Source: Methanotrichaceae archaeon (GTDB lineage: Archaea; Halobacteriota; Methanosarcinia; Methanotrichales; Methanotrichaceae). From it: 46,980 bases of DNA. Of this stretch, positions 1-46,980 are shown one piece after another. The stretch spans positions 1 to 46,980 of the forward strand of contig JABLXE010000017.1 in the NCBI GenBank assembly GCA_013178225.1, read 5' to 3'. A program made the translations under genes and the position numbers. The notes below the pieces were generated by a model that was not told where the DNA came from, did no database searches, and saw only the letters and a program-made list of their open reading frames with translations. Positions within the stretch are counted from its first letter, which is position 1, and every line of letters begins with the position of its first letter.

Positions 1-486
1 AGTTCGCCAAGACCAGCGTCAGACAGGAAAAAACTCCCATCTCCACACTATGACTGTGCCGCAAACTGGAACTCGGCCCATCATCAAATCAGGGTCGCAG
101 CCTTTTGTTTCGCGGCGCCTTTTCGGCTCAATTGGGAATGCTTCCCAGGTATTTATAGTTTCCCATTGGGGAACCACCAGGGCCATTCGCACTGAGCCAC
201 CTTGCTTACGAGGCAATCCTATTTAAAGGTTTCCGTACCTCAATTGCCACAAATCGCACTTTTCGCGAGATGAGACACTTGATCCGGGTATCGCCTCTCC
301 GATGAGATCAGGACAGCACTTCAATCTAAGCATCCCTTTTGACTCATACTCATGCTGAAACGCAGGTGATGAGCAACGGGAAGCCCCTGTCGCATCGGCC
401 TCCTCACTACTAAGATGCAGATATTTAAACCTGGCGAGCATGGAGCTGGAACTCCGAAGCCGTTGTTCGCAATCGCCAAAGAGGCT
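1..486. other. Intergenic region with no confident gene
   Basis: This stretch lies downstream of the minus-strand phosphatase gene. On the minus strand two TATA-like elements are visible, at about 414-431 and 219-230. The first is followed by a strong GAGGAGG ribosome site at 399-407 and an ATG at 393-395, but that frame closes after 24 codons. The neighbouring frame around 223-340 contains Cys residues spaced like a small zinc ribbon, so a decayed small zinc-finger gene is possible. The second element precedes a 55-codon frame listed separately. Nothing else is recognisable. Confidence 0.5.
19..186 (-). CDS. Possible small protein, 55 residues, unknown
   Basis: This minus-strand frame starts at ATG 186 and follows a TATA-like element (219-230) and a GGTGG motif (197-201). 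It encodes 55 residues with two Cys residues and several Trp residues and no recognisable domain. Support is only positional: promoter-like DNA at roughly the right distance and an open frame. It may be a chance frame. I assign no function. Confidence 0.2.
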   Translation of the reverse strand: MALVVPQWETINTWEAFPIEPKRRRETKGCDPDLMMGRVPVCGTVIVWRWEFFPV

Positions 487-2568
487 TCACGCAGCATCCG
501 GCTTTTGCTTGACGATTACCAGAGCCAGATCCAAATCCTGCACCTGCTCTCCTACAAACGATCTGAAATCGGCCCCTACAGCCGCAACTATATCCGATGC
601 CGAAAGGTCCCTATGCTTCTTGACCAGGTTTATCAACCGCTCTATCCCAAACCGCTCTCCCTTCTCGTTCAGAGCCTCTATCACTCCATCGGAAAAAAGC
701 ACCAGGACATCCTCAGGTTGAAGAGGTATGCGCGTCGGCCGCTGATCCATTTTATCCAGCATCCCCAGAGCGATACCTCCGCCGCCCAGAGTATCCACCA
801 TTCCGCCGGAATCCACGATGAAAGGCAGACTGAATCCGGCATTGACATACTCCAGGGTGTGCTCCTGCGGATCGAGAAGTCCGTAAAAGCACTTCAAATG
901 CGCCCCTTTAGCATGTTCGTTGATGTTCGCGTTAAGATCGTACATGGCCAGGCCGGGGTCTGTCTTCTTCGAGGATGCCTTTATCAGAGCTTTGGCCATC
1001 ACCGCCAGCATTGCGGCCCGTGTTCCATCGCCATCCACCCCAGACATGGATAGCGCGATTTTATCCTCCATCGCGAAGATGTCGTAAAAGTCGAAGCCGC
1101 TTCCCTCGGAGGGTTGATAGAGTGCATGTACCTGATAGCCATCCACCACCGGCAGGTGCTCCGGGACCAGTTCGCGCTTTACTTCTTCTATCGATAGCCG
1201 GGACTTTCCGGTTCCTTCGCTCCTTAGCTTCTCAAATTTGTCCTGGAGACGAATCGCCGAAGACCTGAGATCCCTTGACAACACAATGAGGGCATCACCT
1301 ATCGGCGATAGCTCATCCAGAGACCTCAGCTGAATATCGAAATTCCCTCGCGACATTTTCGCCATAGCATCAACAATGGCATCCATCTGCCCATCGAGCC
1401 TCCGGTTCAATCGCAGTGTTATGGCCGCGACTATCAAGCCGGTCAGCAAGAACATCAACAAAAAGAGCATACCGGTCATGCTGAAGGCGCTATTCAGCCC
1501 GGATGTGGCGCTCTCAGCGACTTTCTTGATGCCGGAATCGATAAACTGAGCGGGAAGGCTCATGTCCTCTGCGGGGTATGCGACACCCAGAGTCCATCCG
1601 ACTGCTGGAAGCGGGGAAAAGGCCACGTAGATGTCGCCTTCCGGCAGGCCGACTATGGAGAAGCCGCTCTTGCCCTGCGACATTTCTTCAATCAGGCCCT
1701 GTATTTCGGTGTCGTTCTCTTCAGATAGATCGTCTGATGCCAGCAGATCGTTTACAGCTCCTTTAGGCCTGGATGCAGGCTGCATCACTATCTTTCCGGA
1801 ATTATCGATTATGAAAGGATAGCCTCTGCCGTGAGGTGACGAAATGTCGTTGTAAATAGGGGTCAACGAGACTTCCATACCTGCAATCCCGAAGAACTCA
1901 CCATCCCTGAAGATCGGCGTGGTGCAGGTTACATTCACAGGAGAATTTCCTGCGGTCGAAGGCTCACTCCAGACGGTTTTTTTCTTGGACTTGGCTATTA
2001 CGTAATTCTGCTGCCCTCTATAATCAAATGGGGCCGTCTTGGAGAGAGTTTCGTTGCCATAGGGCCAGGTGATGAGCACCCCATCGTCAGTTCCTACATA
2101 GGACTGCTGAATCGCGCGCTCTTGCTCCACGATCCCCTCCATTATGCGCGCAGGAACGCAAAGAGAGCGGATAGTCTCAGACCTTTCTTGAGCCACGCTC
2201 TCGCTGCTGTTGCCCAGCGGAGCTATCCACACCCCAGGTGGCTGTGGACAGTTTGCATCTTGATAGTTTCCTCCCGCATAATCCGCAACAATCTGATTCT
2301 CGGCCTCTATGCGCTTGAAGAACTCGTTATACTGATTGGCTAAGGCCACAGCCAGCTGAACCTGGTCGGCATCGGTTGATGCAACGTTTAGCGCTGAGCG
2401 GTTCAGCGTAGTGCTCAAATTCGTTATTTCGTCCTGAACCTGCTGATGTGCACGGTTCATCTCCATCATGGAAATCAGCCCGATGGAGGCCATGGGAATC
2501 AAAGCAAGCGCTAAAAGAAGCACCAATATCTTCTTTCCCAATCCATCCAAGTCGTCGATGCTCGGCAT
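487..2568 (-). CDS. Membrane sensor PP2C/SpoIIE-type serine phosphatase
   Basis: The 693-residue protein has a first membrane helix at about residues 12-33, then a roughly 320-residue extracellular part that resembles a double Cache (dCache) sensor. A second membrane helix at about 360-385, a HAMP-like linker to about 440 and a C-terminal SpoIIE/PP2C phosphatase domain (about 470-690) follow. The phosphatase part shows the expected acidic metal-site stretches, for example FYDIFAMEDK, MSGVDGDG and FSDGVIEALNEKGERFG. Bacterial relatives (RsbU type) dephosphorylate an anti-sigma antagonist, but no such partner, kinase or STAS protein is next to this gene, so the target here is unknown. A TATA-like element lies on the minus strand at about 2668-2681, which implies an untranslated leader of some 80 bases. 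The preceding gene is an exported peptidase. The sensor-phosphatase assignment is firm; the ligand and substrate are not known. Confidence 0.88.
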   Translation of the reverse strand: MPSIDDLDGLGKKILVLLLALALIPMASIGLISMMEMNRAHQQVQDEITNLSTTLNRSALNVASTDADQVQLAVALANQYNEFFKRIEAENQIVADYAGGNYQDANCPQPPGVWIAPLGNSSESVAQERSETIRSLCVPARIMEGIVEQERAIQQSYVGTDDGVLITWPYGNETLSKTAPFDYRGQQNYVIAKSKKKTVWSEPSTAGNSPVNVTCTTPIFRDGEFFGIAGMEVSLTPIYNDISSPHGRGYPFIIDNSGKIVMQPASRPKGAVNDLLASDDLSEENDTEIQGLIEEMSQGKSGFSIVGLPEGDIYVAFSPLPAVGWTLGVAYPAEDMSLPAQFIDSGIKKVAESATSGLNSAFSMTGMLFLLMFLLTGLIVAAITLRLNRRLDGQMDAIVDAMAKMSRGNFDIQLRSLDELSPIGDALIVLSRDLRSSAIRLQDKFEKLRSEGTGKSRLSIEEVKRELVPEHLPVVDGYQVHALYQPSEGSGFDFYDIFAMEDKIALSMSGVDGDGTRAAMLAVMAKALIKASSKKTDPGLAMYDLNANINEHAKGAHLKCFYGLLDPQEHTLEYVNAGFSLPFIVDSGGMVDTLGGGGIALGMLDKMDQRPTRIPLQPEDVLVLFSDGVIEALNEKGERFGIERLINLVKKHRDLSASDIVAAVGADFRSFVGEQVQDLDLALVIVKQKPDAA

Positions 2569-2950
2569 ATTCTAAGCGCGATTTTGTTTTCAAGGCGTTT
2601 CTTTCCCGGTTTGCCCCCATCCTGTGGCTTGCCGATCGGGAGGTCATTTCACTTGCTGATGGATTGACCTGATGATATAAACTCCTTTTCTGCTTGAAAA
2701 TTTCCGGGGATCTTGCTTTACCTTCGAGGGGCCCGTCGACACATGGTATGCGCGACCAGAAATATGGGAATTATAACAGGGAACCATAGGAACCCGAAAT
2801 ATGATATCTGGCGCCTGCGCCATATTGCTCGCAGCCGGAATGACCGAGCAGCACTTCGCAAAAGAGAGCATTTGCGCTTTATGATCCTGAAGTTTTCCAA
2901 AAAAGCCGAGGAGGGGCCAGAGGATCCGCTTTTTCCCGGATCATGGCTGC
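2569..2950. other. Intergenic: terminator and promoter DNA, no gene
   Basis: The region between the two minus-strand genes holds a hairpin and T-run just after the peptidase stop (listed separately). It also has an inverted repeat TGGCGC-CT-GCGCCA near 2809-2822 and, at about 2668-2681 on the minus strand, a TATA-like element for the phosphatase gene. Short open frames here have no ribosome site and no recognisable product, so I call no gene. Confidence 0.5.
2896..2942 (-). terminator. Putative terminator after M13 peptidase gene
   Basis: On the minus strand, directly after the peptidase stop codon, GATCCG and CGGATC (2937-2942 and 2923-2928) form a six-base-pair stem around an A-rich loop. 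A run of six T residues follows at about 2899-2904. The T-run is some 20 bases from the stem, so this is a weaker match than a classical intrinsic terminator. Confidence 0.4.
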
Positions 2951-5053
2951 CTACCAGATTACCGGCCTCTGATCCTCCTGCCGGTACAGCCGATCGCCGG
3001 GCGAGATCTCGGGGAACGCCTGGTAGAACTCGGGCACATTGAACAGTGCACCATTCACTCTGAACCTTGTTGGCGAGTGCGGATCGGTCAACACCAGCGT
3101 CCTCAGCTTTTCGTCCTTTATGGATTCTCTCCAAATTTGCGCGTAGCTCATGAAGAACCTCTGGTCACCGCTCAAGCCGTCGATCTTCTCGGGCTCTTCC
3201 TTCAACGATATGCGGTAAGCCTGATAGGACATGGTCAGGCCGCCGAAGTCGGCGATGTTCTCACCCAAAGTCAGATTGCCATTAACGTAAAGGTCCGGCA
3301 GCGCCTCGAAATTGCTGTACTCCTCGACCAGGATTCGAGTGCTTTGATTAAAACGATCGGAGTCTTCCTGCGTCCACCAGTCAGTCAGGTTTCCATCACG
3401 ATCGTACTGCCTTCCCTGATCATCGAAGCCGTGAATCATCTCATGCCCGATCACCACTCCGATAGCCCCGTAGTTGACGGCATCATCCGCATCCCGGTTG
3501 AAGAAGGGCGGCTGAAGAATTCCCGCCGGGAAGACTATGGTGTTCTTCATGGGGTCGTTGTAGGCGTTCACCGCCTGAGGCGGCATGAACCATGCATCGC
3601 GATCTACCGGCTTTCCGACCTTATCCAATCCATAGTTGCCGTGCTCGAACTCGAATCGTCCGGCCCGAAGAACGTTCATCACATAGGAGTCGTTCTTCAC
3701 GACCAGCCCCGAGAAGTCTCTCCACTTATCGGGATAGCCGACCTTCACGTCCATCGTGTCCAGCTTCTCCAGCGCTTTTTCCTTGGTTGAATCCTCCATC
3801 CAGGTGAGATTTTGCAGACGGTATCTGAAGGCTTTCTTCAGGTTGGCCACCATATCGATCATTCTGGCCTTCGACTCCCAATCGAAGTATTTCTGCACAT
3901 AGAGCTGCCCTATGGGCTCGCCGAGGAAAGAGGTCTCGGTCTTGAGAACCCTCTTCCAGCGCGGCTCCATCTGCTCCTGCCCGTTCAGCTTTCGGAAATT
4001 GAAATCGAAAGACTCGTTCTCGAAGCTTGAGCTGAGATAGGGAGCTGTGGCCGAAATCAGTTTCCAGCGCAGGAACGTCTTCCAGTCTGCCAGGTCCTCA
4101 TCCTGCATCATGGCACCGAGTTCCTTTACGAAAGGCGGATTCATGACGTTGATCTCCCGGATCTCGGGATGGCCGATGTTCACGACAAAGGCCTTCCAGT
4201 CATATCCCGGGGCAAAGGAGGACAGCTCATCGAGGGTCATCCTGTTGTAGGTCTTCAAAGGGTCTCTGTTCTCGACGTTGGTGAAGGAGGCATTGGCCAG
4301 CCGGGTCTCCATTCTCATGATGGTCCGGGCGTTGTCCTGGGCAACCTCGGGCGCATCTCCAAGCAGGATGAACATTCTGGCCACATGCTCGAGATAATCA
4401 TCTCTGGTCTTGATGGAGTCGTTGTCCATCCGGAAGTAAAAGTCTCTGTCAGGCAGCCCGAGCCCGCTCTGGAAGAGCGTGGCCATCATCATTTTGCTGT
4501 TCTTCGGATCCGAATCTGCGAACAAAGCGAAGAACGGATCGATGATATAGTAGCCCAGGAGACGCGCTGAGACATTCTGAACATCGGCCACCGTCGATAT
4601 ATTATCTATCCGGGAGATCTCGTCTTCCAGGGGCCCAATGTCCTGAAATTCGAGCGCGGCAGTGTCCAGCCCCACCCTGTAAAACTCGCCTATCATCTGC
4701 TCCGTGCTCCCCTCCTCTGCAGCAGTGTTGTTCTTCGCAGCCTCGACCAGCTCCCGGACCTGTTCATCGGTCCGGTCTCGAACCACCCGGAATTCGCCGT
4801 AGCTCGACTTATCCGGAGGAACGGGGTGGCTATCGATCCATCCGCCGTTGACATATTCGTAAAATTCGTCTCCCGGCCGGACGGATAGGTTCATGTTGGC
4901 GGGATCAAATATTCTCGTGTCATTATGATTACCAGACGTTTCATCGTCTGAGGCGGCCATATGAATTCCATAGGCTGCACAGATCAATAGAATTAGCAGA
5001 ATTGGTCTGAGGGACTTCTGCCTCAGCCCTGAGATCAGGTTCGGTTTCGTAAT
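2951..5053 (-). CDS. Exported M13-family zinc metallopeptidase (neprilysin/PepO type)
   Basis: This is a complete M13 peptidase of about 700 residues, the usual length for the family. It has the zinc motif HEMIH (H537, E538, H541 in this numbering), the third ligand in the motif GENIAD (E598, with D602), and the conserved NAYNDP and FPAGILQPPFF segments before the active site. Family members cut peptides outside the cytoplasm. The start is unusual. The first ordinary start codon (TTG at 4987) would leave a truncated signal peptide with no ribosome site. In the same frame, 22 codons upstream, an ATT codon at 5051-5053 lies four bases after GGAGGAGG (5058-5065) and 40 bases after a TATA element. 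Starting there gives a basic N-terminus, the hydrophobic stretch PILLILLICAAYG and a plausible cleavage site near HMAAS. The family call is firm; the ATT start is an inference. Confidence 0.93.
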   Translation of the reverse strand: MTKPNLISGLRQKSLRPILLILLICAAYGIHMAASDDETSGNHNDTRIFDPANMNLSVRPGDEFYEYVNGGWIDSHPVPPDKSSYGEFRVVRDRTDEQVRELVEAAKNNTAAEEGSTEQMIGEFYRVGLDTAALEFQDIGPLEDEISRIDNISTVADVQNVSARLLGYYIIDPFFALFADSDPKNSKMMMATLFQSGLGLPDRDFYFRMDNDSIKTRDDYLEHVARMFILLGDAPEVAQDNARTIMRMETRLANASFTNVENRDPLKTYNRMTLDELSSFAPGYDWKAFVVNIGHPEIREINVMNPPFVKELGAMMQDEDLADWKTFLRWKLISATAPYLSSSFENESFDFNFRKLNGQEQMEPRWKRVLKTETSFLGEPIGQLYVQKYFDWESKARMIDMVANLKKAFRYRLQNLTWMEDSTKEKALEKLDTMDVKVGYPDKWRDFSGLVVKNDSYVMNVLRAGRFEFEHGNYGLDKVGKPVDRDAWFMPPQAVNAYNDPMKNTIVFPAGILQPPFFNRDADDAVNYGAIGVVIGHEMIHGFDDQGRQYDRDGNLTDWWTQEDSDRFNQSTRILVEEYSNFEALPDLYVNGNLTLGENIADFGGLTMSYQAYRISLKEEPEKIDGLSGDQRFFMSYAQIWRESIKDEKLRTLVLTDPHSPTRFRVNGALFNVPEFYQAFPEISPGDRLYRQEDQRPVIW

Positions 5054-5086
5054 ATTGCCTCCTCCAGAAACCGAAAACCCAATCTT

Positions 5087-5100
5087 CCTTTATATCTTTT
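5087..5100 (-). promoter_or_regulatory. TATA box of the M13 peptidase gene
   Basis: AAAAGATATAAAGG on the minus strand is a good archaeal TATA element. Transcription would begin near 5068, just before the GGAGGAGG ribosome site at 5058-5065. That leaves a leader of about 15 bases if translation starts at 5053. Confidence 0.6.
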
Positions 5101-5354
5101 TTGAAGAATTATAGCATTGATTATTCCAGGGGTTGCACCTCGGGACGAAGAGACGTTAGCGCACCCGGATCTTGGCTTTGGACGTGACCAATCAATCCTG
5201 CTTGTTTCGCGAAGATTTGAGCATTGTTTTTTCATTTCACGTTCCTGGGCTAAAATCCCCGGGCTCTAACAACAGCATGACAGAAGCGCTCGCATTCATG
5301 CCGCGTTTATCCTCAGGCTTCAAATGCCGGGAAGAAGGGCCGGCCCGACTTGCC

Positions 5355-5380
5355 AAAAAAGCTGGGAGGCACATGCCTCC
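5355..5380 (-). terminator. Hairpin plus T-run terminator
   Basis: On the minus strand GGAGGCA and TGCCTCC (5374-5380 and 5365-5371) are perfectly complementary with a two-base loop. CAGC and then six T residues (5355-5360) follow. It lies 44 bases after the stop of the 104-residue protein gene and is a good intrinsic-type terminator candidate for it. Confidence 0.6.
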
Positions 5381-5423
5381 TGCTACCCTAAGCAGGGCAT
5401 ATCACTAGCCATGGACCGCATTT

Positions 5424-5738
5424 TTACTCTGAATCGTTCTCCTGCCAGCAACCCCGACATCCTTCCGCCATCTCCTGAGCGCTCTGCTGCTCTGCCTGAT
5501 GGAACAGGTTGCAGCGCAAGAGACCAGAGAAGAAGACACCGGCCAGCAGGGCGTGCTCTTGGGGCATATCTGAAAGCGCCGCCTTGATCTGCTCCTTGGC
5601 CGCCTCTTCGTCTTGCGCCTCGGGATTGAAAAATAGCTTCTTGGTTAAGTCTCCGGTCTTCATCATCTCCTCTGGAGTTATATCGAAGATTCCGCAGACG
5701 ATCTCAAGGACGACAGATTCCGCACCGGGTTCGAACAT
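5424..5738 (-). CDS. Hypothetical acidic protein, 104 residues
   Basis: I do not recognise this 104-residue, probably soluble protein. It is acidic and looks mostly helical, with one short hydrophobic stretch (LLAGVFFSGLLRC, about residues 65-77) and Cys residues at about 15, 76, 94 and 97. There is no signal peptide. The start is ATG 5738. A convincing minus-strand terminator follows its stop, which supports it as a real transcription unit. Neighbours on both sides are on separate promoters and give no hint of function. Confidence 0.55.
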   Translation of the reverse strand: MFEPGAESVVLEIVCGIFDITPEEMMKTGDLTKKLFFNPEAQDEEAAKEQIKAALSDMPQEHALLAGVFFSGLLRCNLFHQAEQQSAQEMAEGCRGCWQENDSE

Positions 5739-5910
5739 GACTCAGCTTTTGCGAGCGCATGATGAAAAAGGTTTGGGTAATCGGCCTAATTTCTGCTATT
5801 CTCCTAATGTCGCTGACATTCTAAATGTGCAGAGTCAAAAAACTTACATAATTGGCTGAAGAATAAATTGACCAAGATCAGCCGATTTTCAGAGCCCTGC
5901 TTTGCAGTCA

Positions 5911-5920
5911 AAGATATAAA
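5911..5920 (+). promoter_or_regulatory. TATA box of the 30-residue membrane protein
   Basis: AAGATATAAA is centred about 28 bases before ATG 5945. At archaeal TATA-to-start-site spacing this puts the transcript start at or within a few bases of the ATG, so the message is probably leaderless. Confidence 0.55.
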
Positions 5921-5944
5921 CCAGTACCGCTGAACGGTCCTCTC

Positions 5945-6037
5945 ATGGAACTGTCAGTCATCATCTTCTACGTCATGCTGTTCTTGATAGCCTTTATGAT
6001 CGCCAGAATCCTGATGAAGATCATTCGCGGCTACTGA
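5945..6037 (+). CDS. Small single-span membrane protein, 30 residues
   Basis: The 30-codon frame MELSVIIFYVMLFLIAFMIA continues to end in RGY before a TGA stop. It encodes one strongly hydrophobic helix of about 20 residues followed by a short basic tail (R21, K25, R28), which predicts an N-out, C-in membrane protein. A clean TATA element stands 28 bases upstream, and the next gene has its own promoter, so this looks like an independent leaderless gene. I know of no family for it. It is below the length cut-off of most gene callers. Confidence 0.5.
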   Translation: MELSVIIFYVMLFLIAFMIARILMKIIRGY

Positions 6038-6058
6038 TCCGGTTTTCGGCTGGCAGGC

Positions 6059-6066
6059 TTTATATG
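6059..6066 (+). promoter_or_regulatory. TATA box of the nucleotidyltransferase gene
   Basis: TTTATATG is centred about 28 bases before ATG 6090 with no ribosome site between, which suggests a leaderless transcript. Confidence 0.5.
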
Positions 6067-6089
6067 CGACGCCAGCATTACTCCATGTC

Positions 6090-7358
6090 ATGTTTCCCCA
6101 AGTCCTTGCAACAGTAGGCGGCTCGGGCACCAGGCTGTACCCCTTAACACTCGACCAGCCCAAGCCCCTAGTGGAGCTCTGTGACACCGCGATAATCGCC
6201 ATTCTCTTCCGATTGCTGGCCAGCCAGGGCTGCAGGAGGTTCATCCTGGGAAGCAAAGGGGCCAACAATACCCTCAACCTCAGCAACTACTTCAAGGCCG
6301 GGGAGGGCTTCTTCAAACGCCTGGGCATCAGCGATCACGAGGACTTCTGCTACCAGCCGCTCTATGACGATAAGGGCAGCGCAGACTCCCTGCGATACTG
6401 CATGAACTATTTCGATATAAACGACGATCTTCTGGTGGTATCCGGGGACAACCTGATCGACATCGACCTGTCAGACTTCGTAGCCTTCCACCAAAAACAC
6501 AAGCCTCTTCTGACCGTCGCCCTAAAGGAGATGGGCCCTGAAGAGAACCTTTCGTCATACGGTGTCGCCGACATCGATCGCGATATGCGCATCAGGGGCT
6601 TTGTCGAGAAGCCGAAAACCGGCACAGAGCCCAGCAGGATGATCAACACCGCCTTCTATCTCTTCTCCCCGCAAATTCGCGAAGTTCTATCAGACATGGG
6701 CGACTCCGCTCGCGATATTGGCGGAGACCTCATACCCTATCTCACCGAAAACGGCTATGCCGTCTACGGCTATCCCATCCACGGCTACTGGATAGATATC
6801 GGCACTCCAGAGAGGCTTCACCAGGCAGCCATGGACTGCCTCTCTGGCCATGTCAGGCACTTCGACCGCAAATACGAATACCGTCCGGGCCAGTGGATTC
6901 ACCCCAGCACCCTTGACAAGATTGAAGGCCTGCTGGGCAGTGGAGAGATCGAACTTCGTGGAAATGTGTCAATAGGACGCAACTGCTGCATCGAGAAGGG
7001 AGTGGTGATCGAAGACTCCCACGTCGGACATACCAGCATAATTGAGCGCGGCGTTGAGGTCAGGAAGAGCATGATCATGTGCTTTTCCAACATCAGGCAT
7101 AAGGCTGTAATCAACCGGGCAGTAGTCGGGCGCCATTCGACCATTGAAGAACACTGCATTCTCAACGCCGACCAGCCTCAATGCAACGGTCGCATCCCGG
7201 TGGTGGGCGAGAACGTGGTCCTGCCGGCAGACTCTATGGTTGGACCAGGAACGCGAGTGGCACCGCTCAAACACAGCCATGCCATCCTGGCAACGGGCCG
7301 GTTCGTGCAGCTGGGAACCGACGACAGAAATATCTATTTCACAGAAAAGTCGCGTTGA
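6090..7358 (+). CDS. Sugar-1-phosphate nucleotidyltransferase with beta-helix C-terminus
   Basis: The 422-residue protein has an N-terminal nucleotidyltransferase domain (residues 1 to about 240) with the nucleotide-binding signature GGSGTRLYPLT at 10-20. It also has the sugar-binding motifs GDNLIDID and FVEKPKTG. A C-terminal part rich in hexapeptide-like repeats (about 255-400; GNVSIGRNCCIEKGVVIEDS is typical) should form a left-handed beta-helix. Enzymes of this layout join a sugar-1-phosphate to an NTP for cell-surface glycans; mannose or glucose/glucosamine type cannot be told apart here. The first signature position reads TVGG rather than the usual LAGG. The gene has its own TATA element and runs convergently, three bases apart, into the gene at 7362-7685. 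Confidence 0.85.
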   Translation: MFPQVLATVGGSGTRLYPLTLDQPKPLVELCDTAIIAILFRLLASQGCRRFILGSKGANNTLNLSNYFKAGEGFFKRLGISDHEDFCYQPLYDDKGSADSLRYCMNYFDINDDLLVVSGDNLIDIDLSDFVAFHQKHKPLLTVALKEMGPEENLSSYGVADIDRDMRIRGFVEKPKTGTEPSRMINTAFYLFSPQIREVLSDMGDSARDIGGDLIPYLTENGYAVYGYPIHGYWIDIGTPERLHQAAMDCLSGHVRHFDRKYEYRPGQWIHPSTLDKIEGLLGSGEIELRGNVSIGRNCCIEKGVVIEDSHVGHTSIIERGVEVRKSMIMCFSNIRHKAVINRAVVGRHSTIEEHCILNADQPQCNGRIPVVGENVVLPADSMVGPGTRVAPLKHSHAILATGRFVQLGTDDRNIYFTEKSR

Positions 7359-7361
7359 GCG

Positions 7362-7685
7362 CTACCAGTAGCGCTCCCAAACCCCATCGGTTTTTCGAAT
7401 CTTGTAGGTATTGCCGTTTTCCAGCAGGAAATTCTGCAGCTCGTCAGCGCTCTTGAAGAACCGCTTATCCCTCAGATTGTCATAGATATCCTCAGTAGTA
7501 AAGCCCTTCAGGTCGCCCTTGCTATAGACGATCCTCTCAATGGTGTAATAGATATCGTCATATTTCCGCATGGGGTAAGTCCACTCGGCGAACTTCATCC
7601 TCGTCACCTTCAGGTTCCGTTGAGCCCTGGGCAGATAAGAATCTTTCGAATGGACAGCCTTTTCAACTTTTTCCGCAAACGACAT
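7362..7685 (-). CDS. Conserved-looking hypothetical protein, 107 residues
   Basis: I do not recognise a named family. The protein is 107 residues, basic, probably soluble and helical, with many aromatic residues (KYDDIYYTIERIVYS, NTYKIRKTDGVWERYW). It has no signal peptide or membrane segment. The start ATG at 7685 lies five bases from the divergent uracil-DNA glycosylase gene, so the two promoters overlap or one of the genes begins further in. The stop is three bases from the convergent nucleotidyltransferase gene. Tight packing on both sides and normal composition support it as real. Confidence 0.65.
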   Translation of the reverse strand: MSFAEKVEKAVHSKDSYLPRAQRNLKVTRMKFAEWTYPMRKYDDIYYTIERIVYSKGDLKGFTTEDIYDNLRDKRFFKSADELQNFLLENGNTYKIRKTDGVWERYW

Positions 7686-7690
7686 GCTCG

Positions 7691-8242
7691 ATGGACATGA
7701 TTTCCCTGGCCGAAAGTATCGCCTCTTGCACCCTTTGCGATCTATCTCAATCTCGCACCCGCGCGGTTCCAGGAGAGGGGCCGACAGAAGCCGAAATATT
7801 CCTGGTTGGCGAAGCGCCGGGAAGAGACGAGGACGCCACCGGCAGGCCGTTTGTGGGGCGGGCCGGAAAACTGCTGGACCGGGCGCTTGATGATGCTGGG
7901 ATCAAGCGCTCTCAGGCTTTCATCACCAGCGTGGTCAAATGCCGCCCGCCGAAGAACAGACGACCGAACAAACGGGAGATGCAAACCTGCCTCCCTTATC
8001 TGCGCCAGCAGATCCAGCTGGTCAATCCGAAAGTCATCTGTCTCATGGGCAATGTGGCCAGCTCCGCGCTGCTGGGAAAGCAGGGCATCACCGCTCTGCG
8101 GGGCCAGGTCTTCGAAGGTCGCTATCTCGTAACCTACCACCCCGCGGCCGTGCTTCGCAACCCGAACCGCTGGGAGGAATTCGTATCCGACCTCAAGATA
8201 GCGAAGGATTTCCGGCCCGGAAAGCCGGACAAGCTCGGTTGA
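7691..8242 (+). CDS. Family-4 uracil-DNA glycosylase with iron-sulfur cluster
   Basis: This 183-residue enzyme removes uracil from DNA in base-excision repair. It has the family-4 active-site motif GEAPGRDED (about 40-48) and the second motif HPAAVLRNP (about 150-158). The four cysteines C13, C16, C84 and C100 match the pattern that binds a 4Fe-4S cluster. The length is typical for archaeal and thermophilic family-4 enzymes. ATG 7691 is used because the first Cys pair lies only 12 residues in; an ATG six bases later in the same frame is an alternative. It is divergent from the 107-residue protein gene. Confidence 0.93.
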   Translation: MDMISLAESIASCTLCDLSQSRTRAVPGEGPTEAEIFLVGEAPGRDEDATGRPFVGRAGKLLDRALDDAGIKRSQAFITSVVKCRPPKNRRPNKREMQTCLPYLRQQIQLVNPKVICLMGNVASSALLGKQGITALRGQVFEGRYLVTYHPAAVLRNPNRWEEFVSDLKIAKDFRPGKPDKLG

Positions 8243-8277
8243 GAAAAACCTGATCCAGAATGCAGGCCGGTAGAAGA

Positions 8278-9588
8278 TCAGGAAAAGAGCTTCTTCAATT
8301 TAGACATGCCGGAATGAAGCGATAGCACGAAGACCCTATCGCCTTCCGCGATCTTGCATTCCTCATCGGGAACCATGGGCTTTCCGTGGCGGAGAACCAT
8401 GCCCAAGACGGCGTCCTTAGGAAGCTCTTTCATGATGTTCTTGCCTATGATCTTGGCGTTCTTTTTGGCCGCGAAGTCCACCAGTTCCATCTTCTCATCA
8501 CTGAGCGTGATCACATCCTCACCGCCGATCACCAGTTGCAGTACGGCGTCCCCCGTCACCTGTCCTGGGCTCACGGCGCGGTCCACCCCAACCAGCTCGA
8601 ATAGCTTGATGTAAGCGCTCTTGTTGACGCGAGAGATGATCTTCTGGGCGTTCAGCTGCCTTGCCAGAAGAGAAGCCAGCAAGTTCTTCTCATCTAGACC
8701 GGTGACGGCAAAGACGACATCCATGTCGCCCACGTTCTCCTCTTTTAGTAGAGAGATATCCGTTCCGTCGCCGTTTAGAATCATGGTCTCCGAGAGCTTA
8801 TCCGCTATCTCTCGACACCTCTTGGCGTCAATTTCGATAAGCTTCAGGTCAAAGCCCATCTCCTCCAGCCGGGAGGCAAGATAGAAACCCACCATCCCAC
8901 CGCCCACAATCATCACCTTACGAGTGGAGGTCTCCTCATGAAGCATGCTGCGCAGCTCAGGCAGAACTCCGGATTCGCAGATGAGGATGACATGGTCGTT
9001 GGGCAAGATGACATCATCCCTTTGAGGAATGGAGATCTCCCCAGACCGGTTTATGCCGATGATCTTGCAGTTGTCCGGAAGTCTGATGTCGTCCAGCGGC
9101 CCAACCATTTGCGTGTCCTCGCTCACCTTGAACTCAATCAGCTCAACCTTGCCGTCGGCCAGCTGCCGGTTCATGAGCATTGAGGGGAAGTACAGGGTTC
9201 TGGCCAGCTCTTCAGCCATGACCAGTTCTGGACAGATCATGTAGCTGAGCCCGATCTGCCGGCGGTGTTCAACCGGCTGATTGATGTACTCCGGATTGCT
9301 CACTCGCGCAATGGTCTGCTTGACGCCGAGGTGGCTGGCGATGATGCAGGTGATGATATTCACCTCGTCGTTCCCGGTAACGGCGAGAATTATATCCGCG
9401 TCCCTGACCCCGGCTTCGATCAGCAAATGGGCGTTGGCGGCATTTCCTTCTATCACCCGGACATCGATCTCCTGCAGCCTGGCACATGCCGCGCCATCCC
9501 TGTCTATTACCGTGACATCGTGCTCCTCAAAAAGCTCACTGGCAACGAGAAATCCCACTTCCCCTGCCCCCGTGATCAGAATGCGCAT
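8278..9588 (-). CDS. trkA: Trk potassium uptake regulatory subunit TrkA
   Basis: The 436-residue protein consists of two RCK units, each an NAD-binding Rossmann domain followed by a TrkA-C domain. The first Rossmann motif is GAGEVG (residues 7-12) and the second GGGMVG (about 229-234), each followed by an acidic residue at the end of beta-2 (VIDRD, LIEID). It is a peripheral membrane gating subunit for a TrkH/KtrB-type K+ channel. No TrkH gene is adjacent, so the partner must be encoded elsewhere. The gene stands alone on the minus strand between two plus-strand genes. Confidence 0.93.
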   Translation of the reverse strand: MRILITGAGEVGFLVASELFEEHDVTVIDRDGAACARLQEIDVRVIEGNAANAHLLIEAGVRDADIILAVTGNDEVNIITCIIASHLGVKQTIARVSNPEYINQPVEHRRQIGLSYMICPELVMAEELARTLYFPSMLMNRQLADGKVELIEFKVSEDTQMVGPLDDIRLPDNCKIIGINRSGEISIPQRDDVILPNDHVILICESGVLPELRSMLHEETSTRKVMIVGGGMVGFYLASRLEEMGFDLKLIEIDAKRCREIADKLSETMILNGDGTDISLLKEENVGDMDVVFAVTGLDEKNLLASLLARQLNAQKIISRVNKSAYIKLFELVGVDRAVSPGQVTGDAVLQLVIGGEDVITLSDEKMELVDFAAKKNAKIIGKNIMKELPKDAVLGMVLRHGKPMVPDEECKIAEGDRVFVLSLHSGMSKLKKLFS

Positions 9589-9681
9589 TCAATTCGCCTC
9601 ATTTCAACCACTAAACGGATTTCAGCCTAAGAGGTGGGGTAATTTTCCCGCACTGCATAAATAGGTATAGGCAAAACCTGC

Positions 9682-10182
9682 ATGTGCTCTGAGGAACCCG
9701 AAGGTGAAGACGGAAAAGACATGTTCGCGCTAACTTACGATTTGTGGAAGGAGGTCCTGGAAGAGGTGATTGAAGCTCAGGGACCCCTATTTTCAGCCAT
9801 GCAGGAAGCCGCAAATGGAATCTCGCTCAACCGGGAGCTGGTTGAGGAGCTGAAGGCTGCCGAATTCAAAGAGATCAACAACGGCCAGTGGCACTTTCTG
9901 CTAAAGATCGAGCTTTATGCAGATGACATCGGCGGATTCGGCATATCCCTGCTGGCGGCGGAGGCTCCCGAGATGTACGAGCAGATAAAGCTGGAAGCGA
10001 TATCGAAACACGGCGTCTCCTTCGATGATATAATGGGCTTTGAGGCGGAACACGGACTGGATATGGACGAAGAGGTTTTCAAGATCGTCGAGGACCGGTT
10101 CGGAATAAGCACTGACTACGCCGAGAACGGACTGCTGTTCGAGCTGGTGATATTCGACAGCGAGGACATAGACAATACCTGA
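9682..10182 (+). CDS. Hypothetical acidic protein, 166 residues
   Basis: I do not recognise this family. The protein is 166 residues, strongly acidic and soluble. A predicted helical start is followed by alternating strands and helices (WHFLLKIELYADDIGGFGIS, GLLFELVIFDSEDID). A TATA-like CATAAATAGG at 9656-9665 lies about 21 bases before ATG 9682. A second in-frame ATG at 9721 begins MFALTYD and could be the true start, because the first 13 residues are low-complexity and charged. It opens a small group of unknown proteins (9682-11258). Confidence 0.6.
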   Translation: MCSEEPEGEDGKDMFALTYDLWKEVLEEVIEAQGPLFSAMQEAANGISLNRELVEELKAAEFKEINNGQWHFLLKIELYADDIGGFGISLLAAEAPEMYEQIKLEAISKHGVSFDDIMGFEAEHGLDMDEEVFKIVEDRFGISTDYAENGLLFELVIFDSEDIDNT

Positions 10183-10301
10183 TGATTCTTGGATTGTGTC
10201 CCAGGGGACATTCCTTCTTAGATTCGCGGCGATCCCGGTGGGTAGGGAGTAGACGGCACGACCGGGCATTCAGTAATGGATGCGGACGTCATTTTATCAT
10301 T

Positions 10302-10604
10302 TCATCGAACTGAAGTGAGCGACTGCATTATGCGGTTCAGATTAAGCATCAGGAAAGAGGCGGTGTCCAGATCGAGGCCGAACCGTTCCATTCCCTCGAC
10401 TACCGAAAGCAGGGCCAAAGACATACGATCGCCCTCAGCACCAGGCTCAGACAGAATAGCTCTTCGGGTCTCCGGATATCCCCCCTCAAGGATGGCGGAG
10501 GTGGCAGCCAAGAGCTCATCTGAAAAGACAGGAAATTGTTGCAGATAGTACCAGTTCACAAACTTGCTCGATTCATCCATCTTCGCATCCCAACCAAGAG
10601 ACAT
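10302..10604 (-). CDS. Hypothetical protein, 100 residues
   Basis: This is a 100-residue, probably all-helical soluble protein with no recognised domain and no Cys. The start is ATG 10604; an internal ATG (MDESSKF) eight codons later is an alternative. It is on the minus strand, convergent with the 166-residue gene and just downstream of the 174-residue gene on the same strand (129 bases between). Composition matches its neighbours. Function unknown. Confidence 0.5.
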   Translation of the reverse strand: MSLGWDAKMDESSKFVNWYYLQQFPVFSDELLAATSAILEGGYPETRRAILSEPGAEGDRMSLALLSVVEGMERFGLDLDTASFLMLNLNRIMQSLTSVR

Positions 10605-10733
10605 TCTCTATTCGATCATAGGCTACATTCGCGTCATTTTGATATCATCCAGCCTCTTAACGCAACCGGATGTGTGATCTGGTAAGGAGGGGAAGACCCG
10701 GCTTTGATTCGGCTATATTTTCCGGTTTGGTCT

Positions 10734-11249
10734 TCAACGATCGAGATCTGAGCACTGCCCTTCCTTGAACCTGTATATCAAATACTTCCCGAACCTCTTT
10801 TCCTTTCCGTCCATAGACAGCAGCTCAGCCCGGTTCACACCGGCTACCGCCACATCTATTAGGGCCTTAAGATCGCCGCATTTGGTGATGATGTTAAGCA
10901 GAGCCTCGTTTAGAACTTCAGTTTCCAGGTCCTCATTCATGATCTCGCATAGCCGGGCCACCACCTGCGCATCGCCGGATTCGAGCCTCGCGCGCTCTCC
11001 TATGAAGCCCGAATCCAGATCGGCCAGGTTATGCTCGAAATAGCCGCGAATGCCCGATGAAACCTCTTCCTCGGTTCCCATCACGTAGAGCATTTTTTGG
11101 GCTTGAAAGGTAGCCAGATCGTTGATCCTGGTAAAGCAGGGCAGGATTTCTTTGGGATCGACCTGCAGAAAATCTGCCAGCGCCTGCCTCGCCCCTTCGA
11201 GCTCCATGATCCGCATCTTCTCCTGTTCGGAGCGCTCCCGGTCGTTCAT
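10734..11249 (-). CDS. Hypothetical protein, 171 residues
   Basis: I do not recognise this protein. It is soluble and mostly helical, with a basic C-terminal end (KRFGKYLIYRFKEG). I chose ATG 11249, preceded by GGTGG about five bases upstream; an in-frame GTG three codons earlier (11258) is possible. The gene is divergent from the DHH phosphoesterase gene (101 bases between starts) and upstream of the 100-residue gene on the same strand, so the two could be co-transcribed. Confidence 0.55.
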   Translation of the reverse strand: MNDRERSEQEKMRIMELEGARQALADFLQVDPKEILPCFTRINDLATFQAQKMLYVMGTEEEVSSGIRGYFEHNLADLDSGFIGERARLESGDAQVVARLCEIMNEDLETEVLNEALLNIITKCGDLKALIDVAVAGVNRAELLSMDGKEKRFGKYLIYRFKEGQCSDLDR

Positions 11250-11349
11250 CAACACCACCGTTCATAATATTTGTTCCTGACGGGGATTTGTAATTATCGA
11301 TCGAGTTGGCACTAAGCTATTTCTATCTGGGCTTTTCATTTCCTGATTT

Positions 11350-12297
11350 ATGCGCATCCGCGAATCCGAGTTCGCTTCTCAGATTGAAGAATACGATCGC
11401 GTTCTCTATCTATGCCACCGCAATGCCGATCCCGATGCAATCGGCAGTGCATTTGCATTGTGCCAGGCCTTTGGGGGAACGCTAGGCGTGGCAGATGACA
11501 TAAGCCGGCTGGGCCGGTCGGTGGCAAATGCCATTGGAGCAGAGGTAGTGCTGAACCCGGACCCGGAAAAGTTCGATCTGGTGGTGATCGTCGATGCCTC
11601 CGTGCCGCTTCAGCTGGGGTCCATCAGGCCAGCGAAATATGCCCAGATCGACCATCACCAGGACCGGGATCTCTCTCTTGGGGCAGCATTCTACATTCAA
11701 AGGCCGGCAAACTCCACCGCGGAGATCGTGTGGAGCATAATCCGAAAAATCGGTGCCGCTGTCAGCAGGGAGATGGCCCTGGGCCTTCTGGCAGGCATTA
11801 TCGCCGACACCGGAAGGTTCCGGCGGGGCACGATCGAATCCTTCCGGGCTGTTGCCGAGATACTGGAGACGGCAAATGTCAGCTACGAGGAAGCGCAAGC
11901 AGTTCTGTCATCGCCGACCGAGTTTTCACAGAGAATCGCCGTTCTCAAAGCTGCATCCAGGACCCACATCGAACACAATGATCCCTGGATCGTCGTCACC
12001 TCAGAGGTCAACGCCTTTGAGGGACCCTCAGCCATGGCTCTGGTGGAGATGGGCGCAGACGCGGCCTTTGTCGCCGGAAGGCATAACAATGCTACCAGAA
12101 TTAGCGCTCGCGCAAGCCGGGAGGCGACCCGGGCAGGACTGAACCTGGCCGACCTTCTCAGCGAAGTTGCTGCCTCGATGGGAGGAGAAGGCGGTGGCCA
12201 CAAGGGGGCTGCCGCCATGGAGGCCAGGAACGACCCGGACACCCTTCTGGCCCTGTGCCTGGAAAAGGCCCTGCAGCGCCTGAGAGAGCTATCCTAG
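11350..12297 (+). CDS. DHH/DHHA1-family phosphoesterase (NrnA-like)
   Basis: The 315-residue protein has the DHH-family metal motifs in order: HRNADPD (23-29), VDAS (D82), DHH (101-103) and IADTGRF (D153). The C-terminal DHHA1 signature GGGHKGAAAM is near residue 283. This is the length and layout of the NrnA group, which degrades short oligonucleotides and 3'-phosphoadenosine phosphate in bacteria; archaeal members are less well characterised. A TATA-like element near 11317-11324 lies about 30 bases before the ATG. Its stop codon overlaps that of the convergent phosphoglycerate kinase gene inside one CTAG. Confidence 0.87.
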   Translation: MRIRESEFASQIEEYDRVLYLCHRNADPDAIGSAFALCQAFGGTLGVADDISRLGRSVANAIGAEVVLNPDPEKFDLVVIVDASVPLQLGSIRPAKYAQIDHHQDRDLSLGAAFYIQRPANSTAEIVWSIIRKIGAAVSREMALGLLAGIIADTGRFRRGTIESFRAVAEILETANVSYEEAQAVLSSPTEFSQRIAVLKAASRTHIEHNDPWIVVTSEVNAFEGPSAMALVEMGADAAFVAGRHNNATRISARASREATRAGLNLADLLSEVAASMGGEGGGHKGAAAMEARNDPDTLLALCLEKALQRLRELS

Positions 12298-13514
12298 GAC
12301 TTACGAGTCCTGGCAGCTGCCTTCTTGAGAGCCTCGATTCCCGGCAGCGGATCTCCGGAGAGGTAGGTGATGCTCGCTCCACCGCCGATGCTCACATGAG
12401 AGAACCTGGGCTCCAAATCCAGCTGCTCAATGGCTGCTACCGTATGCCCTCCGCCGGCAATCGAGTACCCCGACTCGGTGGCCGCCTTCAGTATCTCTGC
12501 CGTACCCAGCTTGAACTTCTCCTGCTCGAAAATTCCTGCCGAGCCGTTGAGCACGGTCACCTTGGCATCGCGCAGCTCTTTGGAGAACTGGACGATGGTC
12601 TCAAGCCCGATATCGGAGATCGGAAGATCGACCGGCATCTTGTCTACCGCTATCTCCATTCGTTCGCCCTCCTTGTTCAAGGCCAGGTCTACCGGCAGCC
12701 TGATCTTTCCCGGATATTCCTTGAGCAGTTGAGCGGCGACGGGAATCTGGTCCAGGTACTCCTGGTCCTCTACGAACTTGGCGTTGACCTCACCGACATC
12801 CGCTCCAGCGGCCATCAGGAACACTGTGGCCACAACGCCTGAAACCAGCACCTCATCAGCTCCGCCCCGCGACAGGACGTTCTTGGTTACCTTGATGGAA
12901 TCATCGGCTTTGGTGCCGCCCAGCGCAAAGACCGTCGGATGCTCATGTCCCTTAAGGCCCCGGTCGAGGGCGGTGATCTCCCGGTCCATGAGAATTCCGG
13001 CCACAGACGGAAGAACTTCGGTAAAGCCCACCACCGAGCAGTGCGAACGGTGAGAGACGGCAAAAGCATCATTTATGAACAGATCGAAGAGAGGAGCCAG
13101 CTTTCTGACCATGTGGCTCTTGGCGTGGTCCGCAGCTGGTCGGTTCATGTTCTCCTCAGAATAAAAGCGAGTATTTTCCAGCAGCAGAACCTCACCCGGC
13201 TCCAGGGCCTTTATGGCCTCGCGCGCCCGGGACCCGAAGATATCGTCCACATAGGCCACCTCTCGGCGCAGGAGCCTGGTTGCCAGGCGGGCATGAGCCT
13301 CCATGGTGGTGAAGTCCTTCTTTCCTGCCCGGCTCTGATGAGCCATCAAAACTACGCGACAGCCTTCCAGGGCCTTCAGGGTGTCCAGATGACTTTTCAC
13401 CCGCTTGTCATCGAGAATGTTTCCGTTGGGGTCCATGGGGGAGTTGAAGTCCACGCGAACCAGGACCCGCTTGTTATCCAGTATGACATCATCCATCGTG
13501 AGATAGTCCTTCAA
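12294..13514 (-). CDS. pgk: Phosphoglycerate kinase
   Basis: This is a full-length 406-residue Pgk, which interconverts 1,3-bisphosphoglycerate and 3-phosphoglycerate in glycolysis/gluconeogenesis in the cytoplasm. The substrate-binding N-terminal RVDFNSP (about 21-27), the hinge region and the C-terminal glycine motifs (GGTKADDS; GGGHTVAAI; SIGGGASITYLSG) are intact. The start is TTG 13514, chosen because GGGAGG lies seven bases upstream and a palindromic TATA element is about 40 bases upstream. Downstream it ends inside the stop codon of the convergent DHH gene. Confidence 0.96.
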   Translation of the reverse strand: MKDYLTMDDVILDNKRVLVRVDFNSPMDPNGNILDDKRVKSHLDTLKALEGCRVVLMAHQSRAGKKDFTTMEAHARLATRLLRREVAYVDDIFGSRAREAIKALEPGEVLLLENTRFYSEENMNRPAADHAKSHMVRKLAPLFDLFINDAFAVSHRSHCSVVGFTEVLPSVAGILMDREITALDRGLKGHEHPTVFALGGTKADDSIKVTKNVLSRGGADEVLVSGVVATVFLMAAGADVGEVNAKFVEDQEYLDQIPVAAQLLKEYPGKIRLPVDLALNKEGERMEIAVDKMPVDLPISDIGLETIVQFSKELRDAKVTVLNGSAGIFEQEKFKLGTAEILKAATESGYSIAGGGHTVAAIEQLDLEPRFSHVSIGGGASITYLSGDPLPGIEALKKAAARTRKS

Positions 13515-13842
13515 CTCAGTTCCTCCCGGTGAGGTAGGAGTTGATACAGGGGCTATATAGCCGTTGCTAATTTGAGCGGATGAAAGCCCTGGTTTCCAGC
13601 ATCTGCCCGCGAGAATTTAACCGCAGCTTAAAGTCTTCTGAACTCACTTCTGACTGCCTCGGACCACATGAGACAGAATCTTTGCTCTGTCACCTTATTT
13701 TTTGAGTGTTTAAACGAGTTTGAACTGAGTTGTAACGTCAAACGTCGACAAGTCCTTATACTGGACTGTAAATCTGCCCCTAATAACAGGATCACCCGAA
13801 TCAGAGCAATATTCCCGGGTTTTCCATCTTCAGAGTGATACG
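13515..13842. other. Divergent intergenic region, promoters only
   Basis: The region separates pgk (minus) from the large repeat-protein gene (plus). It contains the palindromic pgk TATA element and, for the plus strand, a weaker TATA-like CCTTATACT near 13754-13762, which would give a leader of some 60 bases. A 73-codon minus-strand frame at 13628-13849 overlaps the start of the repeat protein and has no ribosome site, so I do not call it. Confidence 0.5.
13551..13562 (-). promoter_or_regulatory. Self-complementary TATA element of pgk
   Basis: GGCTATATAGCC is a perfect 12-base palindrome. Read on the minus strand it is positioned to start transcription near 13530, just before the GGGAGG ribosome site of pgk. 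Because it reads the same on both strands, it could in principle also drive rightward transcription or bind a dimeric regulator. Confidence 0.5.
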
Positions 13843-16800
13843 ATGTCAAGATTGAGCTTAATGCTGATACTCGCCGCAGTGCTTCTTGCAGGCGCTGCCA
13901 GCGCCGCCGAATGGGGCAAAGAGCGACCCATAACCATTCAGGTCGGCTCAGAGCAGGAACAGCCTGCTGTGAGTGACCATATTGTGGCCTGGGCCGACAA
14001 CCGAAGCGGCAACTACGATATATTCATGTACGATCTGGAGGCCGGCCTGGAGAGATGGGTGTGCATCAACCCCCTATATCAGGTAAACCCCGCAGTCTCC
14101 GGCGATCGCATCGTATGGCAGGACATGCGCTCCGGCAATGCCGACGTCTACATGTACGACGCCGTCAACCGCACCGAGACGGCAGTCAGCACGGCTATTG
14201 GAAACCAGACCCTGCCGGACATCGACGGCAGTATTGTGGTCTGGGCAGACGATCGAGATGGAGAAAGCAGCATCTACCTTCGCGACCTTTCCAAAGGAGA
14301 GGAGCAGCAGATAGCCAAAGGCCCTAAGGACCGAATATCCCCCAAGGTGGCTGGAAACTACGTGGTGTGGATGGATGAGCGATCTGGTGATTTCGATGTC
14401 TATATGTACGACATCTCGGCCGGCAGCGAGACGCCCGTATCCACCGGGCCCGGCGACCAGTCATTTCCGTCCATCTTCGGCAGCACCATCGCCTGGGCGG
14501 ATAAGCGCTCGGGAGAGTTCGACATCGCCTATTACAGCATTGACAGCCGTGGGCAAAAACAGCTGACCAAGCCCGGCAATCAGACCACGCCGTCTGTCTT
14601 CGGCAACTACATCGCCTACCTTAACAACGGAACCGAAATCTACCTCTACAACATGGATAGCGGCGCGGATGTCCCCATAGCCCCAGGCTCAATCAAGATG
14701 GAACCGGCCATTAGCGAAAGGGGAATTGTATGGACGGATTACAGGGCCGGTCCCCACGACCCGGACATCTACATATATGACTTCAAGGTCCTGGCTGACA
14801 TTCCTGTGACCTCTGGAGCCTGCAATCACACCAACCCATCCGTATGGCAGGACCGCATTGTCTGGACGGACGACCGGACTGGAAAATTCAACGTCTATCT
14901 CTTCAACGCTACAGCTATGGCCGAGACAGCCATAACCGATGACGACTTCGACCACAGCAGCCCGGACATCAGCGGCGACCGGGTGATCTGGACCGACGAG
15001 AGCAGCGGCAACCTCAATGTCTTCCTGTATGACCTGTCCAGCAAAGAGAAGAAGAAGATCACCACTGATGCCTCCGACCACCGCTATTCTCTGATCGATG
15101 GAGATCGCATCGTTTGGGTGGACAACCGCACCAGCAGCGACCAGATCTATCTCTACGACATCGCATCCGGCAAAGAGCGGCAGATAACCACCCAGAAGTC
15201 CCTGAAGCTGTCCCCGGTCATAAGCGGTGACAGGATAGTCTGGATAGACGACCGCAACGGCAATTGGGATGTGTTCCTTTACAATCTCACAACCAAGAAG
15301 GAGACGGCCATCACCACCAACTCCGCCCGCCAGGCCCAGCCCTGGATCTGCGGGGATACAGTAGTATGGGCGGATGGCAGGAACAAGAACTGGGACATCT
15401 ACTCCTATAATCTGAGCACCAAGGTGGAGCGGCCGATCGTGACCAATTCGGCCAACCAGGGCTCGCCGACGGTGTTCGGCAGATACGTGGCCTGGCTGGA
15501 CGAGCGCGGGGGCGACGCCGACGTCTATCTCTACGACCTGGACAAGGGCCTGGAGATTCCCGTGAGCACTCTGCCGGGCCAGCAGACGCCCAACGACGGC
15601 AAAGGAGATCCCTACACGGTGAAGCCCCACGGCTCTTCTCGCATCCTCTCGCAGGATAAAGTGGTGTGGGTGGACAGCAGCCTAGGCTACACTCAGATCA
15701 GGGCCCGGTACACGATTGCCGATCCCATCCTGCTGCTGGCCGCCGACTATCCCAGCACCAACGGCAGCCTGATGGTTTGGAGCGACAACCGCAGAGGTAG
15801 CTGGGATATCTACGGATTTGACTTCTTCTCGCGCGTCGAAAAGCCCATCTGCCGAGAGGATGGCGATCAGCTCTATCCGCGGGCCTCAGGAAACACTGTA
15901 GTTTGGTCCGATTACAGGAACGGCGATTCCGATATCTACATGAAGGACACCGCCACGGGAATTGAGTCACCTGTTGCCACCGGCAAAGGAGATCAGGTGT
16001 GGGCATCGATCTCCGGGAAGAAGGTGGTGTGGATGGACAACTCCAGCGGAAACTGGGACGTCCAGTTCAAAGATCTGAGCACCGGAGAGACCAGGCCGCT
16101 GTACCAGGGAGCGGGCCAGCAGATGTACCCCGTGATCAGCGACGGCCTGGTGGTCTGGCAGGACAACCGCAATGGAAACTGGGACGTGTATGCCTATGAC
16201 CTGTCAAGCGGGTCTGAAGAGAAGCTCACGAAAGACGGTGATCAGATGTTTCCGGATGTGTCCGGCAACACAATCGTGTGGGAAGATCACGCCAGCGGAG
16301 ACATCTCTTATTATCAGTGGGACAGAAAGTGGGGAAAGACCTATCCCCGAAAGGGCATTCAGGCCGAACCGGTGATCTCGGGCAAGCACATAGCCTATGT
16401 CGATGAAGATGGCTCGATAAGAAAGCTGGATATCAGCACCTGGAAGGACGAACTGGTGTCCTCCGGGCCGGGACAGTCCAAGCCGGCCATCGACAAGAAG
16501 CTGGTTTGGCTAAACACCCTCACCTCCAAGCCCAGGTATGTCCCCGTATCCGGAGGGCAGATCAGCGTTGTATGCCAGTCTCCCGGAAACCAGAGCCACC
16601 CGGTGGTTGGCGGAGACGACGACGTTGGCTACTATGTGGCCTGGATGGACAACCGCACCACACTGTCGGACGTCTACGTCTACAGCCTCTCCCAGGAACT
16701 GGAGGTGCCGCTGGGCTCGAGCCCCTTCGAGGACATGTACCCTGAGATTGCGGGAAACATCATAGCCTGGGTGGCCAGAAATCCCTACAACACAGTGGGC

Positions 16801-17472
16801 CTCTACGACTATTGGTCGATCAGGACCTTCGACCTGGCCATCGATAACCGCACCGAACTGGTGTACGGACTGGCCGATCCCGCGCCCATATCCATCAGCG
16901 AAGACTACCTGACCTATCTGGATAAACCGGTGGCCAACTTCGGCTGGAGGGTTTACAAGAAGCTCCTCTACGGCTCTGAGATTCGACCGTCGATTCCTCC
17001 CAGCGGCGAAAATGTGAATGCAGGCGGAAGCATTGTGGTCTATCAGGACAAGAAGAACAGCGGCTGGGACATATGGATATGGAAAGGAAAGGAGCCCTCT
17101 GCGCTGGTCAGCGACCCCGGAGATCAGATCAATCCCGCCACCGACGGCTTCAAAGTAGTGTGGCAAGACAACCGCAACGGAAACTGGGATATCTATGCCC
17201 TGGACCTGAACAACAGCCAGAAGAATCAGGTCACCAAAGGCCAGGCTGACCAGACCGATCCCGATGTGGACCGAGGCGTGATCGTCTATCAGGACAACCG
17301 CAACGGAGACTGGGACGTTTACGCATACAACATGAACACCGGCAAGGAGACGGCGATCTGCACTGAGAAGGGCGATCAGACCCAGCCGCGGATAGCGAAG
17401 GACAAGATCGTCTGGACCGATAGCCGCAGCGGAGATGATGACATCTACATCTACGAAAACTTCGAGGGCTGA
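13843..17472 (+). CDS. Giant exported TolB-type beta-propeller repeat protein
   Basis: The 1209-residue protein starts with a clear signal peptide (MSRLSLMLILAAVLLAGAAS, cleavage near ASAAEW). From about residue 25 to the end it consists of about 28 repeats of some 43 residues, with core VVW-x-D-x-R-x-G-N-x-D-I-Y-x-Y-D-L. This is the TolB/WD40-like propeller blade seen in many methanosarcinal surface proteins. There is no C-terminal membrane anchor or sorting motif, so it is probably secreted or held non-covalently at the surface. Repeats near residues 560-590 and 830-1010 are degenerate, which may mark propeller boundaries. Start ATG 13843 follows GAGTGATACG. A hairpin and T-run terminator closes the gene. 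Its role (adhesion, binding or structural) cannot be told from sequence. Confidence 0.9.
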   Translation: MSRLSLMLILAAVLLAGAASAAEWGKERPITIQVGSEQEQPAVSDHIVAWADNRSGNYDIFMYDLEAGLERWVCINPLYQVNPAVSGDRIVWQDMRSGNADVYMYDAVNRTETAVSTAIGNQTLPDIDGSIVVWADDRDGESSIYLRDLSKGEEQQIAKGPKDRISPKVAGNYVVWMDERSGDFDVYMYDISAGSETPVSTGPGDQSFPSIFGSTIAWADKRSGEFDIAYYSIDSRGQKQLTKPGNQTTPSVFGNYIAYLNNGTEIYLYNMDSGADVPIAPGSIKMEPAISERGIVWTDYRAGPHDPDIYIYDFKVLADIPVTSGACNHTNPSVWQDRIVWTDDRTGKFNVYLFNATAMAETAITDDDFDHSSPDISGDRVIWTDESSGNLNVFLYDLSSKEKKKITTDASDHRYSLIDGDRIVWVDNRTSSDQIYLYDIASGKERQITTQKSLKLSPVISGDRIVWIDDRNGNWDVFLYNLTTKKETAITTNSARQAQPWICGDTVVWADGRNKNWDIYSYNLSTKVERPIVTNSANQGSPTVFGRYVAWLDERGGDADVYLYDLDKGLEIPVSTLPGQQTPNDGKGDPYTVKPHGSSRILSQDKVVWVDSSLGYTQIRARYTIADPILLLAADYPSTNGSLMVWSDNRRGSWDIYGFDFFSRVEKPICREDGDQLYPRASGNTVVWSDYRNGDSDIYMKDTATGIESPVATGKGDQVWASISGKKVVWMDNSSGNWDVQFKDLSTGETRPLYQGAGQQMYPVISDGLVVWQDNRNGNWDVYAYDLSSGSEEKLTKDGDQMFPDVSGNTIVWEDHASGDISYYQWDRKWGKTYPRKGIQAEPVISGKHIAYVDEDGSIRKLDISTWKDELVSSGPGQSKPAIDKKLVWLNTLTSKPRYVPVSGGQISVVCQSPGNQSHPVVGGDDDVGYYVAWMDNRTTLSDVYVYSLSQELEVPLGSSPFEDMYPEIAGNIIAWVARNPYNTVGLYDYWSIRTFDLAIDNRTELVYGLADPAPISISEDYLTYLDKPVANFGWRVYKKLLYGSEIRPSIPPSGENVNAGGSIVVYQDKKNSGWDIWIWKGKEPSALVSDPGDQINPATDGFKVVWQDNRNGNWDIYALDLNNSQKNQVTKGQADQTDPDVDRGVIVYQDNRNGDWDVYAYNMNTGKETAICTEKGDQTQPRIAKDKIVWTDSRSGDDDIYIYENFEG
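13900..17460 (+). repeat. About 28 tandem blade repeats within one gene
   Basis: Roughly 130-base units recur through the gene and encode the WxDxRxGNxDIYxYDL blade. Some copies are close at the DNA level too: near 16160, 17165 and 17290 the core GACAACCGCAACGGAAACTG recurs with only one or two differences. This suggests recent duplication or conversion among these copies. Older copies share only the protein pattern. Confidence 0.8.
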
Positions 17473-17489
17473 TAAAAGTCGATTGCAGA

Positions 17490-17516
17490 GAAGGGCCAAA
17501 CGGCCCTCTTTTTTTA
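17490..17516 (+). terminator. Hairpin plus T-run terminator of the repeat protein gene
   Basis: AGGGCC-AAAC-GGCCCT is followed by CTTTTTTT and lies 20 bases after the stop codon. This is a textbook intrinsic-type terminator shape. Confidence 0.7.
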
Positions 17517-17606
17517 CCTTCTCAGGAGAAATTTATAACTGAAATTTTCTTTTTGCAATCTTGAGGGTTAAATTGATAGCCTGCCAGGACTCAAGCATAC
17601 GCCTGT

Positions 17607-18440
17607 ATGACTAGCATGATCAGAACGACCCTTCTGCTGGCCGGTCTGACCGGACTTCTGCTCTTGATAGGCGGAGCGGTGGGAGGAAAAGGCGGTATGT
17701 TCCTGGCACTCATATTCTCCTTTGCCATGAACTTCGGTGCCTACTGGTACAGCGACCGCATGGTCTTGAAGATGTATCACGCCCGCGAGGTCACCTCTGA
17801 ACAAGCACCAGATCTCTGCAGCATGGTTCGGAGTCTGGCAGAGAGGGCCGGGCTTCCCATGCCCAGGGTTTACATCGTCGATACGCCCATGCCCAACGCC
17901 TTTGCCACCGGAAGAGACCCAAAACACGCCGCAGTGGCAGTGACCACCGGAATTATGAGAACACTCAACAAAAGCGAGCTGGAAGGAGTTCTGGCACACG
18001 AGCTGGCCCACATCAAGAACCGGGATACTCTGATCAGCACCGTGGCGGCAACAATTGCCGGGGTGATAGTCTTCCTGGCCAACATGGCCCAGTGGTCGTT
18101 AATCTTTGGAGGAAATGACGAGGATGGAGGCAATCCTCTTAGCATCCTGGCCATGGCCATCCTAGCACCGATTGCCGCCACCGTGATCCAGCTGGCCATA
18201 TCGCGGGGAAGGGAATTCGGCGCAGATGCCGGTGGAGCAAAGATCTGCGGAAACCCTCTGGCCCTGGCCGGTGCCCTGACCAAGCTAGATGCAGCCTCCG
18301 GCGCTGTTAGAACAGATGTAAATCCGTCCACAGCCCATATGTTCATCGTGAATCCGCTCAAGGGGAAGACAGTCGCCTCGCTCTTCTCCACCCACCCCGC
18401 CACGGAAGAGAGGATTGCACGCCTGCGGGCTATGCAATAG
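17607..18440 (+). CDS. htpX: HtpX-type membrane zinc protease (M48)
   Basis: The 277-residue protein has two N-terminal membrane helices (about 7-25 and 31-48), the catalytic HELAH motif (H131, E132, H135), two more hydrophobic segments (about 142-160 and 180-200) and the downstream zinc-ligand region [10 protein letters not shown]. Archaeal and bacterial HtpX proteins degrade misfolded membrane proteins with the active site in the cytoplasm. The start is ATG 17607; an in-frame ATG three codons later is possible. A TATA-like GGTTAAATTG lies about 40 bases upstream. It is a single-gene unit closed by a hairpin. Confidence 0.93.
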
Positions 18441-18464
18441 CCATCGATATCGATAGTATTCCCA

Positions 18465-18497
18465 GCCGCAGAATGCTGCGGCCCTGAGATTATTTTT
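18465..18497 (+). terminator. Hairpin terminator after htpX
   Basis: GCCGCAG (18465-18471) and CTGCGGC (18476-18482) form a perfect seven-base-pair stem with a four-base loop. TTTTT follows at 18493-18497. The hairpin also lies just past the stop of the convergent transporter gene, so it may serve both. Confidence 0.6.
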
Positions 18498-18518
18498 GTA
18501 TGTTAATTAGAAATTTGT

Positions 18519-19790
18519 TTAGATAAATGCGGTTAAGAGTAAAATGGCCAGAACGACCGGCACAATATACTTGGTCACGGGAAGCACTACACTGCTGCCC
18601 GTTCCGATCTCTTTGCACAGGACGCCCTGATCCAGGGACCAAGCGAAAGTCACGGCTATTAGAGAGGCGGTCAGCATCAGGCCGAGGCCTCCCAGGGTTT
18701 CGTCCATGAGGTCTAGAATGCGAATTCCATTGATGGCCAGCACGGGAGCGCTGTAGCTCAGAGCTGAAGGAAGCCCCAGCGCCAGGACCAACAAGGTGAG
18801 GACCAGGCTGACCGACCTCCTTGAGCGCCCGGTGTGATGGGTGACTGCAGCCACGCTCACTTCCAGCATGGAAACGGCTGAAGTGAGAGCCGCGAAGAAC
18901 AGCAGCGCGAAAAAGGCCACCGCAAAAGCCTGGCCGTGAGGCATCACCGAAAATGCCCTGGGCAGAGTGGAAAAAGCCAGCTCGGCTCCGGCTGAAGGTT
19001 CGAGGCCGAAGGTAAAGACCACTGGAAATATCACCAGGCCTGCCAGCAAGGCCGCCGCCAGATCGGCAAAAGTAATCACCAGAGACGAATGCAGCAGGTT
19101 CACATCCCCTTCCAGATAATCTCCATAGGTGAGGAGGATTCCGTAGCCTACCGAAAGGGAGAAGAAGGCCTGGCCAAAGGCCGCAGTCCAGATCGCAGGA
19201 TCGGAGAGGACCGAGAAATCGGGAGTGAAAAGGAATACGAGACCCTGGGTAAAGCCGGAAAGAGTTGCCGAAAAGGCGGCCAGGCCCAGCAATAGCAAGA
19301 AGGAGAAAGGTATCAATAGCTTGCTGACCCGTTCAATCCCTCTTCGCACCCCCAACGAGATTATGGCCCCCATGACCGCGGCCGAGAACGCAAAATAGAT
19401 TACCGGAGAGTAGGTGGAGGAAAAGCTCGAGAACTCCACATTCTGGCCGGACAAAGAGAATCCGACATAAGCCAGGGTCCAGCCGGCAATGACCAGGTAA
19501 TAGGACAAAATCAAGAAGACAACGGAGCAGACAACCCAGCCCAGCGGTTTGAATCGCTTCTTGGCGCACCCAAAAGCCGTAACCACATCGGCCCGGAGGT
19601 GCCTTCCCACAGCCAGCTCCAGCATCATCAGAGGAAGTGCAAAGGCAAAGACCGCCAGCAGGTAGGGTACCAGATATGCTCCGCCGCCGTTTTGTCCAAC
19701 TACCGAGGAGAAGCGCCAGATATTGCCGATCCCCACTGCGGACCCTACAGCCGCCAGTATGAATCCCGTTCTCGACGACCACCTTTCCAT
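18519..19790 (-). CDS. Na+-dependent transporter of the NSS (SNF) family
   Basis: The 423-residue protein is almost entirely membrane helices, about 11 in number. Helix 1 has the NSS signature (SRTGFILAAVGSAVGIGNIW, residues 5-24), where the unwound helix forms the Na1/Na2 and substrate sites, followed by GGGAYLVPYL. Family members couple Na+ entry to uptake of amino acids or related small molecules. It is shorter than LeuT-type proteins (about 510 residues) and has a compact C-terminal end, but resembles the 11-helix prokaryotic group. ATG 19790 is preceded by a strong GAGGAGG site about eight bases upstream. The substrate cannot be deduced. Confidence 0.92.
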   Translation of the reverse strand: MERWSSRTGFILAAVGSAVGIGNIWRFSSVVGQNGGGAYLVPYLLAVFAFALPLMMLELAVGRHLRADVVTAFGCAKKRFKPLGWVVCSVVFLILSYYLVIAGWTLAYVGFSLSGQNVEFSSFSSTYSPVIYFAFSAAVMGAIISLGVRRGIERVSKLLIPFSFLLLLGLAAFSATLSGFTQGLVFLFTPDFSVLSDPAIWTAAFGQAFFSLSVGYGILLTYGDYLEGDVNLLHSSLVITFADLAAALLAGLVIFPVVFTFGLEPSAGAELAFSTLPRAFSVMPHGQAFAVAFFALLFFAALTSAVSMLEVSVAAVTHHTGRSRRSVSLVLTLLVLALGLPSALSYSAPVLAINGIRILDLMDETLGGLGLMLTASLIAVTFAWSLDQGVLCKEIGTGSSVVLPVTKYIVPVVLAILLLTAFI

Positions 19791-19969
19791 GCAAGTTTCC
19801 TCCTCAGGCCAGATCTGCAGTCCAAGAAATTAAGACTATCTGCCTCAAATCAAGAAGCTGGCCTGCAACTTCAATCTCTGATCAAGCGGCGCATCAGGCT
19901 TAAGGTCTTGCTGGCCATCATGCAAAAAGTCAAGAAGATAAAGAGCCTATGAGAATTGAGGATTTAACC

Positions 19970-21649
19970 ATGGCGGATTTCATTGAGGAGGCAGCAAAGC
20001 ACAAGAACATTGCCTATTTCTCTATGGAGATCGGATTGATGAACGACGTGCCCACCTACGCCGGCGGGCTGGGCATCCTGGCAGGCGACACCCTGAGGTC
20101 CGGCGCCGATCTGAATCTTCCGCTGGTGGCCGTGACCATGATCAGCAAGAAGGGGTATTTCCAGCAGGAGATCGACGACCAGGGAAGGCAAATCGAACTG
20201 CCCGATCAATGGGAAGCCTCAAGGCTCCTGAAACCTCTGCCACAGGTGGCCGAAGTAGCCCTGGAGGGAAGAGTGGTAAAGGTCAGGTCCTGGATCTACA
20301 GGCTTCGCAGCCTGACCGGTGGAGAGGTTCCGGTTCTCTTTCTGGACACCGACCTTGAAGAGAACTCACCGGAAGACCGCAGGATTACAGATCACCTTTA
20401 CGGAGGAGACGAACGGTACAGGCTGAAGCAGGAGTTGGTGCTGGGAATCGGAGGGGTCCGGATGCTCCATCTCCTGGGCTTCAAGATCAGGAAATACCAT
20501 CTCAATGAAGGCCACTCCAGCCTGCTGGCCCTTGAGCTGCTGCGCAGGCGCGACATGGATATCGAGGCGGTCAAAGAGATGTGCATTTTCACCACCCATA
20601 CACCTGTTGAAGCCGCCCATGACAAGTTTGCCTATTCTGTGGTAGAGGACGTGATCCGGGACCTCCAGGAAGTGGAATTGCTCAGGCGGTTCGGGGGAAC
20701 GGACCGCCTTAACATGACCCTGCTGGCGCTCAACCTCTCCAATTACATTAATGGAGTGGGAAAGAGACATCGCGAGGTGGGCATGGCCATGTTTCCCGGA
20801 TACAAGATCCATGCCGTGACCAATGGCGTCCACTCTTACACCTGGACCTGCCCGTGTCTGAGGGCCCTCTATGATAAGTACATGCCCGGATGGGCCAATG
20901 AGCCGGAGATGCTGACCCGCGTTGGCGGGATACCGGATGAAGAAATCTGGCAGCAGCACCTGAAGGCCAAAAAAACTCTCTTCGACTACGCAAAGCGCGA
21001 CTCGGGAGTGGAGATGGACCCTGAAATTTTCACCATCGGATCTGCCCGAAGGGTCACAGCTTACAAGAGACCCATGCTCATATTTTCCGATATTGAGCGA
21101 CTCAGAAAGATTAACCGCCAGGGCATACTGCAGATTGTACTTGCAGGCAAAGCGCATCCCAACGACCATGCCGGAAAGCAGGCCATTGCAGAGATATTCG
21201 GCCACATCGAAAATCTAGAGGATGAGATCGGCATCGCCTTTTTGAAAAACTACAACATCAAGACGGCCGGGCTGTTGACCTCGGGAGTGGACCTGTGGCT
21301 CAATACGCCTCTGCCTCCCTACGAGGCTTCGGGGACCAGCGGAATGAAGGCCGCACATAACGGCGTCGTGAACTTCAGTGTGCTGGACGGATGGTGGATC
21401 GAGGGCTGGATCGAAGGGGTAACCGGATGGTCGATCGGTCCTGAGCCGGATGAGGACATTTCTTCAGATGAAGCCCGGGTGCAGGAGCAGGAGGATCTCT
21501 ACAACAAGCTGCGATACATAATCAAGCCCATGTTCTACCAGAGAAGGGACGACTGGATCAACATGATGAACAACTCCATCGGGATGGTCGCTTACTATTT
21601 CAATAGCCACAGAATGATGCGCAGGTATGTGACCGAAGCCTATCTTTAG
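19970..21649 (+). CDS. glgP: Alpha-glucan (glycogen/maltodextrin) phosphorylase, GT35
   Basis: The enzyme of about 559 residues releases glucose-1-phosphate from alpha-1,4-glucans with pyridoxal phosphate. It shows the short archaeal/thermophile form of the family, with YFSMEIGLMNDVPTYAGGLG near the N-terminus and the cofactor-lysine motif GTSGMKAAHNG (K460). Start ATG 19970 is chosen because TGAGG lies eight bases before it; an in-frame ATG at 19949 has no ribosome site. The P-type ATPase gene follows after 33 bases with its own ribosome site, so the two may share a transcript. Its cofactor could come from the PdxST pair encoded 3 kb downstream. No glycogen synthase gene is in the window. 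Confidence 0.93.
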   Translation: MADFIEEAAKHKNIAYFSMEIGLMNDVPTYAGGLGILAGDTLRSGADLNLPLVAVTMISKKGYFQQEIDDQGRQIELPDQWEASRLLKPLPQVAEVALEGRVVKVRSWIYRLRSLTGGEVPVLFLDTDLEENSPEDRRITDHLYGGDERYRLKQELVLGIGGVRMLHLLGFKIRKYHLNEGHSSLLALELLRRRDMDIEAVKEMCIFTTHTPVEAAHDKFAYSVVEDVIRDLQEVELLRRFGGTDRLNMTLLALNLSNYINGVGKRHREVGMAMFPGYKIHAVTNGVHSYTWTCPCLRALYDKYMPGWANEPEMLTRVGGIPDEEIWQQHLKAKKTLFDYAKRDSGVEMDPEIFTIGSARRVTAYKRPMLIFSDIERLRKINRQGILQIVLAGKAHPNDHAGKQAIAEIFGHIENLEDEIGIAFLKNYNIKTAGLLTSGVDLWLNTPLPPYEASGTSGMKAAHNGVVNFSVLDGWWIEGWIEGVTGWSIGPEPDEDISSDEARVQEQEDLYNKLRYIIKPMFYQRRDDWINMMNNSIGMVAYYFNSHRMMRRYVTEAYL

Positions 21650-21682
21650 AGAAGATGCGAATTTCCTAGCGAGGCCTAGCAC

Positions 21683-24424
21683 ATGAGCCACCGGGATGAT
21701 ATGAACTGGCATGCAGAAGAGATCCAGCAGATATTTGAGGAACTGAAGACCAGCTCTCGCGGGCTCAGCTCTGGGGAGGCTGAGAGAAGACTTCAGGCTG
21801 GAGGCCCCAACGAGCTTGAAGAGGAGAAGGGAATTGATAGGTCTGAGCTCCTGATTGAGCAAGTAAAAAACCCGCTGATCGCAGTGCTCTTCCTGGCTGC
21901 TTTGATATCCTTTCTGGCTGGCAAGGTCGTTGATACGATAGTCATTGCTGCAGTGATCGGCATCAATACTGCACTCGGCTTCTACAAAGAGTACAAAGCG
22001 GAAGAGGCGATCGCAGCCCTTCGAACACATGCTTCTCCTGAGACCAGGGTGCTAAGGGATTGTCCTGCAGACGGACCCTGTCAGGAGAGCCGGATCAAAT
22101 CCAGGGAACTGGTGCCGGGCGACATAATACTCCTTGAGGCAGGCTCCAGAGTTCCTGCAGATAGCAGGGTCGTGGAGGCCGCCAACCTGGAGGCGGACGA
22201 GTCAATGCTCACCGGCGAATCCGTCCCGGCCAGGAAGAAGGCCGGAACTCTGCCCGAAGACCTGGCCGTCCCGGAGATGGACAACATCCTCTTTGCTGGA
22301 ACCGTGATCACTCAGGGCAGGGCCAAGGCCGTGGTGTTCGCTACAGGCATGGCCACTCAGATGGGAAATATCGCCGGCCTGATAACCAGGACCGAGAAGG
22401 CGGCCACGCCTCTGAAAAAGCGCACTCTAGATCTGAGCAAGATGCTGATGCTTCTGGCCCTGATTGCCAGCAGCGTTACCCTGGCAGCAGGACTCCGGTT
22501 GGGCTTTGATTTTATCGATCTTGCTCTGTTCACCCTGGCTATGGCGGTATCGGCCATCCCTGAGGGGCTCCCGGCAGCCATAACTGTGGCTCTGGCTGTA
22601 GGTGTCGGCCGTATGGCCGCTCGCCGTGCCATTATCCGCAAGCTGGATGCTGTGGAGGCCCTGGGATCTGTGACCGCGATCTGTACGGACAAGACCGGCA
22701 CCCTGACCACCAATCAGATGACGGTGCAGAAGGTGCTGCTGGGAAGGGGGATGGTTGAGGTCTCCGGGGCCGGCTTTCAGCCGGAGGGGAGTTTTCGGAT
22801 GGAAGGGACCGAACTGGAGGCCGCAAAGGACCCTGACCTCTCAATCTTCTTACACATCTCGGCCCTGTGCAACGATTCGTCTCTGAAGGCAGGAGAGGGA
22901 AGTGACGGAGAGAGATGGAAAGTTCTGGGTGACCCCACCGAAGGCGCCCTGGTTGTAGTTGCAGCAAAGTCAGGCCTGGACCGGGACCGTCTGGCACAAG
23001 ACTATCCCAGGATCGATGAGATCCCCTTCGATTCCCAGAAGAAGTACATGGCTACCTTACACCGAACCCCTGAAGGCTCAGCCGAAGTCTATCTCAAAGG
23101 AGCCCCGGAAGTTGTTCTGGCCATGTGCTCAGCCATCCGGCAAAATGGAGCCAAAGATAGCCTTAGCCGGCAACAAAAAGAGGAGCTTCTGACGGCCGGT
23201 TCCGGCATGGCAGGCGAAGCCCTGAGAGTCCTGGCCATGGCCTACGGGAAGGTCGACGAATCCCGAATCGAAGATATCAAGAGAGATGGGCCGAGTGATC
23301 TCATTTTTGCCGGATTCTCAGGCATGATGGACCCGCCCCGACCGGAGGCCATGTCTTCCGTAAAGCTCTGCCAGAGGGCCGGCATCAGGGTAATGATGGC
23401 CACCGGCGACCACAAGACTACTGCTGAGGCGGTTGCCAGGGAGATCGGAATCCTTGCCGAGGGGTCAAAGGCCCTCACCGGCCCGGATCTGGACGCGCTG
23501 GACGACGCCGCCCTGGCCGGCGTCATCGATGAGGTCGCGGTCTTTGCCCGGGTCTCGCCCGAGCACAAATACCGGATCGTAGAGGCCTTGAGGCAGAAAG
23601 GGCATATTGTGGCCATGACCGGCGATGGGGTGAACGATGCTCCGGCCCTCAAGAAGGCAGAGGTGGGCGTGGCCATGGGCATCTCCGGTGCCGATGTCAC
23701 CAAGGAGACGGCCGACATGATTCTCGCCGACGACAACTTCAGCAGCATCGTCAGCGCTGTGGAAGAGGGCCGGGTGATATTCGAAAATATTCGGAAGGTG
23801 GTAAAGTACCTTCTGAGCACCAATGCCGGGGAGATCCTGACCATCTTAATTGCGCTTCTGGTCCTGATGATCGATACCCTCATATTCACGCCAGTGCAGA
23901 TTTTATGGGTAAACCTGGTGACCGACGGATTGCTGGTGGTGAACCTGGCCATGGAGCCCAAGGAAGAGGACGTTATGGACCAGCCGCCCAAAAAGCCCGG
24001 CGAGAACATCATTAACCTGGATATCCTGAAGAATGTGATCTTTGTAGCGGTATTTATGGCAGCGGGAACGCTGTGGGTATATACCAGGGAGATGAACAGC
24101 CTGGATTTGATGAGAGCCCAGACCCTGGGGTTTACCACTATGGCCATGTTTCAGATCTTCAATGCCCTGAACTGCCGGTCCCGCACCAAATCGGTCTTCA
24201 GCCTGGGACTGCTCACCAATAAGTATCTCATCGCAGCAATTGCCGTTTCACTGGTCCTGCAATTATCCGCAACAGTCGTGCCCTTCATGCAGACCGCTCT
24301 GGGAACCGTGGCCCTGTCAGCTACCGACTGGGCGATGATATTTGCGGTATCCAGCACCGTGTTCATAGCCGACGAGCTGAGAAAACTCGCATTGAGGATG
24401 AGAACGAACAGGCAGCGGACTTAA
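21683..24424 (+). CDS. P-type cation-transporting ATPase, Ca2+-pump-like (P2)
   Basis: This complete 913-residue P2-type ATPase has an N-terminal cation-ATPase domain, the actuator motif TGES (177-180), the helix-4 motif PEGLP with E294, and the phosphorylated aspartate D336 in DKTGTLT. The hinge motif TGDGVNDAP and about ten membrane helices follow. By comparison with the sarcoplasmic Ca2+ pump, ligand positions are kept in helix 4 (E294), helix 5 (NAGE, E717) and helix 6 (N744 and D748 in NLVTDG). This favours Ca2+ or a Ca2+/Mn2+-like substrate over Na+/K+, though specificity is an inference. A GAGG ribosome site precedes ATG 21683. It follows the phosphorylase gene closely. Confidence 0.93.
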   Translation: MSHRDDMNWHAEEIQQIFEELKTSSRGLSSGEAERRLQAGGPNELEEEKGIDRSELLIEQVKNPLIAVLFLAALISFLAGKVVDTIVIAAVIGINTALGFYKEYKAEEAIAALRTHASPETRVLRDCPADGPCQESRIKSRELVPGDIILLEAGSRVPADSRVVEAANLEADESMLTGESVPARKKAGTLPEDLAVPEMDNILFAGTVITQGRAKAVVFATGMATQMGNIAGLITRTEKAATPLKKRTLDLSKMLMLLALIASSVTLAAGLRLGFDFIDLALFTLAMAVSAIPEGLPAAITVALAVGVGRMAARRAIIRKLDAVEALGSVTAICTDKTGTLTTNQMTVQKVLLGRGMVEVSGAGFQPEGSFRMEGTELEAAKDPDLSIFLHISALCNDSSLKAGEGSDGERWKVLGDPTEGALVVVAAKSGLDRDRLAQDYPRIDEIPFDSQKKYMATLHRTPEGSAEVYLKGAPEVVLAMCSAIRQNGAKDSLSRQQKEELLTAGSGMAGEALRVLAMAYGKVDESRIEDIKRDGPSDLIFAGFSGMMDPPRPEAMSSVKLCQRAGIRVMMATGDHKTTAEAVAREIGILAEGSKALTGPDLDALDDAALAGVIDEVAVFARVSPEHKYRIVEALRQKGHIVAMTGDGVNDAPALKKAEVGVAMGISGADVTKETADMILADDNFSSIVSAVEEGRVIFENIRKVVKYLLSTNAGEILTILIALLVLMIDTLIFTPVQILWVNLVTDGLLVVNLAMEPKEEDVMDQPPKKPGENIINLDILKNVIFVAVFMAAGTLWVYTREMNSLDLMRAQTLGFTTMAMFQIFNALNCRSRTKSVFSLGLLTNKYLIAAIAVSLVLQLSATVVPFMQTALGTVALSATDWAMIFAVSSTVFIADELRKLALRMRTNRQRT

Positions 24425-24515
24425 GGCGAAAAAAGCTCCGATGGCGGATCGACCGATCCCGTATTTTCACAGCGCTTAATCGTTCATAACGAGATCGCAC
24501 TGCAGCGGGGCAAAG

Positions 24516-24524
24516 TTTATTTAT
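24516..24524 (+). promoter_or_regulatory. TATA box of the pdxS-pdxT operon
   Basis: TTTATTTAT is centred about 49 bases before ATG 24569. This predicts a transcript start near 24545 and a short leader containing TTTGGGG before the start codon. Confidence 0.5.
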
Positions 24525-24568
24525 TCCGGCCGCATTAGCAGCGCACTTAAGAACATTTGGGGCAATTC

Positions 24569-25462
<894 letters not shown>

Positions 25463-26044
25463 TTGACAAAGATTGGGGTCATAGCCTTTCAGGGCGACGT
25501 CTCCGAGCACGTTCTAGCCATGCAGAGGGCCCTGGAGGGCAAAGGTTCCGCAGTCGCCATTCGACAGGCCAGAGCCGTTTCGGACTGTGACGGCCTGGTG
25601 CTTCCAGGAGGCGAGAGCACCGCCATCTGCAGGCAGCTGGAGAGCACGGGGATGGCTCAGGAGTTGATTGATGCCGCCAGGAGGGGAGTTCCCATAATGG
25701 CCACCTGCGCCGGGCTGGTGCTGGTCTCAAGAGAGATCGAGGGAGACTGCAAAGTACGGCCGCTTGGGCTGATGGACACCGTGATCGGCAGAAACGCCTT
25801 CGGCCCGCAGAGGGAGTCGTTCGAGATGGATCTGGAGGTCGCGGGCTTTTCCAGGCCCTATCGAGCGGTCTTCATTCGAGCGCCTGCCATCGTGCGAGCG
25901 GGGCCGGAGGTAGAGGTTCTGGCAAGGCTGGGAGAGATCATTGTGGCCGCACGGCAGAAGAAGATCCTGGCCCTGGCCTTTCACCCGGAGCTTACCGAGG
26001 ACCTGAGGTTTCATCACCTGTTCCTGAAGATGCTGGAGGCATGA
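25463..26044 (+). CDS. pdxT: Pyridoxal 5'-phosphate synthase glutaminase subunit PdxT
   Basis: This 193-residue class-I glutaminase hydrolyses glutamine and channels ammonia to PdxS. The triad is intact: nucleophile C82 in TCAGLVL, and H174 with E176 in FHPELTED. The oxyanion strand PGGESTAI is present. The start is TTG at 25463, which abuts the pdxS stop codon with no spacer, so translation is probably coupled. No ATG lies upstream of the conserved KIGVIAFQGDVSEH. The stop TGA overlaps by four bases with the next gene's ATG. Confidence 0.96.
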   Translation: MTKIGVIAFQGDVSEHVLAMQRALEGKGSAVAIRQARAVSDCDGLVLPGGESTAICRQLESTGMAQELIDAARRGVPIMATCAGLVLVSREIEGDCKVRPLGLMDTVIGRNAFGPQRESFEMDLEVAGFSRPYRAVFIRAPAIVRAGPEVEVLARLGEIIVAARQKKILALAFHPELTEDLRFHHLFLKMLEA

Positions 26045-26400
26045 TGTTCTCTGAGAAAGACCTGGTCGAGAGAAGCGCCGAGGAGATGCAGGCGGAGATC
26101 GATTCCCTGAGCGCTGAATCTGAAGAGCTGAGAAAGAAGCACACAGAAGCCCTAAAGAGGATAACAGAGCTTCGCCGGGACTCAGTGGATCTCCGGCCGA
26201 CGGATCCGCACCGGGCCGAGAAGCTGTGGCTAAAGGCAGAGAGCTTGCAGGAGGAAGCCAAAGAGATGCTTCAGCTTTCCATGGAAAAGAGGCTGCGTGC
26301 CTCCGAGATCAAGCACCGGCTGGACATCCATGCCCAGATAGAGTCCCTTGAGAACTACGACGATATTTGGAGGAAGGCCTCGCAAGCCGGTCGCCGGTAA
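26041..26400 (+). CDS. Coiled-coil protein in the pdxST operon, 119 residues
   Basis: I do not recognise a family. The protein is highly charged and predicted to be almost all coiled coil, with heptad-like runs at about 5-45 and 60-110 and a break at DLRPTDPHRAEKLW. It has no membrane segment or Cys. ATG 26041 overlaps the pdxT stop (ATGA), so it is the third gene of the operon and probably made at a fixed ratio to PdxT. Whether it acts with PLP synthase is unknown. ATGATG offers two adjacent starts. Confidence 0.7.
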   Translation: MMFSEKDLVERSAEEMQAEIDSLSAESEELRKKHTEALKRITELRRDSVDLRPTDPHRAEKLWLKAESLQEEAKEMLQLSMEKRLRASEIKHRLDIHAQIESLENYDDIWRKASQAGRR

Positions 26401-26472
26401 GCCTGCCGGCGAGCCCGTTATGGAAAAAGTATCCCGGCTAATCCCGTTTCTCTTTTCAATTTCGCTCTTTTA
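26391..26472 (+). terminator. Stem over the stop codon and T-rich tract
   Basis: TCGCCGG (26391-26397) and CCGGCGA (26406-26412) form a seven-base-pair stem that includes the stop codon. A pyrimidine-rich tract with several T3-T4 runs follows at about 26446-26472. This is an archaeal-style termination zone rather than a compact intrinsic terminator. Confidence 0.35.
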
Positions 26473-26497
26473 GGTCTTCTGGCGACCGGGATCAGGT

Positions 26498-29400
26498 TTA
26501 CTTCCCCTCATCCTGGAACTTGATCTTCTTTTGGGTCTGGAAAGATCCGGTGTACTGCTGATCGGCCTTTATCTTGCGATAGAACTTGGCGTACTGGGTC
26601 TGAATGTTCCAGGTGCCGTCGAAGGCCTGATCGGTGTTGAACGACAGGGTGTTGTTCTTGGTGTTGGCGCTGGAGACCGAGCTTGTCTGGCTCTTGTCCA
26701 CGTGAGTCAGGTTGAACCTCTCGGTGACGCTGGCTCCCAGTCCTCCGTGGAAGGTGGGAGACTCCACCCGCTGCATGCCCTTGAGCTGGCCGCCGGAAAA
26801 CACCAGGTCCTTCTTCTCGGTGAAGTTGACATCCGGGCTGTTCCTGTCCACGCAGCGCAGCGACTCCAGGGTTATCGATCCATTGCCCTTCATCTTCTCA
26901 TCATAGTGCATGGTGGCTCCGTTGAAGGTGTCCTTGATCGAGACCTCCCCCTGGCCGCGAACTGAGGAGGACTCGATGAAGAGCATTCCCTCTTCAGAGG
27001 CAAAGTGTTCGGATTCGGACTGGCCCTTCACGGAGTTTGACTGAACTGTGCTCCAGTGGAGCATATAGGGGCCGTCATCGGCTCTCGCCAGGCCGTCCTC
27101 CAGATGTACCGACAAAACCAGATAGGTTCCGGCCTCCTTTCCGGAGATGGTGCCGCACCAGTAGCCATCCTTCAGATCGCCGGATTCGAGGGAGAGCGGG
27201 GTGCTGTGTATTAGGTCTACCCCCATCATGTCGCGTTTGGTCAGAGGAAGGTCTGAGACGCCCCACTTGACCTTCGCCGATTCGATGCCGCTGATGCTCC
27301 TCACGTGCACCGTCACCTTGACCGGCTCTCCTGCTGCTGGCTGCGAAGGCGAGGCGGAGACGTCCAGCACCCGGATGGCTCCCTGTTCCGATCCCCTCAC
27401 CCCTTCGATGCTGAGCTCGTAGTTCCTGGCCGAATTGGCCGCGAGATCCTCATCCTCCTCGGACCAGAGATCTTCAGAGGCAGAACTCTGGCCTCCGTAG
27501 GCGGCCTTTTGCAGTGCTTTCTCTATGTACCGGATCAGGTTGGCTATGCCGTCCAAGACCTGGTTCTCGGACTGAACCGCCGTGTCTTTCGCGGCGGCGG
27601 TCACCTTCCTTCCGGCAGAGGATACGGCATCCTTCTGGTCGGGCATATTGACCGGGATCCTGAGATCACCTCTGCCGATGACTGTAACCTCTTCTCCTCG
27701 CCCGCGTCCGGCATCTTGGGTTGGCGGCGAAGGCGGCTTCATTCCCGGAAGCTTGAGCACGGAGATCTTCAAGCTGCAAGCTCCGCGCACCGATTTGCGT
27801 TCCTGGGTGAATCCTTCAGCCGTTATCTGGTCATCAACCTCCTGCCACACCGTCTTGGCCGCGGCAACGGTCTTCTGGCTCTTGGGGGCCAGGAAGTCGA
27901 TGGTTCCCAGAGGCCCGAAGGTCTTGCTGATCACGAAGACGTCAGTCAGGGCAATGCTTCCGGTATTGGCAACTTTACAGGTGATCAGGCTGTCGTTTCC
28001 GGGAGCCAGAATCGAAGGCGAAGAGCTGGCAAATACCTTGATGGCCGTCGTCACCACCCTGACCTCCGCACTTGAAGCGTCAGAACAAACCTGTCCGCGA
28101 CTGTCCTCTGCCAGCACCTCGAACTCCAGAGTGGCGTTGGATTTCGCGGCGGTACAGGTATCGATCACCTGGAACTCTCCGGGTTCCAGGCGCTCTATCG
28201 CGGCCAGCCTCGATCCGTCCCGGATCAGAACTATGCCGGTTAGCACGTCGTTTCCGGCATTGGTTATCAGGCAGCTTTGAGCTGCGGCCTCGCCCGGACA
28301 GACATCGATCTCCGCAGGCTGAACCTTCAGGTCGATCTGCGGCTGTATGGCCCGGAGAGCAACGCAACCCTGCCCGGTGACCGCCCGGCCCCTGGCAGTG
28401 TGCCCCTCTGCAGTTACGTTGATTGCACAGCTATCTTCGCAGCTGTAAAGGGCCATCATTCTGACCGACTGGCCCGGAGGAAGCTCCTTCAGCAGGCACC
28501 GGTTCCCGCTGCTGATCAGGGTCACGTTGTATAGGTCCTCCTCGCCGGTGTTCTTAAGCACCCAGGTGACCCGCGCGTCCTCGCCCGGATAGACCAGGAC
28601 CTCCGCAGGCAGGGCTTCGATCTCCAGGCTGGCGTTGAGCACTTTCAGATCCAGCGTCTGGCTGGCAAAGAGCCGGCGGCTGTGAGCATCCCTGGCCAGG
28701 ACGCGAACCTCGTTAAGGACGCTTCGGTCCAGCTTCCAGTCCTTTTGCAGGGTTCTGAGCTCACCCGGCTGAAGTACAGGCACCTGTCCGATCTCCCCGA
28801 AGGAGTCGGAGACGCTGATCTCATGCAGGGTGCTGTTGCCGGTGTTCTTCACGACCACGGTCAAGGGTATGGATTCGCCGCTGTGGGCCGATCCTGGAGC
28901 CCGGGCCTCCAAACTGATCTCAGGGGATACCTTCCAGACCTCGGTCGTGGCGTTATTTGTCCACAGCCGGCCGTCCGGATCCGCAGCCTGGCAGCCCGCC
29001 TCCAGCAACAGGTGATCATCGATTGCTTCTACACCCTCGAGGCGAAGCTCCTTTCCGGGCGTCAGGAATTTGGTGGAGGTTAGCCTCCCGGCGCAGAACA
29101 CTTTGACCTCGGACAGCTCACAGCCACCCAGATTCGTTGCAGTACAGCAGAACCCCACCACCTCTCCGGCCAGGCCTTGCGAGCGGTTGGTGGTGATTGT
29201 GAGCCCCAGTTGCGGCTCATTTTCCGGAAGGGAGGAGACTGTTTCCGGGATCGGGAGCTCAGGGCTCACGGACTGAGTGGTGAGCAGGACCTGCCCGGCC
29301 TTTTCAGAGGCCAGGGCAGCGGCGGAGGAGAGCGGGCTCTGGTAGCGGACCTCTCCGTACACCATCTTTCCCGAAGAATCCAGGGCTGAGACGGTGATAT

Positions 29401-29875
29401 CCGCAGCCAAATCGCTTACGGCAAGGACCCGGTTCTCATCCGGAGCTAGCTGGGATAAAATCCCCAGCACCGATCCCTGTGACGATACCTTGATCCTTGT
29501 GAGGTCTGAAAAGCCTGAATTTCGCAGGGAGATCTGGGTGGATTTGCGGTCGGATGATTTGACGGTGGCAATCAACTCCGAGTTTACTGATGCGATATGC
29601 AGGATTTCATCCTGTGGCGTAATTGAGCTTTTAGCCGGACAATTGGCGGGGACTATCTCAGGAACGGGAGCAGAATTCGAGATAGAATCTGGGATCGGGC
29701 TCGGAGCTGAGACCAGCGCAGATTGCGGCCCCGGTGCGGCCTGGAAGAATCCAGAGATTAGGAGGAGAGTAGGGACTGAAATTGCCAAAAAGAGAGCCAG
29801 GCCGATCACCGCCGGGCTGATTACGCCAACGCCTCTATCCAGAGGTAGTCTGCGCTTTAAGCTACCCCTCTTCAT
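26498..29875 (-). CDS. Large surface protein with CARDB-type repeats and novel C-terminal domain
   Basis: The 1125-residue protein has a basic N-terminus and one membrane helix (about 17-43), with the rest predicted outside. From about residue 85 to 730 there are roughly six repeats of about 110 residues with the CARDB/NEW3-like core xxxVxNTGxxxLxxVxVxxxxxxLxxLxPGE; good copies contain VKNTGNSTLHEISV and LKNTGEEDLYNVTL. A low-complexity linker follows (about 740-840, with PPSPPTQD and GRGRGE). Then comes an Ig-like domain (about 850-940), and a final region of about 170 residues whose pattern recurs in the 247-residue exported protein at 33407-34150. It ends KIKFQDEGK with no sorting signal. 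The ribosome site AAAAGGGAG precedes ATG 29875. It is probably an envelope or adhesion component. Confidence 0.85.
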   Translation of the reverse strand: MKRGSLKRRLPLDRGVGVISPAVIGLALFLAISVPTLLLISGFFQAAPGPQSALVSAPSPIPDSISNSAPVPEIVPANCPAKSSITPQDEILHIASVNSELIATVKSSDRKSTQISLRNSGFSDLTRIKVSSQGSVLGILSQLAPDENRVLAVSDLAADITVSALDSSGKMVYGEVRYQSPLSSAAALASEKAGQVLLTTQSVSPELPIPETVSSLPENEPQLGLTITTNRSQGLAGEVVGFCCTATNLGGCELSEVKVFCAGRLTSTKFLTPGKELRLEGVEAIDDHLLLEAGCQAADPDGRLWTNNATTEVWKVSPEISLEARAPGSAHSGESIPLTVVVKNTGNSTLHEISVSDSFGEIGQVPVLQPGELRTLQKDWKLDRSVLNEVRVLARDAHSRRLFASQTLDLKVLNASLEIEALPAEVLVYPGEDARVTWVLKNTGEEDLYNVTLISSGNRCLLKELPPGQSVRMMALYSCEDSCAINVTAEGHTARGRAVTGQGCVALRAIQPQIDLKVQPAEIDVCPGEAAAQSCLITNAGNDVLTGIVLIRDGSRLAAIERLEPGEFQVIDTCTAAKSNATLEFEVLAEDSRGQVCSDASSAEVRVVTTAIKVFASSSPSILAPGNDSLITCKVANTGSIALTDVFVISKTFGPLGTIDFLAPKSQKTVAAAKTVWQEVDDQITAEGFTQERKSVRGACSLKISVLKLPGMKPPSPPTQDAGRGRGEEVTVIGRGDLRIPVNMPDQKDAVSSAGRKVTAAAKDTAVQSENQVLDGIANLIRYIEKALQKAAYGGQSSASEDLWSEEDEDLAANSARNYELSIEGVRGSEQGAIRVLDVSASPSQPAAGEPVKVTVHVRSISGIESAKVKWGVSDLPLTKRDMMGVDLIHSTPLSLESGDLKDGYWCGTISGKEAGTYLVLSVHLEDGLARADDGPYMLHWSTVQSNSVKGQSESEHFASEEGMLFIESSSVRGQGEVSIKDTFNGATMHYDEKMKGNGSITLESLRCVDRNSPDVNFTEKKDLVFSGGQLKGMQRVESPTFHGGLGASVTERFNLTHVDKSQTSSVSSANTKNNTLSFNTDQAFDGTWNIQTQYAKFYRKIKADQQYTGSFQTQKKIKFQDEGK

Positions 29876-30021
29876 TCTACTCCCTTTTATCCCCTCGAAT
29901 AGTCCCTTCTATCGCGGATAAAGCCTTAGATTCTCAGATCCCTTTTCAACCATTTTTATTTTTCTATCTATAAATGCATTTCGGATGTTCAGAAAAACTT
30001 GCAAGGATGCCATAATCAGGG

Positions 30022-30029
30022 TTTTATAG
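30022..30029 (+). promoter_or_regulatory. TATA box of the GntP-like permease gene
   Basis: TTTTATAG is centred 25 bases before ATG 30051, with no ribosome site between. The message is probably leaderless. Confidence 0.55.
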
Positions 30030-30050
30030 CGGACACCGCGATAAACTTTC

Positions 30051-31271
30051 ATGGACCCGTTGCCAGCCTTTGTCATATCGATGGTCCTAATAAGCGCAAT
30101 CATCCCTAAAACGGGACCTTTCCTGAGCCTGGTCGTCTCCGCCGTCGTCTTCGGAATTCTTTCCGGCATGGGCCCGGAGATGCTCGAATACATGGCCACC
30201 GGTCTTGGCCGGATATTTTCATCTCTGGCCGTAGTGGTGTTCTCAGGTGCCGCCATTGCCGAATATCTGCGCCAGAAGGGTGGCGTCGAGAGGATTGTCT
30301 GCGACCTGATGAAAGCCTCCAAGAACGGGCTCCTGGTATCGGGTGCAGCTGGCTACCTGATCGCCCTTCCGGTGATGTGCAGCATCACCGCCTTCATGAT
30401 ACTGGAGCCGGTGATGAGAGGCCTGGGAGAGCGGACGGAAGGATCGGGAAGAAGGCTCTTGTTCATGACCTCTGCTGCCTCCATCATCTCCTTCAATCTG
30501 GTCTACCCCTCGCCGGTGATGGTCACCCTCTCGAACACCCTGGAGGCTTCCCCGCGCGATCTCCTGGCAGCAGGCCTTCCCATCTCTTTGCTGCTATTCC
30601 TGCCGGCCTATCTCTATATGCGAACCCAGCCGGGCATCAGGGCGGCAAAATCGCCGGGACAACCTTCAGGAGACGAAGCAAGTGCCATCGTCTGGCTTCC
30701 GCTGGCCTTTCCCATGGCGCTCATACTGCTGGGGATGGTCTGGGGAGACAATGAGACCATACGGCTGATCGGAAACCCCAGCCTGGCGCTGTTGCTGGGT
30801 GCACTGCTTGGCCTGGCGCTGGCAAAAGAGAAGCTGGAAGAGATAGTACACGCCGCCACCAGACGATCTGGAGTGATTCTCCTGGATCTGTGCGGAGCCG
30901 GAGCTTTCGGCTACGTGATCGCTCAGAGCGATCTCGGGCATTCGCTCTATGCCCTGATTGGAGACCGTCTGCCCCTTTTGCTTCTGCCCTTTCTGGTCTC
31001 CGCGGTGATTCAGCTGGCGCAGGGATCGCGAGTCGTAACTGCAGTTGTGGCCTCGCAGATTCTGACCGGATATCCGGTGCAGGGTGTGACCATGGCTTTG
31101 CTGATAGCCTCTGGAGCCTTCATGTTCTCCTACCTGACCGACCCCTACTTCTGGCTGGTCAAACGATACACAGGCGCCAGCATTAGCCAGATGGTCAGGG
31201 GATACACTCTGCCCCTATGCCTGCTGGGCCTGCTTTCCTTTGCGGCGGCCGTCCTCTACTCGGAGCTGTAA
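30051..31271 (+). CDS. GntP-like membrane permease
   Basis: The 406-residue protein has about 11-12 predicted membrane helices and no soluble domain. Helix composition, the two-half layout and segments such as SAASIISFNLVYPSPVMVTL resemble the GntP/ion-transporter superfamily that carries gluconate or other organic anions. I cannot assign a substrate, and the precise family call is moderate. Translation probably starts on a leaderless message at ATG 30051. The last 16 bases overlap the end of the convergent DUF123 gene, where an 18-base unit is partly duplicated. Confidence 0.7.
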   Translation: MDPLPAFVISMVLISAIIPKTGPFLSLVVSAVVFGILSGMGPEMLEYMATGLGRIFSSLAVVVFSGAAIAEYLRQKGGVERIVCDLMKASKNGLLVSGAAGYLIALPVMCSITAFMILEPVMRGLGERTEGSGRRLLFMTSAASIISFNLVYPSPVMVTLSNTLEASPRDLLAAGLPISLLLFLPAYLYMRTQPGIRAAKSPGQPSGDEASAIVWLPLAFPMALILLGMVWGDNETIRLIGNPSLALLLGALLGLALAKEKLEEIVHAATRRSGVILLDLCGAGAFGYVIAQSDLGHSLYALIGDRLPLLLLPFLVSAVIQLAQGSRVVTAVVASQILTGYPVQGVTMALLIASGAFMFSYLTDPYFWLVKRYTGASISQMVRGYTLPLCLLGLLSFAAAVLYSEL

Positions 31272-31738
31272 TTCTGCAAGGAGCTGTAATCCTTGTCGTG
31301 AGCAGAATACACCGCTAAAAGTGCCTCCGAGCAATCGCAGGAATAGTGCAGATGGCTCAGACAGCGGCAGTCCGAGCAGCCGAAGCCGGGAATGGCCGTC
31401 AGGCTGCGGCCGATCTCCTGCGCGATTGCGCACTCCAGGTTGCGATCGGTGACGGTAATAGCCGCGTCCACCCAGGCCGCAAGAGGCAGCAGATAATCGA
31501 TATGCCAGCGCCGGATCATCTTGCAGCCACAGTTGATCTCCCGGTGCCTCTGTACTCGTTTGAGTCCGCCAGGCCCCCGTGCCGAGCCGGTGTAGACGTA
31601 GCATCCTGCCGAAAGATGAAGCCGCCCCAGGGCTCCCACCACCAGATCGCAATCACAGTCCAGCCTGAGCACCAGGGTGTATATTCCTCGCGTCACCGTC
31701 ACCTTGTGAGCCTCTTTTGCGCTTAATTCTTGCCCCAA
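31256..31738 (-). CDS. DUF123 (GIY-YIG-like) protein
   Basis: The 160-residue protein carries the DUF123 pattern: GIYTLVLRL near residue 18, AGCYVYTGSARGPGGL in the middle, WHIDYLL near 79, and the Cys-rich block FGCSDCRCLSHLHYSC (about 118-133). Archaeal DUF123 proteins are sometimes fused to endonuclease III and are thought to be GIY-YIG-type nucleases; that activity is not proven. The gene ends in a small duplication giving YSSLQN-YSSE at the C-terminus, and overlaps the permease gene by 16 bases. Confidence 0.82.
   Translation of the reverse strand: MGQELSAKEAHKVTVTRGIYTLVLRLDCDCDLVVGALGRLHLSAGCYVYTGSARGPGGLKRVQRHREINCGCKMIRRWHIDYLLPLAAWVDAAITVTDRNLECAIAQEIGRSLTAIPGFGCSDCRCLSHLHYSCDCSEALLAVYSAHDKDYSSLQNYSSE
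31262..31290. repeat. Short direct repeat, 18-base period
   Basis: GGAGCTGTAAT occurs at 31262-31272 and again at 31280-31290. The first copy contains the permease stop codon, and both copies code (minus strand) for the NYSS/DYSS end of the DUF123 protein. Confidence 0.6.
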
Positions 31739-31811
31739 GGTGATACGAGATCAATATTAAAGGAAGACTTTTCTAGGAAGAGGGAGCAATATAGCATGGG
31801 GTGAAATTCAA

Positions 31812-32405
31812 GTGAGATTATTAATTGCGGCAGCCCTGGTGCTATTTGCATCCTCCCTGGCCATGGCTGTTCCCGAAACCTATCAGGTAGGACCCTATAG
31901 CGTATCGTTTGATGCCAACACGAATATTCCCTATCAGGCCCAGGTGCTTGAGCCTGCAGTGACCGATGGGCTCACTACCTACAACCTTGTGCTTTCTCAG
32001 GATGATCAGACCGGCGCATCCATAAGCATTGCAGCCTTCGAGAATATGACAGACTCAACCACATATATGCTCAAGAATATTGCCGGTTTGAGGATGGCGC
32101 TTTACGGCTTCAATGCAACCGCTGATGATAGGACGATTGACGGAAGAGAGGGATACCTGGTCACCGGAACTGCAACCGATGGCTCAGAGATGAAGGTATT
32201 CGAAGCCTCTTACTGGCTGGACAGCATCGATTGTGAATGCGGACCGGTATCTGTAGGCCAGACCAGCGTCGGAATCAGGTCTTCGTTCCCGCAGGACATT
32301 ACAGAAAATATTCTGAACAGCCTGCGTATAGCGGAAGGTGCGACAACCGGTGCAGCACCCGCCCAGACAACGATGGACATGCCCCCATTGGGCGTGACAA
32401 CCTAA
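31812..32405 (+). CDS. Small exported protein, 197 residues, unknown
   Basis: The protein has a clear signal peptide (MRLLIAAALVLFASSLAMAV, cleavage near AMA-VP) and a mature part of about 178 residues. That part is predicted to be mostly beta, with a CxC pair (DCECG, about 141-144) and a Thr/Ala/Pro-rich tail (about 175-197). I recognise no family. The start is GTG 31812, with GGGGTG about nine bases upstream. The gene is followed by a poly-T zone. It opens a series of exported proteins but has its own transcription unit. Confidence 0.7.
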   Translation: MRLLIAAALVLFASSLAMAVPETYQVGPYSVSFDANTNIPYQAQVLEPAVTDGLTTYNLVLSQDDQTGASISIAAFENMTDSTTYMLKNIAGLRMALYGFNATADDRTIDGREGYLVTGTATDGSEMKVFEASYWLDSIDCECGPVSVGQTSVGIRSSFPQDITENILNSLRIAEGATTGAAPAQTTMDMPPLGVTT

Positions 32406-32418
32406 AAGGGCAAATCAT

Positions 32419-32441
32419 TTAAATTTTTTATTTTGTTTTTC
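32419..32441 (+). terminator. Poly-T termination zone
   Basis: TTTAAATTTTTTATTTTG followed by TTTTT lies 15-35 bases after the stop of the exported protein gene, without a stem. Such T-rich tracts are the common archaeal termination signal. Confidence 0.5.
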
Positions 32442-32525
32442 GGCACTTCGCATTTAGCGTGAGCTATTTATGCGATCTGCATTTCTTTTATGATCGAAAT
32501 AGAGGCGACGTTATCGACCGAAAGA

Positions 32526-32539
32526 GAAACTATTTATTC
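32526..32539 (+). promoter_or_regulatory. BRE and TATA box of the tRNA-Leu gene
   Basis: GAAACTATTTATTC combines a GAAA BRE-like element with a TATA box. It is centred about 38 bases before the tRNA 5' end, which predicts a short 5' leader removed by RNase P. Confidence 0.6.
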
Positions 32540-32571
32540 ACGGTGTTCTATTTAGTCGCGGTTCCTTAGCA

Positions 32572-32655
32572 GCGGGGTTTGCCAAGCTGGCCAAAGGCGC
32601 GGGACTTAAGATCCCGTCTCGCAGGAGTTCGCGGGTTCGAATCCCGTACCCCGCA
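32572..32655 (+). tRNA. tRNA-Leu, anticodon UAA
   Basis: This is a complete tRNA cloverleaf of 84 bases. The acceptor stem pairs GCGGGGT with ACCCCGC and has discriminator A. The D-arm contains TGCCAAGCTGGCCAAAGGC. The anticodon stem CGGGA/TCCCG encloses loop CTTAAGA with anticodon TAA. A long variable arm follows, as expected for tRNA-Leu, and the T-arm is GCGGG-TTCGAAT-CCCGT. There is no intron and no encoded CCA; TATTAG follows directly. It reads UUA codons. A short T5 run at about 32667-32671 may end the transcript. Confidence 0.97.
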
Positions 32656-32804
32656 TATTAGCAGCTATTTTTCGCGTGGCTCCCATGGCTGATCGAAAAC
32701 GCAAAACCTGAATTGAAGCGCCAGTAACCATATCCGAGGCCATTTATTAAATTGTTATTTTATAATAGAGAAGCAATTGAATCATCGCCGGCATTTCGTC
32801 CGGG

Positions 32805-33011
32805 TTACCCGCTAATGACCAGCATCTTGCCCTTGGCGTCTCTTTGCACCACCACCGATTCCGCCTTCGGCTGAGAGACGATCTTCTTCAGAATGATTGT
32901 ACCATCACCCAGATAGTCGACAGCCAGGCAATCGCCTTCGTTCAGGTCTAACCGGTATCTGATCCCCAGCGGAAGGGAGACGCGTCCATTGGCGTCCATT
33001 TTAGTAATCAA
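32805..33011 (-). CDS. AbrB/SpoVT-family DNA-binding protein, 68 residues
   Basis: The swapped-hairpin AbrB fold fits residues 3-45 (KMDANGRVSLPLGIRYRLDL and then a hydrophobic strand pair ending ILKK). A 20-residue tail follows. Such proteins are dimeric transcription regulators or antitoxins; no toxin gene is adjacent, so a stand-alone regulator is more likely. The start is TTG 33011, supported by TTAGGAGTG about nine bases upstream and a TATA-like CTTAATATAACG near 33040-33052. An ATG four codons in is an alternative. Confidence 0.8.
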   Translation of the reverse strand: MITKMDANGRVSLPLGIRYRLDLNEGDCLAVDYLGDGTIILKKIVSQPKAESVVVQRDAKGKMLVISG

Positions 33012-33406
33012 CGTAAATCACTCCTAAAATATGCGCCACCTTCGTTATATTAAGACTTCTTTTGAGATGAGAGTCATGTGAATGTTCCTTCTGCTATCGA
33101 ATTTAGATGGACTGATAGCATTTTTCGCCCTCATGATCATCACACATTCGGTTGTCTCTAGGCACAGAGGCTACATAATGGGTTACATAGTACAGAAAAC
33201 GCACCTAAAATGAATATAAGATGAATTTAATGGTTATTGATACCAATAGTACGATCGCCGCTCATCACACCAGGCCGCACAAAGGGTAGGAGTGCAGCCA
33301 CTCATGCGAAAAAACTGGCCGCCACGGAGGCAGAGCATCAGGTCCAAAGAGCCAAGAAAAGAGCAGCCAGGAACCCGGGGCCAATCAGGCATCACTGTTA
33401 TGCCTT
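33012..33406. other. Intergenic, AT-richer, one possible tiny ORF
   Basis: Besides the AbrB promoter at the left end, the region has lower GC content than its surroundings. It holds a possible 43-codon membrane ORF at 33082-33213. A 64-codon minus-strand frame at 33234-33428 runs into the next gene and has no ribosome site. No other structure is visible. Confidence 0.4.
33082..33213 (+). CDS. Possible small membrane protein, 43 residues
   Basis: ATG 33082 opens a frame with a hydrophobic first half (MFLLLSNLDGLIAFFALMII) and a basic second half (SRHRGY, QKTHLK), as in a single-span membrane protein. No ribosome site or clear TATA box stands at the right distance, so this may be chance. No family is recognised. 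Confidence 0.22.
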   Translation: MFLLLSNLDGLIAFFALMIITHSVVSRHRGYIMGYIVQKTHLK

Positions 33407-34150
33407 CTAGCAGTCTATACCCTCGCATCCCAGCCGGTCGTTTTCCGGCGTCGGATCTTCGTGGAACTTGAGCAGCTTCTCAACCTCGAACTTGCCCTCA
33501 AACCTCTCGTGCGCAGTCACGTCTTTGGACATGAACTTGTGCATCCTGGCATTGGTCTCCCAGGTGCCGTTAAACGAATTTCGAACGTTCATTCCTACAG
33601 TATGAACCGGGCTTTGCCCCAGGAGTTCTGCTATCCGATCCGCGTCGTTTACGTAGCTCGCAGGATTGGTAGAAGCAAAGAAGGTCTTCTCCTGCCGGTC
33701 CAGCTCCGTTACCGCATAGCTCTCAGTGATCTCTGCTCCGATTCCGCCCCAGAAGGACTTGGAATGAATGTACTTGAAGCCCACCAGAGGGGTCGTGCCG
33801 GAATAGGTGATGCTGCTGCCCTCGTAGAGATTCAGCAGAGAAGGCTTTCCGCTGATGTTCTGGCAAATATTCTCAGCCCGCTGCGCTTCTACCGTGCCGG
33901 TGTTAAGCTCCAGGTCGCCGTCGCCGGACATGAAGTTGTAGTACTCCAGGGCAAGCTCTCTATCCACTACCGAAACCCCTACCTCAAAGTATCCCGTTCC
34001 CGCCACTTTGAGCCGGTTGGTGAAGTCGCCGTCCTGCATGGGCTCGGTTATGGCCGGAGTGGCCCCCGACAGGCCGCTTGCCAGCAGAACTAAAAGCGCC
34101 AGTAATGCCTTTCCCTTCGTACTACTACCCCGCAGATCGCTAAATTCCAT
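33407..34150 (-). CDS. Exported protein sharing a domain with the CARDB surface protein
   Basis: The 247-residue protein has a signal peptide (hydrophobic core ALLALLVLLASGLSG, about 15-29) and a mature part that is essentially one domain. Its pattern matches the last 170 residues of the 1125-residue protein at 26498-29875. Matching landmarks are M-x-G-x-G near the middle, then GFKYIHSKSFWGGIGAEITE against GMQRVESPTFHGGLGASVTE. Next is FNGTWETNARMHKF against FDGTWNIQTQYAKF, and last FEGKFEVEKLLKF against YTGSFQTQKKIKF. It ends in a Cys-containing tail (RLGCEGIDC). No known family is recognised. The gene stands alone on the minus strand. Confidence 0.75.
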   Translation of the reverse strand: MEFSDLRGSSTKGKALLALLVLLASGLSGATPAITEPMQDGDFTNRLKVAGTGYFEVGVSVVDRELALEYYNFMSGDGDLELNTGTVEAQRAENICQNISGKPSLLNLYEGSSITYSGTTPLVGFKYIHSKSFWGGIGAEITESYAVTELDRQEKTFFASTNPASYVNDADRIAELLGQSPVHTVGMNVRNSFNGTWETNARMHKFMSKDVTAHERFEGKFEVEKLLKFHEDPTPENDRLGCEGIDC

Positions 34151-34322
34151 TATGAACGTTCTAGCTAAAAAAGTTATTGCAGCAGGCTGGAGAATACCAC
34201 CCTGGGCATTGTCCGAAGGAAGCGACGATCACCGGTCAAAGCATGGGCGGACTGGATCTGACCGGCACTTTTCGACAAGCTACCAGAAAGGCGGTCCGAA
34301 TCATTCACCATCAAAGGATCGC

Positions 34323-34922
34323 TTAAATGGCCCTTCGCGGTGTTGATGAATTGCCAAAAGAATTGCCTGCCCAGCGGTTCTGCCCGTCATCGCGAGCATC
34401 TCCTCGATAGTTGTCCCGCAGGAGATTGTCGAAAATGGAGTTTCCGCTCACGTGTTCCAGAATTATCCCCCACTCCAGATTTCCGCTGATCAGGTTTCCG
34501 TATATCGAATTATTGCATCCTTTCTCGATACGAATCCCCACGAAGTTGTTGACCACGAGGTTATCCGCGATGGTGTTGTTGCTGGACAGAACTCTGATGC
34601 CGGCCGCGTGAGGGTCCTCTAAAAGAAAGCCTCCCGAGTTTACGATTTTGAAGCCCCGCAAGACCACCCCGTCAGAGGTCATGGTCACGGCGCTGCCACT
34701 GGCGGTTGCATCCAGAACCGGTCTGCCCTCGCCCTCCAGCGTTATGGGCTTATCTATCTTAAGGTGCTCGAAGTAAGTTCCGTTCTTGACCAGGACCAGG
34801 TCACCTGACCGGGCAGCATAGATGGCCCCCTGGATGCTCTCTTTGGGCAAGACTATGAAAGTGGCAGCCTGGACCAGAGATGCAGACAGAACCATGATCA
34901 CAGCCAGATAGATGATCTTCAT
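34323..34922 (-). CDS. Exported NosD-like right-handed beta-helix protein
   Basis: The 199-residue protein has a signal peptide (MKIIYLAVIMVLSASLVQA) and then about seven parallel beta-helix (PbH1/CASH) coils. These show the usual alternation of NNTIADNLVVNNFVGIRIEK and NSIYGNLISGN. NosD-type proteins bind or process carbohydrate or act as periplasmic assembly factors; here the role is open. The start is ATG 34922. A longer upstream frame exists, but the ATG begins the signal peptide and a TATA element lies 25 bases before it, giving a leaderless message. Confidence 0.85.
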   Translation of the reverse strand: MKIIYLAVIMVLSASLVQAATFIVLPKESIQGAIYAARSGDLVLVKNGTYFEHLKIDKPITLEGEGRPVLDATASGSAVTMTSDGVVLRGFKIVNSGGFLLEDPHAAGIRVLSSNNTIADNLVVNNFVGIRIEKGCNNSIYGNLISGNLEWGIILEHVSGNSIFDNLLRDNYRGDARDDGQNRWAGNSFGNSSTPRRAI

Positions 34923-34940
34923 GAATAATTCTCTTATGAA

Positions 34941-34950
34941 CCGTATAAGG
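34941..34950 (-). promoter_or_regulatory. TATA box of the beta-helix protein gene
   Basis: CCTTATACGG on the minus strand is centred about 25 bases before the ATG at 34920-34922, which predicts a leaderless transcript. Confidence 0.5.
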
Positions 34951-35089
34951 TAAAAGCCTTTAATCACCTCAGGTCCGGACCATAGGACCTGAACTCGAAC
35001 CGCCGGGCTGATGTCTAAAGCGCGGTCCTCAGAAGCAGACCATGAGGTAACCGTTAGCTTGATCTTCTTTATTGCACGATTATTCGGCA

Positions 35090-35887
35090 ATGGCTGGAGA
35101 TCTGGCGGTAGTACTGGATGTGGCCGGCACCATGCTGAGGATGTACCGGGTTGCAAAAGATCTGTCCCGCGGATGCCTGATAAAAGGAGTTGTAACCTGG
35201 GATCTGATAATGGAGAAGAAAGGAAGGGCGCTGGTAGTTCCCCATATCGATCCGGCAGAGCTGGCCGCTCTTTCCCCGGAGACTCCGATAAAAGTCCTGT
35301 TGAACGGAAGAGAGGACAGCATAGAGGTGAGCTGCAGCAGCACGCCGGTCTCTAGAGAAGAAGCCGTGAACATCCTGCGCACTTCCAGGGCCAGGGTTGC
35401 CGATATTCAGGATGTGCACAGAGCGGTGAAGGCCCGGTGTCCTGACAACTACCAGACCACGGGCATGATAGTGGACTCCGATCTATTCGAGGTGACGTAC
35501 ACTATCAGCACCGGCGGGGCCCCATTTCCGGGATTGGAAGAGGCCATAGCCGGCCTGCATGATATGGGTGCAGATATTTACGTGGCCTCGGGGGACAGCA
35601 TGCGAAGTCTCAGCTACCTCTTGGAGTTCGGGATAAAATACGATAAAATTTATCCAGTTGCTAATCCGCAGAAGAAACGAAATATCGTAATTGACCTCAA
35701 GAAGAGATACAAAAGCGTGGTGATGGTGGGCGACGGCCTCAATGACATTTATGCTCTGAATGCAGCAGACGTCGGAGTCCTGACCGTTCAGCAGGACACC
35801 GGCCCTTCAACCAAACTGGTAGAAGCTGCCGATCGAATCATCAGCGATATAAGAGATCTGCCGGCGTTAATCGGCGAGATAGAATGA
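35090..35887 (+). CDS. HAD-superfamily phosphatase-like protein of methanogens
   Basis: The 265-residue protein has a HAD core split by a large insert. Motif I is LDVAGTM (residues 9-15), motif II VASGDS, motif III a lysine in NPQKKRN, and motif IV MVGDGLNDIYAL. The end of the fold resembles the P-domain of P-type ATPases. In motif I the second, acid-base aspartate of ordinary HAD phosphatases is Ala, as in phosphonatases, so simple phosphatase activity is doubtful. The substrate is unknown. I chose ATG 35090 because LAVVLDVAGT follows at once; an in-frame TTG at 35072 is possible. It is divergent from the beta-helix protein gene. Confidence 0.82.
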   Translation: MAGDLAVVLDVAGTMLRMYRVAKDLSRGCLIKGVVTWDLIMEKKGRALVVPHIDPAELAALSPETPIKVLLNGREDSIEVSCSSTPVSREEAVNILRTSRARVADIQDVHRAVKARCPDNYQTTGMIVDSDLFEVTYTISTGGAPFPGLEEAIAGLHDMGADIYVASGDSMRSLSYLLEFGIKYDKIYPVANPQKKRNIVIDLKKRYKSVVMVGDGLNDIYALNAADVGVLTVQQDTGPSTKLVEAADRIISDIRDLPALIGEIE

Positions 35888-36015
35888 CAGCACCCGGCTG
35901 GCCGAACGAAGATTTGTGGCAATATTCGCGCATTTTATTATTTGCATGGGCTGATTCGCCCGGATTCTGTTGCCGTTCAGCTGCCATGAGCAGGGCAGCG
36001 ATATTCTAAGAAAAG

Positions 36016-36023
36016 TATTTATA
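36016..36023 (+). promoter_or_regulatory. TATA box of the coiled-coil/HTH protein gene
   Basis: TATTTATA, preceded by GAAAAG, is centred about 90 bases before ATG 36109. This predicts a leader of some 65 bases that includes the AGGAG ribosome site at 36094-36098. Confidence 0.5.
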
Positions 36024-36108
36024 CTAAGATAGTTGAGTGAAAATCGACGAGTCTTTTAAGCAACTTCGCGACAGGTAAAGGCTAGAAGACATTAGGAGTA
36101 GCTGATAG

Positions 36109-36663
36109 ATGTTCGAGGACCTTTTAGACCTATACAGAACAAAGGCTGCAGAGAAAGAGAGAGAGTGGAAAGAAGCACAGGCCATGATCGATTTTATCTC
36201 GTCCATAGACAAGATGACCAGCGAAATCAGCTCCAAGCAGAACGATGTGGATCTCCTGGGCAGGCTGATCGATCAGGTGGACCGTCTCTCCAAAGAGGTA
36301 GCAGATCTGAAGAGCCAGCTTCGAGCCAGACAGGGCAGGCCGGCACCGGTCCAGGAGCCCGTTACCAACGAGGGCAAGGCGCTGGACAACCATGCCAGAA
36401 CGCTGATCGAGATAATGGCGGAGCGGCCCAGCAGGTACACAACCAGCGAGCTGGTGGATATGCTGGGCTTAAACAAGACCACGGTCATAAGCGTGATGAA
36501 GCGGGCAGTTGAGCTGGATCCGAGGCATGTCAAGATGACCCAGGGAAAAAGACGCAAGTTGTTCCTGTCTTACGTTCCCGAGGAAGAGGGCCGCATGGCG
36601 GAATCGGATTCAACCTCTGGGGATTCTGACCGGATGAAGCTTGAACTGATGGCCATGACCTGA
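36109..36663 (+). CDS. Coiled-coil protein with winged-helix/HTH domain
   Basis: In this 184-residue protein, residues 1 to about 75 form a coiled coil rich in Lys, Glu and Asp, followed by a Pro-rich linker (RQGRPAPVQEP). From about 90 to 160 it has a helix-turn-helix that reads RYTTSELVDMLGLNKTTVIS and a basic wing (KMTQGKRRKLFLS). The tail is Ser/Asp-rich. This layout suggests a DNA-binding protein that multimerises through its N-terminus, but I recognise no named family. The gene has a TATA element, a leader of about 65 bases and an AGGAG site. Confidence 0.7.
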   Translation: MFEDLLDLYRTKAAEKEREWKEAQAMIDFISSIDKMTSEISSKQNDVDLLGRLIDQVDRLSKEVADLKSQLRARQGRPAPVQEPVTNEGKALDNHARTLIEIMAERPSRYTTSELVDMLGLNKTTVISVMKRAVELDPRHVKMTQGKRRKLFLSYVPEEEGRMAESDSTSGDSDRMKLELMAMT

Positions 36664-36699
36664 AATGGCCATCAACACTGTGTAAATACGCAGTCTGTT

Positions 36700-36763
36700 A
36701 AAGGTCGCGCACGCGGCCTTTGCCAGTCATTATCGTAGCCCAGCTTTGCGGTCGGGTTTTTTT
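36700..36763 (+). terminator. Hairpin and T7 run after the HTH gene
   Basis: AAAGGTCGCG (36700-36709) and CGCGGCCTTT (36712-36721) are complementary apart from one T-G wobble. Seven T residues lie at 36757-36763, within a second short stem GTCGG/CCGAC (36751-36755 and 36767-36771). Together they form a likely termination zone before the TrmO promoter. Confidence 0.45.
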
Positions 36764-36783
36764 CAGCCGACATAATTTTGCTG

Positions 36784-36796
36784 TTATATTTATAAA
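36784..36796 (+). promoter_or_regulatory. TATA box of the TrmO-like gene
   Basis: TTATATTTATAAA is one of the strongest TATA elements in the window. It is centred about 23 bases before GTG 36815. Confidence 0.55.
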
Positions 36797-36814
36797 GAGC
36801 CGGTCTAGTATTAT

Positions 36815-37465
36815 GTGCAATATCAAATCAAACGACCTATCCGGAAAGCCTCAACCATCAATCGTCCAATGCAGATGGCTGCAGAGTGCACGGATATGCC
36901 GAGCGAAAACTCGACCGTTGCATCTTCGGAGTATCCTGCAAAGACAAAAGATTCATTGCGCGCAATAGGCATCATCTCGCCAATGCCCGCAGAATCAGAG
37001 ACGTCTTCCGGTCCTGTGATCTACCGGCCAATCGGCGTGGTGAGGAACGATTTCCGCGAAAAGGGTTCTCCCAAGGAGATCAGGAACTCCAGGTCTAGGC
37101 TGGTCCTGGATGAAAGATTCGTGCCCGCTCTTGAGGGCCTTGAACGCTACAGGTATTTGATAGTGATCTATCACCTGCACCGGGCACCAGGCTATCAGGA
37201 AAAGGTCCACCCCATGGGCGACAGAACCATACCCAAAAGAGGCGTGCTGGCCACCAGAAGTCCCAGCCGCCCCAATCCCATCGCCCTGACCGTGGTCGAG
37301 ATAATAGAGGTCGATGAAAACCGGATAACTGTAACCGGTCTGGATGCACTGGATGAAACGCCAATCCTGGACATCAAGCCCTACGAGGAGCATTTCGACT
37401 CCCCGGAGGGCCTTCTAAGAGAGCGCGATCCCGGCTACCGGCCGCAGGATCAGGCTGCACTATGA
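36815..37465 (+). CDS. trmO: TrmO-like tRNA methyltransferase (TsaA/VirR family)
   Basis: The C-terminal 150 residues match the TsaA-like domain: IYRPIGVVRNDF at its start, HLHRAPGYQEKVHP in the middle and the signature TRSPSRPNPIALTVVEI. Bacterial TrmO uses S-adenosylmethionine to methylate N6-threonylcarbamoyladenosine at tRNA position 37. About 60 residues of low-complexity sequence precede the domain if GTG 36815 is the start, as the promoter position suggests. In-frame ATGs at 36869, 36894 and 36981 give shorter proteins nearer the family length. An ATG at 36813 lies in a different frame that closes at 36968. The family call is good; the start is uncertain. Confidence 0.82.
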   Translation: MQYQIKRPIRKASTINRPMQMAAECTDMPSENSTVASSEYPAKTKDSLRAIGIISPMPAESETSSGPVIYRPIGVVRNDFREKGSPKEIRNSRSRLVLDERFVPALEGLERYRYLIVIYHLHRAPGYQEKVHPMGDRTIPKRGVLATRSPSRPNPIALTVVEIIEVDENRITVTGLDALDETPILDIKPYEEHFDSPEGLLRERDPGYRPQDQAAL

Positions 37466-37493
37466 ACGGATCTCATTGACAAGAGCCGTGATC

Positions 37494-37922
37494 TCACCGG
37501 CAAAGAGGGCAGCTGGTGCCCTCGTCGGCGCAGGCCATCACCACAGTATTTGAGAGGCGGTTGAACAGCCGCTGATCGGCTCCCCTGTAGGCTACAGCCC
37601 CCGCAACCAGATCAAGGGGCAGCAGAAAGGCCTTTCCGAAGCTCTCAATGGCCGAGTCCTTGAAGCCTATGCGCTCCCCTTTGGGGCCTACCACTGCCAG
37701 GTTAAGAACCATCTTGCCCAGGGACTGGCCGCGGTACCCTTCCAGCAGTGTCCAGTACAGGAAGGTCAGAACCTGAAAGAGCAGCAGGCCTAAGACGCTA
37801 ATTGGCACCAGCTGCCGTGAATATAAGGTCAGATGCCATACGATGCCCAGCAGCAAGATATCGATCAACCAGGCCCAGAACCTGGTGCTCCACTTGGCCA
37901 AAGCAATAGATGAGTCGTCCAG
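37494..37922 (-). CDS. RDD-family membrane protein
   Basis: The protein of about 142 residues has the RDD signature RFWAWLIDILLLG near its N-terminus, a second helix pair (about 40-60) and the conserved GYRGQSLGKMVLNLAVV loop. It ends in a Cys-containing tail (CADEGTSCPLC). RDD proteins are small membrane proteins of mostly unknown role, some linked to ion exchange. The start is unusual. TTG 37901 has no ribosome site, whereas an in-frame CTG at 37920-37922 lies seven bases after GGGGAGG; I use the CTG. It is the last gene of the pump operon, about 51 bases after the COG1361 gene. Confidence 0.75.
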   Translation of the reverse strand: MDDSSIALAKWSTRFWAWLIDILLLGIVWHLTLYSRQLVPISVLGLLLFQVLTFLYWTLLEGYRGQSLGKMVLNLAVVGPKGERIGFKDSAIESFGKAFLLPLDLVAGAVAYRGADQRLFNRLSNTVVMACADEGTSCPLCR

Positions 37923-37973
37923 TCCAATTCCTCCCCGAAAAAGATGCCAGAGCCAGCCCCTCGGGAAAATCCA

Positions 37974-39020
37974 TCAGGCGCCTTTTCTCCGCCGGTACAG
38001 GAAGCCCGCCGCCAGAGCTATGACTGCCACGACTGCCAGGACCGGAATTAACAGAGACTGAGCCTGAGGGCTTACGGTGACCGGGATCTTCATGCTCTCC
38101 GAGATTATGCTGTCGCCGTTCACATCTGTGTACTTGATCTCACTGTTGATGCCGTACTCCTTGGGGGTAGCATCGGAATCGACGTCTATCCTGAAGAGCA
38201 CCGTCTTTTCCTCACCGGGAGCCAGATCTCCGATAAACGCCTGGTCATCGGTAGAGGAGAACGGCTTGAAGATGGAGAGCCTGGCCACGGCATCGGTCAC
38301 CGGCTCGTCGCCAATGTTCTTGTAGGTGACCTCTATCTGAGCCTTCTTTTCCCCGACACGGGGCGATCCTTCGGCACCGGTCGGCTCGAAGTCTGCCTGT
38401 TTCTTGACAATTATGGAGAGAGGCACAGTTTGATTGGCCTTTTCATAATCGTAGGAGGCCCGAAAATTGACCAGAGAGGGGCTGCTGCCCTCAGTGGAGA
38501 TGCCGGAGGCATCGACCCTCACGTTGTTCTGGTAGTCGTAATCCAGATTGAGATTCAAGGGATAATCCCCGGATGGAGCATGGTTGCCGATCTTCACCGT
38601 AAATTTGAGTGGCGAGGTGGTTTTTTCCCCGGATTTCAGGGCCTGTACCACCTGATCTCCAGACTTGACCTCGACCTCGGTGCTGTTGGATACCAAACTT
38701 GCGGTGATGCCGAGAGCGGTGGTCTTCTTGTACTCCTCTTGCAGCTCGGCATTCTTGAGCGCGTATTCCGTGGGGTTCTGGGGAGTTCTATCTTCTCTGA
38801 ACCCCAGGATCCTGCCGAAATTGGTCAGATCCACGTAGAGGGTAACCGTGTCTCCCCTCTCAAATTCGTTGGTTCCCGCGATGCTCGCATCAAGGTCCGG
38901 GCCGCCGTACATATTATAGTAGTTGTCGCCGCCCAGCTCGTAGGGGATGTAAGTGTTCTGGGCCTGGCCAGCCATCACCAGCATTAAAAGGCCAAGGCCT
39001 AAAGCCATTCCTCTTTTCAT
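37974..39020 (-). CDS. COG1361-type (S-layer-like) exported anchor protein
   Basis: The 348-residue protein has a signal peptide (MKRGMALGLGLLMLVMAGQA) and a beta-rich exterior with two CARDB/NEW3-like domains (about 45-165 and 215-320; the second contains ITV-type VTYKNIGDEPVTDAVARL). One C-terminal membrane helix (about 322-342) ends in RRRKGA, so it is anchored with its bulk outside. Its start ATG overlaps the stop of the pump gene by four bases (ATGA), so the two are translationally coupled. In methanogens such proteins often accompany HAE3 pumps, which suggests an extracytoplasmic partner for transport; this is context inference. Confidence 0.85.
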   Translation of the reverse strand: MKRGMALGLGLLMLVMAGQAQNTYIPYELGGDNYYNMYGGPDLDASIAGTNEFERGDTVTLYVDLTNFGRILGFREDRTPQNPTEYALKNAELQEEYKKTTALGITASLVSNSTEVEVKSGDQVVQALKSGEKTTSPLKFTVKIGNHAPSGDYPLNLNLDYDYQNNVRVDASGISTEGSSPSLVNFRASYDYEKANQTVPLSIIVKKQADFEPTGAEGSPRVGEKKAQIEVTYKNIGDEPVTDAVARLSIFKPFSSTDDQAFIGDLAPGEEKTVLFRIDVDSDATPKEYGINSEIKYTDVNGDSIISESMKIPVTVSPQAQSLLIPVLAVVAVIALAAGFLYRRRKGA

Positions 39021-41347
39021 CTAGATTCTCCTCTGGCATTAATCAGATTAATCGATCTCAAGAACTGCTGCTTGGCATTCTCCAGCGCCTCACGCCGGAT
39101 CTCCATCCTCAGCATCAGGACTACGAAGACCGTGAAGGTTGTAAACAGCGCAAATATGACTGCCAGCACAGTCACCATTCCGAAGTTATTGGTGATCATG
39201 AAGGGCGAGGCGATCAGGGCTGCAAAGCCGAATATAGTCGTCAGTCCCGAGGCTATCAGCGCTGAACCGATGCGGGCAGTGGTGATCTTTAAAGCCTCGA
39301 CCGGATCGCCAACGCGGGGAAGCTCCTCGTAGAAGCGTTCCATCATCATTATGGCGTACTCAGATCCCACGCCCAGGATGAGAGCGCCCAAGGTGGCGGT
39401 AAGCGGAGAGTACTTGATGCCGGTCAGGTACATTATGCCACCCATCCAGCCGATAACAACCATCATGGGCAGCACCGGCAGAAGGGCCTTTATGAGGTCC
39501 CGGTAGATCACCAGCAGGATGATGAAGATCAAGACCAGCCCCAGCAGGGTCATCTCCGTTCTGCCGGTGGTGAGCGCGCCTATGACCGTGGTCATCACCA
39601 CCAGGTCTCCAGTCTGCCGGGCGGATACCCCGGGAGGCGGAGTCATCCATGCGATGTCTTTGTCCACCTCTTTGAGCAGGCGGTCGGTTCCCTCCGCACC
39701 CAGGTCCCGGATGGCTTCACCTACATTCATCTCTATTACTGCGGTGTCATAGCCATCCAGATACTTGTACTGAATGAATTCCGGAAGAGATTCAAAAATG
39801 TCCTTTATCTGGCCCCGGTCTTCGGGAATTTCGCCACCATTGGCCGCTTTGACGTAGTCGGCGATGCTGGTCGCCTCTTTGACCTGGGCCCTGGATTCTC
39901 TCAAATAGGTTTCGAATTCATCCATCCATTTGATGGTGACCGGGTCCGCTATATCGCCCTGGACCAGGATCTCTATTGCGCTATCGCTGCCAAAGATCTC
40001 GCTCATGTGCGTGAAGTCCACCAGAGGCGGAAGATCCTGAGGCACATAATTCTTGAAATCAGTATCTACAAGGACTTGTGTATCAGCATAGGTGCCGACC
40101 AGAGACAGAAGCAATGCGGCCACCAGCACGAACTGCCACCTCTGAATGCAGAAGTCGGCCGTCTTGGTAAGGATGCGCTCAACTATGGTCTCCTTGGCAG
40201 GGCTGGCAGCAGCAACCGCAGTTGATCCAGTTCGGCCGGACTTCTTGTAGGCGCGCCCTATCACCAGGTGCAGGACGCTGACGCCCACAAACAGGGCCGA
40301 GAGATAGCACATGATGAGGCCGATCAGGCACACCAGACCGAAGTCTCTTATCATGGGAACACTGGAACTGAACAGAGATACGAAACCCGCAGCGGTTATG
40401 GCCAGAGCTATCATCACCGGCGATGCCACATGGCTGACGGTGTTCACCAGAGCGCTGAGCGGGTCCGCGCCGCCCGTGTACTCCTCGTTCATGCGGTTCT
40501 GGAACTGGATGGCATAATCTATGCCGATCCCGATCAAGATGGGAAAAGCGGACATGGAGGCCATGGTCATGGGGATCTGAAGCAGTCCCATGGCCCCAAA
40601 AGTCCAGAAGACGCCCAGGAAGACGATGGGCAAAGGAAGCAGGGGCCACATGACGTGCCTGAAGACCAAGAGCAAGGCCACGATCATGAGCAGGCCCGCA
40701 ATGGCCATGAGCGGGCCGTTGCTCTCGTTCATCTCCGCAATTATGGAATCGCTGAGGGCTGCGCTGCCGGTTGTGGTCAGGGTAATGCCGGGCGGAAATT
40801 CGGCCATTGCTATTGCAGAATCCAGCTCTGTCAGGATCTCTGAGCGATCGTCAGAGGTCAGATACATCGGCGTCTCCACCGCCATCATGGTATGCTTGCG
40901 ATCGGGCATAATGCCCGCTACGATCTGTGGATCCAGGGAGGCAATGAGGGAATCGATTACCTCCTGGCGGTCGGGGATTTCACGAATGCCGCTCTGTCTT
41001 TGCTCTGCGTCTGCCACTATGCCGGCAATACTTTGCACATCGACCACGCCTGGGGCATCTACCATCTGATCCGAGAGGCGGAGCATGGCCTGGAGCACAT
41101 CGGCGTCGGCCACATCTTCGGCCTCTATTAAAACCACGATTGACTCGGTCCCGAAACGCTCCACGAAAAGGTGATCGAATATCTGGTATAGCGTAGATTC
41201 TTTGCCGACGAAGGTCTCGGTCTCAAAACCCTTCATCTCGATCTGCTGGGCGTAGTGATAGGAAGCCAGAGAGAGAAGTACAGCCACAACTACGATTATG
41301 ACCGGATTTTTGGCGATCCAGAAGCCCAATCCTTCCAGCTCTTTCAC
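39017..41347 (-). CDS. RND-superfamily transporter, HAE3/MMPL type
   Basis: The 776-residue protein is built of two similar halves. Each half has one helix, a large external loop and then a five-helix bundle. Helix 1 is about residues 13-30. The helix-4 proton-relay motif is GIGIDYAIQF in the first half and GVGSEYAIMM in the second, where Glu replaces Asp. Members are proton-driven exporters of hydrophobic or lipid-like molecules; the cargo here is unknown. The start is GTG 41347 with GAGG eight bases upstream. It is the first gene of a three-gene operon, and its promoter region contains a perfect inverted repeat shared with the divergent GbsR-like regulator. Confidence 0.9.
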   Translation of the reverse strand: MKELEGLGFWIAKNPVIIVVVAVLLSLASYHYAQQIEMKGFETETFVGKESTLYQIFDHLFVERFGTESIVVLIEAEDVADADVLQAMLRLSDQMVDAPGVVDVQSIAGIVADAEQRQSGIREIPDRQEVIDSLIASLDPQIVAGIMPDRKHTMMAVETPMYLTSDDRSEILTELDSAIAMAEFPPGITLTTTGSAALSDSIIAEMNESNGPLMAIAGLLMIVALLLVFRHVMWPLLPLPIVFLGVFWTFGAMGLLQIPMTMASMSAFPILIGIGIDYAIQFQNRMNEEYTGGADPLSALVNTVSHVASPVMIALAITAAGFVSLFSSSVPMIRDFGLVCLIGLIMCYLSALFVGVSVLHLVIGRAYKKSGRTGSTAVAAASPAKETIVERILTKTADFCIQRWQFVLVAALLLSLVGTYADTQVLVDTDFKNYVPQDLPPLVDFTHMSEIFGSDSAIEILVQGDIADPVTIKWMDEFETYLRESRAQVKEATSIADYVKAANGGEIPEDRGQIKDIFESLPEFIQYKYLDGYDTAVIEMNVGEAIRDLGAEGTDRLLKEVDKDIAWMTPPPGVSARQTGDLVVMTTVIGALTTGRTEMTLLGLVLIFIILLVIYRDLIKALLPVLPMMVVIGWMGGIMYLTGIKYSPLTATLGALILGVGSEYAIMMMERFYEELPRVGDPVEALKITTARIGSALIASGLTTIFGFAALIASPFMITNNFGMVTVLAVIFALFTTFTVFVVLMLRMEIRREALENAKQQFLRSINLINARGESR

Positions 41348-41367
41348 GGCTTCAACCTCTTGATATA

Positions 41368-41384
41368 GTAAATTCGGAATTTAC
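41368..41384. promoter_or_regulatory. Perfect inverted repeat, probable operator
   Basis: GTAAATTC-G-GAATTTAC is an exact eight-base inverted repeat around one base. It lies in the 89-base gap between the divergent pump operon and GbsR-like regulator genes. It overlaps the upstream edge of the minus-strand TATA-like ACTATATC (about 41360-41368). Both shape and place fit a site for a dimeric winged-helix regulator. Confidence 0.6.
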
Positions 41385-41410
41385 CGAACGTACGGGACAT
41401 AGCGAAAGCT

Positions 41411-41421
41411 ACTTAAAACTT
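41411..41421 (+). promoter_or_regulatory. TATA-like element of the regulator gene
   Basis: ACTTAAAACTT is centred about 25 bases before ATG 41440, which would give a leaderless message. Confidence 0.4.
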
Positions 41422-41439
41422 ATGGTCTAGGAAGATTTG

Positions 41440-41958
41440 ATGGGCCAAGAAGAATGGGGCGTGCTCAGGAAGTATATCGTTGATGCCTGCGTCAAGACCG
41501 CAAATAATAGGGGCTATTGTGACGCAGTAGGCGTTCTCCGGGGAACGCTCATGCTGAAGACGGACCCCGTTTCCCTCGATCAGCTGGTGGAGGAGACCGG
41601 CTACAGCAAGTCCACCGTAAGCTGTAACATGAGCATACTGGAGCGAGTGGGAATGGCCAGGCGGGTGGTCGTCCCGGGGGACAAGAGATACTATTATGTC
41701 CCGGTCACGGAACCTGATTCTCTGCGCCAGGCCATGCTCGCTCATATCAAGAAAGAGATTCAGATGATGATGGAAGCCCTGGATCTGACCGAACGAGAGC
41801 TGAAGGACCAGGACAGCAAGGGATCCCAGGACGTCCTGGCCCGGGTTGAGGGCATCAGGCATTTCTACAGGCAGACTGAAAGGCTCCTGGATCTCCTGGC
41901 AAATTATAATACCGATGAGATCATAGACCTTCTGGAAAAAGGAAAGCTGCAGGATTAG
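41440..41958 (+). CDS. GbsR/MarR-like winged-helix transcription regulator
   Basis: In this 172-residue protein, residues 40-90 form a winged helix with recognition-helix region GYSKSTVSCNMSILERVGMA and wing VVVPGDKRYYYVPV. A long helical C-terminal part (about 95-170), typical of GbsR-type dimers, follows. I chose ATG 41440 because of the TATA-like element 25 bases upstream; the adjoining TTG 41437 is in the same frame. It is divergent from the pump operon across a perfect inverted repeat, so it most likely represses the pump operon and perhaps itself. The ligand is unknown. Confidence 0.85.
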   Translation: MGQEEWGVLRKYIVDACVKTANNRGYCDAVGVLRGTLMLKTDPVSLDQLVEETGYSKSTVSCNMSILERVGMARRVVVPGDKRYYYVPVTEPDSLRQAMLAHIKKEIQMMMEALDLTERELKDQDSKGSQDVLARVEGIRHFYRQTERLLDLLANYNTDEIIDLLEKGKLQD

Positions 41959-42075
41959 GGTGTCTTTTCCAGTCCCCAACGCAACCGAAAAATGGCGAAC
42001 CGCCAACTTCGGCCTTCTGGATGTCACTGCCGCCTAAATAGAGCTTGAAGACGGCAGCAATGCTTAAGCTCCGGA

Positions 42076-42087
42076 ATTAAAATATAA
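42076..42087 (+). promoter_or_regulatory. TATA box of the hybrid kinase gene
   Basis: AATTAAAATATA is centred about 30 bases before ATG 42114. The short GGAG directly before the ATG may add to initiation. Confidence 0.45.
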
Positions 42088-42113
42088 GGTCAATTACCTG
42101 GCTTTACGGAGAT

Positions 42114-45530
<3,417 letters not shown>

Positions 45531-45543
45531 GCGTTCTATTGAG

Positions 45544-46569
45544 CTATTGAGCGATCAACACCTCATCTAACGGCCTTCGGGGAGTGTGTTTGACGGGCGT
45601 CGAGTAGCCCAGTCCGAAGAGAAGCTGGGGAAAGCTCTGCTTCAATTTGAGGGCCAGCTCCTGGCGAAGTTCAGGAAGCCCGATGGGCTGGCTGAAGAAT
45701 GAGAGCCGGACATCGTAGCTTGTGGCCCGCAAAAACAGTCGCTCCAGCATCAGTCCGCATTCCGTCCAGGCCTGCCGATCATCGCGATCTGATGCCAGCA
45801 CCGCCATGGCAGAGCAGCCACGGATCAGGCCGGAGTCCCTGTGAATCACCGCTTCGCTCAGATCGAACTCCCGGAAGACGGCAGGAAAGGCCATAGCCAC
45901 CCAATCCGGCACTCCGAAGGTGTAGAGGGGCATGCCGTCGAAATCCGATGTCCGGTTGGACCTGAGCCACACTCCCAGATTGTGCCGGAAATTCCTGTCC
46001 GCCAGCTGAATATGGTGAGCACGCGTGACCAGGGAGGCCATCTCCTCCTTTTCCTGATTTTTGGTCATATAGATCAGGTGAAAGCCCGGACCCAGACAGG
46101 ATGACAGATCCTCCAGAATAGCCGGATCAACCGGCTTATCATCAAACTTGTGCTTGATGGTGTACCGCCTGGTTATTTGGGGAAACAGATCATCCTCCTC
46201 CTCCGGAGGGGCTTCATTTCGCTCAAACTTTGCCTCCGCCACAAGTTCGCTTTCCAGGCCCCGCGGGAAGAAGCTGATCCTGGGCTTGAAGCCGAAATGG
46301 CGTCCTGCCACCATCAGATTGGCAATGGCGCAGCCCACGCTCATGAAAAGGGTGCGATTGCTGGGGTCGACGAATGGCAGGCTCCTGCTCAGGTCGGCAT
46401 AAATAGATATGGTATTTGTGCTGATTGCAAACTTCCAGGGCTGAGTGTTGGGGCCGGACGGAGCCAGGATCGCATAATGAAGCAAAAACTTTAGCCGATC
46501 CTCTGTCGATCCTTCCAGAGGATAGTCGGACTCCTTTACCTCCCATGCCTGATAATTCTTTTCGGTCAT
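45544..46569 (-). CDS. Acg-type FMN-binding nitroreductase-like protein
   Basis: The 341-residue protein resembles the Acg subgroup of the nitroreductase fold. An FMN-binding motif APSGPNTQPW lies at about 36-45 and a second FMN-side segment SVGCAIANLM at about 77-86. A duplicated half follows with the motif CGLMLERLFLRA near 285. Acg proteins may sequester flavin rather than reduce nitro groups; activity here is not predictable. ATG 46569 has GGAG upstream and a TATA-like element (TTTAAAAG near 46594) at about 25 bases. It is divergent from the broken DUF362 gene. Confidence 0.85.
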   Translation of the reverse strand: MTEKNYQAWEVKESDYPLEGSTEDRLKFLLHYAILAPSGPNTQPWKFAISTNTISIYADLSRSLPFVDPSNRTLFMSVGCAIANLMVAGRHFGFKPRISFFPRGLESELVAEAKFERNEAPPEEEDDLFPQITRRYTIKHKFDDKPVDPAILEDLSSCLGPGFHLIYMTKNQEKEEMASLVTRAHHIQLADRNFRHNLGVWLRSNRTSDFDGMPLYTFGVPDWVAMAFPAVFREFDLSEAVIHRDSGLIRGCSAMAVLASDRDDRQAWTECGLMLERLFLRATSYDVRLSFFSQPIGLPELRQELALKLKQSFPQLLFGLGYSTPVKHTPRRPLDEVLIAQ

Positions 46570-46612
46570 CGCCGCTCAGCTCCAGATATCTTTTAAAGTT
46601 TAGGAGCTAATT

Positions 46613-46622
46613 GGATATATCC
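46613..46622. promoter_or_regulatory. Self-complementary TATA-like element
   Basis: GGATATATCC is a perfect palindrome between the divergent Acg and DUF362 genes. Read rightward it would start transcription near 46643, about 40 bases before the DUF362 ATG. Confidence 0.4.
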
Positions 46623-46683
46623 TTCTCGGCCGTAGAAGACAGATTTATCCGCATAGAGCATGAATTGAGCAACGGGAAAAGTG

Positions 46684-46860
46684 ATGGAAAGCGAAGTCTA
46701 TTTGGCGCGGGTTCGGGCCAGAAGCATAGAGGAGAGCAAGACGGCGAAGATCGGGAGGCTCTTTGACGCAGCCGGACTTGACCGCCTGGTGCGGGAGCGC
46801 GATCTGACCGCAATCAAGGTGCACTTTGGAGAGCTGGGCAACGATTCTTTCGTACCTTAA
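46684..46860 (+). pseudogene. DUF362 iron-sulfur protein gene, 5' part only
   Basis: ATG 46684 opens a frame of 58 codons that matches the beginning of DUF362 proteins, with AAGLDRLVRERDLTAIKVHF leading to GELGND. Intact members run to some 300-370 residues and carry 4Fe-4S clusters. Here the match stops after GNDSFV and a TAA follows at 46858-46860, exactly where the composition changes to AT-rich DNA coding in the other direction. This is a gene broken by insertion or rearrangement; the remainder may lie beyond the right edge. Confidence 0.75.
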
Positions 46861-46980
46861 CTCCGGTTTTTAGGGAATAACTCCAATCCCATTTTTTCAT
46901 TTATCCTTTCTAATTTTTTAGGTACTTCTGAGATAATATTACAATCATTTAATTGGATCAGGTAAACCTTGCTGAGTTCT
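46856..46980 (-). mobile_element. Probable edge of an insertion sequence
   Basis: From about 46856 to the window end the DNA is clearly more AT-rich than the rest of the window and interrupts the DUF362 gene. It is open on the minus strand for a probable transposase C-terminus. The terminal repeat and target duplication cannot be verified because the other end lies outside the window. Confidence 0.55.
46857..46980 (-). CDS. C-terminal fragment of a probable transposase
   Basis: The minus-strand frame runs from the window edge to a TAA at 46857-46859 and encodes the last 40 residues of a protein, ending ERINEKMGLELFPKNRS. Codon use is A/T-rich (AAA, TTA, ATA), unlike the neighbours. The sequence recalls the C-termini of IS4/IS1634-type transposases of methanogens, but 40 residues are too few to be sure. 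The 5' part lies beyond the window. Its stop codon lies within a few bases of the break in the DUF362 gene. Confidence 0.5.
   Translation of the reverse strand, partial: ELSKVYLIQLNDCNIISEVPKKLERINEKMGLELFPKNRS

Follow-up and report, generated by a model that had tools for sequence, protein, structure and literature searches.

A conserved inverted repeat is a predicted operator between divergent GbsR-type regulator and HAE3 exporter genes of Methanotrichaceae

In the genome of a Methanotrichaceae archaeon, the gene for a GbsR/MarR-type regulator faces that of an HAE3-family exporter across a short intergenic region, which raises the question of whether the regulator controls the pump and through which sequence element. 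Within the window, the whole stretch of 46,980 nucleotides that was analysed, the pump, COG1361-like and RDD genes follow one another on the minus strand, with the regulator gene divergent on the opposite strand (Table 1). The pump and COG1361 genes share 4 nt (39017–39020), and 72 nt separate the COG1361-like gene from TTG 37901, the called start of RDD; RDD orthologues begin ~10 codons upstream of this TTG. The regulator–pump gap is 89 nt counted from TTG 41437 and 92 nt from ATG 41440, the latter being the probable value because most orthologues begin at that ATG. A preliminary description of this DNA had placed the genes, the 4-base overlap and the divergent regulator in the same way, and its family assignments are borne out by the profile scores and the fold match given below. 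Our pattern and protein searches of the 2.98-Mb source genome found regulator and pump in a single copy each.

Table 1 Positions of genes and intergenic elements in the window
Feature	Coordinates	Strand	Description
RDD-family small membrane protein	37494..37901	-	PF06271; start codon uncertain
COG1361-like surface protein	37974..39020	-	348 aa; signal helix, tandem Ig-like/NEW3 domains, C-terminal membrane helix, basic tail
HAE3-family RND exporter	39017..41347	-	776 aa, GTG start; TIGR00921
Palindrome GTAAATTCGGAATTTAC	41368..41384	.	genome-specific; overlaps the conserved operator
Predicted operator ATTCGG-AATTTA-CCGAAC	41372..41389	.	family form GTTCGG-N6-CCGAAC, conserved
Regulator BRE/TATA	41402..41418	+	window GCGAAAGCTACTTAAAA; family consensus CGAAAAGTACTTAAAA; per-column conservation
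Conserved block CTTATGGTCT (family GTTGTGGTC)	41419..41428	.	downstream of TATA; 1.4–2.0 bits at most positions
GbsR/MarR-type winged-helix regulator	41437..41958	+	172 aa, probable start ATG 41440; profile, fold, AlphaFold

The regulator is related to MJ223 and GbsR in both sequence and fold. A profile search of solved structures gave 1KU9 (MJ223) as the best match (E = 4e-16), and 1KU9 was again best in the fold search (4e-10), which also revealed similarity to MepR; the AlphaFold model has a pLDDT of 93. MJ223/1KU9 is the template used for GbsR (PMC6207618). The CudC model (NF047500) scored 38 bits, far under its equivalog cut-off of 218; a choline-sensing role was rejected on this score, and no choline-regulator claim is therefore made. 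The pump matches TIGR00921 over its full length (residues 14–744; 631 bits against a curated cut-off of 352), carries MmpL-type repeats and, among solved structures, is distantly related to MmpL, SecDF and HpnN. D277-Y278 and E663-Y664, one pair in each membrane half, are invariant in the orthologue alignment and, by analogy with known MmpL proteins, are likely proton-relay positions. By its sequence, the pump is likely to be driven by protons and to export hydrophobic or amphiphilic material.

In the predicted structure, the COG1361-like protein opens with a signal helix at the N terminus, followed by tandem beta-sandwich domains and, at the C terminus, a membrane helix; this fits a membrane-anchored extracellular protein and supports its earlier description as a partner that acts outside with the pump. 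Its NEW3/NPCBM_assoc score is 27.9 bits against a cut-off of 24.4, and the COG1361 assignment was judged from this match and the model rather than from a COG profile. A sequence search of the PDB found no match for it, and fold searches returned generic Ig-like matches only, with low TM-scores. The RDD protein scores 49.5 bits for PF06271 (gathering score 24.1), with the conserved Arg and Asp of the family, R7 and D14, nearly invariant. One bacterial RDD protein has been reported as a cation/H+ antiporter (PMC5996927), an analogy that we take as a lead only for the protein here.

The regulator gene faces the pump gene in 36 of 37 Methanotrichaceae (Methanothrix-type) genomes, the window included; in one of the 36 (G005), a TnpB-like gene lies between the two. 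A COG1361 gene comes next after HAE3 in 31 of the 37. Several of the exceptions are contig ends, and three loci (L052, L071 and L072) have a pump without COG1361 in intact surroundings. This conservation supports, in outline, the locally regulated export operon of the preliminary description; that the operon is inducible, as it was worded there, we infer. The RDD gene had been called a less usual third member, which holds in so far as it occurs in only 10 of the 37 genomes (the window's included; as second gene where COG1361 is missing) and mostly in a paralogous second cluster, but it is a recurrent third gene. Three main-cluster copies contain it (the window, L042 and L055), as do most complete loci of the second cluster, whose pumps group together with support in the pump tree. 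Five loci of that paralogous cluster (L073, L080, L081, L082 and L122) have a second, diverged GbsR gene after RDD on the same strand; in L073, the unit is flanked by a regulator gene on both sides. At L060:1-6754, a single GbsR gene precedes two tandem HAE3–COG1361 pairs, and the pump of the second pair is a long branch in the tree.

The preliminary description had drawn attention to an exact inverted repeat, GTAAATTC-G-GAATTTAC, between regulator and pump, and had held that a lack of conservation upstream of orthologues would refute it. The repeat is present letter by letter and is unique in the source genome, allowing up to 2 mismatches in a pattern search. Its mere presence proves little, because the 47-kb window contains 13 perfect palindromes with 8-bp arms and spacers of 0–10, two of them with a 1-nt spacer. 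In orthologues it is matched with a mean of 5.3 mismatches in 16 positions, only two being at 3 and none better, and its left four bases (GTAA, 41368–41371) fall outside the conserved block, in columns of 0.2–1.15 bits. The exact palindrome was therefore rejected as a conserved operator. The TATA-like element said to overlap it exists as TATAG (41364–41368) but is not conserved in relatives.

What is conserved is a second dyad, TTCGG-N6-CCGAA, which overlaps the palindrome and has its centre 4.5 bp away, so that the proposal of an inverted-repeat operator in this region stands as a class of element. Scored over its 12 positions, (G)TTCGG-N6-CCGAA(C) was found with a mean of 2.09 mismatches in 46 divergent GbsR/HAE3 intergenic regions, orthologous and paralogous, from 34 other genomes; dinucleotide shuffles of the regions gave a mean of 5.04 (sd 0.12, minimum 4.72), statistics that overstate independence because the motif was derived from and scored on the same, related sequences. 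This repeat outscores every other dyad of the aligned region, with 4.36 of 6 pairs matched, compared with a mean of 1.58 (sd 0.58) across all centres. Conservation is uneven: the repeat is perfect in 2 of the 46 regions (L035 and L072), several sites are weak (4 mismatches), and in genus g10 it is divergent or doubled.

Outgroup and orphan genes offer fairer tests. Upstream of 41 Methanosarcinaceae/ANME pumps without GbsR, the mean was 5.46 mismatches, with none below 4. Pumps that lack an adjacent GbsR gene keep the repeat, with 1 mismatch in L111 and 2 each in L127 and L130; the last two resemble each other and probably represent a single lineage, which reduces the orphan pumps to two cases. 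The repeat was not found upstream of GbsR genes without an adjacent pump, nor upstream of the second GbsR genes behind RDD (3–6 mismatches). By these comparisons, the repeat goes with the pump rather than with the regulator gene. At L044:2691-3806, a TnpB/OrfB-like gene, which overlaps the regulator start by 4 nt, separates the regulator from the operator-bearing promoter and leaves both operator and TATA on the pump side, which favours neither gene as the one that the operator serves. In the source genome, the predicted operator is the only 1-mismatch site that does not fall in a long open frame; three further places with 1 mismatch were rejected as sites, since their cores are GC-rich and they overlap long open frames. 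The same pattern search found no second convincing intergenic site that would indicate a genome-wide regulon.

The conserved TATA of the region is the regulator's own, CTTAAAA (41412–41418). The BRE/TATA element lies at a nearly fixed distance after the repeat and ~25 nt before ATG 41440, the latter spacing implying a leaderless regulator transcript. In most orthologues, ~26–37 nt separate the centre of the repeat from the aligned pump start downstream of it, a position at which the core promoter of the pump is to be expected. Candidates for the pump TATA are the AT-rich core of the repeat and the regulator's TATA read in reverse, between which the sequence does not decide; in the latter case, the conserved block downstream of the TATA could possibly be the BRE of the pump promoter. 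The wider conserved block holds further CGAA-type elements.

These features are best accommodated by a model, which we consider fairly probable, in which the local GbsR-type regulator represses the pump through TTCGG-N6-CCGAA. A regulator dimer would sit on the 18-bp inverted repeat and exclude TBP/TFB or RNA polymerase, and since the repeat falls inside the core promoter of the pump, binding would repress the pump operon; the regulator's own promoter, ~30 bp away, might also be affected. An intracellular ligand, perhaps a substrate of the pump, would free the regulator from the DNA. The pump, presumably proton-driven, could then export a compound of hydrophobic or amphiphilic nature, with the anchored Ig-like protein presumably working alongside it on the outer face and the RDD protein perhaps serving as an accessory membrane protein.

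Two other roles for the same repeat were weighed. GbsR bound there could activate the pump or mainly autoregulate its own gene, and the position of the repeat relative to the regulator's TATA, ~32 bp upstream, is open to activation; the conserved block also continues through the regulator's BRE/TATA. We nevertheless judge this unlikely, as the repeat overlaps the core-promoter region of the pump, is kept by pumps without an adjacent GbsR gene and is missing at GbsR genes without a pump; moreover, characterised GbsR relatives are repressors released by a ligand (PMC6207618). The repeat could also be the site of an unrelated global transcription factor, the GbsR neighbourhood being incidental. 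GbsR binding to it is a prediction, and the additional CGAA-type elements would fit such a factor, but the source genome yielded no comparable second intergenic site and the motif and GbsR share the same phylogenetic range, which makes this explanation very unlikely.

It is more improbable still that the exact palindrome is itself an operator, confined to the source species: its perfect 8-bp arms, its location and its uniqueness in the genome are set against the divergence of the orthologues, the variable columns under its left end and the frequency of such palindromes in the window.

The regulator shares fold and size with the MarR-type repressors GbsR, OpuAR and CydE (PMC6207618) and, with MJ223/1KU9 as closest solved structure, likewise adjoins a transporter gene, here one probably under its control; no link to compatible-solute uptake or cydAB is seen at this locus. 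Whereas the gene neighbourhoods of archaeal GbsR proteins have given no consistent picture (PMC6207618), Methanotrichaceae show a fixed GbsR/HAE3 pair, so that a specific predicted operator and a fixed gene partner can now be proposed for archaeal GbsR proteins. The full-length match, MmpL-type repeats and D-Y/E-Y motifs place the pump in the HAE3 family of the RND superfamily, with the solved relatives MmpL and HpnN, but it is paired with an Ig-like COG1361 protein anchored in the membrane in place of the periplasmic adaptor and outer-membrane channel of bacterial RND systems. MepR is a MarR-family repressor encoded beside the gene of the efflux pump MepA. That arrangement, a local MarR-type regulator of similar fold adjoining an exporter gene, resembles the one described here, which differs in pump superfamily, in its archaeal core promoter and in operator sequence. 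Literature searches on COG1361, HAE3 or GbsR with methanogens found nothing on a GbsR/HAE3 operon, and no study of RND exporters of Methanosarcinales methanogens and ANME-2 was found in the literature searched.

Outside the family, HAE3 occurs with two COG1361 genes in 36 of 44 loci, none of the 44 has GbsR beside the pump, and a TrmB-type gene lies nearby in about half. The clusters of Methanosarcinaceae and ANME-2 encode a homologous pump (38–48% identity) and surface protein, but differ in having two COG1361 genes and neither RDD nor GbsR. Their TrmB-family regulators (L136–L184) stand upstream, divergent or downstream of HAE3–COG1361–COG1361, a varied placement that suggests repeated exchange of the local regulator. 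Taken across Methanosarcinales methanogens and ANME-2, the gene order points to a partnership between COG1361 proteins and HAE3 pumps. We tentatively propose, as a reading that may well prove wrong, that the two make up a so far uncharacterised exporter of two parts in Methanosarcinales, with membrane-anchored Ig-like proteins replacing the bacterial RND adaptor, under a lineage-specific local regulator (GbsR with TTCGG-N6-CCGAA in Methanotrichaceae, TrmB-type elsewhere) and with a second paralogous copy that adds RDD in some Methanotrichaceae. Contigs labelled Bacteroidales and Dojkabacteria (L164 and L178) also carry a Methanosarcina-like HAE3–COG1361–COG1361 cluster, probably through binning contamination.

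Further genes accompany the locus. Downstream of the regulator gene and in the same orientation, the window encodes a hybrid histidine kinase (42114–45530) with PAS, GAF, HisKA and receiver domains, which might belong to the same response as the operon; similar kinases lie downstream of the regulator in several relatives (L035, L039, L040, L041, L043, L045 and L047). At 36109–36663, the window encodes a 184-aa coiled-coil/HTH-like protein for which a Pfam search gave no match, and in L036, L040 and L041 the cluster is accompanied by a 185-aa gene in a comparable position.
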